A DNA stretch of 64,000 nt from Shewanella pealeana ATCC 700345 (GTDB taxonomy: Bacteria; Pseudomonadota; Gammaproteobacteria; Enterobacterales; Shewanellaceae). A program made the position numbers and the translations under genes. Of this stretch, positions 1 to 64,000 are shown in pieces; position 1 is the stretch's first letter; each line of letters begins with the position of its first letter. The notes under the pieces were generated by a model. That model searched no databases. It saw nothing but the letters and a program-made list of their open reading frames with translations, and had not been told where the DNA came from. Where the stretch lies: the NCBI RefSeq assembly GCF_000018285.1, contig NC_009901.1, forward strand, positions 1,487,001 to 1,551,000, in the 5' to 3' direction.

Positions 1-1091
1 ATCATGGCGCAGCCTAAGATGCCACTAATGAAGAATAGTGCGCGCAGCACAGGCTCTGCGAAGCGTCCGGTATGCAAGGCAATTAAGGTATCATGAGTAT
101 TATGCGCGCCCGACTCAGGCTCTATGCCTGGGCTGAGCAACTCAGCATTGGTACCGTTAAAGGTAATCGCCGTTCTTCTGTCAGTAACCGCTTCTCCGGT
201 CTCTTTATAGAAATTAACCCGGCTATTTTGATCGCTTGGGTTATTAACAACGACCTGTTTGAGCGGGGCTTGACCCCAGATATCTCTGACCTCGGGTAAT
301 AGCGTACTCAAGGATACCGTTTGTGCCTCAATGCCTATAGGGCTAACCTGTACTCTGCTTGGCCTTAACTCCTTACTAAAGGCTTTAAAGTCGCCATCAT
401 AGGCCGTAATAACACCCCATGGCATATACATCACCATCAGCGTTACAAGACCTGTGTAAGTGATCATCAGGTGATAAGGCAGGGCAATCACTGAGCTGAC
501 ATTATGGGCGTCTAACCATGAGCGACTGCCTTTGTTACGTCTAAAGCTGAAAAAATCCTTAAAAATACGCTTATGGATCACTATGCCGCTAATCAGTGCT
601 AAGAGCATAAACATGGTACAAAAGCCGACTATCCAACGAGCGACTTTAGCGGGAATGTAGTGCAGGTCAAAGTGCAAACGATAGAAAAAATGTCCACCTT
701 TCGATTCGCGTACCTCCGTGACCAACTCTTCGGAATCAGTTCTGGCAATATGCTCAATAAACTTACCCCGACGCTGACCCTCTTCAGGCTGTGTTTGCCA
801 GCTGTAGCTCATATAGGGCTTACGGTCGGTAGGGAAGTTAACTCGCCAGTCTCGCGCATCGGGAGCATGTTCTTCTAAATAGCGCTGAGCACGCTCAAGT
901 TCATTGGTTACCTTCGTAGCGTCATACTGCTGGAACACGTTTTTATGCAGCTCTGGCTTGCTCCACAACGTCATCTCATAACGGTAGTAACTGAGTGTGC
1001 CAGCAAAAAATACCAGCAATAATATCCAACATACGAGTAAGCCAACCCAAGTGTGCAACCAAGTCATGCTGCGAAAAAAAGTCTCTTTCAT
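1..1091 (-). CDS. PepSY-associated membrane protein (PiuB-like), C-terminus cut by window edge
   Basis: The minus-strand frame is open from an ATG at 1091 to base 1, so the C-terminal end lies outside. The start reads MKETFFRSMTWLHTWVGLLV, followed by a hydrophobic segment and a YYRYEM motif, which is typical of the first helix of PepSY_TM proteins. Further hydrophobic segments follow, and the visible end (RALFFISGILGCAM) is another helix. The family is found beside TonB-dependent siderophore receptors and is thought to help inner-membrane ferric-siderophore reduction or uptake; that role is from the family, not seen here. It lies 3 bp after a small DUF3649-like membrane gene, so the two are probably one transcript, and a Fur-like site lies upstream of that gene. 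Confidence 0.8.
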   Translation of the reverse strand, partial: MKETFFRSMTWLHTWVGLLVCWILLLVFFAGTLSYYRYEMTLWSKPELHKNVFQQYDATKVTNELERAQRYLEEHAPDARDWRVNFPTDRKPYMSYSWQTQPEEGQRRGKFIEHIARTDSEELVTEVRESKGGHFFYRLHFDLHYIPAKVARWIVGFCTMFMLLALISGIVIHKRIFKDFFSFRRNKGSRSWLDAHNVSSVIALPYHLMITYTGLVTLMVMYMPWGVITAYDGDFKAFSKELRPSRVQVSPIGIEAQTVSLSTLLPEVRDIWGQAPLKQVVVNNPSDQNSRVNFYKETGEAVTDRRTAITFNGTNAELLSPGIEPESGAHNTHDTLIALHTGRFAEPVLRALFFISGILGCAM

Positions 1092-1094
1092 TGT

Positions 1095-1406
1095 TTAACC
1101 TATTGCCAGAGTAAGCAGGTAGAAAAGCCCACTAAGTAACACAAGATCGCTTAATGCACGCCAATGGCTCTGTACACTAAAGGCCCATATAGCCGCACAG
1201 GCGTAGACTGCGAATGACAACATCATTGCCGTTAGTACGTTGTCTATCGGGGAAAAGGGCAGTGTTAAGGCGAGAACACTCGAAACCGTGGCGGCTAAAA
1301 GATAGCCTGCAAAAATAGCAGAAAAGGCGCGGTAGCCAATCTTCACTCTGTCTGAATTCAGAGTTAGATGTAAGTTTGTTTTTGTTGTTTGCACTTCGGC
1401 GTACAC
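1095..1406 (-). CDS. small membrane protein, DUF3649-like, iron-uptake associated
   Basis: About 103 residues with three to four hydrophobic segments (for example FAGYLLAATVSSVLALTLP and LSDLVLLSGLFYLLTLAIG) and no catalytic motif. Small proteins of this type (DUF3649) commonly sit between a TonB receptor and a PepSY_TM protein in iron-uptake clusters; the downstream neighbour here is such a PepSY protein, 3 bp away. The start is uncertain: a GTG at 1406 overlaps its own AGG, whereas a GTG at 1394 has AGG about ten bases upstream. A Fur-box-like element about 70 bp upstream would fit iron repression. Function is otherwise unknown. Confidence 0.65.
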   Translation of the reverse strand: MYAEVQTTKTNLHLTLNSDRVKIGYRAFSAIFAGYLLAATVSSVLALTLPFSPIDNVLTAMMLSFAVYACAAIWAFSVQSHWRALSDLVLLSGLFYLLTLAIG

Positions 1407-1471
1407 CTATTTGACGTAAGTTTGAAAAGCACATGAGAAAGTGATGACATTCTACATCAAACGATGTAACT

Positions 1472-1487
1472 GATAACTGTTTTCATT
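1472..1487 (-). promoter_or_regulatory. candidate Fur box
   Basis: The bases gataactgttttcatt match 12 of 16 positions of the Fur consensus (GATAATGATTATCATT). The site is about 66 bp upstream of the DUF3649-like/PepSY pair. The match is by eye and the binding is inferred. Confidence 0.4.
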
Positions 1488-1992
1488 CGTGTTTACTTTG
1501 TCAGCTTGCAAACTTGGGATATAGCTCGCAAATATTTAAGCGTTAAAACGCGCTCCAAGAAACGTTAAACGGACCAAGGTTTGCCTATTGTGACTGCATG
1601 GAAATGTGAATGATTTTGCGCGTAAGTGACTGATGCGAGGTAAACATCAAAATAAAATTAAATTTATTTGAGCAAAGAGTGATAAAAATCAAGCCAAAGC
1701 AAATTTTTTTGTCTAAATTAGTAGAGGTATAACGAGGTTAGATTGCTGTTTGCTAATACTCAGTATCCTTACGAATGCCACCATTAGCTTATGTTTTAAC
1801 CATAGTTATTCGGTCGCTTGATTAAAATTATCAATATAACAAAATGTGTACTTCCCCTATATAGACTGGGCTGCAGCGAATTATTAGGATAATTTCTTCA
1901 AGAATTTGTATAAATTATTTTTAATAAAGCTTGTAATTTAAAGCGAAAGCCTCAAATGTATTAGGTAGAAGTCATTGTAAAAAGGAAAACCT
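1488..1992. other. intergenic, hpf leader; no gene seen
   Basis: AT-rich divergent region between the iron-associated pair and hpf. I see no open frame with a credible ribosome binding site. The hpf promoter should lie here, but I cannot single out a convincing -35/-10 pair. Confidence 0.4.
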
Positions 1993-2349
1993 ATGAAAAT
2001 AAATCTTTCTGGTCACCACGTTGAAATTACAGACGTAGTAAGACAGCATGTCCAAGAGAAGTTTTCGAAGATAGAGAGTCATTTTCCAACCCTGATCGCC
2101 CTAGATATTATCGTTTCGAAAGAGCACGGCCAGTTCCAGGTTGAAATTAGAACCAATTATGAGGGAAGTCGAATTTCGGCGTCTGGTAATGATCCCGTTA
2201 TGTATCCCGCGATTACCAACGCAGCTAAAAAACTCGATGCGGCACTAAAGCATCGTAAAGGTCAACTAAAGGCCGATCTGCATTCTAAGCCTGTTGTGAC
2301 GACACCTGAGATTGCACATGAGAAAGTTCAAGAGATGAACTTAGTCTAA
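1993..2349 (+). CDS. hpf: ribosome hibernation promoting factor, short form
   Basis: 118 residues; starts MKINLSGHHVEITDVVRQHV, the usual beginning of the Hpf/YfiA (RaiA) fold, and keeps conserved blocks such as VSKEHGQFQVEI, SASGNDPVMYPAI and KKLDAALKHRKGQLK. It binds the 30S decoding region in stationary phase or stress and stabilises inactive 70S or 100S ribosomes. The length fits the short gammaproteobacterial class rather than the long form with a C-terminal dimerisation domain. AAAGGA lies eight bases before the ATG. It is monocistronic, with a strong terminator 40 bp downstream. Confidence 0.92.
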   Translation: MKINLSGHHVEITDVVRQHVQEKFSKIESHFPTLIALDIIVSKEHGQFQVEIRTNYEGSRISASGNDPVMYPAITNAAKKLDAALKHRKGQLKADLHSKPVVTTPEIAHEKVQEMNLV

Positions 2350-2388
2350 TCTCCAAGATCGATTCTTGTCATTAGACAATAGATAATA

Positions 2389-2423
2389 AGCCCCCGCTAC
2401 CTAACGGTGACGGGGGCTTTTTT
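2389..2423 (+). terminator. rho-independent terminator after hpf
   Basis: GC-rich stem agcccccg/cgggggct with an inner acc/ggt extension, followed by seven T. Confidence 0.85.
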
Positions 2424-2453
2424 TGACCGTTTTCTATTGGATATTGTTCCTGG

Positions 2454-4382
2454 TTAATCGCTTTCAGCTTTAGAAAATTCAGTATGATTTTCCTTAGGAG
2501 GTGGCGTCCAGCTGCGCTCCACTTTTGAAAAGCTGCGATAACGCTCGTCTTTCATCGCTTCGCTTAGAGTTTCTTCAAGCTGGATAAACATATCGCGATA
2601 ATGTACTAGGTATTTATCGTCTTCGGTGAACTGTTTCCAAGCCTCATACAGAGTGTCTTTATGAGTCGTTTCGGTCTCATAGAAAGTTGCACGCTGTTGC
2701 TCGGCCTTAAACGGGTGTACGCCAAGTTTTATCAGTGCATGCTTACCTAAATTGAGCGCCGAATGGAAGGTCTCGCTTACCATAAAGTCAGCCCCCGCAT
2801 TACGAAGACGATACAGGTGCCTTCGATCAAAGGCGCGAGCCATCACGATCACATGGGGATGGGTATGCTTGATATATTCGACTAAACCTACGGCTCGTTC
2901 AGGATCATCTATGGCAATGACAAGCATCTTAGCCTGCTCGATACCTGCAGTATGGAGTAAGTCGGGCTGAGTGGCATCGCCGTAATAGCTTTTTGTATTG
3001 ATTTTCCTTAAGTTTTCGATTTGCTGAACTTCATGATCCAGTACGACTGTTTTAACACCATTGGTCACCAGCAGGCGATTAACTATCTGCCCAAAGCGGC
3101 CGACTCCGGCAATAATCACAGTGCCTGTCTCGTCGATATCATCAGGCTCTCGTGTATTTTCTGTTTTTTCATAGCGGGGTAAAATGACTTTATCAAACAG
3201 AATGAATAGGCCTGGTGTGAGGAACATGGATATGGCAACCACTAGTGACAGTAACTGAGCAAGCTCGGTAGGGATCACATGGTTTTGCACTGTGTAACTC
3301 AGTAGCACGAAACCAAACTCACCCGCTTGCGCTAGGCTCAAGGCAAATAGCCAACGGTCACTGCCCCTGATCTTAAAAATAAAGGCCAGTACCAGTAATA
3401 CAGCGGCCTTAATCAGAATGACCCCAAGGGTCATTGCCATCACTGGGCCGATATTACTGAGCAGCACATCGAAGTTGATGCCTGCGCCCACGGTAATAAA
3501 AAATAACCCGAGTAATAGCCCCTTGAAAGGCTCGATATTGGACTCAAGCTCGTGTCTAAACTCACTGTTTGCCAATACAACGCCCGCAAGGAAGGTGCCT
3601 AGTGCGGGAGATAGCCCTACGAGGCTCATGAGTGCAGCAATACCAATAACCAGCATAAGCGCGGTGGCAGTAAAGATCTCCCTAAGTCCTGAGCTGGCGA
3701 CATAGCGAAATAGCGGACGACTCAAATAATGACCGCCAATCACGACGCTAGCGATGGCCATCAAGACGACCACTCCGTAAGCCCAGCCCGGCAGACCTGC
3801 GACGAGCGAAAGCTCCTCATGGTGCTCTGCAGCACTTTGGGTGACAGACTGAGCTTTTTCGACGAGTTCAGGCAAGGCCAAGAGCGGGATAAACGCCAGC
3901 ATAGGGATCACGGCGATATCTTGAAATAACAGCACCGAAAAGGCATTCTTTCCGCCTTCGGTTTTGGTTAGACTCTTCTCATTGAAGGTCTGCAGTACGA
4001 TAGCGGTCGATGACAGCGAGAAAATCATTCCCACCGTGAGGGCGATACTCCAGCCATAGCCGAAACTCAGGGCGATACCCATCACCACTAAGGTAGAGAG
4101 TCCTACTTGAAGTCCACCTAAACCAATAAGTTTATTGCGCATATTCCAGAGCATCTTGGGCTCAAGTTCGAGACCTACTAGGAATAGCATCATCACCACG
4201 CCAAATTCGGCAAAGTGCTGCAGTGTGTTGGTTTCGGCACCGACCAGACCAATAATAGGCCCTATTACTACCCCTGCCATTAAATAGCCCAGCACTGAGC
4301 CTAGGCCGAGCCGCTTAGCAATAGGCACGGCGATGACGGCGGCGCATAAATAGATAAAAGCTTGAATAAAATAAGCAGTCAT
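2454..4382 (-). CDS. kefB: CPA2 glutathione-gated K+/H+ antiporter, KefB/KefC type
   Basis: 642 residues. The N-terminal ~390 residues form a multi-helix Na_H_Exchanger domain with signature stretches FLVGLELEPKMLW and GTFLAGVVLANSEFRHELE. A cytosolic RCK/TrkA-N domain follows from about residue 415 with the nucleotide-binding motif GVGRFGQ and a later YYGDATQPDLL. In the Kef family this protein releases K+ and acidifies the cytoplasm during electrophile stress and is held closed by glutathione. It starts two bases after the stop of an ancillary oxidoreductase gene, the usual kefGB or kefFC pairing. KefB versus KefC cannot be told apart safely; the upstream partner and gene order favour KefB. 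Confidence 0.85.
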   Translation of the reverse strand: MTAYFIQAFIYLCAAVIAVPIAKRLGLGSVLGYLMAGVVIGPIIGLVGAETNTLQHFAEFGVVMMLFLVGLELEPKMLWNMRNKLIGLGGLQVGLSTLVVMGIALSFGYGWSIALTVGMIFSLSSTAIVLQTFNEKSLTKTEGGKNAFSVLLFQDIAVIPMLAFIPLLALPELVEKAQSVTQSAAEHHEELSLVAGLPGWAYGVVVLMAIASVVIGGHYLSRPLFRYVASSGLREIFTATALMLVIGIAALMSLVGLSPALGTFLAGVVLANSEFRHELESNIEPFKGLLLGLFFITVGAGINFDVLLSNIGPVMAMTLGVILIKAAVLLVLAFIFKIRGSDRWLFALSLAQAGEFGFVLLSYTVQNHVIPTELAQLLSLVVAISMFLTPGLFILFDKVILPRYEKTENTREPDDIDETGTVIIAGVGRFGQIVNRLLVTNGVKTVVLDHEVQQIENLRKINTKSYYGDATQPDLLHTAGIEQAKMLVIAIDDPERAVGLVEYIKHTHPHVIVMARAFDRRHLYRLRNAGADFMVSETFHSALNLGKHALIKLGVHPFKAEQQRATFYETETTHKDTLYEAWKQFTEDDKYLVHYRDMFIQLEETLSEAMKDERYRSFSKVERSWTPPPKENHTEFSKAESD

Positions 4383-4384
4383 AA

Positions 4385-5005
4385 TTAGTGCTCCCGGATC
4401 AATTGGTCGAGGTGACCATTGAGTTTTTCAAGGGATTGAGCCTGTTCGATATCGAATCTGTCCTCACTAAGTGCCTTGAGTGTTCGAACCCACTTTTGCA
4501 CATGGGTATCGACTCGGTTTTCCTCTGAGGCGCTGCGAGCGCAGAACAGGGCAAAAGGCGCTAAGAACTTCATACCGGTTAAGTTGGCCATCTGCTCAAG
4601 GGGGCGAAGTAGCTCTCTTAGGGTAAAGTGATTGTAGCCATCTTCATTGTAGGCGGCTTCACTGCCCCCTGCGCTAAGTGCACACAAAAAGGTTTTGCCA
4701 CATAGGGTTTTACCTTTAGTACCGTAGGCAAAGTTGTACTCTAAGACCAGATCTTGCCACTCTTTTAAAATGGCTGGAGTGGAGTACCAGTACAGCGGAA
4801 ACATAAAGACCACTATGTCGTGGTCTCTGAGTCTTTGTTGTTCTTTATCGATATTGATCCTGAAAGTGGGGTATTCACCATAGAGATCAATGGCAGTCAC
4901 GTTCGGCTGTAATTGGGTCGCTTTAAACAGGGGAGTGTTGATTTCAGATCGTTCTTGGGAGGGATGTGCATACAATACGAGGATTTTTTTTGCCGCGAGT
5001 GCCAT
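4385..5005 (-). CDS. kefG: Kef ancillary NAD(P)H oxidoreductase, KefG/KefF type
   Basis: 206-residue flavodoxin-like fold protein (flavodoxin_2 family). The start KKILVLYAHPSQERSEIN binds the flavin phosphate in this family, and FMFPLYWYSTPAILKEWQD with the following ALSAGGSEAAYNEDG are family signatures. Kef ancillary proteins bind the antiporter, are needed for full efflux, and have quinone reductase activity. The stop is two bases before the antiporter ATG, so the pair is almost certainly co-transcribed and co-translated. KefG rather than KefF is a naming choice from context. Confidence 0.82.
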   Translation of the reverse strand: MALAAKKILVLYAHPSQERSEINTPLFKATQLQPNVTAIDLYGEYPTFRINIDKEQQRLRDHDIVVFMFPLYWYSTPAILKEWQDLVLEYNFAYGTKGKTLCGKTFLCALSAGGSEAAYNEDGYNHFTLRELLRPLEQMANLTGMKFLAPFALFCARSASEENRVDTHVQKWVRTLKALSEDRFDIEQAQSLEKLNGHLDQLIREH

Positions 5006-5282
5006 TTTTTATCCAGTCAGTTGACATAACAGATTGTTATTTAATCTAGCATAGACAGCAAGATGCGCTAAGTTTTTTTGAGATTTGAAGGCTTGCTCTT
5101 CCATCACAACGAAGACCAATATCAGCTAAGTAAAATGGGTCCACCTTATCTTTGATAGCGCGACGGCTTGCACTTGGTATGATTAAAGGTGTGTTGTATG
5201 GTGAGGTATCTACTCATTAAGATATAGCGTTAAAACAGGCAGATAGCTACATTGGTCACAGAAGCTATAATCTAAACCAATA
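5006..5282. other. intergenic upstream of nnrS
   Basis: Divergent region between kefG and nnrS. It holds no gene I can support; its right end leads into the CRP and NsrR candidate sites annotated separately. Confidence 0.4.
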
Positions 5283-5296
5283 GTGATTGTTATCAC
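5283..5296 (+). promoter_or_regulatory. candidate CRP/FNR site upstream of nnrS-nrfA
   Basis: gtgattgttatcac is a perfect inverted repeat (GTGAT-N4-ATCAC). It matches the CRP half-sites TGTGA/TCACA at 8 of 10 core bases and the FNR site at four of five bases each side. In Shewanella, CRP is the known main activator of anaerobic respiration genes, which fits the respiratory genes downstream. Confidence 0.6.
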
Positions 5297-5329
5297 GAAT
5301 AGGCGCAGATACACTGACGATCAAATTAA

Positions 5330-5352
5330 AAGCTGTATTTTAAATGCGTGTT
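5330..5352 (+). promoter_or_regulatory. candidate NsrR operator
   Basis: An 11-1-11 inverted repeat centred on base 5341 matches the gammaproteobacterial NsrR consensus (two AAnATGCATTT half-sites) at 17 of 20 defined positions. nnrS is a classic NsrR target. The site lies between the CRP site and the nnrS ATG and covers the alternative GTG at 5348, which argues for the ATG at 5366 as the real start. Confidence 0.6.
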
Positions 5353-5365
5353 TGTGGGGTGGACT

Positions 5366-6577
5366 ATGTTGAATATTGACGATCCAAAAGCGACTGAAAA
5401 GATTCCGGCCATTTTTCGCTTGGGATTTAGACCTTTTTTCTTAGGTGGTGCGGCGGTCGCAATGCTATTCGTGCCTCTATGGCTACTCACCTGGTTTTAT
5501 CCGCAATACAGCCTGTTCCAAACCGACTTCTGGGTGAAGGTCGTGCCGTTGTGGTGGCATCCTCATGAGATGTTATTTGGTTTTGCATTGGCGATAGTGT
5601 GTGGGTTCTTGCTGACTTCGGTACAGACATGGACTAATCAGCCCGGAATGAAAGGTTGGGCCTTGGCACTGACTTTCTCTTGCTGGCTATTAGCAAGACT
5701 GACCCTACTGTTACCTGTTTCTATTCCTCTGTGGCTACCAGCATTGCTCGACTCTTTGTTTTTAACCTTCACCGCCATCAAGCTTTGGCGCTGCATTTAT
5801 AAGGTGAAACAGTGGCATAACATCGGCTTTCCTATCATGTTGTTTGTGGCGATGCTGATTAATCTCTTAAGCTATTACGCCCTAAGTGAGAGAGATTTCT
5901 CTCTGAGCCAGAATATTTGGCAAGCTATGTTGTGGTGGTTAGGTCTGCTTATCACCATAGTCGGTGGACGTGTGATTCCCTTCTTTACTGCTATGCGTAT
6001 AAAGGAAACCAAAGCTGAGCCTATCGCACTGCTCGATAGAAGCTTAATCGTTATTATGGTGGCGTTAGTTGTGCAGGCCATTACGCAGTTTATGCCAAAA
6101 GAGCTAGAGCAAGTATTACTCTACCTTGCTGGTGGATTACATTTAGTGCGCTGGTCACGTTGGAAGCCGTTGAAGACACTCAAAGAGCCGATGCTCTGGT
6201 CGCTGCATATCTCATATGTGCTATTACCTATTACATTATTAGCCATGGCTTGGAGCATAGATGACACCATGGCCTATCGCCACCTGTTGCATCTATTTGC
6301 AATCGGCTCGCTCGCAGGGATCTGTCTATCCATGATCTCCAGAGTTTCCCTAGGCCACACCAGCCGCAATATCTACGAAGGGCCTAATATGGCGCTAGCC
6401 TTTGCTTGTTTGCCTATAGCGGCAATCCTGCGTGCTGTGATGCCGATAGTTGCACCAGGTCAATATCAGCTTTGGTTATGGCTAGCGGGAGGACTTTGGT
6501 CGTTAGCCTTTGCAATGTTCGTATTTAATTATGCCTCGATACTGTCTAAACCGCGTATCGATGGCCGACCAGGATAG
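5366..6577 (+). CDS. nnrS: NnrS family haem-copper membrane protein, nitric oxide stress
   Basis: 403 residues from the ATG at 5366, which is preceded by GGGGTGG; an upstream GTG at 5348 lies inside the NsrR-like site and is less likely. The protein has about twelve hydrophobic helices and the NnrS hallmarks IFRLGFRPFFLGGA near the N-terminus, WWHPHEMLFGFA with candidate haem/copper histidines, GGRVIPFFTAMRI, and a C-terminal HLFAIGSLAGICLSMISRVSLGHT. NnrS proteins protect against nitrosative stress. The next gene, nrfA, starts 92 bp downstream with no terminator between, so both are probably one NsrR/CRP-controlled unit. Confidence 0.88.
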   Translation: MLNIDDPKATEKIPAIFRLGFRPFFLGGAAVAMLFVPLWLLTWFYPQYSLFQTDFWVKVVPLWWHPHEMLFGFALAIVCGFLLTSVQTWTNQPGMKGWALALTFSCWLLARLTLLLPVSIPLWLPALLDSLFLTFTAIKLWRCIYKVKQWHNIGFPIMLFVAMLINLLSYYALSERDFSLSQNIWQAMLWWLGLLITIVGGRVIPFFTAMRIKETKAEPIALLDRSLIVIMVALVVQAITQFMPKELEQVLLYLAGGLHLVRWSRWKPLKTLKEPMLWSLHISYVLLPITLLAMAWSIDDTMAYRHLLHLFAIGSLAGICLSMISRVSLGHTSRNIYEGPNMALAFACLPIAAILRAVMPIVAPGQYQLWLWLAGGLWSLAFAMFVFNYASILSKPRIDGRPG

Positions 6578-6669
6578 TTTTCATCCTTAATATGAAGACA
6601 GATAGAAAATAGAAAAAAAACAGTTAGATAAATGCTAAATAAAAAGATGATAAGGTTGATAAAAAACAG

Positions 6670-8079
6670 ATGACAGTCATAAATCTGATGAAAGTTGCTG
6701 GTGCGTTCTCTCTAGCTTTGCTGATGCCGATTACGGCTGTACAGGCAGAAGAAAACGCCAATGCACAGACAGCGGCAGCAAAAGAGCAGCAGCTTAGAGA
6801 TAAATCGCTGCGTGAAAAGTTTCCAGTGCAGTATCAAAGCTGGCAGGAGACCTCTGAGCAGAGCGTGCGTGAAGATATGCTGGCCAGCTATCCTGCGGCG
6901 ATTATTTTGTGGGCGGGTTCGTCATTTGCCAAAGAGTACAATAGCCCTCGCGGCCATCACTTCGCGGTGGCAGATGTGACTCACACGCTGCGTACTGGGG
7001 TGCCGCCAGCGGCAGGAGATAAGGGCTTGTCTGGTAGCTGCTGGACCTGTAAAACCCCCGATGCGCCAAGACTGATGAAAGAGTTAGGTGTTGAAGGTTT
7101 TTCTGCCAAAAACTTTACCGATGTTGGCACTGAAGTTAATAGTGTGGTCTATTGCACCGATTGTCACGTTGACGGCAAGGCCGAGCTGGCTCTGCCACGG
7201 CCGCATGCCCAAGATGCGATGGCAAAAGTGCACCTGCCTTTCGATAAGCAAGATGCCAATATGCAAGGAGCACAGGTTTGTGGTCAGTGTCATGTGACTT
7301 ACTATTTCCAACCCGAGCGCAGTGACAAGGTCAATATACCGTGGATCTTCGGTAACAATGTTGACGATATAGAGAAGTATTACGATACCCGTCGCTTCTA
7401 TGAGTGGATCCATCCTATTTCGAAAACACCCATCTTAAAGGCGCGACACCCTGAGTTTGAGCACTGGGTGAGAAGTGAGCACGCCGAGGCTGGGGTAACC
7501 TGTATTACCTGCCATATGCCGGAAGAAACAGATAAGCAAGGCAATAGCTTTACCAGCCATAAAGTGAGTAAAGCACTGGATCATTTCGATTCGGTTTGCC
7601 AAAACTGTCACAAGAGCGAAAAAACCATTATCAAGTCCCTTGAAAACAGCAAAGCTAAAATTGATGCTAAAGCGCGAGAAGTGGAAGGACTGCTAGTTAA
7701 AGCACACTACGAGGCGCAAGCAGCGTGGGAGGCGGGCGCAACATGGCCGTTGATGAACGATGCCATTATGGCTATTCGTCATTCACAGTGGCGCTGGGAT
7801 TTTGCCATGGCGTCCCATGGCCTGTACGCCCATAACCCCAAAGAAGGCAATGCGCTTTTAGATATGTCGATCAGACAGGTTAATTATGCCCGTGAGTCAT
7901 TAGCCGAGATCTTGAAGAAGTTTGCTGTTAGCAAAGTGGACTATCCCGACATTAGCAGCAAAGAGTCGGCTCAAGCTGCTGTTGGCATTAAGCTTGATAA
8001 ATTGACCCAAGAAAAGCAGGAATTTATTAAGCAAGAGGTTGATAAAAATTGGTCTGAGGTGACTCGCTACGGTTACTAA
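6670..8079 (+). CDS. nrfA: ammonia-forming cytochrome c552 nitrite reductase
   Basis: 469 residues with an N-terminal signal peptide (cleavage near AVQA-EEN). Five haem sites are visible: the diagnostic CWTCK at residues 124-128, where lysine replaces histidine at the catalytic haem, then CTDCH (162), CGQCH (204), CITCH (278) and CQNCH (310). HPEFEHW and SQWRWDFAMASHGLYAHNP are typical NrfA segments. The enzyme reduces nitrite to ammonium with six electrons in the periplasm and also handles nitric oxide, which fits its place after nnrS. No nrfBCD or cymA is present nearby. The sequence is quite different from the NrfA I remember for S. oneidensis, so it may be a second type. Confidence 0.95.
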   Translation: MTVINLMKVAGAFSLALLMPITAVQAEENANAQTAAAKEQQLRDKSLREKFPVQYQSWQETSEQSVREDMLASYPAAIILWAGSSFAKEYNSPRGHHFAVADVTHTLRTGVPPAAGDKGLSGSCWTCKTPDAPRLMKELGVEGFSAKNFTDVGTEVNSVVYCTDCHVDGKAELALPRPHAQDAMAKVHLPFDKQDANMQGAQVCGQCHVTYYFQPERSDKVNIPWIFGNNVDDIEKYYDTRRFYEWIHPISKTPILKARHPEFEHWVRSEHAEAGVTCITCHMPEETDKQGNSFTSHKVSKALDHFDSVCQNCHKSEKTIIKSLENSKAKIDAKAREVEGLLVKAHYEAQAAWEAGATWPLMNDAIMAIRHSQWRWDFAMASHGLYAHNPKEGNALLDMSIRQVNYARESLAEILKKFAVSKVDYPDISSKESAQAAVGIKLDKLTQEKQEFIKQEVDKNWSEVTRYGY

Positions 8080-8096
8080 TCGTCTTGCAGCATGAC

Positions 8097-8148
8097 TTAA
8101 GTTAGCGGCTTAAGTTAGCGGCTTAAGTTAGTGGCTTAAGTTAAAGGC
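8097..8148 (+). repeat. four tandem 13-bp repeats
   Basis: Units ttaagttagcggc, ttaagttagcggc, ttaagttagtggc and ttaagttaaaggc follow one another just after the nrfA stop and run into the terminator. Confidence 0.9.
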
Positions 8149-8174
8149 TCTAAGGTCCTCCTTTGAGCTTTTTT
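8147..8174 (+). terminator. probable terminator of nnrS-nrfA
   Basis: gctc-t-aagg / cctt-t-gagc stem (one T-T mismatch, TCCT loop) followed by a run of six T. Confidence 0.65.
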
Positions 8175-8343
8175 CTTTATTGTTGGTCTGGGTGACAGAG
8201 TTAATACAAGCTGATAATCTATTTTGAGTGGATATAATTCGCTCGATATCTTTTTGATGTTAAGTCATCAGGTATTAGATATTAGGTATTAGGTATAGGT
8301 TTGAAATTGTCGACTTATCGCTAGCAGACAACAGGGACTGACC

Positions 8344-8832
8344 ATGTGTAATAGGGTGATTTGGTTATTAACGCTATCTTTTGTAAGTTTGTTTTTTTCA
8401 ACCTTTAGCTTCGCCTTAGATAGTTTGAGTGAAACCCAGCTGAAGCAGAAAGGGCTAGAGTTTGTTGCAGCGAAAAATGCCAGGCAGAGGCTTGATAGTG
8501 GGGTCGATGATATCGACCATTACCTTAGCTTGTTATCAGCTAATTTTATCGATGAGTATGTCCACTACAAGGTGACATTTTCTGCCGATAAAGCCAAATT
8601 ACGCGCTCGTTTGCTAGAGAAAATGAAACATCAAACCTTGGAAAATCAAGTGCAGATCCAGCAGATGATAGTCGGGCCTAACGTAGTCGTAATAAAGCTG
8701 GTAGAAAAAGGCAGAATTACACCCACAGGTCAGAGTCTACCGCTGGATATCGATCGTCTCAGTGTAATTAGCTTAGAGTTTGATAAGCATGGGCTTATTA
8801 ATCATATCCGTCGTCATGGCGAGTCGCTATGA
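8344..8832 (+). CDS. secreted protein of unknown function
   Basis: 162 residues beginning with a clear signal peptide (hydrophobic core LLTLSFVSLFFSTFSFA). The mature part has helices followed by a beta-rich C-terminal half (QIQQMIVGPNVVVIKLVEKG, then LPLDIDRLSVISLEFD), the pattern of a small SnoaL/NTF2-like alpha+beta barrel; that assignment is weak. I do not recognise the family. The ATG at 8344 is preceded by acagggactgacc with little Shine-Dalgarno match. It lies just upstream of an AraC regulator in the same direction and may share its transcript. Confidence 0.65.
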   Translation: MCNRVIWLLTLSFVSLFFSTFSFALDSLSETQLKQKGLEFVAAKNARQRLDSGVDDIDHYLSLLSANFIDEYVHYKVTFSADKAKLRARLLEKMKHQTLENQVQIQQMIVGPNVVVIKLVEKGRITPTGQSLPLDIDRLSVISLEFDKHGLINHIRRHGESL

Positions 8833-8877
8833 GCCTGACTTTTTGTACTAGCCCTGTTCTCATGGCTGAACGCTAAC

Positions 8878-9930
8878 TTGAGCACGGCTAACATAGACAC
8901 TGCTAACTTGAACTCAACTAGCTATACTACGATTGCGGCCTGGTCTTTAGCCGTTGCTAGAGCATTAAGCGTTAGCCAAATAGAGCCAAAGTCGCTATTT
9001 CATCGAGTTGGTTTAGATCTTGACGCACTGGAAGCGCAGCCTAGTGGTCGAGTCGACATAGATAAAATGACTCGACTCTGGCAAGCGGCTGAGCAGGCGT
9101 CAGCATCGGATGCCTTTGGTCTAACCGTTGGTCAATATGCCTTTCCCATGCATTTTCACGCTTTAGGCCAGTTAATGATGAGTAGCGACTCATTAGCGCA
9201 GGCCTTTGAAGCACTGCCTGAATACTCTGCACTGGTGAGTAATAGTGGCCAGATCCGCTTACAGCGCACACCTCAGTGGCTTGGATTTACCATTAGCCCG
9301 TTAAACGGGGTTGAGATCAGCGAGCTCGCTATCGATGCATTTTTTAGTAGCTTGATGCAGCAGGGTAAGCAGATGGTCGGCCATCGCCAGTTTGTGCGTA
9401 GGGTGGAGTTAATGCGTGGTGCGCCGAAATCAATTCAGCCTTGGCAAGACTGCTTCGGTTGCCCTGTTGTGATGAAGGCGGCAGATAATTGCATGTGGAT
9501 GGACAGGAGCATGCTAGAGCAATCGGCGCTGACTAAAGATCCCTTATTGGCCGAGTCTAATGAACTGGCCGTGCGGCAATATCTCGATAATATGCGGGCA
9601 TTGAGTTGGCGACAGAAAACCAGCCAAGGGATCCATGCAAGTTTACTTAATAAAGAGCCTACAGCGGCGAAAATCGCCCAGATGTACAATATTAGTGAGC
9701 GCAGTTTAGGCCGTTACCTACAGCTTGAAGGAACGGGGTTTAGAGAGTTACTTAAACTTAAGCGCCAAGAGTTAGCACATCACTATCTAGTTAACACCGA
9801 TATGCCGATCAACACGTTATCCGATATCTTAGGCTATAGCAGCGTAAGTAACTTTACTCGATCATTCAAATCTTGGCAGGGGAGCAGCCCTTCGCAATAT
9901 CGTCAAAAAAGCCGCACGTTTACTGGCTAA
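8878..9930 (+). CDS. AraC family transcriptional regulator
   Basis: 350 residues. Residues about 20-210 resemble the Arabinose_bd-type N-terminal domain (AWSLAVARAL, LFHRVGLDLDALE, DKMTRLWQAAEQAS); the last ~100 residues are the double helix-turn-helix AraC DNA-binding domain (ISERSLGRYLQLEGTGF and ILGYSSVSNFTRSFKSW). The start is uncertain: the frame opens with TTG at 8878, no ATG lies nearby, and no strong ribosome binding site is visible. It precedes a lipoprotein alkylsulfatase and could control it; that is inference from position only. Confidence 0.85.
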   Translation: MSTANIDTANLNSTSYTTIAAWSLAVARALSVSQIEPKSLFHRVGLDLDALEAQPSGRVDIDKMTRLWQAAEQASASDAFGLTVGQYAFPMHFHALGQLMMSSDSLAQAFEALPEYSALVSNSGQIRLQRTPQWLGFTISPLNGVEISELAIDAFFSSLMQQGKQMVGHRQFVRRVELMRGAPKSIQPWQDCFGCPVVMKAADNCMWMDRSMLEQSALTKDPLLAESNELAVRQYLDNMRALSWRQKTSQGIHASLLNKEPTAAKIAQMYNISERSLGRYLQLEGTGFRELLKLKRQELAHHYLVNTDMPINTLSDILGYSSVSNFTRSFKSWQGSSPSQYRQKSRTFTG

Positions 9931-10063
9931 CATTTGCTGGTTTGAAAGCGAAACTTATACCCCGCTTATATCGTTGCAGAGAGAGTTGGCGAAAAATGAT
10001 AACTACAATGTTGGTAAAATGTAATAACTTGGTTCGCAGTGATTAACAATCGAGCTTTTACAT

Positions 10064-12076
10064 ATGCTAATAAAAACAAAAAGACAGCCACTCAAGCCTT
10101 ATTTGGTTGGAGGCGTCACCGCGCTCTTGTTACTGGGATGTCAACCTGAAACCACATCGCCAAAACTTTCCTCGTCAGTCGCTGATAGTGCGGGCTTTAC
10201 ACCAGCAAGTCCCCACACTATTGAGGCAAACCAGCGCCTCTTGTCTCAGCTTCCCTTCGACGATATTCAAGATTTTGAAGACGCCAATCGAGGCTTTATC
10301 GCTAGAATGCCGGAGCTTAAGGTGCGAGGCACAAATGGTGATATTATTTGGGACAGAACCGCGTACGACTTTATCGAGGGGGATGCACCTAAGAGTGTTA
10401 ACCCTAGCCTTTGGCGCCAAGCGAGCCTTAATAATATCGACGGCTTATTTGAAGTGACCAAGGGCGTCTATCAACTTCGGGGCTTTGACTTGGCCAATAT
10501 GACGGTGATAGAAGGAGAAAAGGGCTGGATCATTGTTGACCCACTTACCACAGCCGAAACGGCGAAGCTTGCCTTCGAGTTTCTCAATAAGACATTGGGA
10601 CCGCGTCCAGTCTCAGCAATTATCTTCACCCATAGCCATATGGATCACTTCGGCGGCGCACTCGGGTTATTAACTGAGGGAGAGGTATTTTCTGAGGCGG
10701 TGGATATCATTGCACCCGCAGGCTTTATGCATGAGGCGACCAGCGAAAACGTTACCGCAGGGACCGCCATGAGTCGCCGCGCCATGTATATGTATGGTAA
10801 GCAATTACCACGTTCGGAGCGTGGCCATATCGATTCGGGTCTTGGTAAAGAGCCCGCATTTGGACAGTTTGGGATCTTGAACCCGACCTTAGTCGTCGAA
10901 CAAGATTCATCTATGATGATTGACGGAGTGCCATTCGAGTTTCAAATCGTTTCTGGCTCAGAAGCGCCTGCCGAATTTACCTTCTACCTGCCTGAGCAGC
11001 AAGCCTATTGCGGCGCTGAACTCGTCTCTAAGAACATGCATAACCTGTATACCCTGCGCGGTGCTAAGGTCAGGGACGCGCTGACTTGGAGTCGTGCAAT
11101 TGATGAGGCATTAATGGCAGAGCGAGACACCAAAGTCTATTTTGGCAGTCACCATTGGCCTATTTGGGGCCAAGAGAGGGTTAATGACTTCTTAGCAAAG
11201 CAGCGAGATACCTATAAGTATATTCATGACCAAGCTGTACGAATGCTCAATGCTGGACTCACCCCAGCAGAAATTGCCGAGCAAATTAAAATGCCACCAT
11301 CGCTTTCTAACACATTTGCTAGTCGAGGCTATTACGGAACGGCTAAGCATAATGCCAAGGCGGTGTACCAAGCCTATTTAGGTTGGTATGACGCCAACCC
11401 TGTTAACTTAGATCCTCTGCCAGCAACCGCAACCGCCATTAAGTATGTTGAGCTGATGGGGGGCGCAGACAAGGTGATAGCGGCAACGCAGATGGCGGTG
11501 GACTCAGGAGAATATCGCTGGGCAGCCGAGCTGATTAATCACTTGGTGGTTAGTGACGCTAATAACGATGAGGCAAAGGCACTACTTGCACATATCTATG
11601 ATCAGTTGGGTTATCAAGCGGAATCCGCGCCGTGGCGAGATGTATATCTAACTGCTGCTTATGAGTTACGCCACGGTAGCCCTGAAAAGGGTATAGATCT
11701 CGCCTCGATGAAGCAGATATTGCTGCAATCTCCCGTTGATAACTTTATGCAGTCGATGGCAACGCGGGTGATTGGGCCTGAGGTTTTTGGTGAGGAGTTT
11801 GTGCTAAATATTCACTTTACCGATCTTAATAAAAATTATGTATTAAGCCTTAATAATGCAGTGTTGCATCATAAGCTCGCCCCTAAGTCTGATAAGGCTA
11901 ACGCGACACTCAACATCAGTCACGAGCTGTTTGTCGACCTCATCATAGGCAATGCAGGAGTGAAAGAAGTACTGTTCTCTGACGAGCTTGAAATTGAGGG
12001 CAGCAAGCTGGATCTGGTGAGTTTCTTCTCCTCTCTCGATAAGCCCAAGGGCGTGTTTAATATTGTGACGCCCTAG
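10064..12076 (+). CDS. alkylsulfatase, metallo-beta-lactamase fold, lipoprotein
   Basis: 670 residues with a lipoprotein signal (LLLLGC, lipid-attached Cys26). The beta-lactamase-fold zinc motif THSHMDH is at about 188-194, and FGSHHWPIWGQ further on carries later metal-site histidines. The middle has the helical dimerisation region of SdsA1-type enzymes (LNAGLTPAEIAEQIKMP), and the C-terminal ~120 residues are an SCP2-like hydrophobic domain (NIHFTDLNKNYVLSLNNAVL). The family hydrolyses alkyl sulfates such as SDS to alcohols. A lipoprotein form places it on a membrane in the periplasm or cell surface. Its upstream neighbour is an AraC regulator. Confidence 0.9.
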   Translation: MLIKTKRQPLKPYLVGGVTALLLLGCQPETTSPKLSSSVADSAGFTPASPHTIEANQRLLSQLPFDDIQDFEDANRGFIARMPELKVRGTNGDIIWDRTAYDFIEGDAPKSVNPSLWRQASLNNIDGLFEVTKGVYQLRGFDLANMTVIEGEKGWIIVDPLTTAETAKLAFEFLNKTLGPRPVSAIIFTHSHMDHFGGALGLLTEGEVFSEAVDIIAPAGFMHEATSENVTAGTAMSRRAMYMYGKQLPRSERGHIDSGLGKEPAFGQFGILNPTLVVEQDSSMMIDGVPFEFQIVSGSEAPAEFTFYLPEQQAYCGAELVSKNMHNLYTLRGAKVRDALTWSRAIDEALMAERDTKVYFGSHHWPIWGQERVNDFLAKQRDTYKYIHDQAVRMLNAGLTPAEIAEQIKMPPSLSNTFASRGYYGTAKHNAKAVYQAYLGWYDANPVNLDPLPATATAIKYVELMGGADKVIAATQMAVDSGEYRWAAELINHLVVSDANNDEAKALLAHIYDQLGYQAESAPWRDVYLTAAYELRHGSPEKGIDLASMKQILLQSPVDNFMQSMATRVIGPEVFGEEFVLNIHFTDLNKNYVLSLNNAVLHHKLAPKSDKANATLNISHELFVDLIIGNAGVKEVLFSDELEIEGSKLDLVSFFSSLDKPKGVFNIVTP

Positions 12077-12083
12077 CTTGTCA

Positions 12084-12135
12084 CATCATAGTTGGAGCTA
12101 TGATGATTGGGCGTCATAGCAGGCGCCCTTGTTTT
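12084..12135 (+). terminator. two hairpins after the alkylsulfatase gene, probable terminator
   Basis: catcatag/ctatgatg (12084-12105), then gggcg/cgccc (12109-12128) followed by ttgtttt. Confidence 0.5.
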
Positions 12136-12317
12136 CGAGGCTAACTGTGGGTCTGCGCTTAGCCATCGACCTAAACAATCAAACTTCGTTTGATAGCAAA
12201 GACTATACAGACTCAATTTATCTCTAGGCTAAGAGTTCTCTTGCTGCAACAGTGGTTCCAATGGCCTGCGGCCAGCGCATGTGCAGACACTGCCGTGACA
12301 CGCTATAAATACATCCC

Positions 12318-12369
12318 TGTAGACACGGCCATGACGTCCATGTCATGGACGGTCACGGCCGTGTCTACA
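12318..12369. repeat. long imperfect palindrome in an intergenic region
   Basis: The arm tgtagacacggcc at the left pairs exactly with ggccgtgtctaca at the right, and the inner cgtccatg/catggacg pair almost meets at the centre, giving a stem of more than 20 bp. It has no T tract, so it looks like a dispersed intergenic repeat rather than a terminator. A weak 62-residue open frame that crosses it is not believable as a gene. Confidence 0.75.
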
Positions 12370-12640
12370 CTGAGTTAGAAAAGCATAACCTTTGGAATTT
12401 GAAGTTATGACTAAAGACCTAACTCGTTTCTGGACAGAAATTAGTAAGAGGAAGGAGTCTAAATCTGGGTCGTAGGATTAGGAAAAGTATGGTAATCAAA
12501 TAAAGTTTACCCTGACCCCACATATCTCAAGTCTTCAAAACTTCGGTCATTCGAGGCGACCCAGATAGTTCCAATAATGATCTTGCCAGCTATCTTCAGA
12601 AATCATATTTCAATCACTTACGTAGGATTCCAATAATTTA
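12370..12640. other. intergenic, no gene seen
   Basis: Region between the palindrome and the attC-like site. It contains aaagtttaccctgacccca, which resembles sequence I associate with ends of REP-type transposase elements, but there is no transposase frame. I cannot support a feature here. Confidence 0.3.
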
Positions 12641-12740
12641 CATAACACCTGCATCAGGTGCGGGAAATGCTTGTCTAAAACTAGCATAGAATGAGTATCA
12701 GACAAGTGTTGAACGTCACTATTTATGCTCATGTTAGAGC
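12641..12740 (-). other. attC-like site after the CBASS genes
   Basis: Read on the minus strand, GCTCTAAC directly after the effector stop opens an imperfect palindrome that ends in GTTATG. Paired blocks occur in order: TAACA/TGTTA, GCAT/ATGC, GTG/CAC, CG/CG and CTTGTCT/AGACAAG. The 100-base length and interrupted stem are like VCR-type attC sites. GCTCTAAC is complementary to the GTTAGAGC at the other end of the same cassette (14,409-14,402), which is what a circular cassette intermediate requires. Confidence 0.6.
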
Positions 12741-12741
12741 G

Positions 12742-13542
12742 CTACTTCGCAATCCTTTCAGCCCATAATGTATTTAGCTTTTCTTGCTCTGATTCAAATA
12801 CTTTTTGCGGAATTAAAGGCGTGTTAGACGTAACAACATTATATTCCGCAAATAATGACAATAAGTTAGGGAACGCCAATTTTGAAGTCCCAAGTTGTTG
12901 ATCGATACTTGTAAGCTTTGACGTTGCGTTACCAAAACTAATAGCTTTATCAATACCATTCCATAAAGGGAAAAACATCAAAAACAAAAGAGCTAATCTA
13001 GGTAAAGAATAGTTGGCATCAGTTGAAGTAACAGATAAACCTGTGACAATTAAAGCAATAATTAACACGGCTAAAAGGATTGAATTTCTAATAGTTCTTT
13101 GTTTACAAGCTTGATATAAGTGCTGCGACCAAAAACAGCTTTCTTGAATTATTTCTACCAACCTTACCTCTGGTGCAGAGTCACTTGTAGCGTAATAATT
13201 ACTATTTTCAAACTTATCAGCTTTTTTGAATTCATCGATTGTTACTTTACTTTTTAAGTAAGCTAAGTCGACAGACATATCTGCCCCATAGGACTTTTGA
13301 ATGATATTCAACCTAATTAGTTCTTGACCAAGTGATTTTTTGTTATTTGTAGTTTTTGATAGAAGCCACGCAGAAAACTCTGAAACTATTGCTGTTAAAG
13401 CAACAATATACAACAAGTTCCCAACCAGAAATATTGACGATGCAGCGCATATAAAGGTTACTAAATGCAGCAAGTTTTCGTATTTTGAATACATCTTTGC
13501 ATTATCTAATACAGCACTTGATAAACTTTGAATACTAGCCAT
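12742..13542 (-). CDS. S-4TM-type membrane effector of a CBASS-like system
   Basis: 266 residues from the ATG at 13542, which overlaps the stop of the CD-NTase gene by eight bases (ATGGCTAG) and has AGG twelve bases upstream. A longer frame upstream is not needed. Hydrophobic segments near the N-terminus (FICAASSIFLVGNLLYIVAL) and the middle (ILLAVLIIALIVTGLSV, LALLFLMFFPLW) frame a soluble region, as in the SMODS-associated S-4TM/SLATT family. Such effectors are proposed to form pores or damage the inner membrane when a cyclic nucleotide binds, killing the infected cell. The tight overlap with the synthase gene supports coupled translation. The family call is from layout and hydropathy plus partner. 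Confidence 0.72.
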   Translation of the reverse strand: MASIQSLSSAVLDNAKMYSKYENLLHLVTFICAASSIFLVGNLLYIVALTAIVSEFSAWLLSKTTNNKKSLGQELIRLNIIQKSYGADMSVDLAYLKSKVTIDEFKKADKFENSNYYATSDSAPEVRLVEIIQESCFWSQHLYQACKQRTIRNSILLAVLIIALIVTGLSVTSTDANYSLPRLALLFLMFFPLWNGIDKAISFGNATSKLTSIDQQLGTSKLAFPNLLSLFAEYNVVTSNTPLIPQKVFESEQEKLNTLWAERIAK

Positions 13543-14386
13543 AAGATGGAAACCTATCTCCAAATAATTTGCCGAATTTCTCAATCGACTCTTTGTCGTT
13601 GTTATTGTAGTGAGCAGACCAAGCATCACGGCTTTTGCCCAATGCAGCTTCAATTCGATTGCTCGCTTCTAGCCTATCAGAATCACTCAGATAATCATCA
13701 ACATAACCGTCGAGTCCAGATGGTGATGGGATGTAGCTTTGTATTTTTGTATGCATGTGCTCAAAAAACTTAAATACATGCCACGCATAATCGCTATAAA
13801 AATTCTCATAGCTTAATGCCATAACTTCGATATGAAAGGATGATAAATATGAAGAATGTTTTCTGTTCCATTCTTTGATCATTTTAATCAGATGAATTTT
13901 TTGTGCAGACGCTTTCTTCATGTTGTTGATATGAATTTTTGGTCTTGTTTCAATCCATGAGTTGTTATTCGCATTTGGTATTTTGTAGCAATAGAAGCTT
14001 CCGTCATCGGAAACTCTGTATGCAGGAACGATATCTACATTAGGCCAGGTTTTAAAATACAACGTCACTGCTTGGCCATTTTTTTTAGCCATACGAGTGT
14101 TATATTCGCTTAATTTATCACGTACTGATTGTAAGAATTCCGTTGGTGACTTATTTTCAGCATGCGCTCCATAATGAAGGACTAACATTACATCCGCATC
14201 TGCAAATCCGCTCAAAGATGTCCCACTAACCAAAGAACCTAAGGGAAAAGCTTCTAATATATTAAACTCTTTACCCAACAGGTTGACTATAGATTTACAT
14301 CGAGACTCTGCAATATCTGCCTGATTGCCTGTAATTGATATCCTTTCGATGAATTTATCGAATGAAACAGCGATTGTGTATGGCAC
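13535..14386 (-). CDS. CD-NTase (SMODS-type cyclic oligonucleotide synthase)
   Basis: 283 residues. The nucleotidyltransferase core is clear: GS at residues 50-51 (FPLGSLVSGTSL), metal ligands D63 and D65 (FADADVMLVL) and a third Asp at 118 (WPNVDIVPAYR). HLIKMIKEWNR and FHIEVMAL fit the helical C-terminal half of the family. In CBASS such enzymes make a cyclic di- or trinucleotide on phage infection. The start is a GTG with AAGGAG eight bases upstream, only 22 bases after the cassette boundary G^TTAGAGC. No cap genes (E1/E2, JAB, HORMA) are present, so it would be a minimal type I system. Product nucleotide is unknown. Confidence 0.85.
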   Translation of the reverse strand: MPYTIAVSFDKFIERISITGNQADIAESRCKSIVNLLGKEFNILEAFPLGSLVSGTSLSGFADADVMLVLHYGAHAENKSPTEFLQSVRDKLSEYNTRMAKKNGQAVTLYFKTWPNVDIVPAYRVSDDGSFYCYKIPNANNNSWIETRPKIHINNMKKASAQKIHLIKMIKEWNRKHSSYLSSFHIEVMALSYENFYSDYAWHVFKFFEHMHTKIQSYIPSPSGLDGYVDDYLSDSDRLEASNRIEAALGKSRDAWSAHYNNNDKESIEKFGKLFGDRFPSYG

Positions 14387-14401
14387 CTGAACTCCTTTTG
14401 C

Positions 14402-14466
14402 GCTCTAACGCCTTAATAACGAACAAAAAACAGCCAGCTTTTTTCTTATTAATTAGCTTGTTAGGC
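14402..14466 (-). other. attC site between two cassettes
   Basis: On the minus strand the element begins GCCTAAC and ends GTTAGAGC, with an inner interrupted stem TTAATAA/TTATTAA and AAAAAA/TTTTTT. Length is 65 bases, within the usual 57-141. GCCTAAC is complementary to the GTTAGGC at the start of the upstream small-ORF cassette (14,791-14,785), and GTTAGAGC starts the CBASS cassette. Confidence 0.7.
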
Positions 14467-14472
14467 ATATGA

Positions 14473-14769
14473 TTACATTTTACCTGTAATATCCAGCCCA
14501 TCTTCAGTGACTCTGCTTGAAGACATTTTTATATCAATTACGGTTCCGTCATCTCTCGTAACAGTTATATCAAACTGCCCAGATTTAAGGTGAGAAAAGA
14601 CCAAGGAACAAACGCCTAAAAAATTTGATATGTTGGCTTCCGAATCAATATGAATACATTTTTCATTATCAGGAAAGTGTAATCTGATAAATTTTGTTTC
14701 AAGTTCTCTGTTAAGTGCTACTACGTCATCTAGTTCTGCGTTGTAGCTTTCAAATTTAATTGTACCGAT
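14473..14769 (-). CDS. small cassette-borne protein, apparent AUC start
   Basis: A 98-codon frame without any ATG, GTG or TTG near its beginning. It opens IGTIKFESYNAELDDVVAL and ends VTEDGLDITGKM. A perfect AGGAG lies six bases before an ATC codon at 14769-14767, and an in-frame TAG lies just upstream, so the reading is either a rare AUC start or an ATG lost by mutation. The protein is soluble, acidic, and alternates strands and helices (FDITVTRDDGTVIDIKMS); I do not recognise the family. The frame lies between two attC-like sites, with its ribosome binding site six bases from the cassette edge. Confidence 0.5.
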   Translation of the reverse strand: MGTIKFESYNAELDDVVALNRELETKFIRLHFPDNEKCIHIDSEANISNFLGVCSLVFSHLKSGQFDITVTRDDGTVIDIKMSSSRVTEDGLDITGKM

Positions 14770-14784
14770 GGGAATCTCCTATAT

Positions 14785-14848
14785 GCCTAACATTTGTATA
14801 GTGCGCATGCTTACGTATTTGGCAAAACGCGCATGCACATTTAACAAA
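14785..14848 (-). other. attC- or attI-like site upstream of the small cassette
   Basis: Minus strand ends ACAAATGTTAGGC, similar to the end of both attC and attI sites. It has arms TTTGT/ACAAA and GTGC/GCAC and a GCATGC-rich inner stem. The distal R-type box is not clear, so this one is weaker. No integrase gene lies beside it. Confidence 0.4.
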
Positions 14849-15236
14849 CCTATTATTTAAGCTTTGCTAAATAAAAGTCATTGATTTATAAGCACTCTAT
14901 CAGAATGGCGTCGGATAAACGAGCATGAAAATTTGCAAAGGAAGCATTGATATTGAGGTTGAACATAAAGGGCGGAGCGAATTAGAGACAGATAATTAAC
15001 TAGCTTGATAGCCATTACTCCGAATCAACAGAATAATGCTTGTCTAACCAAGTGTAGATACGGCTGCGGGCTTCGGTTTCAGGGATGAAACCGCAGAGCG
15101 TATAGGGACATATTCACAGCGTCCCGCAGAAGTATCTGCACATACCCCGCTGGAGGCGATTGATAACTGTGAAGCTAAAATGCACATCAGACTTCACCGT
15201 AGCCCAAACAAAAATACAATTAGCTTATTTCGAAGC
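14849..15236. other. intergenic with possible cassette remnant
   Basis: No coding frame with a start and ribosome binding site. It carries gtctaac at 15043-15049 (R-box-like), and a 13-base sequence at 15,035-15,047 that recurs at 12,666-12,678. Confidence 0.35.
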
Positions 15237-15265
15237 TAAAAAAACCACCTTGCGGTGGCTTTTTA
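15237..15265 (-). terminator. terminator of the acyl-CoA dehydrogenase gene
   Basis: ccacc-ttgc-ggtgg stem flanked by A and T tracts on both sides; on the minus strand it is followed by seven T. It could work in both directions. Confidence 0.8.
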
Positions 15266-15312
15266 GTGACTGTCTATTACTGCTTCATGGCCAGTTACGA
15301 CAGAATTAGCAA

Positions 15313-17550
15313 TTAGTTAGCGATCTTCAACTCGGGCTTGTTATCGATAAGGTTCATATCAAAGTCAAACTCATCGACTCGAATAGCACGCTCACGCTTA
15401 AGGTTGTAATCTTGCAAAAGCTTGTGCTCGTCGCTGGTGATCACCTTAGCCTCAAGCGCGGCATCTAAGGTCAGTGCGAATCTGACTCCTGGCTTAAACG
15501 TCTTGGCGCGAATCGCCTTTTTGACCTTGGCAAGTAGTGGTAAGCAGACCATCTTCGCAAGGTAAGCTTGCTCGTTAATGTCGTTACCGTCACCTGCCAC
15601 AGGCTTAATAAGATGAGTCAGGTTCTTCTTGAACTCGGTATTAAGCTGAGCCTGCTCTGCTAATTCACGAACTAAATTATCATTGATTTTTGGCATCTTA
15701 GCCGAGTAAGTCACAGTGACTAAACGCATAAACTTACGCGTTGCCGATGAAGGGAAGTTATCTAAGAAATCCAACAAGGCTTTCTCTGCCTGACACAGTG
15801 ACCAGCGCGTAGCGTAATGGAAATAGGGCGCCGCTTCTTTTTGCTCTGCAGCAGTTAATTTCTTTTCATAGTAACGAATCGAGGCCATGGCGGCGTACAA
15901 GTAGCTCATCACATCACCTAGGCGGGCTGACAGCATTTCTGCTTGCTTGAGCTTGCCACCTAAAACTAATAACGAGAAGTCTGCATATACCGCTAGCTTA
16001 GAGGCTAGCTTATGTACTGATTGCTCATAGGGCTTCACTTCAGCAAGAGTTGAGGCTGCTGATGCGGTAAAAGGTAATAAACCTAGCTTAAAGGCACGTA
16101 AGCTGTTGCCAACACTGTAGCTAACTGTTTTACGTAAAATACCGTTAAAGACTTTGTCAGCACTTTTCTCGTTTGAGTGGATAGATTCCACCATAGACTG
16201 CAAGTATGGGTGACAACGCATCACACCTTGACCGAAAATCATCAGGTTACGGGTGAGAATGTTGGCGCCTTCTACGGTAATCGCAATCGGTTGGGCCACA
16301 TAGCCAGAGGCTAAGGTGTTTTGCGGGCCACACTGAATCGCTTTACCTGCCTGAATATCCATTGCCGAGTCGAGGATATCACGGCCAAGCTCTGTCATAT
16401 GATACTTAGCGATGGCTGTCACAACCGATGGCTTTAACCCAAGGCCTAGGCCTTCAGTTGTTAGCACGCGCATCGCTTCTTGCAGATAGGTTTTACCGGC
16501 GATATCGGCAAGCTTCTCTTGAATACCCTCAAACTTACCAATCGATAGGCCAAACTGCTCACGCACTGCTGCATATTCAGCTGAAGATTTAAATGACGCC
16601 TGACTCACTGATACACCGAGTGCTGGCAGTGAAATGCCGCGTCCAGCACCGAGACAGGCAACGAGCATTGCCCAGCCGCGGCCGATGTTTTTCTGGCCAC
16701 CTATGATGAAGTCCATTGGAATAAACACGTTTTCACCACGGGTAGTACCGTTGTAAAAGCGAACCCCCATAGGGTCATGACGATTACCTAGCTGCACACC
16801 TGGGTGCGACCTAGGAATAAGCGCGCAGGTGATACCAAGATTTTCTTTGCCACCAAGTAGACCCTTTGGATCTTCTACCTTAAAGGCCAAGCCTAATACA
16901 CTGGCGATGGGGGCAAGGGTGATATAACGCTTATCCCAAGTTACGCTTAAGCCAAGTACTTTTTCACCTTGGTATTCGCCCATTGTGACTGTACCGATAT
17001 CCGGAATACCGCCAGCGTCTGAACCTGCCTCAGGGCTAGTTAGTGCAAAACAAGGAATTTCTTGGCCGTTAGCGAGGCGAGGTAACCAGTAATCTTGTTG
17101 CTCAGAGGTGCCGTAGTGCATTAACAACTCACCGGGACCGAGTGAGTTTGGCACCATTACAGTGACCGCAACCGCCGAACTTTTAGCGGCAATAGTGGCA
17201 ACGATAGTCGAGTTTGCGTAGGGACTAAACTCGAGGCCACCGAATGATTTGGGAATAATAAGCGAGAAAAATTTATTTTCTTTTAGGAAGTTAAGAATAT
17301 TTTCAGGGAGGTGTGTGCTGCGCTGGATCTCAAAGTCATCCACCATCTCTAGTAAGGTCGCCACTGGACCGTCTAGGAATGCCTGCTCGTCGCTAGACAG
17401 AGTAGCAACGGGGATATCACGTAGGGCTGCAAAGTCAGGTACACCTTGATAAATCGAACCTTCTAACCACACATCACCGGCATCGAGTGCCTCTTGTTCT
17501 GTGGTAGAAATGCTTGGCAATATTTTTTTTAGTTGTGTTCTTATGCTCAT
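15313..17550 (-). CDS. fadE: acyl-CoA dehydrogenase, FadE-like
   Basis: 745 residues. The acyl-CoA dehydrogenase core spans about 80-470: FALTSPEAGSDAGG binds the flavin/substrate, and ITVEGANILTRNLMIFGQG contains the probable catalytic glutamate of this long-chain subgroup. The C-terminal 250 residues match the DUF1974 extension of FadE. Unlike E. coli FadE (about 814 residues) there is no obvious N-terminal membrane segment; it begins MSIRTQLKKILPSIST. The enzyme does the first step of beta-oxidation. A possible PsrA site is 83 bp upstream. It is a single-gene unit with its own terminator. Confidence 0.9.
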   Translation of the reverse strand: MSIRTQLKKILPSISTTEQEALDAGDVWLEGSIYQGVPDFAALRDIPVATLSSDEQAFLDGPVATLLEMVDDFEIQRSTHLPENILNFLKENKFFSLIIPKSFGGLEFSPYANSTIVATIAAKSSAVAVTVMVPNSLGPGELLMHYGTSEQQDYWLPRLANGQEIPCFALTSPEAGSDAGGIPDIGTVTMGEYQGEKVLGLSVTWDKRYITLAPIASVLGLAFKVEDPKGLLGGKENLGITCALIPRSHPGVQLGNRHDPMGVRFYNGTTRGENVFIPMDFIIGGQKNIGRGWAMLVACLGAGRGISLPALGVSVSQASFKSSAEYAAVREQFGLSIGKFEGIQEKLADIAGKTYLQEAMRVLTTEGLGLGLKPSVVTAIAKYHMTELGRDILDSAMDIQAGKAIQCGPQNTLASGYVAQPIAITVEGANILTRNLMIFGQGVMRCHPYLQSMVESIHSNEKSADKVFNGILRKTVSYSVGNSLRAFKLGLLPFTASAASTLAEVKPYEQSVHKLASKLAVYADFSLLVLGGKLKQAEMLSARLGDVMSYLYAAMASIRYYEKKLTAAEQKEAAPYFHYATRWSLCQAEKALLDFLDNFPSSATRKFMRLVTVTYSAKMPKINDNLVRELAEQAQLNTEFKKNLTHLIKPVAGDGNDINEQAYLAKMVCLPLLAKVKKAIRAKTFKPGVRFALTLDAALEAKVITSDEHKLLQDYNLKRERAIRVDEFDFDMNLIDNKPELKIAN

Positions 17551-17632
17551 ATTAAATGCTCGTCCGACCAGAAGTTATGCTTCACATTACGTCATAAAAC
17601 GAGGCATAGATCAAATTTTCAAACGATAAATT

Positions 17633-17646
17633 TAAACGTGCGTTTG
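17633..17646 (-). promoter_or_regulatory. candidate PsrA fatty-acid operator
   Basis: taaacgtgcgtttg fits the PsrA pattern of AAAC and GTTT half-sites four bases apart. PsrA is the known regulator of fatty-acid degradation genes in many gammaproteobacteria. The site is 83 bp upstream of the fadE-like ATG. Confidence 0.4.
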
Positions 17647-17720
17647 GATTTTGGCTAAGGTTCTGTTTAGTTTTGATTATTTACGTTAAAAATTTCATAA
17701 GCTTACGCGTGTACGCTCGA

Positions 17721-17915
17721 ATGAAATTATTTTTTAATGACGTTACTGCTTACCATAGTGATGATGACTCAATTGAGTCAGCAATAGAGAGGATAGATGG
17801 CGTGTTAAATCGATTGGTATTAGAGGAGTTTTGTCGTGGAAGTTGTAAACATACACTAGGGCTATATAGCCCTAGTGTATGTTTGAGAAAGGTATGTTTG
17901 AAAAAATATGTTTGA
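17721..17915 (+). CDS. questionable small ORF
   Basis: A 64-codon frame from an ATG at 17721 (MKLFFNDVTAYHSDDDSIES). The first 40 residues look protein-like, but the frame then runs through a perfect 38-base palindrome and a tandem repeat, and no ribosome binding site precedes it. It may be a degraded gene. Low confidence. Confidence 0.2.
   Translation: MKLFFNDVTAYHSDDDSIESAIERIDGVLNRLVLEEFCRGSCKHTLGLYSPSVCLRKVCLKKYV
17847..17884. repeat. perfect 38-base palindrome
   Basis: aaacatacactagggctat followed immediately by its exact reverse complement. There is no loop, so it forms a cruciform or dimer site more readily than a terminator. Confidence 0.9.
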
Positions 17916-17936
17916 GATAAGTATGTTTAAGTATGC
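17879..17936 (+). repeat. degenerate tandem repeats, unit about 15 bp
   Basis: gtatgtttgagaaag, gtatgtttgaaaaaa, tatgtttgagataa and gtatgtttaa follow each other; the first unit lies in the right arm of the palindrome. Confidence 0.7.
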
Positions 17937-17993
17937 CTGCTATTAGCAATTACCTATGAGGTTCTAGCTTCTAGGTTCTAGATAGTAGGCCTA

Positions 17994-19181
17994 TTATCCT
18001 CGTTTATGTACTCGAGCCTCGCCCTGAACTCGCTTGTACATCTTGCTTAAGTTTTTATCTTTTGCTCGTTTCTCGGCAATACTGGCGCCATTTAATGCCT
18101 GCTCCCGCATCAGCTTTTGAAAGCTTTGTAAGCGCCGCTCAGTTAGCTGGCCATTTTCAATTGCAGCTTGTACGGCGCAGCCGGGTTCTTGCTCATGCTG
18201 ACAGTCGATAAAACGGCACTGCTGCGAGTATTCAACAAGATCGGCAAAGGTCTCGTTGAGTCCCTCTTCGCAATCGGCTAGTTGTAGCTCGCGCATACCT
18301 GGTGTGTCTAGCAATAGCCCGCCGCTTTGAGTTAAATGCAGTGAACGGCTAGTGGTGGTATGTCGCCCTTTACTATCGTCTTGGCGAATTGCCGATGTTA
18401 ACTGACTGGTGTCGCCTAATAGAGCGTTAACTAGCGTGGATTTCCCCACACCTGAAGAGCCGATAAATGCCACGGTTTTACCGTCAACGCAATAACTCGA
18501 TAGCGCCCGAGTGCTTTGCTCATCTAGTCCGTTAACGGTTTCGATGAGTAAGCTTGCATCCAACTCTCTTAGCGCTTCTATGTAGGGCGTAAGATCATCA
18601 CATAAATCGACTTTTGTCAGTACGATAACGGGTGTGACTTTCGCTTCGTGGACCAGTGCCAAGTAGCGCTCGATGCGATTAATGTTAAAGTCATCGTTGA
18701 GTGACGATACGATAAATACCCAGTCAAGATTCGCTGCGATAAGTTGCTGCTCGACCTTAGAACCCGCAGCCTTTCGACTAAACAACGCGCTGCGTTCAAG
18801 TACAGCAACAAATTGCTGCTGACTGTCTAACAGTAACCAGTCACCGACCGTCATTTCTGGCATGTTTTGATGGATTGTAAGTGTCGATTCGCCGCTTTCT
18901 GTGAGTAATTGATACTGACTACGGTGATGAGCACTCACTCTAGCTACACTTGCGTACTCTTGAGTTTCAATCAGCTGTTGCTGAAAAAACGGACTCCAGC
19001 CAAGTTGCTTTAAGTTATATAAAGAGACATTTTCTAGCGGCGTAGATACGCCAGAATTGATTTCTATACTCGTTGTTGAGCTGGCCGCTGACGATTTACT
19101 CGATGAGCAGGTACTAGCTGAAGACGTTGTACGTGAAAGAGTACTGGATTTTAGGTGGTTAAAACGGTTTGATTTTGTCAT
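17994..19181 (-). CDS. rsgA: RsgA-like circularly permuted GTPase
   Basis: 395 residues in permuted order: OB-fold region (about 75-150), G4 motif LTKVDLCDD, G1 motif GSSGVGKSTLVNALLG, G3 DTPGMRELQL, then a zinc-finger-like C-terminus (CRFIDCQHEQEPGC). RsgA proteins mature the 30S subunit and hydrolyse GTP when bound to it. The ATG at 19181 has TGGGG eight bases upstream, so the unusual serine/threonine-rich first ~45 residues are probably real. That leader, and the LGWSPFFQQQL start of the core, mark a divergent paralogue; most gammaproteobacteria also carry a standard rsgA near orn. Native role could differ from canonical RsgA. Confidence 0.85.
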   Translation of the reverse strand: MTKSNRFNHLKSSTLSRTTSSASTCSSSKSSAASSTTSIEINSGVSTPLENVSLYNLKQLGWSPFFQQQLIETQEYASVARVSAHHRSQYQLLTESGESTLTIHQNMPEMTVGDWLLLDSQQQFVAVLERSALFSRKAAGSKVEQQLIAANLDWVFIVSSLNDDFNINRIERYLALVHEAKVTPVIVLTKVDLCDDLTPYIEALRELDASLLIETVNGLDEQSTRALSSYCVDGKTVAFIGSSGVGKSTLVNALLGDTSQLTSAIRQDDSKGRHTTTSRSLHLTQSGGLLLDTPGMRELQLADCEEGLNETFADLVEYSQQCRFIDCQHEQEPGCAVQAAIENGQLTERRLQSFQKLMREQALNGASIAEKRAKDKNLSKMYKRVQGEARVHKRG

Positions 19182-19737
19182 ATAAACCCCAGCGCAAAGC
19201 GCCTGAATATTAATTCTGGGGGGACTTTTGATAGATAAGACCCCGGTAAAGCGTTTTCACTACCGGGCAAAGCGCTTTATGGCTGCCAAAGCTTAAAAGG
19301 CGTAATAGCTATTATCGCTCATTTTAAATCTGTGGCTTACGCTAAATATACTCCTGCGGCTAGCAAGAGGTATGAGATTAAAGCGCTGCAGTTGCCCAGT
19401 ATGGGTTTACAACAATCATCAAATTCTCCATTAAAATAGTTACGGCATTAATATTATAGTTAGTGGTTAATTTAGCAACTCCTTAGTCACAAGGCCACTT
19501 TTGAAGAACAAATCTTGAAAAGCTTGTGGCGACCCTCACAATTTTCCAAGTTGATAGCTATGGCCGAGAGTCGTGGCCTATGGCCTGTTTTTCTGAATTT
19601 TACTCAGTTGTTGGCTGTTGTGTTTGCCTCTCTGAAATAGAGCTGCGGCTTACTCCTATGAGCAAAACAAAGCAGCGATAAGTGAAATGGAGATCGCTGC
19701 AAGGGCTGCCATACTATGCCATCAATTATGGGGTAAT
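19182..19737. other. intergenic, no gene seen
   Basis: About 550 bp upstream of the RsgA-like gene and downstream of a lipoprotein gene. It has ccggta/taccgg arms around 19,233-19,256. I see no credible coding frame. Confidence 0.35.
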
Positions 19738-19766
19738 AAGATTATCTCGACGAGAGAGATAATCTT
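19738..19766. terminator. hairpin downstream of the lipoprotein gene
   Basis: aagattatctc / gagataatctt, 11-bp perfect stem with a 7-base loop, 26 bp after the stop of the minus-strand lipoprotein gene. The T tract is poor, so termination is only likely. Confidence 0.45.
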
Positions 19767-19792
19767 TCATTTAGATGGTTGATTATTTAGCG

Positions 19793-20320
19793 CTAATTCA
19801 TGGTTAACACTTGGGTGTCTGAATCTTGCGAATATTGCCACTCTACAAATTGTGGTGCTTGTCCCTCATAAAACCAAATTACCGCGATCAGTTGACTCTC
19901 ATGATTGGCAACTTTTACCTCTTTGTTGAGCTGACCATCAGTTAACGGGCCTCGAAATAGGCAAGAGTCGAAGTTTACTGAGTAACCATCTCCTTGAGCT
20001 TGGTAGTTATCGCACAGTGAAAAATAACCTCTTTCAGTGCTGACTCGGTCGACATCTATCGTTAAAAGATAGGCTGACTCCAGCTTGTTATCGGCATCGA
20101 CTACAAGGTCGTCCAATGACGTTGAGTCTGCAGCAGGGTCTGGAGTCGGATCTTCCGTCGTAGTTGTATCAGTCGATGTGGTTGTCTCTGTTGGTGTTGC
20201 TATAGGGGCCGGAGTATCAGATTCACCATCGCCACCTCCCCCACATGCGCTAAGCAATGCAGTCATAATGAATAATAGGCCTAAGTGATTGTTAATGGAT
20301 TTCTCATTTTGATTATTCAT
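19793..20320 (-). CDS. putative lipoprotein of unknown function
   Basis: 175 residues from the ATG at 20320, which has GGAGAG five bases upstream; a second ATG at 20332 overlaps the stop of the preceding gene and lacks its own site. The lipobox LLSACGGGG is clear, followed by a long Thr/Pro/Asp-rich linker (about 30-70) and a C-terminal globular part with two Cys (SLCDNYQ, FDSCLFRG) that may form a disulfide. No family recognised. It is co-transcribed with the LruC-domain gene just upstream, so both may act together at the cell surface. Confidence 0.7.
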   Translation of the reverse strand: MNNQNEKSINNHLGLLFIMTALLSACGGGGDGESDTPAPIATPTETTTSTDTTTTEDPTPDPAADSTSLDDLVVDADNKLESAYLLTIDVDRVSTERGYFSLCDNYQAQGDGYSVNFDSCLFRGPLTDGQLNKEVKVANHESQLIAVIWFYEGQAPQFVEWQYSQDSDTQVLTMN

Positions 20321-20331
20321 AACGCTCTCCA

Positions 20332-22491
20332 TTAGTTGTCAAATATCAATGACTCAATGGCATTCTCATACCAAGTCGGGTTGGTGTTACCTGTGCTGTC
20401 GGCGGCAAAATCGACGAACTCTGTGTAGGCATTATCTAAGCGCTTTTTCTCTTTCGGGTGCTTCCAAGTGACGGGGATCTCGATGGCCCAGGCCATGCCG
20501 TTTTCATCCTGGAAGTATTGTCCTGCACTCGGGTTAGACGCATCGTCTCGAGCACCAAAATAATTAGTTGAGAACTTATCGGTTGGAGCCTGATTCTTAA
20601 GGTGGACCTCTAGCTGACGACCGGGAAGAGCACCGACCACATTTTTCGCGGCTAACCCATGGTCAGTATTAGGGGTGGCAAAAATAAATGGATCATAGGG
20701 GAATGCAGGGACTAGGTTTTCATCCACTGGGCTTTCAAAGGGGATCTCAAATGACCAAGTGGTTCTATAGGCGCTCTCACAACCTGTCTCTGTTCTAAGG
20801 TACTGGCAGCCTTGCTCGAGTGTAACGTACTGCTTTAAGTCTTCAGTGAAAACAAAGACCGCGTTAGATTGTCCTGTTTCGAGAGGGGAGTCTGTTTGAG
20901 CTACGCCATCAATTGACCAGCTGATGACAGACTCTTTAATTTTACTGCGGCTGACGCCGGGTAGGTGAATGGCAAAACCATTATGGTAGGCGGCGCCCAT
21001 AGCGGCTAATTGCGCCTCAAAGCCGATGCGTCTGACTTGATCGTTTTTAACGTACTCGATAAGACGTAATTGAATAACCACGTCATTCATATCAAAGTCA
21101 CCTTGATCTGGGTAGAGATCTTCGTAGGCGAGAGTGGTGTAGGTGGAAGAGGAGGGATAGTAATTAATGGTCACGCCTGTTTCCGTTAGGGTCACTGCAT
21201 AATCTTCGACCTCGCCATCGCCGACGCCACCTGTTGGGTTAATCACTTGCTGAGTGCTAAGGCGAAAGCGTGCCCAAGTGGAGCCAGCTCGAGCCCAGCT
21301 GGGTACATCGATGCTAATACTATTTTGGCCGTCAGCGAGGCTTTCTCCAATGATAGCCTGCTCTTCGGCGCTAAAGCTGCCGTCTCTATCCCAGTCGAAC
21401 CAGGCATTTAGATAACCCTCGCTGCCTTTGGCGGTGACCAATAAAATTGCGCTTTCCCCTAGCTCAAACCCTGTCGGCATTGATACCCCATCTTCATCAT
21501 CGGAGTTGTCGCTGCTGTCATCACTCAGTGGCGATGGATAGCCGTTGGACTCATTATCAACGCTGGCACCCAAGTACAAATCATCACTCATGGTGTGCCT
21601 CGCGCCATTTGAGGCTAAGAGGGTACCGTAGCTGTCTGGGGCGTCACCAAAATCTACATCATCGCCGACAACGACTTCGGCGAGGGCACAGCGGGCGCCA
21701 TCATTACTCGAAGAGGCTGGACCATAGGCGAATAACACGCTAGTGGGTGAGGAGGAATTAACATTCAGTTTGTAAATATAGCCATTGCTGTTGTTACTGA
21801 CATAGAGGTTGCCATCTGGGTCGAAGAACTGTGCACCGAAGGTAAAGTTATTGCCACTAGAGGTTATCACTGTACCTAAGTCTGTCGCTTCACCTGTGGC
21901 GGGGTCTATTCTTAGCAGCTTTCCTGAGGCACCATTACTGATACTGTACAGGTAACCATCGCTGGGATGAAAGGCAAAGTCGGTGATATTGTAGCTGGCA
22001 AAATCGATACTATCTGGCACCACTGTCATGCTGTAGTTAGCGGGATTATCCAGTGGGATTTTAAACAGCCCTTTACCTTTTCTATAGCCATACCAAACAT
22101 TTTCATTGATGGCGATATCACCCACAAAGAAGTTACCTGCCGAGGCTGATGCTGCATCCTTGCTGACGCTCAGTGCCGTTATCTGATAGTCATTCCCCGT
22201 GCGTCCGAGTGAGGCACTGGCGTAGTCCCAGCCGTAGAGGTAATTATCATGATAGTTAAAACCTACGCCGTTATAACCATTGCCTGTTCCCATATCTTCC
22301 GACAAAACCACATAACTACCCGTAGCCAAGTTAACGCCGTAGCTTTTAGGAATATTTGATTGTTTTTGGATAACAAAGGCTTCTGTAGGGCATGCACTAA
22401 AGGGATCTGACGCACTGACATTTTCTGAAATAAATAGCCCGAAAAGTAAGATGGAACCGAAGCTAAATTGAGTTGGCTTGGATATTCTCAT
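20332..22491 (-). CDS. secreted LruC/GEVED-domain protein
   Basis: 719 residues with an N-terminal signal peptide (ILLFGLFISENVSAS). Residues about 40-280 resemble a beta-propeller-like domain (repeats such as FHPSDGYLYSISNGASGKLLRI). A GEVED domain follows (LNAWFDWDRDGSFS, ending GDGEVEDYAVTLTE), then a C-terminal LruC domain (YEDLYPDQGDFDMNDVVIQ, FAIHLPGV). Proteins of this layout are exported surface or extracellular proteins with presumed Ca-binding and unknown function. The next gene, a lipoprotein, starts right at the stop, so the pair is an operon. Confidence 0.8.
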   Translation of the reverse strand: MRISKPTQFSFGSILLFGLFISENVSASDPFSACPTEAFVIQKQSNIPKSYGVNLATGSYVVLSEDMGTGNGYNGVGFNYHDNYLYGWDYASASLGRTGNDYQITALSVSKDAASASAGNFFVGDIAINENVWYGYRKGKGLFKIPLDNPANYSMTVVPDSIDFASYNITDFAFHPSDGYLYSISNGASGKLLRIDPATGEATDLGTVITSSGNNFTFGAQFFDPDGNLYVSNNSNGYIYKLNVNSSSPTSVLFAYGPASSSNDGARCALAEVVVGDDVDFGDAPDSYGTLLASNGARHTMSDDLYLGASVDNESNGYPSPLSDDSSDNSDDEDGVSMPTGFELGESAILLVTAKGSEGYLNAWFDWDRDGSFSAEEQAIIGESLADGQNSISIDVPSWARAGSTWARFRLSTQQVINPTGGVGDGEVEDYAVTLTETGVTINYYPSSSTYTTLAYEDLYPDQGDFDMNDVVIQLRLIEYVKNDQVRRIGFEAQLAAMGAAYHNGFAIHLPGVSRSKIKESVISWSIDGVAQTDSPLETGQSNAVFVFTEDLKQYVTLEQGCQYLRTETGCESAYRTTWSFEIPFESPVDENLVPAFPYDPFIFATPNTDHGLAAKNVVGALPGRQLEVHLKNQAPTDKFSTNYFGARDDASNPSAGQYFQDENGMAWAIEIPVTWKHPKEKKRLDNAYTEFVDFAADSTGNTNPTWYENAIESLIFDN

Positions 22492-22926
22492 AATGCATCT
22501 CTCACTATATTGTTATCTGTTGTGAAGAGGTAATGCATAAGATGTGCCGTTAGGTATTACTGCTTTGTTTCAGATGGTTAGCTTCACTTTGCTATGCAGT
22601 GTTTTAGGCTGATGATAATTTTTTTGCATTTTGCAAATATGAATTGAGCTCGAAACTAAGTTATGTGAACTCAACTCTAGTGGACCAATATGAGCTAGGA
22701 GTTTACTTAGCCGCAATTGGTTATTGGTAACGACAAAGTGAGCTTCATATTATCTATGGCTTTATATTTTTGCGTTAAATACTCCCAGAGCGATTAGGTC
22801 TCTTGCGCGCGATTGACCATACTTGTTGTACTGCATTAGTAGGATTAACTTGGAACAAGTGTTTAACAGTGCTAAGTTTTCTTTGTTGTAACATTCTTTT
22901 AACTGTTTGCTGATGGTAAGGAATTT
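22492..22926. other. divergent intergenic region, lruC-type gene / bshA
   Basis: 435 bp. A short inverted repeat tttgca/tgcaaa (22,623-22,637) is present. No gene or clear operator can be named. Weak minus-strand frames here are not supported by a ribosome binding site. Confidence 0.35.
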
Positions 22927-24111
22927 ATGTCGAAGATGCGCATAGGGATAGTGTGCCACCCCAGTATTGGTGGTTCAGGGCTAGTGGCAACAGAATTGGG
23001 GCTTGGGCTTGCTAAGCTTGGCCATGAAGTGCACTTTATATCGAGTGTGCGCCCTTTTAAATTAATCGAAGACTCAGACCGATTATTCTTCCACTCGGTA
23101 GAAGCGATTAATTATCCGCTATTTTCAGACCCGTTATACACCTTTGCGTTAACCGCTAAAATTATTGAGGTCGTAGAGCAATTTAAGCTCGATGTTGTGC
23201 ACGCTCATTACTCGATTCCTCACTCTCTATGCGCCTATCTCGCTGGCGAAATTACAACCCATAAGTTTCCAACTGTGACGACGATTCATGGCACAGATGT
23301 CACCATTGTTGGTCAAGATAAGCCGCTTTACCCCCTTAATCGGTTCAGTATTCATAAAAGCACCAGAGTGACGACAGTGTCGAATTTTCAACGCAATTAT
23401 ATCTATAGTCATTTTGACAAGACAAAACCGATAGAGGTCATTCATAACTTCATTGACTTAACCGTTTTCTCACCGGAATTAGCCGATATTGATGTTCGCC
23501 GCAAGATGGCGAAAGATGATGAAAAAATTGTCATGCATGTATCAAATTTTAGGGCGTTAAAAAATAGTGACACCGTAATACGCTCCTTTCACTTATTGCG
23601 GCGAAAGGTCAAGGCTCGGCTAGTCTTGCTTGGTAGCGGGCCAGATATTGATAACATTAAGCTGCAATGTGAAAAGTTGGGAATTTTAAAGTATGTCACC
23701 TTTATGGGGGATGTGACTCATGTTGAGCACTACCTCCCAAATGCAGATTGCATGATCCAACCCAGCTATCGTGAGTCTTTTAGCATGGTACTGCTTGAAG
23801 CTATGGCCTGTGGGGTACCGACGGTAAGCAGTAATGTCGATGGGATCCCAGAAGTTGTAGATGAAGGGCAAAGCGGATTTATGTTCGATCCCGATGATGC
23901 GATTGCAATGGCTAAGTCGATGGGGCAGATCTTGCTCGACCCTGAGCTACAAAAGCAGATGGGACGTGCGGGTAGGCTGCGGGCTGCTAAGCTTTTTAAT
24001 CCCGAGAGAAAAGTCGAGCAATACATAGCCTGCTACCGAGAAGCCATTCAGGATTGCCAATGTGCTTGTTCATCAGTGCAGACATTACACGGAGACAGTA
24101 ATGAGCAGTAA
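22927..24111 (+). CDS. bshA: BshA-like GT4 glycosyltransferase (GlcNAc-malate synthase type)
   Basis: 394 residues, GT-B fold. The start MRIGIVCHPSIGGSGLVATE, then VHAHYSIPHSLCAYLAG, TTIHGTDVTIVG, VIHNFIDLTVF, and the donor-site ESFSMVLLEAMACGVPTV follow B. subtilis BshA closely all along the chain. BshA joins UDP-GlcNAc to L-malate in the first step of bacillithiol synthesis. Bacillithiol is not usual in gammaproteobacteria, and no bshB deacetylase or bshC ligase lies in this window, so the true product may be another malate glycoside. The gene overlaps the next one by 11 bases, linking it to a dicarboxylate/amino-acid transporter. GGTAAGGAA precedes the ATG. Confidence 0.75.
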   Translation: MSKMRIGIVCHPSIGGSGLVATELGLGLAKLGHEVHFISSVRPFKLIEDSDRLFFHSVEAINYPLFSDPLYTFALTAKIIEVVEQFKLDVVHAHYSIPHSLCAYLAGEITTHKFPTVTTIHGTDVTIVGQDKPLYPLNRFSIHKSTRVTTVSNFQRNYIYSHFDKTKPIEVIHNFIDLTVFSPELADIDVRRKMAKDDEKIVMHVSNFRALKNSDTVIRSFHLLRRKVKARLVLLGSGPDIDNIKLQCEKLGILKYVTFMGDVTHVEHYLPNADCMIQPSYRESFSMVLLEAMACGVPTVSSNVDGIPEVVDEGQSGFMFDPDDAIAMAKSMGQILLDPELQKQMGRAGRLRAAKLFNPERKVEQYIACYREAIQDCQCACSSVQTLHGDSNEQ

Positions 24112-26311
24112 AACGGATACTATAGAGCCAGAAGCGAACGATACCGAGCAACAAAAACCAAAGCAGAAGATGAGTATGTCGACTCTGGTTTTATTGTCGT
24201 TTGCGGCAGGTATTATTGCAGGGCTATTTTTTGGTGAGATGTTGGCGTGGATGTCTGTCATTGGTGATGCATTTATTAAACTGCTGCAGATGACGATTAT
24301 TCCCTACATCATAGTGTCCTTGGTCTCGAGCCTCGGTAGTTTGACCATGGAACAGGCTAAATCTTTGGGGGTGAAGGTTGGTAAGCTAATGTTGGTGATC
24401 TGGGCCTTTGGTCTACTGACTATGTATCTTATCAAGTACACCTTTCCCGACTGGCAGGCGGGGGAATTTTTTAGCTTAACAGCTCTAGAAGATCCCAATT
24501 CGGTAAACTTACTCGATATCTATATTCCTTCCAACCCGTTCTTTTCATTGTCGAACAGTTATATCCCTGCAATTGTGCTGTTCTGTGTCGCCACGGGTAT
24601 TGCGCTGATCTCTATCGATAATAAAGACTCGCTTATGAAGCCGATGCAGCTGCTTGGAGAGTCGTTTAATAAGGTGACTCAAAGCATTGTTAAATTAATG
24701 CCGATTGGTATCTTCGCCATGACAGCGGCGACAGCGGGCACCATGGACTTTGACGAGTTTCAAAAGTTACAGGTCTATTTTGTAGCCCATGTGGTGATGA
24801 CTATTATCCTGACTTACTGGGTCTTGCCGGGTATTTTAATGGTGATCACTCCCTTCTCTTATCGAGATATCACGGGGATTGCTAAAGATGCGATGATCAC
24901 GGCATTTGCTGCGGGCAATATTTTTATCGTTATTCCTATTCTCATTGAGCGTACCAAAGAGTTATTCCATAAATATAATATCGGCAGCCAGCAGAGTGAT
25001 GACTATGCCAACATCATTATTCCTGTTGTGTTTAGCTTCCCAAATCTAGGCAAATTACTCACCATAGTCTTTGTGCTTTTTGCGGCTTGGTTTTCAGGGG
25101 CTGAACTGGATTTTTTAACTTACTTGCCCATGTCATTAAATGGTTTAGTGAGCCTGTTTGGTAGTGTTTATTTGACCATACCTATGCTACTTGATTCTCT
25201 AGAGCTTTCCTCCGATCTGTTTCAGTTGTATATGGTCTCTAGTCTGTTCACCAGTCGTTTTACCTCTTTGCTTGCTGCGATGAATATTTTCATCTTGGCT
25301 ATAGGCGGTACGGCGATGTTGGTCGGTATCGCTAAAGTGAGCATGAAGCGATTAGCAATTGTAAGCCTACTGACTCCAGTGGTGTTCGGTGTGAGTTTAC
25401 TGGCAACGAGCTGGTTACTGAGCTCTATCGTCGATACCGAGTATGAGATGGATGAAGTCGTGGCGCAGATGAGTGCGGCAGAGAAAGTGCCTGATCAAGT
25501 TACCGCCTATAACTGGGCTGACTTAGCTCAAGCTGATGGACCTCGCAACATGCAGCAGATTAGAGAGAGCGGTGTGATCAGAGTCGGCTACAACCCGACG
25601 CAGGTTCCTTTCTCTTTTTATAATGCCGATCAACAGCTAGTAGGATTTGATGTTGAGCTAATGAAAAAGTTAGCGCTAGAGTTAGAGCTTAAAATTGCAT
25701 TTGTACCTTATACCTTCAGTAACGTTTTAGAGGGGATCAATCAAGGTCAGTTTGATATTGCGATATCGGGTTTGCAGATGACAACCAAGCGAATCGAGCT
25801 GGTGGGCTTTACCACTCCTGTGCTCGACCTGCACTACGCGTTTGTGGTGAAGGATCATCGCGTTGATGAGTTTAAAACTGACAAGTTAATTCGTGATGCC
25901 GACAAGATTCGTATCGCCACAGTGGGTCGTTATTCAATTATTCCGCAGTTAGAAGAGAAGTTTCCCAATATCGAGTTTGTGACTATTCAGTCGGACCGAT
26001 TGTTTTTTGAAGATGACGGCAAGACCTGGGATGGGCTTATGATAAGTCTCGAAGCGGGTAAAACTTGGACAATCTTATACCCAGATTACGCCACACTTTA
26101 TAATCGTGAAGAGATTAAGTCGTTTCCCGCTTCCTACGCAGTGGCTCGTGACAACGCCTCGCTACAAACCTTTTTAAATAGCTGGCTTGAGCTACAAAAG
26201 TCATCAGGTTATGTCGACAAACTGTATGGTTATTGGATTTTAGGTGAGAATGCCAAGCCCCAAAAGCCACGCTGGTCAGTAATAAAAGATGTGTTACATT
26301 GGGTTGATTAA
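24101..26311 (+). CDS. dicarboxylate/amino acid:cation symporter fused to a solute-binding domain
   Basis: 736 residues from the ATG at 24101, which has GGAG seven bases upstream; the frame opens earlier but inside bshA. Residues about 30-430 are an SDF/DAACS symporter (LLQMTIIPYIIVSLVSSLGS; several helices). Residues about 475-715 are a periplasmic SBP_bac_3 domain (IRVGYNPTQVPFSFYN, GFDVELMKKLALELEL, FDIAISGLQMT). One protein would therefore catch substrate outside and carry it through the membrane with cations. Substrate is probably glutamate, aspartate or a C4 acid. Start overlaps bshA, so translation is coupled. Confidence 0.87.
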   Translation: MSSKTDTIEPEANDTEQQKPKQKMSMSTLVLLSFAAGIIAGLFFGEMLAWMSVIGDAFIKLLQMTIIPYIIVSLVSSLGSLTMEQAKSLGVKVGKLMLVIWAFGLLTMYLIKYTFPDWQAGEFFSLTALEDPNSVNLLDIYIPSNPFFSLSNSYIPAIVLFCVATGIALISIDNKDSLMKPMQLLGESFNKVTQSIVKLMPIGIFAMTAATAGTMDFDEFQKLQVYFVAHVVMTIILTYWVLPGILMVITPFSYRDITGIAKDAMITAFAAGNIFIVIPILIERTKELFHKYNIGSQQSDDYANIIIPVVFSFPNLGKLLTIVFVLFAAWFSGAELDFLTYLPMSLNGLVSLFGSVYLTIPMLLDSLELSSDLFQLYMVSSLFTSRFTSLLAAMNIFILAIGGTAMLVGIAKVSMKRLAIVSLLTPVVFGVSLLATSWLLSSIVDTEYEMDEVVAQMSAAEKVPDQVTAYNWADLAQADGPRNMQQIRESGVIRVGYNPTQVPFSFYNADQQLVGFDVELMKKLALELELKIAFVPYTFSNVLEGINQGQFDIAISGLQMTTKRIELVGFTTPVLDLHYAFVVKDHRVDEFKTDKLIRDADKIRIATVGRYSIIPQLEEKFPNIEFVTIQSDRLFFEDDGKTWDGLMISLEAGKTWTILYPDYATLYNREEIKSFPASYAVARDNASLQTFLNSWLELQKSSGYVDKLYGYWILGENAKPQKPRWSVIKDVLHWVD

Positions 26312-26359
26312 AAATAATAATAACAACGCGATAGTCATAAATGACAAGGAGTATTGTTG

Positions 26360-27181
26360 GTGAAAATACTTACTGCTGTATTACTCATGATGGTCACTCA
26401 ATCTGCGGCCTTTGCCAGTGATGAGTATGAGGTTGGGCCCGACTCTTATGATGAGGGCAAAGATGAGTGGAACTATTTAATCGCCTTTCCCATGGTTTGG
26501 GCGCCTGATATTTCGGGCTCAATCTCAGCCGATGCAGATAGAGTCGATATCGATGTCCCTTTCAAAAATATCATCGACAACCTTAACTTCGGTGTGATTG
26601 GTGAGCTTTACGCACAAAAAGGCGATTGGCTCTATAGCCTTAGGATTAACTATTTAAGAGTTAAAAGCGATAGCCAAACAGAGGGTCTTAAAGGTCCGAT
26701 TACTGGCGGTATTATCTCACCTGGACATAATATCGAAACCGACATGCACTTAGCCGTTAATGACTTTCTAGCAGGCTATGAAGTTACGCCGGGTTTACGC
26801 TTATTTACCGGCGTACGCCATGTATTCAGTAAAATTGATCTTAATGTCAAACCCTTAAGTGACGATGGACTCATTCATATTAATGCTAATATTCCTATTG
26901 CTGATGAGCATCTTTTCGATTGGTTAGTAGGTGTGACCTACCGTTACTGGCTATCTGAGTCTTGGGGCGTTTCTGTTGGCGCTGATACTAAGATCTACGG
27001 TGATAATGACAGAGACTATGGCTTTAATGCTTCGGCGTTATACCGTTTCGGGGATCTGCATAATGTTTGGATAGGCTATCGCTACTTGCAAATAGGTAAC
27101 GACAGTGAGGTCGATGGGGTTCAGTATGAGATGGACTTTATTGAGAAAGGCCCACAAATTGGCTGGGCCTTTAGTTTTTAA
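26360..27181 (+). CDS. outer-membrane beta-barrel-like protein
   Basis: 273 residues. The GTG at 26360 lies eight bases after AAGGAG; two TTG codons just upstream are too close. A signal peptide (ILTAVLLMMVTQSAAFA) is followed by alternating strands rich in aromatic residues (WLYSLRINYLRV, LFTGVRHVFSKIDL, NVWIGYRYLQIG) and ends in a C-terminal aromatic residue (GWAFSF), as outer-membrane barrels do. No specific family assigned. It lies 49 bp after the transporter fusion, same strand, so it may be the outer-membrane step of the same uptake or sensing unit. Confidence 0.7.
   Translation: MKILTAVLLMMVTQSAAFASDEYEVGPDSYDEGKDEWNYLIAFPMVWAPDISGSISADADRVDIDVPFKNIIDNLNFGVIGELYAQKGDWLYSLRINYLRVKSDSQTEGLKGPITGGIISPGHNIETDMHLAVNDFLAGYEVTPGLRLFTGVRHVFSKIDLNVKPLSDDGLIHINANIPIADEHLFDWLVGVTYRYWLSESWGVSVGADTKIYGDNDRDYGFNASALYRFGDLHNVWIGYRYLQIGNDSEVDGVQYEMDFIEKGPQIGWAFSF
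27146..27179 (+). terminator. terminator overlapping the end of the coding sequence
   Basis: aaaggccca / tgggccttt, 9-bp stem with a 9-base loop, followed by agttttt. The stem lies within the last codons of the barrel gene. Confidence 0.7.
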
Positions 27182-27217
27182 TCTGTAACAAGGTTAGGCT
27201 TAGCTGATAGTACAAAG

Positions 27218-28231
27218 CTATAGTACAAAGCTATAGCTAAGCACCCCATAGCCATGCCAGCTGTTTGGGTCGGGCTCATATTCTGACGTATAAACCTCTA
27301 CACTCCAACTGACAGACCAAGTGGGAAACGCCCAAATCACTCCTGTGCTGGCTCTGACTTGCTGATGTTTCATCTGCACATGGGAGTCGTAGGGCACATC
27401 ACCGTCGATGGTGAGATCATTAAAGCGATATCCTAACTGCGCTCGAGAATAAACAGTCCAACTCCCACTTTTGCGAGCAGTCGCACTAAATTGACCATAG
27501 TGACCCGCATGGCTACTGAGCTGACCAAATGAATCGGCTAAGTCATCTCCCCAGCGTAGTGTAAAACCAAGATTTGCTTCAGAGCGGAAGTTTCCTAGCA
27601 TGGTATGACTATGACCACTTAATTCCCATTGGCTATCATCTGTCGCATCTTGGCGAAACGCGAGTGCATCTACCTCGTATGCCATCTGTAGAGTGAGTTG
27701 ATTCTCGACTTGATATTGCCAGCCCTTAGGCGGCGTTGATGGAGTGATCTTATGCACTAACTCTTGCATAGTTTGAGCCCCTGATGCAGGGCCAATAACG
27801 CCAACGCTAAACCAGTTTTTTTGCGCAAAGGATGCACTATAGCTACCTGTAAAGCTTTCTAACTCGAGTAGGCCTGCATAGGGGCGGTCATTTGGTTGGG
27901 CGTAATCATATTCAATCTCACTCGGGGTCCACATTCTTTGGTAGATCTTGGCTCCCCATTGTGATGTCTGACTTTGGCTTGAAAATCGTAGCGCTTGTTG
28001 CCAGCTAAATGGCCAAGGTGCTGATGAAAAGTCACTCTCGGGCAGTGCTTGCCAGCCAAAGACGAATCCATTGGAGTAGTCGCCATCTTGGCCAATAACC
28101 ACATCGTTATCAAAACTTAAGTGCCATTGATCGGCATAGGAAGAAAAGGGGGCACAGATAAGTAGGCTCACTAAGCTTAATCTGCTTAGTGTTTTGGAAT
28201 TCGATAAGAAGGTCAAGGCATGACTCCTCAA
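27218..28231 (-). CDS. lpxR: lipid A deacylase LpxR family protein
   Basis: 337 residues with a signal peptide (ending FSSYA-DQ). Family features are FDNDVVIGQDGDYSNGF, with the Asn-Asp pair of the calcium/active site, and the diagnostic NDRPYAGLLELE. The rest alternates strands of an outer-membrane barrel and ends YSFVL. LpxR removes the 3'-acyloxyacyl chain of lipid A in the outer membrane, altering immune and membrane properties. The gene is convergent with the barrel gene and stands alone. Confidence 0.85.
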   Translation of the reverse strand: MRSHALTFLSNSKTLSRLSLVSLLICAPFSSYADQWHLSFDNDVVIGQDGDYSNGFVFGWQALPESDFSSAPWPFSWQQALRFSSQSQTSQWGAKIYQRMWTPSEIEYDYAQPNDRPYAGLLELESFTGSYSASFAQKNWFSVGVIGPASGAQTMQELVHKITPSTPPKGWQYQVENQLTLQMAYEVDALAFRQDATDDSQWELSGHSHTMLGNFRSEANLGFTLRWGDDLADSFGQLSSHAGHYGQFSATARKSGSWTVYSRAQLGYRFNDLTIDGDVPYDSHVQMKHQQVRASTGVIWAFPTWSVSWSVEVYTSEYEPDPNSWHGYGVLSYSFVL

Positions 28232-28606
28232 AGGTTAGGGATGCATGATTTCAGGCAAAGATCTACATAACACTAACCCGCTCAGCATAGCGTTAAATAA
28301 TGCCGCGGCGCAAACTTAAATATAACCTGTCACTTTTTCAAAGGATAACGTTAATCATTCTAATACTGATATAGGCATATTCTTAATATGTCGGCATGAA
28401 TTCTCCCCCCTCAGAGCTCAACTTCCTTGCGCCAATGGCTTTGAATCTGCAGAAAGTAATATGCATTAGTTTTTCTGCTGCAAAACCAACAAGGCTGTGT
28501 GGTTTTTATACTAAATAGTTGTTGAATTCCTCTTCGAATAGGCGTAAATTCGCGCTCCACATTTGAGTCATAGGCTCTTTATTTATTTTAAATCAGAAAC
28601 TTTTAG
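28232..28606. other. intergenic, divergent promoters of lpxR and the EAL pair
   Basis: 375 bp without a supported gene. No clear operator seen. Confidence 0.35.
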
Positions 28607-29335
28607 ATGAACTGTATTTTTAAGCAAACGTGTATGCAACCAAGCGGAATACAAAAGCAGAGCTGCTCTCTAGATAGAGAAAGTAATGCGAGGGAAGTAT
28701 GTTTATATCATTTTAGTGCGAGTGACATCCTTGACAGAACTGGGGCGCTTTATGGGGTAGAGATAAAATCTATCTGGTTAGAAGAGCAGCTTGAGTATCG
28801 CCCCTTACCCCATTATTACCTTACTCATATTCATGAGTTGGAAAGTATGCTTGCGAGTCTGAGTGCTCGCTTGGAGCAAGATAGCAATATAAAACAGCAA
28901 AATGGTCAAATATTTTTGGCGATTGAGCGTATTTATCTGCTTGATTCTGGTGTGATTAAAGCCTTGATTTCATTAGCTGGTGTTTTACGTCGCGTAGAAA
29001 TGAAGCTAGTGATAATGCTAAATAACAGTGGTAAAGACCTTAGTCAACATACCCCTCAGATTAAATACTTATTGAATGATGCGGGTATTAAATTTTGTCT
29101 GTTCTGTAGGTTTGATGACAACTTGCAGACATCCTATCCATTTGATTACTTAATGTTTGATAATCAAGACTTGAATCAAGCATTAGAGAATCAGAAGGAT
29201 AATGAAATTGTTGACTCTTTATTTACCATGAGAGAAAGAGGTTTCACTCTGATCCTTTCCGGAGGTTCTGGTGTTGCCTGTAATAGCACAGGGCTCCGTT
29301 TACCGTTTAGCTGTTTTCAACCAGTGAAGGCTTAG
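28607..29335 (+). CDS. degenerate EAL-like protein, unknown role
   Basis: 242 residues. The order of segments echoes an EAL domain (GVEIKSIW where active enzymes have GVEALLRW; a middle helix-rich part; FDYLMFDNQDLNQAL where the lysine motif would be). The catalytic DD, ELTE and AEGVE motifs are missing, so it should not be a working phosphodiesterase. The call is tentative. Its stop is four bases before an active-looking EAL gene, so it may be a regulatory partner or an adaptor. A TAG codon block upstream and weak ribosome binding site leave the start uncertain; MNCIFKQTCM has several Cys. Confidence 0.5.
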   Translation: MNCIFKQTCMQPSGIQKQSCSLDRESNAREVCLYHFSASDILDRTGALYGVEIKSIWLEEQLEYRPLPHYYLTHIHELESMLASLSARLEQDSNIKQQNGQIFLAIERIYLLDSGVIKALISLAGVLRRVEMKLVIMLNNSGKDLSQHTPQIKYLLNDAGIKFCLFCRFDDNLQTSYPFDYLMFDNQDLNQALENQKDNEIVDSLFTMRERGFTLILSGGSGVACNSTGLRLPFSCFQPVKA

Positions 29336-29339
29336 CTAT

Positions 29340-30866
29340 ATGTTAAGCCATGTCTTAAACCAACGACATTCTTCTTGGCTTGTCTTTGCCTTGTTAATGC
29401 TGTGCCTGATCGTTTCTTATATTCTGACTCAATATCAGCTATACAAAAAGCTTGAAGTCAGGGTTAATGACTTTGATAACTTTTATAGCGAGCGCCTAGA
29501 AAGTGCTGATCGAAGTTTACTTGCCGTAGAACAGGTGTTGAAAAATATAGAGGTGGGTAGATGCTCACAAGGGGTGGTAACGTCTCTTAAAGACTATATC
29601 TTAACTTCAGATGCCTTAGCTATAGTTTGGGTAAATTTTATCGATGAGCCAATTCTCTGTTCGGCGCTAGGGGTTTCCCAATTACCAGATCCCAAATATT
29701 ATCCCGTGATTGCTTCTATGGGAAATGGGTTAAAGATCTATCAAAAGGTGGATAGCGATAACCCAGATGAAAGAAAACCTGTTTATGTGGGACGGCATAC
29801 GGAGCAATATCGCTGGTTTATCGGAATTGATGTTTTGTCCTATATACAAGAAATATTAAAAAATTGTGAGGACTGTGGGGCATTAAGTATTCAGTTTAAT
29901 AGTAAGCATGAGCTATTTAGGAAAAACAAAAGTGCTCCATACTGGGGAGCTATGCAATTTAACTCAGAAGTCACGGGGTTGACCTACAGGTTCTCCCTTA
30001 ATTTATATAGCAAGGCTTTACTGTGGTTAACTCACTTTGTCGGTGTCATTGCTATCTCAAGTATGTTTTTTGTTGGGTGGTTGTTACTTAGAGGTGTGTC
30101 AAGGCAATATTATTGGCACCGTCTGTTTTTAAAGGCTCTGAAGAAGAAGGAGTTCAACTTAGTTTATCAGCCAGTGTTCGATAATCTAAAGCAGGAGGTT
30201 ATTGGTGTTGAGGTGCTATTAAGATGGTTAAGGCCCGATGGCACAACACGTAATACTGGAGAGTTTATTGGGATCCTTGAGAAAGATCCTATTATGCCAG
30301 AGGTCACTCGCTGGGTCGTTAAAATGGCATTGAATGAACTTAAAGAGCAATTAGATGGCAAGCTTATAGGCTGGTGCAGTATCAATGTCAGCGCAATGGA
30401 AATTGAGCAGGGACAGATGCTTCCATTTTTAAGGGAATTGGTGGAAGAGGGATATCCAGTAGAATACTTGAGCTTCGAGTTGACAGAGCGGATACCAATG
30501 AATAACTGGCAGCAACTTGAAGACTTTATTAAAGCATGCCAAGCACTAGGATGTAAGGTCAAACTGGATGATGTGGGAACTGGCTATGGTGGTAGTCTGT
30601 GTTTACAGAATTTAGACTTCGATTACCTGAAAATCGATCAACAGTTTGTTGGTCACTTAGGCACGCCAGAAAGTAAGCTATCTCTAATCGAGTCATATAT
30701 TGCGATTGCTAAAGAATTAAATATTAGTGTCATCGCCGAAGGGGTAGAAACCTTAGAACAGGCTGAGATCCTGAAAACACTCGGTGTTAATCTGCAGCAG
30801 GGCTGGCTTTATTCAAAGGCATTGCCAGCTAGAGAGCTTGAAGCGTACTTACTTAAAGCGACTTAA
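29340..30866 (+). CDS. membrane c-di-GMP phosphodiesterase, CSS-motif sensor plus EAL
   Basis: 508 residues. Two transmembrane segments (about 12-30 and 228-250) enclose a periplasmic domain with paired cysteines (GRCSQ, EPILCSALG), the layout of CSS-motif redox sensors. The EAL domain runs from about 260. The motif is EVL rather than EAL, but the catalytic Glu is kept. INVSA, ELTER, DDVGTGYGG, KIDQQF and AEGVET, which supply metal and base residues, are all present, so the enzyme should be active. It hydrolyses c-di-GMP in the cytoplasm. It follows the degenerate EAL-like gene by four bases and ends at a strong terminator. Confidence 0.87.
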   Translation: MLSHVLNQRHSSWLVFALLMLCLIVSYILTQYQLYKKLEVRVNDFDNFYSERLESADRSLLAVEQVLKNIEVGRCSQGVVTSLKDYILTSDALAIVWVNFIDEPILCSALGVSQLPDPKYYPVIASMGNGLKIYQKVDSDNPDERKPVYVGRHTEQYRWFIGIDVLSYIQEILKNCEDCGALSIQFNSKHELFRKNKSAPYWGAMQFNSEVTGLTYRFSLNLYSKALLWLTHFVGVIAISSMFFVGWLLLRGVSRQYYWHRLFLKALKKKEFNLVYQPVFDNLKQEVIGVEVLLRWLRPDGTTRNTGEFIGILEKDPIMPEVTRWVVKMALNELKEQLDGKLIGWCSINVSAMEIEQGQMLPFLRELVEEGYPVEYLSFELTERIPMNNWQQLEDFIKACQALGCKVKLDDVGTGYGGSLCLQNLDFDYLKIDQQFVGHLGTPESKLSLIESYIAIAKELNISVIAEGVETLEQAEILKTLGVNLQQGWLYSKALPARELEAYLLKAT

Positions 30867-30881
30867 TCTCGCTATCGAGAC

Positions 30882-30915
30882 AAAAAGCCTGAGTGTTATT
30901 ACACTTAGGCTTTTT
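30882..30915 (+). terminator. terminator after the EAL gene
   Basis: aaaaagcct-g-agtgt / acact-t-aggcttttt stem, with one mismatch, ending in a T tract. Confidence 0.85.
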
Positions 30916-31034
30916 GTTGTCTGGCGCTCAGGCTTCTGATACTCAAATATCGACTTACTTTGACAATTGAAAGTCAGTAAGCTTTGATTACTCAAAATCA
31001 GTAAACTCTTGCAGCTGAAAACAGTAAGCAGGGG

Positions 31035-31595
31035 TTATCTCGTGGCCTTGAAAATCTGTATAAATGATGGCGGCTGCTGGATATCAATCGGGATATTAAG
31101 CTTTCTTGCTACATCACTAGCGGCAATTAAGCCTCTAATATGGTGTAGTTCATGATCGATGACTAACATGTGATGCAAGCCATTTTCTTGTAACGCCCGT
31201 ACAACATCGCTTACGTTGGCTGTCGTCACTTGATGGTAGTCTAATGCCATTAAGTCTTCTCGTGGCACCATCATATCTGTCACTTGAAGATCGGAAATAT
31301 GCCCTGAGTTTTTGGTCGCCAATTTCATCATCTTACTATGGGATAATTCATATTGAGTGATAACGCCCAGAAAACGGTTACTTTTATCGACGACCAGTCG
31401 CATAAATGCATGGGTCTTCACCATTATGTCAGCGGTATCTACAGCGCTAGCAGAGGAGTCTATAACCATAGGTTGAGAATGGTCAAAATCAGTAAAAATG
31501 GACAGGGCTGGGGAGTCGAGGTTTGCTGAATACTCTTTTTGTGACCACATTAAGTGATCGATTGAAGCTGTGCTAAATAGTTCTAGGTTTCTCAT
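31035..31595 (-). CDS. CBS-domain-pair protein
   Basis: 186 residues from the ATG at 31595, which has GGAG seven bases upstream; a longer frame starts 60 bases earlier without a site. Two CBS motifs are visible (MRLVVDKSNRFLGVIT; NGLHHMLVIDHELHHIRGLIAASDVARKL). Such stand-alone pairs bind adenosine nucleotides and sense energy state; a partner is not known. No neighbours suggest a pathway. Confidence 0.75.
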   Translation of the reverse strand: MRNLELFSTASIDHLMWSQKEYSANLDSPALSIFTDFDHSQPMVIDSSASAVDTADIMVKTHAFMRLVVDKSNRFLGVITQYELSHSKMMKLATKNSGHISDLQVTDMMVPREDLMALDYHQVTTANVSDVVRALQENGLHHMLVIDHELHHIRGLIAASDVARKLNIPIDIQQPPSFIQIFKATR

Positions 31596-31900
31596 CAGAA
31601 TACTCCATGAATATGAATGGCTGACGGAGATGGCAAAATGTGATCTCTGCACCATATGTTTATTAACCTATTCCTGTAGTAGTAACAGGTCAATAAAGAT
31701 GAATCACATTTAATTTTAGTTAACCATTTGATGCAATTGTTGGTATTTTGATCTTTTGTTTCATTGTTCTCTGATTCAGCCTGTGTTTATAGGCTAGGTC
31801 AAAATGGATTTTACAATAGGAAAGAGGTTTCTTTTTAGTGCTTTAGCTTGCGACTTGCATGAAGGAAAAGTAGGCTATTATTTCAAATGTTATAACTGAA
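31596..31900. other. intergenic between CBS and nfsA-like genes
   Basis: 305 bp of divergent promoter region; nothing else seen. Confidence 0.35.
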
Positions 31901-32629
31901 ATGACCATGAATCACACCATAGAAACCATTTTACAGCATCGTTCAATTAGGCACTTTACCGAGCAGCAGATCGAAGCTGAAAAATTGAAACTCATCTTAC
32001 GCTGTGCCAATGCTGCCTCTAGCTCCAGTTTTATACAGTGTAGCAGTATTATCAGGGTTACTTTGCCAAGCGTCAGGGCCAAGCTGGCTGAGCTTGCGGG
32101 AGGGCAAGCCTATGTCGAGTCGGCAGCTGAGTTTCTGGTGTTTTGCGCCGACTTTAACCGTCATCAGCAAATCCACCCAGCAGCCCAACTAGGTTTTACT
32201 GAGCAAACATTAATCGGTGCAGTCGATACCGCTTTAATGGGGCAAAATGCCATGTTAGCGGCTGAGTCTATGGGGCTCGGTGGTGTGTATATTGGCGGGA
32301 TCCGCAATGACCCTAAGCTGGTCTCAGAGCTCCTCGCTTTACCTAGGCATGTATTGCCATTATTTGGTATGTGCCTTGGCTATCCGGCTAAAATACCGCA
32401 GCCAAAGCCACGCTTACCACTGAGTATCGTGGTCCACCAAGAAAGTTATCAAAGCTTAGATAATGCTGAACTTGAGAAGTACGATCAGCATATACAAGCC
32501 TATTACGCCAGCAGAAGCAGTAACAACAAGCAGACCTCTTGGTCCGATCAAATTAGGGCGACCCTGAGTAAGGAGTCAAGACCCTTTATGCAGGCCTATC
32601 TAAACGGGCAGGGGTTTAGCACCAAGTGA
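31901..32629 (+). CDS. nfsA: oxygen-insensitive NADPH nitroreductase, NfsA-like
   Basis: 242 residues; the FMN-binding start QHRSIRHFTEQQI, then SSSSFIQCSSIIRVT and a C-terminal FGMCLGYPAKIPQPKPRLP are typical NfsA. The enzyme reduces nitroaromatics and quinones by two-electron steps. The start is ATG 31901 (MTMNHTIETI) or ATG 31907; no strong ribosome binding site decides. Single gene. Confidence 0.83.
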   Translation: MTMNHTIETILQHRSIRHFTEQQIEAEKLKLILRCANAASSSSFIQCSSIIRVTLPSVRAKLAELAGGQAYVESAAEFLVFCADFNRHQQIHPAAQLGFTEQTLIGAVDTALMGQNAMLAAESMGLGGVYIGGIRNDPKLVSELLALPRHVLPLFGMCLGYPAKIPQPKPRLPLSIVVHQESYQSLDNAELEKYDQHIQAYYASRSSNNKQTSWSDQIRATLSKESRPFMQAYLNGQGFSTK

Positions 32630-32845
32630 GTCGTTTGATAGGGTAAAAATATACCGCTCTGTATGCCATCGTTATTGTGCAGCTTTATCTCAAATTTTAT
32701 GCATGTGTTTATATGGATGTTTACATTTAATACAGAAACTATCACTGCGGCATCTTGAGAGTCTAATTTTGATTGCTTGAGTTAATTATTGTTCTGGGTT
32801 TTAACTAAACTAGCTATATACTCACCAAGTCATCTAGGAAATATA

Positions 32846-33373
32846 ATGAAACGTCTTGCTTTATCTATCGCCTTAATTGCTTTTTCGGCTCATAGCTACG
32901 CCTTAGAGTTAACCAGTTCAGATATCAGTGAAGGGCAGTTGATGTCGTCAAAGTTTGAATACAAGGGCATGGGCTGTGACGGGGGGAATCTTTCACCTCA
33001 GCTTAGCTGGAGTAACGCGCCGAAGGGGACTAAGAGTTTTGCGATTACCGCATTCGATCCAGATGCGCCAACAGGCAGTGGCTGGTGGCACTGGACTGTG
33101 CTCAACATTCCCGCCACAACTACATCGTTAGAGCAAGGTGCATCTGGCAAGCTTAAAATCGGTCATGAAACCAGAACTGATTATGGCAAGCCAGGTTACG
33201 GTGGCGTTTGTCCACCAGAAGGCGATGGCATGCATCGTTACCAATTCACTATCTGGGCGCTTCCAGAGGCTAAAATTGATCTGCCAACAGATATTTCCCC
33301 AGCTGTAGTGGGTTTCACGTTGAATAAAATTGCACTAGATAAAGCTGTACTAACAGCAACTTATGTGCGTTAG
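32846..33373 (+). CDS. periplasmic PEBP/YbhB family protein
   Basis: 175 residues from the ATG at 32846 (AGGA six bases upstream); an upstream in-frame start adds an implausible leader. A signal peptide (LSIALIAFSAHSYA) precedes PEBP motifs FDPDAPTGSGWWHW and GMHRYQFTIWAL. The family is described as phosphatidylethanolamine-binding-like; the bacterial role is unknown. It precedes an AraC regulator in the same direction. Confidence 0.85.
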   Translation: MKRLALSIALIAFSAHSYALELTSSDISEGQLMSSKFEYKGMGCDGGNLSPQLSWSNAPKGTKSFAITAFDPDAPTGSGWWHWTVLNIPATTTSLEQGASGKLKIGHETRTDYGKPGYGGVCPPEGDGMHRYQFTIWALPEAKIDLPTDISPAVVGFTLNKIALDKAVLTATYVR

Positions 33374-33437
33374 CCATATACAGTGTAGTTGAAATAGTTT
33401 GTAGTAAATAGATGTGCTATTGAGGGAGAGAGTAAGA

Positions 33438-34247
33438 GTGACACCACTGGTTAAGATTGAACGTTTCTATGGACAGAAGTCACAGCCTTTACGCAATGTA
33501 CCTGTGTATACACCGAGTATTATTGCGGTCACATCTGGCGTGAAAGCCCTGCTTTGGCAGGGAGAAACCCTAGTATTCGATCCTAACCATTGGCTGCTTG
33601 CCTCTTCCACTCAAGCGCTCACCTTTGTTAATGAGCCTTACCAAAGTAAGTTTCAGTCGATTCAATTGTCATTCTTATCGCCCCCCTCTGAATGGGTTTT
33701 AAAGCTGCACGCTAAGTCAGAGATAAGTGATTCGACCTTCTTGAGCTCACCAAGCCTCAAGGTAAACGACAGCCTAAACTTTGCGTTTTTACAGCTTATC
33801 GCGATGTCAGAGCAAAGTTTAAGTTCAGCTGTGCAGCAGTGTTACTTAGATGCTTTCTATCTACAGCTCAATGAGCAAGGAGCGCTATCTAGACTGTTTG
33901 AGGGAGACTTTCTGTCTCTAAGAGAAAAGGTGAGCCGCTATCTGTCAGCCGACCCAGCTGCCAATCATACGATTGATAATACCTGTAGCCACTTTGCGAT
34001 GAGCCAAGCTACCTTTATGCGTCACCTAAGCAAAGAGGGAACCTCATTTAGAGTGATTTTAGCTGAAGTTAGAATGCTGTGTGCCATCGGTATTATGCAG
34101 TCGATTTCGGCTCGAAACGCTGTCCCACTGTCACAACTTGAGTTAGCGATACGTTGTGGTTATCAATCAGAATCACGTTTTAGCCAACGTTTTAAAACAC
34201 AGTTTGGGATCTCACTAAAGCAATATATGAAGACAATCAGCGATTAA
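33438..34247 (+). CDS. AraC family transcriptional regulator
   Basis: About 269 residues if the GTG at 33438 is used, which lies nine bases after GAGGGAGAG; the frame opens at 33414. The N-terminal ~160 residues are a cupin-like ligand domain (PSIIAVTSGVKALLWQGE), and the C-terminal 100 are the AraC DNA-binding pair (MSQATFMRHLSKEGTSFRVI, YQSESRFSQRFKTQFG). No obvious target apart from its upstream neighbour. Confidence 0.8.
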   Translation: MTPLVKIERFYGQKSQPLRNVPVYTPSIIAVTSGVKALLWQGETLVFDPNHWLLASSTQALTFVNEPYQSKFQSIQLSFLSPPSEWVLKLHAKSEISDSTFLSSPSLKVNDSLNFAFLQLIAMSEQSLSSAVQQCYLDAFYLQLNEQGALSRLFEGDFLSLREKVSRYLSADPAANHTIDNTCSHFAMSQATFMRHLSKEGTSFRVILAEVRMLCAIGIMQSISARNAVPLSQLELAIRCGYQSESRFSQRFKTQFGISLKQYMKTISD

Positions 34248-34607
34248 GTCCTTATTTGAATAGTAGTTTAAATAGTGGTTTAAATCGGGACGATGGCAAG
34301 CCATGTTTTCAACGAAAAATATTGCAGAGCTAGCTTAGTCACGGCCTAAATATAGACTATACTGAATAATGAAAAGCGTATTTTAGACAATGACTATTCG
34401 TAAGTAAGTAGTAAGTTGGCTAGCCAAGCATTTTAGGTTTGTGTGTTTGTAAGTGTGAAAGTTAGCTATTGTGAGTAGGTAAAAGGTCATGGCTCTAAGA
34501 GCAGCAACCGTGTTAGTTTCTGGGCTTATAGCACGGTCAACGAGGGAAACAGCATAACCCTGTGTGACAGTATAGCTACCCCGACGCGCTTTTCACCCAT
34601 TCTTAAG
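34248..34607 (+). ncRNA. possible small RNA or long 3' UTR
   Basis: A 360-base non-coding stretch ends at a strong terminator. It contains accgtg/cacggt and aggg/ccct arms in 34,505-34,565. I match it to no known RNA family. It may simply be the 3' UTR of the AraC gene. Confidence 0.25.
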
Positions 34608-34631
34608 GCTCGCTATTAGCGAGCTTTTTTT
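34608..34631 (+). terminator. strong terminator without an adjacent gene
   Basis: gctcgct-att-agcgagc followed by seven T. Confidence 0.85.
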
Positions 34632-35010
34632 GTGCCTCAGTTTTATTTTTAGCTATTGTTCAGGCGTTATTTGGTGTGACTCTTAGGTTAGATACTGCAG
34701 CAAAGCTTGGGTGTGACTTTGGTGCGCACTTGTTAAATGAGCAAACCTAGAGTAGCTGAACTTAAATGAAGCGTATCATTTGTAACTAGTTTGTAAGGTC
34801 AAGTTTATCTGAGGCCGATAAAATTGATACCTAGATCAAGTTGAATGAAGTGCAAACTTAGGCGTGCTCACAGGATGGCGGTTTGAACCTAGCTGATATT
34901 CAAAATATTGATTATAATATGTCTTTGAAATGCGAGTCGTATTGATGGTCATTTTTACAAGTGGCGTATCAAGTATGACTCAGTAGATTACTTATTAAAG
35001 AGAAAATACC
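34632..35010. other. intergenic upstream of yjdM
   Basis: 379 bp without a supported gene; holds the yjdM promoter, not resolved by eye. Confidence 0.35.
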
Positions 35011-35352
35011 ATGAGCGCAATGCCACCATGCCCAAAATGTGAGTCTGAATATGTATACGAAGACGGCTCAAACCTAGTTTGCCCAGAATGTGCTCATGAA
35101 TGGAACCCAAGCGAAGTTATTGTTGATCCAGATGCAATCATCTTAAAAGATGCTGTAGGTAACTTACTTGCTGAAGAAGACAAAGTTACGCTAATCAAAG
35201 ACCTTAAAGTTAAAGGTTCATCGCTAATCCTGAAAGTAGGTACTAAAGCGGTTATTAAGCGTTTTGTCGATGCGGACCACGATATTGACTGTAAAGTAGA
35301 TGGTCACGGCCAGATGATGCTTAAGTCTAAGTTTGTAAGAAAGCAAAGCTAA
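35011..35352 (+). CDS. yjdM: YjdM/PhnA zinc-ribbon protein
   Basis: 113 residues. Two CxxC pairs ([10 protein letters not shown] and [10 protein letters not shown]) form an N-terminal zinc ribbon; the rest is the PhnA domain ([23 protein letters not shown]). The old name PhnA linked it to phosphonate use, but the E. coli gene is not needed for that and the role is unsettled. AAAGAGAA precedes the ATG, and a terminator follows. Confidence 0.9.
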
Positions 35353-35391
35353 TCAATTTGCTTTGAAACATAAGCTGATTGATATGAAAAG

Positions 35392-35414
35392 ACCTGCCTA
35401 GTGCAGGTTTTTTT
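35392..35414 (+). terminator. terminator after yjdM
   Basis: acctgc-ctagt-gcaggt followed by T7. Confidence 0.85.
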
Positions 35415-35580
35415 GTAGCTGAAATTGATAGTAGGTTATAGCAATACCTGGAACGACTTAGTATGCATACTTAAGTGTCCATATTTTAAAGTATAGTAAG
35501 TTATCTAAAGGGCTGTTTTTCAGTGAGTTACTGGCTTTTTCTTTTATATGGATTCTAAGGTGAGTAAGCAGCAGATACAA

Positions 35581-35622
35581 AAAAGCCGCTAAATCCGTCT
35601 GGTAGGGATTTAGCGGCCTTTG
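35581..35622 (-). terminator. ssrA: terminator of the tmRNA gene left behind at the island edge
   Basis: Perfect 12-bp stem gccgctaaatcc / ggatttagcggc. On the minus strand it is followed by a T run and lies about 23 bases after a CCACCA, as a tmRNA/tRNA terminator would. Confidence 0.75.
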
Positions 35623-35644
35623 AAGGTTATTGCTAACCTAGTGT

Positions 35645-35666
35645 TGGTGGAGGCGGCGGGGCTCGA
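35645..35666 (-). repeat. att site: copy of the ssrA (tmRNA) 3' end
   Basis: On the minus strand the segment splits exactly into tRNA-like parts: TCGAGC (T-loop), CCCGC (T-stem), CGCCTCC (acceptor strand), A, CCA. This matches the tmRNA 3' end of gammaproteobacteria as I recall it. Sequence to the right no longer fits a tmRNA, so this is the attachment-site remnant of an island integrated at ssrA, with the host terminator on its left. Confidence 0.65.
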
Positions 35667-35828
35667 TATTAGTCTTTATCTGTTTGTTTTGGTGTATTTT
35701 ATTTTTTATTTTTTGTTTGGGTGTTACTTTTGGTGTTACATCAAAGTCTAGTCACTTTTAAATAATTTAAAAATATTTTATGTCGCTTAAACGATAAAGC
35801 TGAAAACGAAGTGGACAGACATGCTTAT

Positions 35829-36641
35829 TTAAGTTTGTTCCAGATACCAGGCTCGTGGAGTTTCACCGAATTGACGTTGGAATGCGCGAGAAAATGCAAC
35901 GCTTCCGCTGTACCCTACTTCTAAACTTACTGATTTGATTGGTTCTCCCTTCAGCAGCAACTTCTTAGCTAACAGCAGCCGAGCCTCTGTGACGTAGCTG
36001 AGAGGTGGTTGTCCAATGGTTTGATTAAATAATGCTGCAAACCTAGCACGTGACATCCCAACTTTATTTGCTAACTCATCAATGGTCCATGGGTAATCTA
36101 TTTGTTTGTGGATTATTTCGATGGCTTTTGAGAGCTTGGGATCTGATAAAGCTGATAAAACACCTTCTTGACATATTCTGTTTTCAACTAAATGACGAAG
36201 TACCAATAACAGCAGCAGATCAAGTAAAGTTGAGATGATGGCAACTTGAGCAAAACGCGATGTAAAAGCCTCAACAAATAACATGTTGATTGTGTCTGAT
36301 AAACTATCTAATTCGCTAAGGGGGAGAACTATAGCATCGGGTAGAGCTCGGTATAGTGGCGAATCTTTAAAGGTTAAGTTGGCACATACAACATCACAAC
36401 CTTCTAAGGTTTGCGGTTGGAGACGATGCGCTTTCCCTTTGGGATAAATAATGAGTGTTGGTTCAGTGATTCTATGCGTTAAGCCATGCTCTTCAAATAG
36501 AAGCATCTCACCGGTTCTAACTAAATGCAATATTCCACCAGCAGGGTGCTCAGTACTTGAAGAGCTTCCACATAAATTACCTGAGAAGAATAAGTTCGCT
36601 TTGGGTTCTGCATGAGATATTAATGCGGATAAGGTATCCAT
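35829..36641 (-). CDS. rclR: RclR-like AraC regulator with cupin sensor domain
   Basis: 270 residues. An N-terminal cupin_6 domain (GGILHLVRTGEMLLFEE, IIYPKGKAHRLQP) is followed by an AraC DNA-binding domain (GMSRARFAALFNQTIGQPP, GYSGSVAFSRAFQRQFGETP). Cysteines at 24, 82 and 86 match the area of the redox cysteines of E. coli RclR, which senses hypochlorite. It is divergent from an AhpD-like gene and an RclC-like gene, and the 100-bp shared region should hold its operator. Probably the activator of those two. Confidence 0.75.
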   Translation of the reverse strand: MDTLSALISHAEPKANLFFSGNLCGSSSSTEHPAGGILHLVRTGEMLLFEEHGLTHRITEPTLIIYPKGKAHRLQPQTLEGCDVVCANLTFKDSPLYRALPDAIVLPLSELDSLSDTINMLFVEAFTSRFAQVAIISTLLDLLLLLVLRHLVENRICQEGVLSALSDPKLSKAIEIIHKQIDYPWTIDELANKVGMSRARFAALFNQTIGQPPLSYVTEARLLLAKKLLLKGEPIKSVSLEVGYSGSVAFSRAFQRQFGETPRAWYLEQT

Positions 36642-36742
36642 TTGAGACTCTGGGTATGTATATCGAGATTAATAGTGATAAATCGTATTACTGATAGTGT
36701 CAATATCAATATCGTAAATTCACTTAATCAAAGGAGCTCAGC

Positions 36743-37276
36743 ATGAGCCGTATTCTTCCAGTATCAAATCCACCAGGTGATGTAGCGACGACGTTAGCAG
36801 CAATCAAAAGTAAGTTAGGAATGGTACCTAACCTTTATGCGACCATTGGTCATTCATCCACGGTGCTTAATGCGTACCTTGCATTTAGTGATGCTTTATC
36901 CAAAGGACGTTTAAGCGCGAAACAGCGAGAGTTAATCGCTTTGGCGATAGCTCAGGTAAATCAGTGTCAGTATTGCTTATCTGCTCATACCCTTATTGCT
37001 GGTAATACTGGATTAGCAAAACATCATATCAAGGAAGCAAGACAAGCTAAGGCTGATAACGCGTTGGATCAAGCACTGATTACCTTAGCCGTAGATTTGG
37101 TTGAGCAGCGTGGAGAGCTCACTACAGAACAATTAGATATAGCTAATGAAAATGGAGTTGATAGCGAGTTGATCTTTGAGGTGCTAGGCCTAGTGACGGC
37201 TAATATATTTACCAATTATGCAAATCATTTAGCACAAACAGATATTGATTTTCCAGAAGTAAGCCTTACGGTTTGA
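36743..37276 (+). CDS. AhpD-like carboxymuconolactone decarboxylase family protein
   Basis: 177 residues. The peroxidase motif CxxCxxxH is present at C75-C78-H82 (NQCQYCLSAHT). The family includes alkylhydroperoxidase AhpD and related thiol reductases. AAAGGAG lies before the ATG. Its neighbours RclR-like and RclC-like suggest a place in oxidative or reactive chlorine defence. Confidence 0.82.
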   Translation: MSRILPVSNPPGDVATTLAAIKSKLGMVPNLYATIGHSSTVLNAYLAFSDALSKGRLSAKQRELIALAIAQVNQCQYCLSAHTLIAGNTGLAKHHIKEARQAKADNALDQALITLAVDLVEQRGELTTEQLDIANENGVDSELIFEVLGLVTANIFTNYANHLAQTDIDFPEVSLTV

Positions 37277-37294
37277 TATTGAAAGGAGCCATTT

Positions 37295-37732
37295 ATGCAG
37301 CAGGAAAGAGGTTATTTAGTCGGTCTAGCAGGTGTTGTACTTACGCTATTATGGATTGGTGTATTTAAGTTTACTCCGACAGAGGCGGAAGCAATTAGGC
37401 CACTAGTTGAAAGCCACCCGTTAATGAACTGGATGTTCAGTATTTTAAGTGTCCAAGGGGTGTCAAACCTAATTGGGGTTACTGAAATTATTGTCGCAAT
37501 AGGTATGGTTGTTGGTATTTGGAAGCCGAAAATTGGTTATTGGAGTGGCCTAGCTGCAATAGTTATCTTTATTACGACATTGAGCTTCCTTTTCACTTTA
37601 CCCGGAGTTTGGAAAATAGTTGATGGTGTACCTGTAACAGAGTTTTTCATATTTAAAGATGTCGTTTTCTTAGGTATTGCTTGGTTTAGTGTTGAACGAA
37701 GTCGAGAACTTATGAATAAAGATAATAACTAA
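37295..37732 (+). CDS. rclC: DUF417 membrane protein, RclC/YkgB-like
   Basis: 145 residues, four hydrophobic helices. WIGVFKFTPTEAEAIRPLV and HPLMNWMF are the DUF417 signature. In E. coli, RclC is an inner-membrane protein required for reactive chlorine survival with RclA and RclB. Here rclA and rclB are absent and an AhpD-like gene sits in their place. GAAAGGAG precedes the ATG; an 18-bp gap from the previous gene indicates an operon. Confidence 0.82.
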   Translation: MQQERGYLVGLAGVVLTLLWIGVFKFTPTEAEAIRPLVESHPLMNWMFSILSVQGVSNLIGVTEIIVAIGMVVGIWKPKIGYWSGLAAIVIFITTLSFLFTLPGVWKIVDGVPVTEFFIFKDVVFLGIAWFSVERSRELMNKDNN

Positions 37733-37817
37733 GTCAAGGGTTTTATTAGGCGTCATTATATTATGGCGCCTTTGTTTTGATTTTAAAGCAAAGAGGTTGA
37801 GTGGCCCTTTGTATATA

Positions 37818-38516
37818 TCATTTCTGTATGCTGTTATAGTAAATAATTGTCGCGTTATCGTAATCATACCCACTTATAAGAGTTTTCCCATGTTGAGATG
37901 CCCTTAATGTCTCGAACAGATTGCTAATATTTTCTTTTAACTCTTCTATAGTAGACTCTTGTTTACCTATGTTTTCCTTTAATCTATATAACTCTTCTTG
38001 TTTTATTTTTGAGTTGGACATTGTAGCTTCCAGTTTTTTACTGTCTCGAGTTTGCTTTAATATTAATTCGTTTTGTTGTTTTTCAGACTTTAAATTTTGT
38101 TCACCATTAATCAGATGCTGAAGTGAACCCTCAATCATCATTTCTATCACTTTGTTTTTTTGCATTCCTTGGGATTTACAAATGTATTCTAGATTCTGCA
38201 TATGCTTAGGTGTAATTGCTACATTAAGCATCTTTTTGGCTCCGAGCTTTTTACGGTAAAGGCGAGCCTTATGTGCTTTATACATATTACCTGCAAAGCT
38301 TTTAATAAATACAGTCGCTTCAACACTTGAATTACTTGTTTGGTACTGTAGGAAAAGCTGCTCTTTTATTTGGTAAATAGTGAGATTTGCATCAAGCGTA
38401 ATCAATGCTTTCTTTGAAATATATCCCCTCAACCACGCTAATTCTGCTGGTGTTTCTGATCGCAAAAAATCGAAGAGTTTGTAAAACTCTGCTCTAGTCA
38501 AGAAGGTTGATTCCAT
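37818..38516 (-). CDS. RHH-like protein with C-terminal coiled coil
   Basis: 232 residues of unusual AT-rich composition. The middle (KMLNVAITPKHMQNLEYIC, then KNKVIEMMIEGSLQHL) resembles a ribbon-helix-helix DNA-binding fold, and residues about 140-210 are a charged coiled coil. Not a recognised family. Three ACTAGTTG elements lie in the gap to the divergent 38705 gene, where it may bind. It could act in partitioning or control of the next gene. Confidence 0.5.
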   Translation of the reverse strand: MESTFLTRAEFYKLFDFLRSETPAELAWLRGYISKKALITLDANLTIYQIKEQLFLQYQTSNSSVEATVFIKSFAGNMYKAHKARLYRKKLGAKKMLNVAITPKHMQNLEYICKSQGMQKNKVIEMMIEGSLQHLINGEQNLKSEKQQNELILKQTRDSKKLEATMSNSKIKQEELYRLKENIGKQESTIEELKENISNLFETLRASQHGKTLISGYDYDNATIIYYNSIQK

Positions 38517-38585
38517 TGGTATAGCTCCTATTTCTCACTGAGTTTAATGCAGGTATTATCCATGTTGGTAGCCATTTGGTTAATT

Positions 38586-38688
38586 CAACTAGTTGAAGAA
38601 CTAGTTGATACTACATCAGGTTTAATGACTATGACTAGGTTTTTGGCGGCTTAATGTGCTATTTATATAGATTGTTGATACTAGTTGC
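38586..38688. promoter_or_regulatory. three ACTAGTTG elements in the divergent gap
   Basis: caactagttg (38586-38595), aactagttga (38599-38608) and actagttgc (38680-38688). The first is a perfect palindrome, and the second lies 13 bases on from it. These may be operator or iteron-like sites of the flanking genes. Confidence 0.5.
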
Positions 38689-38704
38689 ATGGATGTGGTT
38701 GAGT

Positions 38705-40147
38705 ATGAAGTTACTGAGAAGCATGACTGGAGCATCGCCCGAAGCTAGGATGATCTTATTGCTATGGATAGCAATGAGGCGAGAGCTTTACGTGGCCTTG
38801 CCTTCAGAATATGCCAAGTATCTTGGTGTGAGTAAAAGAAGCCTAATGAAGGCCATTGATTACTTGCTATCAGAAGGATACATAGAAGAAGTGCCTGGCC
38901 TATCAAGGCGAAAGGGACGAAGGGGAGGAAGTGGATATGATATTTCTTATACATCATTACAGTGGTTCGAGGAATCAAGAGCTGAGATATTCTTGAAGGA
39001 TTATTTTGATAGTGCTTTATATTTGAATATGAATGGGAATAGTCAAAAGTTAACCTTAGAGTCTCAGGTTTTACTTTTAGTACTAATATTTTTATCCGAT
39101 CATTTTTCAAGAATTTACAATGTTGATTATGAGTATGTTAGTCAATTAACAGGGCTTAAGGTTAAAGTTATAAAGGACAATCTATCCACCCTTGTTAAAC
39201 CATTAGTTGTTGGTTTTAATCCTAATGGACGTTTTTCGGTTGTTGAGCCAATATACAAACTAATTAAGCCTCCATGTTTCAATAGGAGATTCAATTTTGA
39301 ACCTTCGCTCTTAGGTTGTAACTATGAAAGTAGCTATTTTAACTTTAAGTTGGTGGTAAAGAACTTGTCAGCTATTTATGATTGTTTAACAAAAGAACGG
39401 GTGGGGACAGTTTCATTAGAAAGGCACCGAGAATATGCTTTTAGAAAAATCATGAATATAAATGATCGATATCTTCATAGTGACTTTGTAGGTTTTTTTC
39501 ATTGTTGCTCTAAAATTGGGAGTTTTATTTACAATGATGAAAAGCTTATGGAACACATTACTATTTGTCATAATATTTGTATAGAAAGGCATGCTTTATT
39601 AGAACTAACTGATGAGCAGTTTACGAGGAATATTGTATCATTTCTTAAGAGTATATTTCCTTATGACGGAAGGGATGACTTTAAACTAGATATGCTTAAC
39701 AAAGAAGTCAGTATCTATGATGTGCATAAAAATAAGGTTGGATTTTTAAAACAATACAAAGACGTTAATAGCTTATCAAATATGGGGCTTTTTTATCATT
39801 TGTGGGCAGAGTCCATTCTGCCGTTTATCAAGAGTCTTTCGTCTCAATTAAGAGTGCTGTCTGAATCAAAGTCTTTGAAGGTGGAGGCTATAAGGTGTTT
39901 GCCTAAATCCAAAGCAATCATTACCCAAAAACTAGTTGTCGAGAGCGATGTGACAGTGGTGGAAAATGTTATAGAGGAAAAAGGATTTATGCAGCACTTA
40001 GCTGTTAATGGTGTTGTTGAGTTTTTTTGTGGCAACACAGGCTCAACTAAAGGCAAGTATTGTGTCTTCGGGAGGGATGTCTATGAAAATAACTCCAGAG
40101 TAATTATTGGTGAGCAGGAGTATGAGATTGCTATTAAATATAACTAA
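38705..40147 (+). CDS. winged-helix protein of an AT-rich mobile block
   Basis: 480 residues from ATG 38705; the frame is open from 38654 but the earlier start crosses an ACTAGTTG element. Residues about 5-75 form a helix-turn-helix/winged helix (YAKYLGVSKRSLMKAIDYLLSEGYIEEVPGLSRR). A second such unit lies near 115-160 (SQLTGLKVKVIKDNLSTL). The C-terminal 300 residues are without a known motif. I do not recognise the family. Base composition is low in G+C like its divergent partner, suggesting joint transfer. A role in replication initiation or gene control is possible but unproved. Confidence 0.5.
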   Translation: MKLLRSMTGASPEARMILLLWIAMRRELYVALPSEYAKYLGVSKRSLMKAIDYLLSEGYIEEVPGLSRRKGRRGGSGYDISYTSLQWFEESRAEIFLKDYFDSALYLNMNGNSQKLTLESQVLLLVLIFLSDHFSRIYNVDYEYVSQLTGLKVKVIKDNLSTLVKPLVVGFNPNGRFSVVEPIYKLIKPPCFNRRFNFEPSLLGCNYESSYFNFKLVVKNLSAIYDCLTKERVGTVSLERHREYAFRKIMNINDRYLHSDFVGFFHCCSKIGSFIYNDEKLMEHITICHNICIERHALLELTDEQFTRNIVSFLKSIFPYDGRDDFKLDMLNKEVSIYDVHKNKVGFLKQYKDVNSLSNMGLFYHLWAESILPFIKSLSSQLRVLSESKSLKVEAIRCLPKSKAIITQKLVVESDVTVVENVIEEKGFMQHLAVNGVVEFFCGNTGSTKGKYCVFGRDVYENNSRVIIGEQEYEIAIKYN

Positions 40148-40311
40148 CAACGATTTTATGTGCAGGGATCGCTTAGGCTAGTATGAGCTGGTATGTTTCG
40201 GTAATAGTATTATATACATAGCTCTTAAGTTATTACGTGTTGAGACCAACCATCATGTAAAAGATTACTTAGATACATAAACCTATGTAATTAATCATAG
40301 GAGTATCAATC

Positions 40312-40938
40312 ATGTTTCAATTCGAGTCATACCATCAGTTAAACACACCATCTCAATATCGATATATAGAAAGCTACTTATCTATCTTTGAAAGAGTATT
40401 GCATCAGCAATTAGAATGTAACAACCGTATTACCTGTATAAGATTAGACTTACGATTCCCTAAAGTTTCCAACTATCAGGACCCTAAAGTTATTTCACGC
40501 TTTATCGATGCGCTTAAGGCGAGACTTAATGTTTGGAAATCACAACATGCAACCCAAGGTAAACAACATCACCGACTTGGGTTTAGTTATGTCTGGGTCA
40601 GGGAACGTGCTGGTTCTCATAACTGGCACTATCATTTAGTGCTGTTCTTCAATAAAGATGCGTTTGCTTATTTAGGTGTTTTAGATTTAAACAGAGACAA
40701 TATGCGCTCTCGTCTTGTTGAGGCCTGGTCTAGCGCGACTGGGATGGTTGATATCGAAGTTAAGTCTTTAGTACACATTTCCAGCAAAGAGATTAAGTAC
40801 TTAGATTCAAACTCTGCAGAGTTTTATGACCAGTTAAATAGTTTTTGGCGACAGTTTACCTATTTGGCTAAGGTAGCAACCAAAGATATAAATGACGGTA
40901 ATCGTAACATTGGTTATAGCCGAATAATGTTCAATTAG
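40312..40938 (+). CDS. inovirus Gp2-like (YagK/YfjJ family) protein
   Basis: 208 residues. Conserved elements include ITCIRLDLRFP, FSYVWVRERAGSHNWHYHLVLFFNKDAF and ALAKVATKD-like FTYLAKVATKD. These proteins are common in integrated phage satellites and islands and resemble rolling-circle-type HUH endonuclease folds (HYHLVLFFN carries the His-hydrophobic-His element). A role in replication of the element is likely from the family. GGAG lies eight bases before the ATG. Confidence 0.75.
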   Translation: MFQFESYHQLNTPSQYRYIESYLSIFERVLHQQLECNNRITCIRLDLRFPKVSNYQDPKVISRFIDALKARLNVWKSQHATQGKQHHRLGFSYVWVRERAGSHNWHYHLVLFFNKDAFAYLGVLDLNRDNMRSRLVEAWSSATGMVDIEVKSLVHISSKEIKYLDSNSAEFYDQLNSFWRQFTYLAKVATKDINDGNRNIGYSRIMFN

Positions 40939-40940
40939 AC

Positions 40941-40971
40941 AAAAAATAAAGGAGGACGTTAAAGGTCCTCC
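40941..40971 (-). terminator. terminator between Gp2-like and recombinase genes
   Basis: ggaggac / gtcctcc stem with a 7-base loop; on the minus strand it is followed by tttattttttg, so it mainly serves the recombinase gene. Confidence 0.65.
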
Positions 40972-40992
40972 GATAACAAAAACAACAAGATT

Positions 40993-41553
40993 TCATATCT
41001 CTAAGTTAATGAAGTCGTTATCAACATCCTCTTGCTCAATCCCTATGTACCTTAGTGTCACGCCTTCAGAACCATGCCTGAGCATCTTCATTACTCTACC
41101 AATGTCTTTGGTCTTTTGATAAAGATGATAACCTCTTGTTTTGCGCATGGAGTGCGTGCCTAAGGCTACCTTTAGTTCTTCACCAACGATACGAAAGGCT
41201 TTAGTCACTGCGCGTCTTGTTAGTGGTTTAGGCTTAGAGTATTTGGCCTGGGGATTTCGATAAGATTGAAATAGGTAGATATGGTCATGATGGTTTACTT
41301 GAATATCCTCTATGGCTTTTATCACTTTAGCATTCAGCTTAATATTGGCTAACTTGCCGGTTTTTGTTTCTTGAATAACTAACCTATCTTGCTGAAGGTC
41401 GCTAAACTTAATGGATAGCAGATCAGAAATACGTAAAGCGAGGTTTAACCCGATGTTCCAAATGTCTGCCATCTGCTTACTGTATCGAATCTCAAGCAAG
41501 TGACTAATGAGATTAATTGTGTCTAACTTCTTGATTGCTTGGACTTCTGCCAT
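40993..41553 (-). CDS. compact tyrosine recombinase, catalytic domain only
   Basis: 186 residues holding only the catalytic domain: R41 (ALRISDLL), the His-xx-Arg pair H134/R137 (GTHSMRKTRG), H160 (MLRHGSEG) and nucleophile Y169 (LRYIGI). There is no arm-binding or core-binding domain. Size and layout are like FimB/FimE-type invertases rather than a normal island integrase. It is not next to the ssrA att site, so another integrase is expected outside the window. A 13-bp inverted repeat is 90 bp away. Confidence 0.8.
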   Translation of the reverse strand: MAEVQAIKKLDTINLISHLLEIRYSKQMADIWNIGLNLALRISDLLSIKFSDLQQDRLVIQETKTGKLANIKLNAKVIKAIEDIQVNHHDHIYLFQSYRNPQAKYSKPKPLTRRAVTKAFRIVGEELKVALGTHSMRKTRGYHLYQKTKDIGRVMKMLRHGSEGVTLRYIGIEQEDVDNDFINLEI

Positions 41554-41640
41554 GATAGATTCCTTTTTTGATGTATATCGTTTAATTGGGCCCCTAAGAG
41601 GTTCAGGGATAGCGGCCCCCCCATGTAGCCTAGGTTTGCA

Positions 41641-41669
41641 GGTTCCCGTTTTGGTAAAACGGGAACCTA
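41641..41669. repeat. perfect 13-bp inverted repeat beside the recombinase
   Basis: aggttcccgtttt-ggt-aaaacgggaacct. It has no T run on either side, so it may be a recombinase-related site as much as a terminator for DUF2787. Confidence 0.6.
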
Positions 41670-41686
41670 ACGCATTGACTGCAGTA

Positions 41687-42100
41687 CTAATCTAATTGGA
41701 TGTAAACGGTATAAGCGCCCATCTCTTGATAAGCGATAAAATTTTCGCTAAACATCGAGACCAACTCTCGAGATTCTAGTTCACCAATCCAACCACTGAA
41801 CAAGCTATACACTTGCTTGGAGTTAAAGCAGATATCAATGTCCTTAACTAGCTCTGGATAGGGATGGCCGTGATAAGCAAAATCAGTGACGTACACGAGT
41901 CGCCAAAGATCTTGCTGTTTCTCTAATCTCACCTCTACCGGCTGATAGCCGCCGTTTTCGGCGCTGTAGTCGGGATCGCGAAAGTTCAGCGTGATGGCAT
42001 TAGCCTCTTTGGGGGGGAGGCTTTGAAGCTGTTGTTCAAGCAATTGATAGAATGCGCGAGACATTTTAGGTATTTGGTTCTTGTCGAGTTGAATAGACAT
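41687..42100 (-). CDS. DUF2787 family protein
   Basis: 137 residues, with ANAITLNFRDPDYSAENGGYQPVEVRLEKQ and FNSKQVYSLFSGWI as family-like sections. Function unknown. It is last in a minus-strand set radC / unknown / cbeA-like / this gene, which is typical of mobile islands in Shewanella and Vibrio. It occupies the position where the CbtA toxin would be expected after a CbeA antitoxin. Confidence 0.65.
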   Translation of the reverse strand: MSIQLDKNQIPKMSRAFYQLLEQQLQSLPPKEANAITLNFRDPDYSAENGGYQPVEVRLEKQQDLWRLVYVTDFAYHGHPYPELVKDIDICFNSKQVYSLFSGWIGELESRELVSMFSENFIAYQEMGAYTVYIQLD

Positions 42101-42241
42101 GAGTTATTCCTTAAAGAATTAGATAGTAAGGGGCTGCCACCAGCACAAGGCTTGGTGATATTGAAGCGGTTACGGATGTCGCTAAAGGGCTAGCAGTGTT
42201 GAATGTTTCCGCTAAAGTTAGCGTGCGATGATGAGTCTTGA

Positions 42242-42252
42242 GGGGGGGGGGG
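42242..42252 (+). repeat. G11 homopolymer
   Basis: Eleven G in a row, between the cbeA-like stop and the DUF2787 start. Long G tracts of this size change length easily. Confidence 0.9.
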
Positions 42253-42278
42253 CTGTTGTCAGCGTAGCGTTGATTGCC

Positions 42279-42620
42279 TTAATGGTTAGCTGTGGTTGGA
42301 TAGATCGCAATATAGAGATATCCGTGACTACCGAGTGTATCGGCCTCACAGGTAAAGCCAGCGTGCTGTAAGGTTATGCTGCGTTGCTGACGCGCATCGA
42401 GGTGACCCAGTGATACTTGGTTCTCAAGTTGCTTAATGATCTCTGAGAAGGCGTCGTTGAGTAGCTGACCTTGCGCTGGGGGAAAGCTGCCGACAAAGCC
42501 TGAGCGATCCCACAGGAAGTCTAAGCGACTGCCTTGCAGAATAAGCCGCGCACCAAATCGCGGCGTAATATTACGCTGTAAACCCCATTGATAGGGCATA
42601 GATGGTTGAATCGTTGTCAT
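42279..42620 (-). CDS. cbeA: CbeA/YeeU-family antitoxin without visible CbtA toxin
   Basis: 113 residues aligning along its length with E. coli YeeU: WGLQRNITPRFGARLILQGS, FLWDRSGF, EIIKQLENQVSLG, and the highly conserved GFTCEADTLGSHGYLYIAIYPT section. In E. coli the protein stabilises MreB and FtsZ bundles against the CbtA (YeeV) toxin, a type IV toxin-antitoxin pair. The toxin normally lies right after the antitoxin gene; here only a DUF2787 gene follows. RadC lies two genes upstream as in the E. coli yeeSTUV set. AAAGGAG precedes the ATG. Confidence 0.82.
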   Translation of the reverse strand: MTTIQPSMPYQWGLQRNITPRFGARLILQGSRLDFLWDRSGFVGSFPPAQGQLLNDAFSEIIKQLENQVSLGHLDARQQRSITLQHAGFTCEADTLGSHGYLYIAIYPTTANH

Positions 42621-42733
42621 GCTGAAACTCCTTTTAATACTTGCTTGAGTTTATGTGTTGCTGGTTGATGTAAGGTAACGCTATAGAACAACAGATAAGT
42701 GGTGATGGCAGATGTTTAACTAGGGGAGTGTAT

Positions 42734-43096
42734 TTAGGTATGTACGCTCCAATTGGCTTGCTGATTACTGCCATGGTTGTAATAGACACCGTTGATAGTG
42801 CGCTGCCAAACATCGGTAGGTTGACCGTGCTCATTGCAGGTACAACTGTAGCGACAAAAAGCTATCTCGATTGGTAAATGCTCAACCAGATCCCTTGGCG
42901 AGACAAACAGTAATGTCTTATGCAAGGTGGGATTTGACTTGATGATAGGTTGACCAGTCTGTTCGCCTACGTCATTAAGTGGCCTGGCAAACATCGGTAA
43001 GATCAGTTCAACCATCAAACGTCTTCGTAAGTCTGGAAATGCGGCGCAAGCTTCAGCCACGCAAGCTTGAGAAAAGCTGTCAGTAAATTCGATCAT
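42734..43096 (-). CDS. conserved hypothetical island protein
   Basis: 120 residues with AAFPDLRRRLMVELILPMF, a Cys-rich turn (FCRYSCTC) and TDVWQRTINGVYYNHGSNQ. I do not recognise a family. It sits between radC and the cbeA-like gene, same direction, short gaps, so it belongs to that set. AAGGAG-like gtactccttatt (minus: AATAAGGAGTAC) precedes the start. Confidence 0.65.
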   Translation of the reverse strand: MIEFTDSFSQACVAEACAAFPDLRRRLMVELILPMFARPLNDVGEQTGQPIIKSNPTLHKTLLFVSPRDLVEHLPIEIAFCRYSCTCNEHGQPTDVWQRTINGVYYNHGSNQQANWSVHT

Positions 43097-43155
43097 GGTG
43101 TACTCCTTATTGATTTGGCAATCAGTTGATATTTGTCAGTGGTGAGTACGCCGCG

Positions 43156-43632
43156 CTATAGCAAGCCACGTTCAGTAAATGACACTGGTGTTTTACCTAC
43201 CACTATATGATCGAGTACTCGTACATCGATCAGAGCCAATGCATCCGTTAAACGCTTAGTGATCAGTTTGTCAGCTTGAGAGGGCTCTGCTTCACCAGAT
43301 GGATGATTGTGGGCCAAGATAACCGCTGCGGCATTAACTGCTAACACGGCTTTTACCACTTCTCTTGGATAGACGCTGGCGGCATCTACGGTGCCAAAAA
43401 ACAGCTCATTGAATTCAATCAGCCGATGTTGGTTATCGAGCATCATCACCGCAAATACCTCACGCTCGTAATTGGCCATCTTGTAGGTCAAAAACTGCTT
43501 GGTTGCTTCGGGATTGGTGAAGGCATCGTTATGAACAAACTTTTCAGCAATGATATTGGCAGCAGTGGCTAGAATTTCACTAGTTGTTTTGGGCCAGGTT
43601 ATATGGTGAGGAACTAATAATTTTTCGGGCAT
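43156..43632 (-). CDS. radC: RadC/YeeS-type JAB-domain protein
   Basis: 158 residues, short island form. The JAMM zinc motif is complete: H108-N-H110-P-S ([12 protein letters not shown]) with D121. Chromosomal RadC is about 220 residues; the short YeeS form is typical of prophages and islands. Its role, once linked to repair, is not established. GGAGCC lies before the ATG; first gene of the minus-strand set. Confidence 0.87.
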
Positions 43633-43826
43633 ATTGAGGCTCCTTGTTTGTTTAGTTGGTCTATGTGCAGAGTTGATAAATATGAAAATTTTTTGAGTTG
43701 GATAGATAGTTAATGGGTTATTGCGTGAGGGCTGTTGATTGTTGAGAGCAAGCTTAGGGATGGGGGCTGCAAGTTAAAAAATACTGTCACTGGTTATTGA
43801 ATGAGATTAACTACCAGGACCTCATC

Positions 43827-44030
43827 ATGAAACTAATCAGACTGAAAGACGTAATCGCATGTACAGGCTTAGCACGGTCAACAATCTATAAGTACATAGA
43901 AGAAGGAATATTTCCTAAGTCAGTATCTTTAGGTGACCGCGCTGTAGCGTGGGTAGAAAATGAAGTGCAAGAATGGATATTGGAGCGGATTGAAGAACGT
44001 GACTTACGGAATGGAAAGGTTAGTGAATGA
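43827..44030 (+). CDS. alpA: AlpA family excisionase-like regulator
   Basis: 67 residues from the ATG at 43827 (AGGA eight bases upstream); an upstream TTG is in frame but unneeded. The MerR-like HTH is clear: LIRLKDVIACTGLARSTIYK, then FPKSVSLGDRAVAWVENEVQEWI. AlpA activates integrase genes of cryptic prophages and satellites. The divergent gap to radC is about 190 bp. A terminator-like hairpin follows. Confidence 0.85.
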   Translation: MKLIRLKDVIACTGLARSTIYKYIEEGIFPKSVSLGDRAVAWVENEVQEWILERIEERDLRNGKVSE

Positions 44031-44043
44031 TAGACTGCATAAA

Positions 44044-44066
44044 TGGAGAGCCCAAAAGGCTCTCCA
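44044..44066. terminator. hairpin after alpA
   Basis: tggagagcc-caaaa-ggctctcca, 9-bp perfect stem. It also lies 20 bases after the tiny minus-strand ORF pair, so it may serve both. Confidence 0.6.
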
Positions 44067-44086
44067 TGATATTGAGCTAAAATGCT

Positions 44087-44179
44087 TTAGCTATCCGATT
44101 CAACAGCCCACTTGTAGCCTGCAATAACACCAAGCAAAAATAACTCTGCCATTGGCTTGTGCATCACAAAATTAAACAT
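44087..44179 (-). CDS. tiny membrane peptide B (30 residues)
   Basis: Starts MFNFVMHKPMAELFLLGVIA and has a hydrophobic centre, ends AVESDS. AAGGAG lies eight bases upstream of the ATG, inside the last codons of tiny ORF A, and the ATG overlaps that stop. Too short for usual gene calling. Function unknown; length and hydropathy are like type I toxins or transmembrane regulators, which is only a guess. Confidence 0.5.
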   Translation of the reverse strand: MFNFVMHKPMAELFLLGVIAGYKWAVESDS

Positions 44180-44249
44180 AGTTCTGCTCCTTTAAAACTT
44201 GGTAAATACTCACGCCAACCGCAAAGCCTGCGATAAATGCAATAGGCAT
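44172..44249 (-). CDS. tiny membrane peptide A (25 residues)
   Basis: MPIAFIAGFAVGVSIYQVLK and a short polar end. A perfect TAAGGAGG lies before the ATG. A related ORF at 58,924-58,980 keeps the start, the ribosome binding site and GFAVGV, and differs by a 12-base in-frame deletion, which supports real translation. Overlaps tiny ORF B by eight bases. Confidence 0.55.
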   Translation of the reverse strand: MPIAFIAGFAVGVSIYQVLKEQNYV

Positions 44250-44274
44250 AACGCCTCCTTAATGAATCTGTAGA

Positions 44275-44321
44275 AAGTAAAAAGCAGCTGGTGGCCTTTA
44301 GTCCACCAGCTGCTTTACTGT
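44275..44321 (-). repeat. strong hairpin upstream of the tiny ORF pair
   Basis: aaagcagctggtgg / ccaccagctgcttt, 14-bp stem with an 8-base loop. It lies in the 5' leader of the tiny ORFs. Confidence 0.8.
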
Positions 44322-44542
44322 GCTGTTATTGGTTACAGCATAAAGATGATATATATCTGAAATTTATTGGAACTTCGGTTGACTTTCAAAAGCTCAGCTT
44401 GTGTTTTGAATTAAATATGAGGGAGGGCTAATAAAGCTAAGAGAAAGTATTGAAGAGTGGGATGTCTACAACTCAAGGTGGAATACAGTGCGTTCTAACT
44501 TGGTATTGAGTTGGGTGCACTGTATTACTTTCAAGTTTAACA
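44322..44542. other. intergenic, no gene seen
   Basis: AT-rich stretch between the hairpin and the next small ORF; presumably carries the tiny ORF promoter. Confidence 0.3.
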
Positions 44543-44761
44543 TCATGGTGTTAAAACGAAGTCATAATCTCGTTGAGCGTTAACGATCACACAACCTGCA
44601 ATGACTCCTACAAGAGCAAGCCAGAGTGTATGCTTCGAATCAGCAGCTTTAGCCTGCATTGTGCAGCCTATCCCTCCCAATACCGCGCTTTTTACTTGAG
44701 GACTAGAAGCCACACCATTTACGATCTCCGAAACTAATTTGTTCGCAGTTGAAGCTGACAA
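44543..44761 (-). CDS. small one-helix membrane protein, uncertain
   Basis: 72 codons with a TTG start and no clear ribosome binding site. The C-terminal half has one transmembrane helix (TLWLALVGVIAGCVIVNA). The size and single helix recall filamentous phage coat-like proteins, and a Gp2-like gene is in the same island, but there is no sequence match I can claim. Confidence 0.35.
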   Translation of the reverse strand: MSASTANKLVSEIVNGVASSPQVKSAVLGGIGCTMQAKAADSKHTLWLALVGVIAGCVIVNAQRDYDFVLTP

Positions 44762-44962
44762 AGTTGTAGTTTTTAGCTTGTGTTAGTTTTGCCCTCGCTC
44801 TTTGTTAGAACAGTTCAGCCTGCGTTGACGAAAGCTTACTTGGTAAGCCCCTAACTTCTTAGACGCTTAACTGTTTTCATTGGACTGCCCCGAGTCCGAT
44901 TGGCTAGCTGAGCAGGCTGGTGATAGCTTGAGGGTATTTATCAAGCAGGTGAGAACCAATAG

Positions 44963-45196
44963 TCAATTACGCCGCTCATTGAAAAGAAAATAGAAGCTAG
45001 CCTGCGCAAAGCGTTTGGTTCAAGTGCACTTACAATCCCATTTCCTATACTTAGTTTGGCCATTGCAGCAAATATTCATAGCCAAGTTAAAGCGCTAAAG
45101 GAACAGGTTTCAGCAAATGATATTGATCAGTTTATTGATCAATTACACAGGCTAAATCGCGGCTTAATCACCGCCGCTTTGCCACAAGCTTTGTGA
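44963..45196 (+). pseudogene. gene remnant without start codon
   Basis: A 77-codon open frame after an in-frame TAG, with no ATG, GTG or TTG in its first half. It reads KKIEASLRKAFGSSALTIPF and later FIDQLHRLNRGLITAALPQA. Looks like the C-terminal end of a protein whose front was lost. The rest of 44,762-45,359 has no gene. Confidence 0.4.
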
Positions 45197-45359
45197 ATCG
45201 TCACAGATAATCGCGGGACTATGGGTACATACCAACTCGATTAATGATTATGACATCTATAACTCAAAAGTTGCTCTAAAAAAATGTGAAACTTGTCAAT
45301 AATTAATCGATAGAAACCCAATAAGCAATTTACTAAATAAAGGGACTAACAATTTATAA

Positions 45360-46223
45360 TTAGAGGTAGTTTAAGTATCGCTTAATGTCATTGAAGTTTT
45401 TGACGATAATTTGCTGGCCAAGAGGATTCGAATCCAAAGTGTGGATGTCGATATTATAAGCATCTAATACATATCTAATTAGTGCAGCATTAGTCGATAT
45501 TTCAAGCTCGTCCTCCTTCATCCCATAATCATTAGATATTACAGCTGCCTGGTTTACTGTCAGCCTTGAATCGGGCGCTAGTTTTACGGTGATGTGCGTA
45601 CTCCAAAGTTTGTCCTGTGCTTTACTCATCACTAATTTGTCGTTGATATCTGGTATCCCTCTTATACGGCTTAGTACAAAGTCTCGGTAATCGTTCGCAT
45701 ATTCACAATAGGCTCTGACATGCCAGCGTAGAGCGGTGCAAACTAGTGAATGAGGAGAAATTATTCGCTCGACCTCTTGTCCATCTTTAAGTGACGTGTA
45801 GCTAATATCTACACGTTTTTTTTCTCTAATAGCCTGAATCAAAGGATGGAGAACTTGAGGAGAGATATTACGTGTGACCGGACGAATCATTGATGTGTTA
45901 TCAAATCCCATATTGAGATCAGCAAACGTGACGTTCATGTCTTCACTACGCGAAAGAATATGCAGATATTCATCCGCATGACCACTTGTAAGACTAGGGG
46001 TAAAGGTACTGCTTGGTTTATAGCCTTTTAGATACTTGTCATAAACGAGGTTGCCAGGCGCTATATCAGCCAAGTAAGTATTGATATCCTTAGAAGCTTG
46101 TTGACGGCCAATACCAAAGTTTTTTATTAGATGGTTAGTTGTTAATCTACCTTCCCACAATGCAATAATCTCAATCATTCGATATCGAAAGAGTAGATCC
46201 CACCTTATTGGCCATTTGTTCAC
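45360..46223 (-). CDS. WYL-domain defence regulator, CapW/BrxR type
   Basis: 287 residues. An N-terminal winged helix (LTTNHLIKNFGIGRQQASKDINTY), a WYL domain (KRVDISYTSL; SPHSLVCTALRWHVRAYCEY; FVLSRIRGI) and a C-terminal extension. Such regulators repress defence operons and respond to nucleic acid or nucleotide ligands. Divergent from the jetABCD-like operon with a 155-bp gap holding tacctg/caggta arms (46,273-46,310) as a possible operator. No target other than the Wadjet-like operon is near. Confidence 0.82.
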   Translation of the reverse strand: MNKWPIRWDLLFRYRMIEIIALWEGRLTTNHLIKNFGIGRQQASKDINTYLADIAPGNLVYDKYLKGYKPSSTFTPSLTSGHADEYLHILSRSEDMNVTFADLNMGFDNTSMIRPVTRNISPQVLHPLIQAIREKKRVDISYTSLKDGQEVERIISPHSLVCTALRWHVRAYCEYANDYRDFVLSRIRGIPDINDKLVMSKAQDKLWSTHITVKLAPDSRLTVNQAAVISNDYGMKEDELEISTNAALIRYVLDAYNIDIHTLDSNPLGQQIIVKNFNDIKRYLNYL

Positions 46224-46378
46224 TTTAAAGTATTCCTGTCTAGTTAAGCTACGTGTATATGCAGTCAGTATTTACCTGTCGTTATTGGCGTCATAGTATT
46301 GTTTCAGGTATCTAGCAGTCAATAGATAAAAGATAAGGCTGGAGATATAGTTAATTTAACAAAGAAGAGTATTAACGC

Positions 46379-47656
46379 ATGGTTGCACCTAAGAGTCTGA
46401 TCTTTCAATTGCACCAATACTGGGGAGTCGTTGAACAGTTAACTCGGCTCTCTAGAGAGCATCCAGCCTTTGGGCTCCGAACACTTGAGCAAGTGATTAC
46501 TCAGTACAAAAGCAAGGACACTGATATTAATACGGTATTGGGTAGTTTGATTAATGCAGAGATACTGCAATCGATCAATCGGACCAATGACTATCAGCTC
46601 AATACCTTAGTGGTGGACTTCGTCAGAGGACTGACTCAGGAACATGAACTAGGTTTATCGGCAGTGCTCAAGGCTCGTGTTGATGCAATCAAGCATGCTA
46701 CAAGCCAAGTTTTAAGGGGGTTGGAGGATTCGGATAATGACTTACTTCGCTCAGGGGCTAACCAACTTTCAGAACTAGTCAGAAAGATCGCACAGCAGCT
46801 GAGTCAAGACAAACTGGCTATCTTTGAAATTGCTGAATTAGCGAAGTCTGCAGATACTAATGTGCCTATAGAGCGGCGTTATCGCGAAGTATTGGAAGTG
46901 TACGACCAATACGTCGAGCCGATGAATGAAATGATGGATAGCGGGCTTGGTGGTAGTTTTTATCCCTTATTAGAGAATGCTGAGTTTACTTTGGATAGAG
47001 TTGTAGAGATGCTTTCAATTCGTGGTTCTTTGTACCAACAACGACTTGCAATACGCCAGATTGCTTACCAAGTTAAAGACCTTCGATATCAAGGACGTAT
47101 CATCGCTCAGCAATGTGCAGACAATCTGCTTCCATTGAGAGAGGAGGCTCGGCAGCACAACCAACTCTCTGCAGCCATCAGCAAGCAAATTAGCGCAGTT
47201 CGAAAAAAAGGTCTAGCTCGTGGTCTTGAAGGTAATGGCTTACCAATGTGGAAAAGTGGCCGTTCGACAAAGGTTCAATTGGGAAATGAAGTGCGTGAAC
47301 TGATGGCTGAGTTTATAAACTTTGAACCTAGCACGATTCCTTTTCCCGATGAAGAAATTGCGCCAAGTAGTCCATTAATCAGCTGGGTAGATGAAGATTA
47401 TCTCCTGAAACAACTCCTCAACGCACTACCGATATACAATCTTATGGTTTGGCTCAAAGACAATTATCAATATTTGCCAGATGCAGAGCTATTACGTCTT
47501 TATCATGAGCTTGTTCGAGATAAGCAATGGGAAAGTATCCTTAGTTCTAATGTAGATACCACTGCGCTGAACACCGTATATGTAACTTATTACCCTCATG
47601 AAATAACTCTTTTAGATAGCTCAACAGTTGTAAAGGAGAATGTAAATGCAAGATAG
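46379..47656 (+). CDS. jetA: Wadjet-like kleisin subunit JetA (MukF/MksF-like)
   Basis: 425 residues. N-terminal winged-helix part (about 1-90), a long helical centre (about 100-260), and a C-terminal helical and winged end (DEDYLLKQLLNALPIYNL). This is the layout of MukF/MksF-type kleisins. In Wadjet it bridges the SMC heads. Start ATG 46379 has weak AAGAAGAG upstream. Overlaps jetB by 11 bases. Recognised by order and shape, with weak sequence signatures. Confidence 0.7.
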   Translation: MVAPKSLIFQLHQYWGVVEQLTRLSREHPAFGLRTLEQVITQYKSKDTDINTVLGSLINAEILQSINRTNDYQLNTLVVDFVRGLTQEHELGLSAVLKARVDAIKHATSQVLRGLEDSDNDLLRSGANQLSELVRKIAQQLSQDKLAIFEIAELAKSADTNVPIERRYREVLEVYDQYVEPMNEMMDSGLGGSFYPLLENAEFTLDRVVEMLSIRGSLYQQRLAIRQIAYQVKDLRYQGRIIAQQCADNLLPLREEARQHNQLSAAISKQISAVRKKGLARGLEGNGLPMWKSGRSTKVQLGNEVRELMAEFINFEPSTIPFPDEEIAPSSPLISWVDEDYLLKQLLNALPIYNLMVWLKDNYQYLPDAELLRLYHELVRDKQWESILSSNVDTTALNTVYVTYYPHEITLLDSSTVVKENVNAR

Positions 47657-48215
47657 CAAAATCGACTTAAGTGAGCTGGCTTATCTCACAGAGCTTTTTG
47701 ACCTGTTTAATTCAGGGCGTCATCTTAATCGCTCGTCTGATGCGACGTTGTGGCATGAGCTTGAGCAAAATTCAGCACAATATCAGTGTTTATTTTCTAA
47801 TTTGGGGTTCGAACTGTGCATTGATGGTCGAGGTTTTGCTTGGTTTCATGATGAAGAAGGCAGTCAGAACGTCAATAAGCAATCGCGCCAGTTAGCGTTA
47901 TTGCTCATGGTTATTTTTGACTATCAGGCTGATTGTGGTCGCTCTTTTGGTCAGTTCTATCAGTGGACCATTGGGAGCGCGTTACTAGAAGGAGTCTACG
48001 AAAGGCATCAAGGATTACTGGATGCGGAAGAGTTGGACCAGGGTGCCTTAATAAAGATACTAGAAAATGCAGTACGGAAAGGTTTCGCTATCCAAGAAAA
48101 TGATCACTGGCGTTTATTACCTTCTGTTTATCGATACCTAGATCATTTTGAAGCCATTACTGAACAAGCATCAAACAGTGGTGTAGCAACTTATGAGGGA
48201 GATGAATCATGTTAA
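47646..48215 (+). CDS. jetB: Wadjet-like subunit JetB (MukE/MksE-like)
   Basis: 189 residues, two winged-helix units (LAYLTELFDLFNSGRH; LEGVYERHQGLLDAEELDQGALIKILENAVRKGFAI). This is the MukE-like (KITE) fold position. AAAGGAG lies upstream of the ATG inside jetA; the stop overlaps the jetC ATG by seven bases. JetB partners bind the kleisin. Confidence 0.7.
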   Translation: MQDSKIDLSELAYLTELFDLFNSGRHLNRSSDATLWHELEQNSAQYQCLFSNLGFELCIDGRGFAWFHDEEGSQNVNKQSRQLALLLMVIFDYQADCGRSFGQFYQWTIGSALLEGVYERHQGLLDAEELDQGALIKILENAVRKGFAIQENDHWRLLPSVYRYLDHFEAITEQASNSGVATYEGDESC

Positions 48216-51001
48216 ATTATGGCTTTCAACGCCTAGCATTAATTGGCAGTGCAGGGTACCAAAGGGCTGAGTTACCTCTGGATGACTCTGTTTCCTTAAT
48301 TGCGCCCAATAATCACGGCAAAACAAGTTTGATCAATGCCCTCCAGTTTTTGCTCATAATTGATAAAAGAAGGATGGATTTTGGGTCTCATACACTTGAA
48401 AAAGCACGCCGCTTCTATTTTCCAAACAATAGCGCTTATATCCTGCTTGAAGTCATTTTGCCACAAAGCGGTACTGTCGTCTTCGGTTGTGTCGGCAAAG
48501 GTGTTGGTTATGACTATGAATTCTTTGCCTACAAAGGTGAATTGAATCTGGATGACTACCGTCTGGCTGATGGCAACATTGTTACCCAACCAAAGCTAGT
48601 TAATCACCTAGCTAGTAAGGGGTATATGGCCTATCGTTACAATGATAATGATTTTAGCCATTTGATATACGGTGGCGTGAAAAGTAAAAAAACAAGCGAT
48701 ACTGACTTCACAGTATTTAAGCTCGAACATGCCAGCGATGCGCGCTCATTTCAACAAGTGCTCACTAAGACACTAAGGCTTGATAAGCTTAACTCCAGTG
48801 ACGTTAAAGACTACTTACTGAAAATTTTTCGTCGAGAACTACCCAACGCCAGCATCGACTTTAAGCAAGAGTGGGAAAAAGCATTTCAGGACATAAATCT
48901 AGAACGAGAACAGTATTTTGCTGCACTGAATAATCTACCTATTATTCAGGAGTTAGAGCAGAAGTTTGAGCGTGCTCTTATGCTAAGAGGAAAGGTTGTT
49001 GCATACCAGCCTAAAGTTAATGAGTTTCTGCAAGACTGGCATGGTCACGTTAAATCCAGAACAGATAACTATAATCAGCAAAAAGAACAAGTAGCTCAGC
49101 AGCAAGTTAATCTGCAAAAGCAGGATAGGGAAAATGTTGAAAAACGAAGTATCCTCAACAGCAAAATTAGCGATATCCTTAAAGCTGATAAACAGCATGA
49201 AGAGTTAGATGCTCATTTCGCCTTGGTTCTAGATAGGTCATACCTAGATGAGCAGTTGAAGTTCGCAAAACGAGAATACGAAGCTCAAGCTACATTGTGT
49301 GTACGATCACAGCGCTCTTCCTCAAAGGTGCTTAGTAAACAGCGGCAAGAGCGCGAGACGGAACTTATGAGAGTGGAGTCTCAAATTAAAACGCTGGGAG
49401 ATAACCTATATCTTCACCTTTCTAATCAGCTAGATGCACAAGAGCTTGATAAGCTTAATAAAGTACTAAATTCACAAGTAATGCAGCTTTCAGCTAGTAA
49501 ATACTCTTTAGATATCAACACGCTTCGTCAGTTATTAAAGAGCGAGGAAACTGAGCAATTCTCACTACTTGGTTTAACTGTATCTCTTGATGAGTTAATT
49601 CCTCAGCACATTCAAAAAACAGAACAAGAGCTGTTGGAGGAAAGGCAAAGCCTGACTGAGCAAATAGCTGACCTAAAAGGTTTAGTGGAAGCGAGTAAAC
49701 AAGGAGAGTTAGCCGAAAAGAAAAAGGACCAATTAGAAAGGGCAGTAAAGAAGTGTGAACAGGACCTTACTGATTACCAACAGCTTCAGAAGCTGAGAGA
49801 TAAACAGGCAGAACGCTCTGAACAAAAAGAAGTATTTGAGCAAGATTTAAAAGCCATCAATACTGAACTGTCTAATGCGGAGCAAAAGCACAAAGAATTA
49901 ACTGATCAAATCAATGAGATTGCAGGTAAGCTCACTAAGTTAATAGCGGCTAATGAAAGTGTCGATAATCTGAAAAAACAGAGAATTGATGACCTGGCGA
50001 TGTTTTCTGCACTATCAGAACAACCTCACACACCTTGGTTAATGACTGAGGAATGGTCCTTGGATCTCTTACCAATCAAGCTTGATTATTTTAATGCTGA
50101 TTGTAGAGAATTAGAGAAGGTAGCTAAAGATCTGCGTCAGATGAAAAATGAGTTAGTACAAAAAGGGCTAACCAAGTTTCAAATAGCTCAAACTCAGGAT
50201 GAAGAGCTAAAAGGTATAATTCAGTTTAGTCATTGTTTGGAAGATGAGAAGAAAGCTCTAGAAAGGCGCGCTCGATCTGCAGTGGTTAACGTGACAGCGA
50301 GTTTAAGAGAACTCCGTAGTGGTCTCTTGGCACTGCAAAGCAAAATGAAAGAGTTCAATCGATTAATAAGCCACAGGCAGTTGTCAGACTTAAAAACTTT
50401 CAAAATTGAGCCTGTCGAGGAAGGTCAGCTTGTTGATGCAATGAACGTGTTGATACAGCAAGCCGAACAGACTGAAAGTGGACAGAGCTTCGAGTTATTT
50501 GATCAAGCCAGTATTTTGGATGATGCTGATTTAGACAGAGCAAAGAGTCTGCTTATAGAAGAAGGCAATGCTCGCCAAGGGTTAAGGGTTGCAGACCTGT
50601 TTAGACTTGAGTTTGTTGTGGCTAAGCAGGGCCAACAACAAGAGTCGTTTGAGGATATTGATAGCGCCGCTTCTAACGGTACAGTCTTGATGGCTAAGCT
50701 TGTAACTGGCCTTGCTATGTTGCACTTAATGCAAGATAAACGTCATCAGATGAAAGCAGTATGCTATCTAGATGAGGCGCTGGCACTAGACACCAGAAAC
50801 CAAGCTAACTTGATAGAAATTGCTGACCAGTTTGGTTTTGCTTTGATTTTTGCCTCGCCGGCCCCGTTAACAACTGCGAGGTATTGTGTGCCGATCCATC
50901 AAGCGAACGGTAAGAATCACATCAGCCGTAATAGCTGGCAGATTTTCGAGGCTATAGAGAACTCGAAAATTGAGCAGTTGCTAGCGGAGTCAATATTATG
51001 A
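48209..51001 (+). CDS. jetC: Wadjet-like SMC ATPase JetC (MukB/MksB-like)
   Basis: 930 residues. Walker A is at 32-40 (APNNHGKTS), the long coiled coils cover about 260-600, and the C-terminal head has the signature area SNGTVLMAKLVTGLAMLHL and Walker B CYLDEALALD (about 851-860). The protein would extrude DNA loops and expose small circular DNA to JetD. It is shorter than the usual ~1,100-residue JetC, so a variant subtype. The stop overlaps jetD start by four bases (ATGA). Confidence 0.8.
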   Translation: MLNYGFQRLALIGSAGYQRAELPLDDSVSLIAPNNHGKTSLINALQFLLIIDKRRMDFGSHTLEKARRFYFPNNSAYILLEVILPQSGTVVFGCVGKGVGYDYEFFAYKGELNLDDYRLADGNIVTQPKLVNHLASKGYMAYRYNDNDFSHLIYGGVKSKKTSDTDFTVFKLEHASDARSFQQVLTKTLRLDKLNSSDVKDYLLKIFRRELPNASIDFKQEWEKAFQDINLEREQYFAALNNLPIIQELEQKFERALMLRGKVVAYQPKVNEFLQDWHGHVKSRTDNYNQQKEQVAQQQVNLQKQDRENVEKRSILNSKISDILKADKQHEELDAHFALVLDRSYLDEQLKFAKREYEAQATLCVRSQRSSSKVLSKQRQERETELMRVESQIKTLGDNLYLHLSNQLDAQELDKLNKVLNSQVMQLSASKYSLDINTLRQLLKSEETEQFSLLGLTVSLDELIPQHIQKTEQELLEERQSLTEQIADLKGLVEASKQGELAEKKKDQLERAVKKCEQDLTDYQQLQKLRDKQAERSEQKEVFEQDLKAINTELSNAEQKHKELTDQINEIAGKLTKLIAANESVDNLKKQRIDDLAMFSALSEQPHTPWLMTEEWSLDLLPIKLDYFNADCRELEKVAKDLRQMKNELVQKGLTKFQIAQTQDEELKGIIQFSHCLEDEKKALERRARSAVVNVTASLRELRSGLLALQSKMKEFNRLISHRQLSDLKTFKIEPVEEGQLVDAMNVLIQQAEQTESGQSFELFDQASILDDADLDRAKSLLIEEGNARQGLRVADLFRLEFVVAKQGQQQESFEDIDSAASNGTVLMAKLVTGLAMLHLMQDKRHQMKAVCYLDEALALDTRNQANLIEIADQFGFALIFASPAPLTTARYCVPIHQANGKNHISRNSWQIFEAIENSKIEQLLAESIL

Positions 51002-51876
51002 GCCAGGCATTAGCTAAAGCACTAATGCGATTGCGGGACGCACACCCTGAATCAGTAGCGGCAAGTACGATGACGCAACCTCAAAGAAAGCAATTGGAAG
51101 AGTTTGGTCGTAAGACTCAAAGTATACGAGTTACCCCTAAAGGACGAGGAGTGACCTACAGCATTCAAGAGGTAGAAGTAGTTCAAGTAACTCTTAATCA
51201 GTTAGTGCCAGATCGTAACTTGTCGTTTCCAGTCCCTCAAAGAGCGGCGAACATCGCAAGTAGTCGTAGCAGCAAAAAAGGGCTGACTGTTCACAATGTT
51301 ACGTATGTGTTGGCCAAAACAGTCGCAGACCCACAATGGAAAGTAGGTGAGCTACCAACCAAACACTTACAAGCAGCAACAGAGCTATTTGGTGTGTTTG
51401 CGCTAGAGGTCGGGGGGGCAATAAATGGAAATCTGCACAGTATTCACCCTATCTGGTTGGTAGAGAACCAAGCGCTGTTTGACTTACTCGATTGGTTACC
51501 TTCAAACGAACCAACTACGATAATTTGGTACAGAGGGCAGTTACACAACAAGTTGATTGATTGGCTATCGATGCCTGAACGGGCGCCAATAGTTTATTTT
51601 TTTGCTGACTATGATGGTGTGGGCCTGAATAACTTCAGGCGTTTAAAAGAGAAGCTTGAAGGTAGAGCAGAGTTTTGGTTTATGCCGAACTGGAGAGAGC
51701 TGTTGACCCGCTATGGACAGAACCAGCTTTGGGGGGATACTGCGCGAGATTTTGAGTCATTTGAGCGTAACAGTGAAGGTTGGTTAGAGAGCTTAACTGA
51801 GTTAAATGAGCTGGTACAATCGATGAAGAAGCAAGGCTTAGCGTTAGAACAAGAGGTTGTCTGGTTGAATGATTAA
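50998..51876 (+). CDS. jetD: Wadjet-like nuclease subunit JetD (Toprim-like)
   Basis: 292 residues. The C-terminal Toprim-like part has VENQALFDLL with the acidic residue, WYRGQLHNKLIDWL, and YFFADYDGVGLNNFRRL with the DxD. JetD cuts the DNA once the SMC complex has identified a plasmid. It is shorter than classical JetD (about 380-400), with a small N-terminal arm. Overlaps jetC by four bases. Operon jetABCD with tight overlaps throughout. Confidence 0.72.
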   Translation: MSQALAKALMRLRDAHPESVAASTMTQPQRKQLEEFGRKTQSIRVTPKGRGVTYSIQEVEVVQVTLNQLVPDRNLSFPVPQRAANIASSRSSKKGLTVHNVTYVLAKTVADPQWKVGELPTKHLQAATELFGVFALEVGGAINGNLHSIHPIWLVENQALFDLLDWLPSNEPTTIIWYRGQLHNKLIDWLSMPERAPIVYFFADYDGVGLNNFRRLKEKLEGRAEFWFMPNWRELLTRYGQNQLWGDTARDFESFERNSEGWLESLTELNELVQSMKKQGLALEQEVVWLND

Positions 51877-52297
51877 TGTCATAGCTGGGGGCAATTCTAG
51901 AAGACCTTAAATAAAGGGGCACCCTCCACCTATCTGTGTAATGATAAACCGCAACTTTAAAACGCTAAACTATTCAATCGGTTGATTATTAGTTTAATTC
52001 CATAGTGGAAGCACACTATCTGCGTTACAGCATTACCTTATACTGGAAAAATTGTATTATCAGTCAATAGTTTGTTTATGTCATAGTCGTAATTTATTTG
52101 TCATTACCGACGACAAAGTCGGGCTTGAGTTTCTTCGGACTACTGGAGCAAGTGTTTTCAACGCACTGCTATCGGCAGAGCCAGCAATCCTAGTTAAAGC
52201 TGACTAAAAGCGGAAGTAGTAAGAATAAGGTTGCGAAGAAGACTTCAGCTTAAAACAGTTTTTTGGGTTAATTTAAATCGTAAAATGTGGAGTAACA
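51877..52297. other. intergenic between jetD and the DUF6361 operon
   Basis: 421 bp. A 51-codon frame from TTG ending at 52207 (FVITDDKVGLEFLRTTGASV) looks like a fragment, without a ribosome binding site. The promoter of the DUF6361 operon should be here. Confidence 0.35.
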
Positions 52298-53548
52298 GTG
52301 AGTCGACAATCCAGTATGATTGGTTGGATAGATTTCTCATCTATAGAACGGGACCGTGTATCGCAAGTGCTATCAATGTTACAAGAGAAAGGTACATTGG
52401 ATGAGTTAGGCATAGGGCAAATACGAGATGCCTTTGCCGACCAGCTTTTTCCGGGCTTTTCAACTATCCAAACCCGTGCCAAATACTTTGTCACTATCCC
52501 GTATATCTTTTATGACTACCGTAAGTTAGAGCTGCATGAGAGACCTCCTCTGGATGAATATATTAACCAGCAGGAAGATAAGCTTGCTATATGTTTAGTT
52601 GAAAACCATAGGCATGACATGCCCAAAGGGATCATTGGAAAAGACAGCTTAGAAAAGGGAGTTGCTCGAAAGCCATCTTCGGTCTATTGGAATGGGGTAC
52701 GCCAGTTGTCTATTGCTAATACGGAGCTTTCTTTACGAGAGTTTACTAACCAGTATCAAGCGTTAGCGAACAAAAAGAGTGAAACTCATGTAGATGACGA
52801 TGAGCTGCACTCTGATATAGCACATCAAATGACAAAACCTGATGGTTATAATGAATCTTGGTTAAACCAAGTATCAATAGATCTCACCCGTAAAGAAGCT
52901 GAATTCCTAAAAAACAAATTACAGCTATCGAGTAAAATTGAACATAGTGTTCCTGCTCAACTATTTAAGCACAACCTAGTTGGTGATGCGTTACAAATGG
53001 CTGATATGTTGACCAATGATGCATGGCAGGCCGAAGCCCTTTATGAAAAGTTAAAAGACTCACCAATTTCCTCCCAAACGAAAACATGTTTTGAAAAAGC
53101 GCTGCAATTTAGTTTTGTTCTTGAAGGGGCGCATATTCGTTACAACATTCTCATAGCTCATCGCGCCAAAAATACCGAACAGATTGAACTGTTGAGTGAA
53201 GAGTTTGATGTTTGGTTGAATCATGCTAGTAAACAGTTGACTAGTTTTGAGCAGCAAAGCATTGATAGTTGGTATGATTTTGCTTTCGGTCCATATAAAA
53301 ATGCAAACAATCGAACACGTCAGTTTATCGAAAGCTGGTGTAGCTTGATACGTGAGAATGCTTCAGTAGATAAATTGAGTGCATGTGTGAAGCAGCAAGC
53401 CATAGCAAATAAAGGGGCTCGGTGTTTGTTGAGAAAAGCGCTTAATGAAAACCAAAAGTGGGTCGGAATGCGCAAACTAGAATTTCGTTGGCCTTCTGCC
53501 AAGGTTATTTTACAAGATATCCAGGAGGGACTAGATGTTAGCGCCTGA
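52298..53548 (+). CDS. DUF6361 family protein, first gene of a putative defence trio
   Basis: 416 residues, GTG start with GGAG seven bases upstream. Conserved-looking stretches: MIGWIDFSSIERDRVSQVLSM at the N-terminus, DELGIGQIRDAFADQLFPG, and FVTIPYIFYDYRK. The rest is helical; no catalytic motif can be named. DUF6361 proteins occur beside PLD and helicase genes in bacterial islands (recollection of family context). The next gene overlaps by 14 bases, so they are translated together. Confidence 0.65.
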   Translation: MSRQSSMIGWIDFSSIERDRVSQVLSMLQEKGTLDELGIGQIRDAFADQLFPGFSTIQTRAKYFVTIPYIFYDYRKLELHERPPLDEYINQQEDKLAICLVENHRHDMPKGIIGKDSLEKGVARKPSSVYWNGVRQLSIANTELSLREFTNQYQALANKKSETHVDDDELHSDIAHQMTKPDGYNESWLNQVSIDLTRKEAEFLKNKLQLSSKIEHSVPAQLFKHNLVGDALQMADMLTNDAWQAEALYEKLKDSPISSQTKTCFEKALQFSFVLEGAHIRYNILIAHRAKNTEQIELLSEEFDVWLNHASKQLTSFEQQSIDSWYDFAFGPYKNANNRTRQFIESWCSLIRENASVDKLSACVKQQAIANKGARCLLRKALNENQKWVGMRKLEFRWPSAKVILQDIQEGLDVSA

Positions 53549-55358
53549 TAAAAATCGCCTGGACTATGGTGAACAGCTTATCGCACCAGAAGGTTATGAG
53601 CTTACTCATGCTATCGCGACGACTTATAGCTTGGATTTAAATACCTTGTTGACTGTGCCAATTGCCATGTGTTTTGGCCATACCTTAGAAGGTTCTGTTG
53701 AGCACATGAGAATTGCGTTATTAGAAGCTTTAGGAGTGTTAGGCGACAAACTCACGGTTTTCTACCAACAAGGCAATATTAAGTTACCAGACAAGTACAA
53801 CAGCTTATTTGGACTGTTGGAAGACAGCCTAGTACCTGTAGTCCCAAATGCTGGCGAATCGGACTCAGCGTTTTCGTCATTTCACCCAAAATTGTGGTTG
53901 CTTCGATTCAAAAGCCCAGATGAAAATCAAAATGTGAAATACCGTTTAATAGTTTTGTCTCGCAATTTAACTTTTGATCGAAGTTGGGATCTAAGCGCTG
54001 TAATTAACGGAGAATCAAGAGGGAAGCGAAAGCCAGCCAATAGACCGTTGATTGACTTTTTTGATGAGATTTATAGTAGTTCATCAACGCAATCATTTGA
54101 TGATGTGATTGACCGAGAAGAGTTGGTTAGAGTGCTTTGGCAGCGGCCTGATAACATCAACGAACTCGGCTTTCTCTCTACCATTTTTGATGATAGCAAT
54201 AAACGACAGCACCCCATCCGTTTAGAACATAGTAATCAAACTATGCTTGCTGTTTCTCCTTTTATCCGGGGGGGTGGCAAAGTGGGAGCTTTAGATTGGC
54301 TCAGTGCCTTTGCCCCTGATCTGCAGCGTTACTTATTTAGTCGTAAAGAAGAACTCGACATGGCTGGTGAGAAAGCGCTGGATGGTTGGCACTGTTATGC
54401 GCTTAATGAGCACCTCGTCGATGCAGAAGAAAATGAGGAAATGGACCAGTCTCCATTTGTAGAAAACGATCTCAACTTACATGCTAAGCTATTAGTTGTC
54501 GACGAAACTGATTCAACATCCAGCTGGCACCTTGGTTCGGCAAACACAACTCAAGCGGCTATGGGAGACGCCTTTCATTCCCCGAGAAATAGTGAATTCA
54601 TGCTTCGTTTAACGGGTTCTAAAGAGAAAATTGGTGTTCATTCACTTATCGAACAATGGGTTAATGAGCACGGTACAGGCTTATTCACAAAGCATGAGTT
54701 CAGTGAACTAGAACAAACTGAAGACGAGAGCTCTGACCGAACACTCCGTCTATTAGAGTTCAGCCTAATTAAAGCAGATTGGAAACTTGAAGTTGATACG
54801 AGTGATGATGACGAATATCAGTTGACCTTAAACGGTACTCAGGTTGATATCCCCCCGAGCTTTGAGGTTAAGGTTTCTATATTGAGTGCGTCTCAGCCTC
54901 GTACATTAGCTCGTGAGATTATCTGGGATAGTCTTAAACCCTCCCAAATTAGTGCGCTAATTCATTTTGAGATATCGGAAAACGATACTGTAGTTAAGAA
55001 CTTAGTAGTACAAGCTGAAATTACGCTTAATTGTAAATTGGACCGTGGAAAGGCAATTACCAATGAATTACTCGAGAATGGCTCACAGTTCATGAGCTAT
55101 ATAGCGATGCTGTTACATATCGACCCGAGTAAGCAAGATTTGATGAACAGTGCGAGAAAGGAGTTAGGTGAGGGGGCTGGTAGTATGTTCTTTAGTAAAG
55201 ACAGCGTGATCTACGAAAAACTGATGCGAGCGGCTGCATTAAGTCCGGAGCTGCTAGAAAGAATTGATCGCTTACAAGCGCAAGTCGATGAAAAGATCAT
55301 TCCAGATGAGTTCAAGTTGTTATGGGATGTGTTCTCATCATTTGTGCCATCTAAGTAG
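53535..55358 (+). CDS. phospholipase D-like nuclease-fold protein
   Basis: 607 residues, with AGGAGG before the ATG. Two HxK motifs: HPK near 116 (SFHPKLWLLRF) and HAK near 316 (NLHAKLLVVDETD ... LGSANTT), the second complete. This is the PLD superfamily, which in defence systems provides a nuclease (compare DrmC). The C-terminal 200 residues have no known motif. Fits a helicase-plus-nuclease system with the next gene. Confidence 0.75.
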   Translation: MLAPDKNRLDYGEQLIAPEGYELTHAIATTYSLDLNTLLTVPIAMCFGHTLEGSVEHMRIALLEALGVLGDKLTVFYQQGNIKLPDKYNSLFGLLEDSLVPVVPNAGESDSAFSSFHPKLWLLRFKSPDENQNVKYRLIVLSRNLTFDRSWDLSAVINGESRGKRKPANRPLIDFFDEIYSSSSTQSFDDVIDREELVRVLWQRPDNINELGFLSTIFDDSNKRQHPIRLEHSNQTMLAVSPFIRGGGKVGALDWLSAFAPDLQRYLFSRKEELDMAGEKALDGWHCYALNEHLVDAEENEEMDQSPFVENDLNLHAKLLVVDETDSTSSWHLGSANTTQAAMGDAFHSPRNSEFMLRLTGSKEKIGVHSLIEQWVNEHGTGLFTKHEFSELEQTEDESSDRTLRLLEFSLIKADWKLEVDTSDDDEYQLTLNGTQVDIPPSFEVKVSILSASQPRTLAREIIWDSLKPSQISALIHFEISENDTVVKNLVVQAEITLNCKLDRGKAITNELLENGSQFMSYIAMLLHIDPSKQDLMNSARKELGEGAGSMFFSKDSVIYEKLMRAAALSPELLERIDRLQAQVDEKIIPDEFKLLWDVFSSFVPSK

Positions 55359-55396
55359 TACTTCATAAATAGTCGCAAGAATAAGAAGATAATTAA

Positions 55397-58300
55397 GTGA
55401 TGACACAAGCGATCGTAGAACAACTGAACGGTGTATTAGCTGGTCTTAAAGATTTTCAAAAGGCAACCGTAGACCAAACTTTAAATAAGTATCAAGTAGC
55501 AGAACATAGCCACAGAATACTTGTTGCGGATGAGGTGGGGCTAGGAAAAACTATCGTCGCTAAAGGTGTCATCGCTCAATTGCTGAAAAGGTATGTTGAA
55601 TCCAATATTACTAAACCGATGCGTGTCATCTATATTTGCTCCAATCTTGCATTGGCAGATGAGAACCGTCAAAAACTGGCGCTGTTTTGTGGCAAAGATG
55701 CCAAGCGATGGGTGAAGCCGTCGACGTTTGGACGTTTAGTTGAATTGGCTCTCAAGCCTAAGCAATCTGAAATAAACGATGAGCATGTAATTGAAGTGTG
55801 TACATTGACACCTTCAACTTCTTTTACGCTTACAGCAGGTGCCGGTAACTATTGGGAAAGAGCGATCTTAGCTGTTCTATTGTCCCAAACGATTAAGTTA
55901 CATGACTTTGTCAAACCAATTCGCGAGCTATTCAAAACCAACCAAATTACCAAAGAGAGCCGATGGGAAAATGAGTTGGAGTATTTGGAACAGCATTTTG
56001 ATACAGATCCGTTAGTAGTATCACAACTTGAAAGCAGCTTGACTAAGCCTTGTGAATCTAAAGTGTTAAGAGAACACTTTTCATCGCTTCAGGAGGCTGC
56101 ACTCTACCTAGTCAATTGTTGGACTAAAGATTCAGGCGAAACCGACAATACTAGCCATCTGTTTTATCACTTTAGAGTGGAGGTGCGTCGACTGGTGGCG
56201 CGCTGTTGTGCAGGAAGTTTGCAAGCGGACTTGTTCATCCTAGACGAGTTCCAACGTTTTCAATCGTTAACAGATCAAAGCTCAGACTCCGAAGAGTCAT
56301 TAATTGCTAGGCAGGTGTTTAGTGATGAAGGTAAATATCAAAATACCAAATCTAAAGTACTTTTGTTATCTGCAACGCCTTTTAAAGCAATGACAACACT
56401 CTGTGATGAGGATGATGAAAGCAGTCATCATGAACAGTTACACAAGTTACTAGATTTTTTATCGCACAACGACGTGGATTTTGTTTCCCAATATGAAATG
56501 AATCGTAATCTGCTTCATTCTGATATGTTAACTCTGTCGTCCGGCACTGCAGATTTTGAGTCTATCAGCGATACCAATGCACGTTCAGTCGAAAAGTTAC
56601 TGCGAGAGTATATTGCCAGAACTGAACGGAGCCAAATTAGCAAAGGTTTTGAACAGCTTATTCATTCCAATGAACTCTGTTGTGGTGCTGATTTTGGAGT
56701 TGAAGAGGTCCAAGGTTATCGAGCAGTCGAAGCGTTAAACACAGTATTTCCGAAAGGGCGCGGAGGTGTGTCACTGATAGAGTTTGCTAAGTCAGCTCCT
56801 TGGGCAATCTCTTTCCTCAATGGTTATGCATTTAAAGAACTATATCACCGAAATATTAATAACCCTGACGTAAGAAAGCTGCTTAGAAAGTCCCAAAGCA
56901 GTGAGCAAAATCAGGCTTGGTTATCTCAAAGTAATGTTCAAAACTATAAATTGAACGTTGAAGAAAGTGCCCCGAACGCGAAAATCAAAGCATTAAGTAA
57001 AGTTATTTTCGAACGATCGCCGGAGAACTTGCTTTGGTCCCCGCCATGTAAACCTTATTATCAATTCGACGGTGTCTTTAAAGGAAATGAGAATTTTACC
57101 AAGACGTTACTGTTTTCATCCTGGGCTCTTGTGCCTAAGGCATTAAGTTGCCTTTGGTCTTATGAGGCGGAGCGTCGAGTATTAAAGGGGAAGGGTAAAA
57201 GGCCGCAGTATTATAGCGGTAAAAATACTTCACCTTTACTTCGATTTGAAGGCCAATCTACTCTAAACGTATGGCATTTACTTTATCCTTGTAAGTCTCT
57301 AGTTGAAGTGTCGTATTTAGACGAGAGCCTTGATGAGGTTTTGGCTCAACAAACCATGTTAATTCAGAGTAAATTGGCCTGTTTAAAACAATATGAAAGT
57401 GAAGAAAGGACTAATAGTGATTGGTACTTACTCGCTCCAATGTTGCTGGATAGGCAAGCCGGTGAGATTGAGCATTTCGAGCAATGGATACAGGTGATTG
57501 AGTCTCGTTTGAGCAAAGAAGGCCGTATTAAGCATTTTGCTAAAATTAAACAGTATTTTGAGGGTTGTGATTCGTTATCTTTAGGTAAAATGCCAGATGA
57601 TTTAGCTAAAGTGCTAGCATATTCAAGCTTGGCTAATCCTGCTACCTGTGCAATGAGGACTATTCAAACTCTGTGGTCAGAAGGTATCTCTGACCATGAC
57701 TTGGTTAGTTACTCTGTTCAGTTCGCAGAGCTTACAACTAGACTGTTTAATCATGAATACGCAATCCCAATTGTGAAACGCAACATTAAACACACGCTAA
57801 TATCTGGACAGACGGCTTCACCTGCTTGGTATAAGGTCTTGGTTTATTGTGCACATGGTAATTATCAATCAATGCTTGATGAATACTGCCACTTGCTTGC
57901 TACATCAGGTAGTGATGTGCATATAGCAACGAGCAAACTTGAACATGCTATGGGAATACGAAGTTCATCCGAGCAGGTTCATTTTTGGGAAGATAGGACA
58001 AAAGCTAAAGATAAATGTTCATCGTCAATGCGTTGTCATTTTGCTGTTCCGCTCGGTAATCAAAAGCTCAATGACGATAGCGGTTTGAAACGAGTGGTGA
58101 GTGTGCGTGACGCATTCAACTCCCCATTTCGACCATTTGTTTTGAGTTCTACATCAATAGGTCAAGAAGGGCTCGATTTTCATTGGTATTGCCGTCGAGT
58201 TGTTCACTGGAATTTACCCAACAACCCCATCGATATTGAACAACGAGAAGGTCGGGTGAATAGGTATAAGTCGCTTGTGGTTCGCCAACGTATTGCGGAA

Positions 58301-58645
58301 AACTACACCCCAGACTTAGGAAGCAAAACGGATGTTTGGGAGCAGCTATTTGAAAAAGCAGCCAATGGTGATACGAACAAAACTAGTGATTTAGAACCGT
58401 ACTGGTTCATACCTAACGGTACTGCCAAAATTGAAAGAATTGTGCCGACATACCCAATGAGTAAAGAGGTTGCGAAATACGCAGAAGTCAAAAGGATACT
58501 TGTGCTTTATCGCTTGGCATTTGGGCAACCAAGGCAGCAAGAGCTTTTAGAAAGTTTCACAGATTGTGATATAGAAAATGAAGAATTTAATCGAGTGAAG
58601 GACTCCTTGATTATCGACCTTGCTCCTTTGAACTCTCTGACCTAG
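55397..58645 (+). CDS. large SF2 helicase of the DUF6361-PLD operon
   Basis: 1,082 residues. Motif I ADEVGLGKT (about 44-53), Walker B LFILDEFQRF (about 283), motif III LLSATPFK (about 324), and motifs V-VI SIGQEGLDFHWYCRR ... QREGRVNRY (about 925-950). A ~600-residue insertion separates the two RecA-like halves. Helicases of this kind translocate on DNA in phage defence systems (DISARM, Dpd and others). The start is GTG 55397 or ATG 55400. Follows the PLD gene by 38 bp; all three genes form one unit. Confidence 0.78.
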   Translation: MMTQAIVEQLNGVLAGLKDFQKATVDQTLNKYQVAEHSHRILVADEVGLGKTIVAKGVIAQLLKRYVESNITKPMRVIYICSNLALADENRQKLALFCGKDAKRWVKPSTFGRLVELALKPKQSEINDEHVIEVCTLTPSTSFTLTAGAGNYWERAILAVLLSQTIKLHDFVKPIRELFKTNQITKESRWENELEYLEQHFDTDPLVVSQLESSLTKPCESKVLREHFSSLQEAALYLVNCWTKDSGETDNTSHLFYHFRVEVRRLVARCCAGSLQADLFILDEFQRFQSLTDQSSDSEESLIARQVFSDEGKYQNTKSKVLLLSATPFKAMTTLCDEDDESSHHEQLHKLLDFLSHNDVDFVSQYEMNRNLLHSDMLTLSSGTADFESISDTNARSVEKLLREYIARTERSQISKGFEQLIHSNELCCGADFGVEEVQGYRAVEALNTVFPKGRGGVSLIEFAKSAPWAISFLNGYAFKELYHRNINNPDVRKLLRKSQSSEQNQAWLSQSNVQNYKLNVEESAPNAKIKALSKVIFERSPENLLWSPPCKPYYQFDGVFKGNENFTKTLLFSSWALVPKALSCLWSYEAERRVLKGKGKRPQYYSGKNTSPLLRFEGQSTLNVWHLLYPCKSLVEVSYLDESLDEVLAQQTMLIQSKLACLKQYESEERTNSDWYLLAPMLLDRQAGEIEHFEQWIQVIESRLSKEGRIKHFAKIKQYFEGCDSLSLGKMPDDLAKVLAYSSLANPATCAMRTIQTLWSEGISDHDLVSYSVQFAELTTRLFNHEYAIPIVKRNIKHTLISGQTASPAWYKVLVYCAHGNYQSMLDEYCHLLATSGSDVHIATSKLEHAMGIRSSSEQVHFWEDRTKAKDKCSSSMRCHFAVPLGNQKLNDDSGLKRVVSVRDAFNSPFRPFVLSSTSIGQEGLDFHWYCRRVVHWNLPNNPIDIEQREGRVNRYKSLVVRQRIAENYTPDLGSKTDVWEQLFEKAANGDTNKTSDLEPYWFIPNGTAKIERIVPTYPMSKEVAKYAEVKRILVLYRLAFGQPRQQELLESFTDCDIENEEFNRVKDSLIIDLAPLNSLT

Positions 58646-58787
58646 TAAAATACAACATCCAAGCAAAAAGTTTGGTAGGCCGGAATAGTAAAGACTGAAG
58701 GACTAACTCATTCTAAAATAATAGAAGTTTTAGAGTTGGGAATCGACACTGTAAACAGGTAACAGGATAAGTCCAATCAAGGATTTT

Positions 58788-58813
58788 TAGGGGGACTTTT
58801 TAAAGTCCCCCTA
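58788..58813 (+). terminator. hairpin after the helicase operon
   Basis: tagggggacttt-tt-aaagtccccct a, 12-bp perfect stem; T run is weak. Confidence 0.55.
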
Positions 58814-58923
58814 GGTTTTAAAAGCTCAATTTTTCTCTTACCTATAAAAGTCGATTGAGAAGGTTGCAACATAGCCCTGTTGATGACCTTAACGATGTTT
58901 TTACACGATAAAGCTAAGCATAG

Positions 58924-58980
58924 TTAGTTTTCTTTAACGCTTAATAGATTGCCAACTCCAACCGCAAAGCCTATAGGCAT
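58924..58980 (-). CDS. second copy of tiny peptide A, shortened (18 residues)
   Basis: MPIGFAVGVGNLLSVKEN. It keeps TAAGGAGG, the ATG and GFAVGV of the copy at 44,249, with a 12-base in-frame deletion. A six-codon vestige of tiny ORF B (MLSFIV then stop) follows. The copy appears to be decaying. Confidence 0.4.
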   Translation of the reverse strand: MPIGFAVGVGNLLSVKEN

Positions 58981-58993
58981 AAAGCCTCCTTAT

Positions 58994-59032
58994 TTAAAAG
59001 CACCAGATAGTCAAAAGGCTATCTGGTGCTAG
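58994..59032 (-). repeat. hairpin upstream of the second tiny ORF module
   Basis: agcaccagatag / ctatctggtgct, 12-bp stem. The placement relative to the tiny ORF is like the 44.3-kb copy, though the stem sequence differs. Confidence 0.7.
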
Positions 59033-59284
59033 CTGTGCCGTATATGAGGTGCAGTGTGAAAATGATGTATAAGATAAAAACTGAGTGTAGTGATTTATTC
59101 GTTATTAAAAACTCTAAGTCGGTGTTGCAAGGCTCGATATTGACTTGGTTACTATAAAAGCTTATCCGTCAGTTTAGCGTTTTGGCTAAGTTTTTAGTTA
59201 CAAATCTAGTTGTGAAGCACTAAAATAACCCCCGATAGTAATTTAGTCAGAGTCTTTGAGGTGATAGTTTGAGTGGTGCCGTAA
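59033..59284. other. promoter region of the DISARM-like genes
   Basis: No gene seen. The shared promoter of the methyltransferase and DrmD-like genes should be here. Confidence 0.3.
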
Positions 59285-60529
59285 GTGCTTAATAATAGAA
59301 AGAAAACAATGATCTCGCTTTTTAGTGGCGCTGGTGGACTAGATATTGGTTTATGTGAGGCCGGGTTTACTAATAGGCTCAGTGTAGAAATTGATGAAGA
59401 TGCACAAAAAACACTTAAATTGAACCAACCATCGTTGAAGTTGGCAACACCAGGAGATATTCATAAATTAACTCCTAGTGAGTTACTGAGACAGTCAGGA
59501 TTACAGCCTAAAGAGCTTACTTTATTAGCTGGTGGACCTCCATGCCAACCATTTTCTAAGTCTGGTTACTGGGCTAAAGGGGATACTGACCGATTAACAG
59601 ACCCTAGGGCTGAAACACTAACTGCATACCTTGATATCGTGAAGGTGGCATTGCCTCAAGTGCTTCTGTTAGAAAATGTAAAAGGCATTGCTTATTCAGA
59701 TAAAGATGAAGGTTTACAGCTACTCATTACAGAGCTAAACAACATAAATAGTGAAATGAATACTAGCTATATGCCTGAAGTCATCACTGTCAATGCTTCA
59801 AGTTATGGTGTTCCACAACATAGAGAACGAGTATTCATTGTTGCTAATAGGGATGGAGGTACTTTCAAGATGCCTTCGCCTACTCATAGTGACAGTAAAG
59901 ATCCAACCTTGAAAAATACTTTGCGGTGTACAACTGCTTGGGATTCTATTGGTGACTTGGATGTTGAACCGTGGCCTGAAGATATCAAACCTAAAGGAAA
60001 ATGGGCCGATCTATTACCTACCATTCCTGAAGGGCAAAATTATCTTTGGCATACGGATCGATTTGGGGGCAGTCCGTTGTTTGGTTGGCGAACTCGGTTC
60101 TGGTCATTTTTACTAAAGCTAGCAAAAAATCAACCAAGTTGGACCATTCAGGCACAGCCAGGTCCTGCTACGGGACCATTTCACTGGAAAGGTCGTTTAT
60201 TGTCTATTAGGGAATTAGCCCGTTTACAGACATTTCCCGATTCGTACCAGTTTGTAGGTGATCGACGCTCTGCTCAGAAACAGATTGGAAATGCTGTCCC
60301 ACCAGCAATGGGTGAGTTATTTGGCTTAGAAATCAGGCGCCAGTTTTTTGGTGAACAAGTACGTAGAAAACTCAGATTAATTCCTGAGGGAAGAGAAGAT
60401 TGTCCTGTCCCTGAAGTTCCCAAACAGGTGCCTGAAAAGTTCTTAGAAATGGTAGGTAGTCATAAGGCCCATCCCGGAACAGGAAAGGGACCTGGAGCGG
60501 TTTTAAGAAATACAAATAACGTAGTCTAG
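59285..60529 (+). CDS. drmMII: C5 cytosine DNA methyltransferase, DrmMII-like
   Basis: 414 residues from a GTG (or shorter from ATG 59309). Motif I ISLFSGAGGLDIGL, motif IV GGPPCQPFSKSGYW with catalytic C87, motif VI LLENVKGI, motif VIII QHRERVFIV and motif X QIGNAVPPAMG are all intact. It methylates cytosine C5. Located 38 bp before a DrmD-like helicase with no cognate restriction endonuclease nearby, so the DISARM host methylase is the best reading. Target site unknown. Confidence 0.82.
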   Translation: MLNNRKKTMISLFSGAGGLDIGLCEAGFTNRLSVEIDEDAQKTLKLNQPSLKLATPGDIHKLTPSELLRQSGLQPKELTLLAGGPPCQPFSKSGYWAKGDTDRLTDPRAETLTAYLDIVKVALPQVLLLENVKGIAYSDKDEGLQLLITELNNINSEMNTSYMPEVITVNASSYGVPQHRERVFIVANRDGGTFKMPSPTHSDSKDPTLKNTLRCTTAWDSIGDLDVEPWPEDIKPKGKWADLLPTIPEGQNYLWHTDRFGGSPLFGWRTRFWSFLLKLAKNQPSWTIQAQPGPATGPFHWKGRLLSIRELARLQTFPDSYQFVGDRRSAQKQIGNAVPPAMGELFGLEIRRQFFGEQVRRKLRLIPEGREDCPVPEVPKQVPEKFLEMVGSHKAHPGTGKGPGAVLRNTNNVV

Positions 60530-60567
60530 ATTTATAGTCCGAAACCTTTCTAATTAAGGAACTGTGA

Positions 60568-63500
60568 GTGACATCGCACATAATTATTACAACAGGAACA
60601 TTACTTCGTGAACTCTCTCGCTTCCGACTAGCAGAGATAGCGCGTATGTACGGTATCGCTCTGCCTGATAAGGCTCGTGAGGAACAAGTCGAGCATTTAC
60701 TTGCAACTATTGAAATTAACTTCAGTGATCTACTTGGACATTTGACGCGTGAAGAACTCAGGCGAGCATGTCGAACTCATAGTTTAGATGATACTGGTCG
60801 TTCCCGAGCGAAACTAGCTGAGACATTACTCGCAGTTTTTGACGGTGATAGTAAAGCATACGACGTGTCAGGCCTTTTTGCGTCTAGCCGGATTGATAGA
60901 GAGGCTCCTATTTCTGGTGACGTTATTCGACTACGGCATCGTCAGTGGCTGGTTGAAGATGTAATCCCACCACCGGAGCAGAATCAACTAACCTTGATAA
61001 AGGCTGTTTGTTTAGATGACGATAATCAGGGCGAAACCATCGACGTTCTCTGGGAGATGGAGCTCGGTGCGAACGTTGTTCAACAAAAAATGGGAGGGCT
61101 TGGCGCAAATATAGACGAGCCTCGTCATTTCGCTGCGTACCTTCACGCTCTTAAATGGAACTCGGTAACTGCAACAGATCGTAATTTATTCCAAGCTCCT
61201 TTTCGAGCGGGGATCATGTTACAGGCGCATCAACTTGAGCCTCTTCGCCGAGCACTTTCCTTGCCGCGTGCAAATCTGTTTATTGCTGATGATGTAGGTC
61301 TTGGTAAGACTATTGAAGCGGGATTGGTACTGCAAGAGCTATTACTTCGTCAGCGAGTGGAGTTCATTCTAATTTCTTGCCCCGCATCAGTCTGTCTCCA
61401 ATGGCGCGATGAGATGTTTAAGCGCTTTGGTTTGCAGTTTGAGGTGATGAATCGCGCATTAGTGGAGCGTCGCCGACGTGAACGTGGCTTCGGTGTAAAT
61501 CCTTGGAGTACACACAATCGGTTTATCATCTCACACGATTTGTTGCGACGACCTGAATATCGTGAACCTCTTTTAAACACTTTAGGTGATAAAGCAAAGC
61601 GAAGTCTACTCGTCTTGGATGAGGCTCATGTTGCTGCACCATCCTCAGCAAGTAACTACGCAACGGATTCAAATATTACCAAGGTTATTCGTGATGTAGC
61701 ACCTCGTTTCGAGAACAGGCTGTTTCTTAGTGCGACTCCCCACAACGGTCATTCTAATAGTTTTGCCTCTTTACTAGAGTTGCTAGATCCTCAGCGTTTT
61801 ACTCGTGGTGTTCCGGTCACAGATTCTAAACAGCGCGATGCAGTCATGGTAAGAAGACTTAAGGAAGACCTTAGAGTTCTAAACCGAGGCTCATATCCAT
61901 TGCGTAAATTAGTGCGACACAGCCTCAAGCATGACGGTGAAAGGTGGATGGTAGAGGCCGCTGATTGTGATTCCTTATACTCTGCACAATGCATAGGAGC
62001 CTCATTTCCCTTCGAACTACAGCTCGTGACGATGCTAAACCAATACTCTGCTCTACGAACAGAAATAGGTAAAGGTGGTAGGCTCGCATTAATAAATCTT
62101 CAAAAACGGCTGTTAAGCAGTGTAGCAGCGTTTAGTAAGACATTAAAAAAGCACGCTGAGGGCAAGAGTGGTGTCAATGTTTTAAATGATAGTGAATCAT
62201 TGAACAAAGTTGAAATCGAACGGGATGATCTCTATGGGGATGAAATCGAAGATGAGACTAAAGAGCTTGAAGCTATAGTCGCAGCGACTGCTAACCTGTC
62301 GCCTCCAAATGAGCAAGCGCTTAAGCTTCTCAAGGAAATGAGCAAATTAGCCCAACGACATCAGGATGATCCAGATGCTAAAATTCTCGGCTTTCTTTCT
62401 TGGGTGCGACAAAATCAGTGTCCAACAGCGGGATTTGAAATAGATAGCTCAATAAGTAAAGCCTGGAGTGATAGGCGAGTTATCATCTTCACAGAGTCGA
62501 TGGATACTAAAACTTATATTGAGCGTCAACTTCAGCGCTCATTAGCGCATACCGAAGATGGTCATCGGCGAGTTATGACATTCCATGGTGGCCTCGGTGA
62601 TGACAAGCGTGCGGAAATTCAACAAGCCTTCAATAGTCCTCCTAACGAGCATCCTGTGCGTATTTTAATCGCAACTGATGCCGCTCGAGAAGGTGTGAAC
62701 TTACAAGGACATTGTGCAGATCTATTCCATTATGATATCCCTTGGAACCCTGCTCGAATGGAACAGCGTAATGGCCGAATAGATCGAACACTGCAGAGTG
62801 AGACTGAAGTACGTTGTCATTACTTCGTTTACGCAGATAGAGATGAAGATATAGTTCTCGATAAGCTCGTACAAAAGGTTAATACCATTCAGCGCGAACT
62901 CGGCTCTCTAAGTGCGGTGATTATGGGGCGGATTGAGTCTCAGCTTCAGAAAGAGGGGATTAGTGCGACTACAGCTTCTCTGCTTAATGAAAATGAGCGA
63001 GAAAAACGGCAGGTGGCTGTGGCCAAGAAAGAGCTAGAGCAAACACGTGTAACTCAGAAGGAGTTGGCTCATGAATTGGAAAAGTTAGACGAAATTTTAG
63101 CTCGCTCCGAGAAAGTAACCTCATTCGAACCAAAGCTGTTGCGCGACGCGATTAATGCAGGGCTTGAACTTAGTGGAGCTGCACCTCTTCAGTTAGCACC
63201 CGGCGCAGTTCCTGGCGCTGAAGCCTTTACGCTTCCTGAACTACCAGAGTCTTGGGCCGGAACCATCGATAGTCTACGCCTTCCTCGTGGACGTGATGAA
63301 TATTTCAGTGATTGGCGAGCAAAGCCACCACTGCCAGTATTGTTTGAGCCCCCACCAAAGATGAACAGTGCTGCTGCACAGCTCCATCTTTCGCATCCCT
63401 TTGTAAAGCGGATATTTAGTCGATTCCTTTCCCAAGGTTACTCTGCACATGATCTTAATAGGGTCACAATTGTTCGAAGTAACGATAGTTTTATTCGAGT

Positions 63501-64000
63501 GATAGCATTTGGTCGCTTATCACTTTTTGGTAAAGGAGCTGCTCGTTTACATGACCAACTAGTGAGTGTTGCCGCTCGTTGGGTGGAGACTAGCAGTGAG
63601 CCTTTAAAACCTTTTACTGAAGCCGCCGATAGAAAAGCACTTGAGTCATTAGAGCAAATATTGGTGGAGTCACCAACACTTGAAGGGATTTCAGATAGCG
63701 TCAAGAAAAAAGTAATAGAAGCTGCACCAACACTCTTTAGTCAACTGTGGAAGCATGTTGAGACAGAAGCTGATGCACGTGCTAAAGAAGCTTTACTAGA
63801 GCTTGAACGAAGAGGTCACGAAGAAGCTGACCAATTAAAAGAGATACTCGAACGACAGCGGGATGCGATTGAAAGTCAGTTACAGTTAAAGACTCCGCAG
63901 TTTGAGTTTAATTTTGAACCCCTTACTCGGGGTGAGCAAAAACAAGTCGAAGCTGAAAAAAGGCATATGGAGCACCGTTTACTGATGATTGACCGTGAGA
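60568..64000 (+). CDS. drmD: DrmD-like SNF2 helicase, C-terminus beyond the window
   Basis: The frame is open from a GTG at 60568 (AAGGA about eight bases upstream) to the window end, 1,144 codons. Motif I ADDVGLGKT (about 240), LDEAH (about 347), SATPHNGH (about 390), then the C-terminal half DAAREGVNLQGH and MEQRNGRIDR (about 705-740), and a coiled C-terminal section (about 800-1,140). The start region VTSHIIITTGTLLRELSR is a Rho-like N-terminal helix pair. It is the DISARM DrmD-type SNF2 helicase by size and order after a DrmMII-like gene. drmA, drmB and drmC should follow. Confidence 0.8.
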   Translation, partial: MTSHIIITTGTLLRELSRFRLAEIARMYGIALPDKAREEQVEHLLATIEINFSDLLGHLTREELRRACRTHSLDDTGRSRAKLAETLLAVFDGDSKAYDVSGLFASSRIDREAPISGDVIRLRHRQWLVEDVIPPPEQNQLTLIKAVCLDDDNQGETIDVLWEMELGANVVQQKMGGLGANIDEPRHFAAYLHALKWNSVTATDRNLFQAPFRAGIMLQAHQLEPLRRALSLPRANLFIADDVGLGKTIEAGLVLQELLLRQRVEFILISCPASVCLQWRDEMFKRFGLQFEVMNRALVERRRRERGFGVNPWSTHNRFIISHDLLRRPEYREPLLNTLGDKAKRSLLVLDEAHVAAPSSASNYATDSNITKVIRDVAPRFENRLFLSATPHNGHSNSFASLLELLDPQRFTRGVPVTDSKQRDAVMVRRLKEDLRVLNRGSYPLRKLVRHSLKHDGERWMVEAADCDSLYSAQCIGASFPFELQLVTMLNQYSALRTEIGKGGRLALINLQKRLLSSVAAFSKTLKKHAEGKSGVNVLNDSESLNKVEIERDDLYGDEIEDETKELEAIVAATANLSPPNEQALKLLKEMSKLAQRHQDDPDAKILGFLSWVRQNQCPTAGFEIDSSISKAWSDRRVIIFTESMDTKTYIERQLQRSLAHTEDGHRRVMTFHGGLGDDKRAEIQQAFNSPPNEHPVRILIATDAAREGVNLQGHCADLFHYDIPWNPARMEQRNGRIDRTLQSETEVRCHYFVYADRDEDIVLDKLVQKVNTIQRELGSLSAVIMGRIESQLQKEGISATTASLLNENEREKRQVAVAKKELEQTRVTQKELAHELEKLDEILARSEKVTSFEPKLLRDAINAGLELSGAAPLQLAPGAVPGAEAFTLPELPESWAGTIDSLRLPRGRDEYFSDWRAKPPLPVLFEPPPKMNSAAAQLHLSHPFVKRIFSRFLSQGYSAHDLNRVTIVRSNDSFIRVIAFGRLSLFGKGAARLHDQLVSVAARWVETSSEPLKPFTEAADRKALESLEQILVESPTLEGISDSVKKKVIEAAPTLFSQLWKHVETEADARAKEALLELERRGHEEADQLKEILERQRDAIESQLQLKTPQFEFNFEPLTRGEQKQVEAEKRHMEHRLLMIDRE

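Follow-up and report, generated by a model that had tools for sequence, protein, structure and literature searches.

A two-gene CBASS operon packaged as a single integron cassette behind an attI-like left end in Shewanella pealeana

Anti-phage cassettes are known from both sedentary chromosomal and mobile integrons (Darracq et al., Kieffer et al. and Getz et al., as cited in the available part of PMC12409362). The same part of that article states that defence systems of more than two genes are absent from integrons, which fits the two-gene CBASS described here. In Shewanella, CALINs, SALINs or single orphan cassettes, and two-ORF cassettes have been reported (accessible text of PMC9229058), and a CALIN that carries an attI was found in the Shewanella prophage M16-3 (accessible text of PMC9892861, which also gives the core of the Shewanella-type attI as AAACGCGCATGCGCACTAATAAAATGTT). 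Furthermore, delta-attI cassettes and attG sites have been described (PMC12901181, in the portion at hand). Defence cassettes, CALINs of Shewanella and one attI-bearing CALIN of this genus are therefore established in print. The available text of the open-access literature, PMC12342005 and PMC13253105 among it, yielded no CBASS cassette, no family of elements with the left and right ends described below (LE and RE), and no exchange of CBASS at a single site.

Here, we describe a locus in a 64-kb stretch of S. pealeana DNA, the whole of which is called the window. Like the anti-phage cassettes of PMC12409362, it contains a small defence system in an attC cassette; unlike them, the system is a predicted CBASS, which the available part of that article does not name among its examples, and the array lacks an integrase and lies at an apparent orphan attI. 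The locus shares with the CALINs covered in the accessible text of PMC9229058 the presence of attC cassettes far from intI, in genomes with and without intI, as well as two-ORF cassettes, those of S. gelidii JCM 30804 included, but the conserved LE, the RE and the CBASS present here are not described in that text. The M16-3 CALIN likewise starts with a Shewanella-type attI and has no integrase of its own, but, in the accessible text of PMC9892861, it is one case, in a prophage that also carries a complete integron, whereas the layout described here recurs genus-wide, with an RE and a longer left sequence. With regard to its genes, the locus resembles two-gene CBASS with a transmembrane effector, as reflected in PADLOC family names, in that a CD-NTase gene is followed by an overlapping membrane-effector gene; it differs from the usual systems of this kind in its carrier, an integron cassette.

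The CBASS cassette and its borders

On the minus strand, the locus runs from LE through cassette 1 with its attC, the CBASS cassette with its attC, and 135 bases to RE:

14791..14963, minus strand: LE, by its sequence an orphan attI of the Shewanella type; core ends ...GCATGCGCACTATACAAATG at the exchange point 14791|14790
14409..14790, minus strand: cassette 1; its open frame, some 100 codons long, ends at 14473
14404..14466, minus strand: attC of cassette 1 (covariance model R1, 42.7 bits, E 1e-7)
12646..14408, minus strand: CBASS cassette, 1763 bp, bounded by two G|TT exchange points
13535..14386, minus strand: predicted CD-NTase (oligonucleotide cyclase), 283 aa, GTG start
12742..13542, minus strand: predicted 4TM-type CBASS effector, 266 aa, start overlapping the CD-NTase stop by 8 nt
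12641..12739, minus strand: attC of the CBASS cassette (R1, 45.8 bits, E 1.9e-8)
12511..12645, minus strand: stretch of 135 bases between the last exchange point and RE, with no informative match
12421..12510, minus strand: RE, in a variant form that departs from the common one in its first bases

The flanking genes end at 12076 and 15313; from the look of the proteins, we take the former to be alkylsulfatase-like, of the MBL type, and the latter to be acyl-CoA dehydrogenase-like. The DNA flanking the LE-RE element is rich in repeats.

An earlier note, made from the window alone, had proposed that a CBASS-like operon is packaged here as a single integron cassette. This observation is confirmed, given that attC matches and homology borders coincide with the gene pair. 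Because Rfam, at gathering thresholds, matched nothing in the window, we built our own attC covariance model (R1) from 23 attC sites of other loci, none from the window; whole-genome Shewanella loci supplied 22 of these sites, and a Ferrimonas contig the remaining one. The structure obtained with RNAalifold has 9 pairs, and all five L-box pairs show compensatory changes. Applied to both strands of the 64-kb window, R1 gave two matches with E<1e-6, at 12641-12739 and 14404-14466, with the next best at E 0.6, on an E-value calibration that is rough; the attC-like palindromes that the note had placed around the gene pair, and had made dependent on such matches, are thus borne out. As a positive control, R1 was applied to 12 intI-linked stretches, where it detected 79 sites (E<=0.01), with at least one site in every stretch, although a few of these, in L184 and L189, are R1 training sequences. 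Fold energy alone is weak evidence for attC and supports only the larger site: the z-score is -2.06 for the 99-nt attC and +0.26, that is, not unusual, for the 63-nt attC.

On the minus strand, the border of the CBASS cassette reads ...GGCG|TTAGAGCGCAAAAGGAGTTCAG-GTG, which puts the start codon 22 nt from the exchange point, the distance given in the note. The first bases of the cassette, GTTAGAGCGC, are the exact complement of GCGCTCTAAC at its own end (10/10 bases), so the complementarity to the R-box that had been claimed holds as well. Cassette 1 follows the same rule, its start being complementary to its own R'' at 9/9 bases. Together with the pairing of R'' with R' and of L'' with L' within attC, this complementarity points to an integron gene cassette. 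Among LE-type loci, a match of 8 or 9 bases between the start of the first cassette and R'' was found in 12 of 22, a count that takes in the window and S. gelidii and includes two loci that are identical copies; an additional match in L056, at 3.7 kb, is probably due to chance. The frame in cassette 1 has no ATG, GTG or TTG start and no family match. This frame (14473-14790) has a good ribosome-binding site, and an ATT or ATC start is possible.

The CD-NTase matches the PADLOC Cyclase (E 7.5e-97) and Pfam SMODS (E 2.5e-18) families and scores 153 bits with NCBIfam CBASS_cyclase_b, under the cut-off of 200. The GS and DxD...D residues are catalytic in CD-NTases, and G50 S51, D63, D65 and D118 are conserved in all three aligned sequences. 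The effector matches PADLOC 4TM (E 3.1e-21), with nothing above the cut-off in Pfam or NCBIfam and no sequence match to solved structures at E<=1. A predicted CD-NTase and a predicted effector gene in the same operon argue for membership in CBASS, presumably 'type I', the name that we take to apply to two-gene systems with a transmembrane effector. The two ORFs are coupled, as the note had it, through the 8-nt overlap. Both genes are under purifying selection, with dN/dS of 0.08 and 0.12 at dS 0.41 between the window and S. gelidii, and therefore have been kept. The cyclase is rare: at E<=1e-30, it was found only in the S. pealeana genome among 394 genomes of the order, S. gelidii having come from another collection.

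The homology block shared by the window and S. gelidii spans 1678 bp at 90.5% identity; it begins with the G of the exchange point and stops one base beyond the AAC of R''. In S. gelidii, the cassette lies directly behind LE; in the window, it lies behind another cassette; and, on a Ferrimonas contig, a truncated copy lies directly behind a third attC (one of the 23 training sequences of R1). The same cassette border is thus preceded by three different sequences, and these contexts, together with the homology borders, suggest that the cassette moves as a unit with G|TT borders. The note had also held that relatives with the genes but without the palindromes would count against a cassette. The only such relative is the distant one from Rhodoferax (46% identity to the window pair), where R1 found no attC at E<=0.01, whereas S. 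gelidii, in which attC follows the gene pair, and Ferrimonas (91-93%) both have attC. The attC bodies of the window (12641-12739) and S. gelidii (L006 2695-2794), which lie beyond the shared block, are only 51% identical, no closer than other attC bodies compared (median 56%), and so the body seems to have been exchanged exactly at R''. Ordinary cassette exchange does not account for such a swap, which counts against the explanation that we prefer below.

Left and right ends of the array

The LE core resembles the published Shewanella attI, and its sequence supports assignment to the attI of this genus. The LE in the window is 82-84% identical to other LE copies over 167-173 bp. At 9 of 30 intI loci, the neighbouring attI DNA is 93-100% identical to the right-hand 25-32 bases of the LE copies; of the remaining loci, four resemble LE in the other half site alone, and 17 gave nothing at E<=1e-3. 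By eye, and relative to most of the attI regions that match, LE is about 90 bp shorter between the two half sites and has no intI; one intI-linked attI (L100) is also shortened. The LE copies have a longer common left part, not seen beside intI, and LE is found as a conserved sequence of ~170-270 bp at many unlinked places. LE-like DNA was detected in 98 of the 129 Shewanella genomes at E<=1e-3, with many weak matches, and in 43 at E<=1e-15. For L040-L059, R1 places an attC (E<=0.1) after LE and in its orientation in 13 of the 20 loci, four of these being sources of training sequences. A promoter scan showed no excess (7 found vs 11.0 expected). Three LE copies (L059, L022, L025) and two intI loci (L098, L100) are interrupted at an identical point of the attI core by what appears to be one IS element, presumably of the IS110 type.

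The common form of RE starts at the G|TTACC of the last attC and ends near TTTCTGTCCAAAAATG. Over 90 bp, the RE of the window has 81% identity to the corresponding site of the relative G116, and over 88 bp it has 78% identity to plasmid pS18501; it also matches the RE of L041 at 21/21 bases. In 13 of 23 LE loci, RE follows LE in the same orientation, and two of the remaining ten have weak matches; the layout of LE, cassettes and RE recurs in Shewanella. By contrast, RE is absent from 11 of the 12 stretches beside intI, and the twelfth has a single 33-bp match (E 0.001). Scored for terminal inverted repeats, 14 LE-RE pairs average 13.5 vs 11.8 (sd 2.1) in shuffles, which is not significant. A fused LE|RE query, with six candidates scored per genome, matched 110 of the 129 genomes, and all matches listed cover one half only, that is, no empty platform was found among them; the flank of L066 is conserved in 127 of the 129 genomes, with no empty site.

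Several observations concern individual ends. The RE of the window (12480-12520) begins with GTGGGGTCAGGGTAAACTTTA rather than the usual core, and a similar stretch precedes RE in L145 and, altered, in L009; the GTGGGGTCAGGGTAAACTTTA stretch may be a transposase-linked repeat. On pS18501, a conjugative plasmid of S. baltica (L009), an LE-RE unit occupies positions 5068-6277, downstream of a serine resolvase gene, and related plasmids carry different DNA from this point onward. RE-type ends first seen by eye in pS19501 and pSBAL11702 are not claimed here because the search gave 20 bases at E 0.025 in one case and nothing at E<=0.05 in the other. In S. pealeana itself, two stretches (G000:C1:2295768-2301000 and 4221124-4226356; L042 and L043), each with LE, attC sites and RE, are identical over at least 5233 bp; given that the duplication continues beyond the point where the fetched DNA stops, these copies give no element borders.

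Contents of the site in relatives and at other left ends

For the chromosomal site of the window, 20 relatives were fetched, 10 of which had both flanking genes on the stretch. The note had suggested a search for empty sites, and one relative (G102, 95% identical in the neighbouring gene) indeed is free of the element, with 367 bp and neither LE nor RE between the flanking genes, but, with some of the flanking repeats gone too, it does not qualify as a base-exact empty site. In another relative (G100), an LE that is 88% identical to that of the window over 267 bp is followed by a CD-NTase gene (PDLC00794, E 6e-144), a 2TM effector gene (PDLC00702, E 6e-89) that overlaps the CD-NTase stop, an attC after the gene pair (29.3 bits, E 7.5e-4) and an RE-like stretch whose match to the RE of the window is weak, 20 bases only, at E 0.002. 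The cassette start agrees with R'' at 7/8 bases. At the chromosomal site of the window, G100 thus carries another two-gene CBASS, in the form of one cassette with an attC at its end. In the other eight relatives, the contents differ from these or are reduced; five ORFs, taken from five of the eight, gave 0/5 matches to PADLOC, and, at this site, only the contents of the window and G100 match PADLOC families.

PADLOC matches at E<=1e-10 were obtained for at least 10 of the 33 proteins encoded by first cassettes behind LE copies (8 of 31 loci), in two cases over part of the model; eleven of the 33 were scanned only in a tally that lists 25 of 121 families. This count leaves out the window itself and L022, L027, L032, L036, L043, L044, L053 and L059, on the grounds of no usable first gene, an IS at attI, near-duplication or a contig end. 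Because there is no baseline, we do not claim enrichment in the sense of a 'defence hotspot'. The first cassettes of L034, L037, L055 and L056 include a HamC-type protein, a DRT8 reverse transcriptase, a PD-T4-7-type protein and a TIR effector, according to PADLOC.

Integrase and the origin of the array

In a search with the TIGR02249 profile, no full IntI was found in the S. pealeana genome at E<=1e-60, so the locus is not a complete integron with intI beside attI, and the absence of a nearby integrase reported in the note is upheld. The genome has five partial IntI matches under the curated cut-off; all 14 control genomes likewise have matches of this sub-threshold kind. Of the five, one (G000:C1:3199314-3199622), which aligns 104 residues within an open frame of 125 aa with the N-terminal portion of the IntI profile, is possibly a relict integrase. 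The same genome contains 17 attC matches at E<=0.1, including two pairs in duplicated DNA, and nine LE-like matches at E<=1e-3. Across Shewanella, IntI is present at E<=1e-60 in 79 of the 129 genomes, 77 of them above the curated cut-off, and, among the 43 genomes with a strong LE, 24 have IntI at this threshold and 19 do not. With two attC sites in the window and no neighbouring integrase, the locus is a CALIN; the description 'CALIN-like' in the note is to this extent accurate, but it is incomplete because the array starts at an orphan attI and has a conserved RE downstream.

Comparison of the loci establishes, at the sequence level, the cassette borders, the two attC sites, the coupled genes under selection, the three upstream neighbours of the cassette and the differing contents of the site. 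The explanation that we favour with good confidence is that the two-gene CBASS is one integron cassette in an integrase-less platform, consisting of an orphan attI (LE), cassettes and RE, on which IntI would act in trans. The integrase would be supplied by another replicon or by a formerly resident integron, and cassettes would enter and leave the LE copies of attI through its action. A promoter in or before LE could read through the cassettes, a step to which the promoter scan lends no support. Judging from the gene families, the CD-NTase would respond to phage infection by making a cyclic nucleotide; this would activate the membrane effector, and the infected cell would be stopped. Apart from the attC body swap, we count against the platform that no empty LE|RE was found among the matches listed, that RE occurs in only 13 of 23 LE loci, that the RE of G100 is weak, that 135 bases separate the last attC from RE, and that promoters are not in excess.

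A less likely alternative is that an ordinary Shewanella integron lost intI and is decaying as a CALIN, the other LE copies resulting from independent losses or rearrangements. This would agree with the genome of S. pealeana, which has the single N-terminal match in place of a full IntI, and with the LE copies being shorter than most intI-linked attI regions. Against it, the LE copies have in common a longer left sequence that was not seen beside intI and an RE that is missing from 11 of the 12 intI-bearing stretches; in addition, IntI still exists elsewhere in 24 of the 43 genomes with strong LE, and both CBASS genes are under purifying selection. It is much less probable that cassettes were inserted at scattered secondary sites of the attG type, an insertion named in the available part of PMC12901181, with LE being a chance or local resemblance, because LE is conserved over ~170-270 bp at many unlinked places and its core is that of attI. 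Finally, the idea that the palindromes are unrelated intergenic repeats of Shewanella around an ordinary CBASS operon, for which the repeat-rich flanks and the ordinary fold energy of the 63-nt attC could be cited, can practically be dismissed given the covariance matches at both gene borders (next E 0.6), the homology borders at G|TT and R'', and the 10/10 complementarity of start and end.

The platform with an integrase acting in trans thus remains our preferred explanation; the platform itself is the larger result, while the action in trans and a possible mobility of the element are what we infer. A broader proposal, which we put forward tentatively and to which we would give somewhat less than an even chance, is that Shewanella harbours a dispersed mobile family of integrase-less mini-integrons that trade cassettes via an integrase in trans and serve as plug-in immunity sites, one of which held two different CBASS operons in two species; that the search did not bear out the right ends in further plasmids counts slightly against this proposal.

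The locus shows that a complete immune system of the signalling type can be compact enough to move within a single cassette. Arrays that lack an integrase need not be debris, as this case suggests, but can be organised landing sites that have an attI of their own. If IntI does act in trans, a distant integrase would fill attI copies elsewhere in the chromosome or on a plasmid, the origin of CALINs would become directly testable, and a single site could swap one defence system for another.
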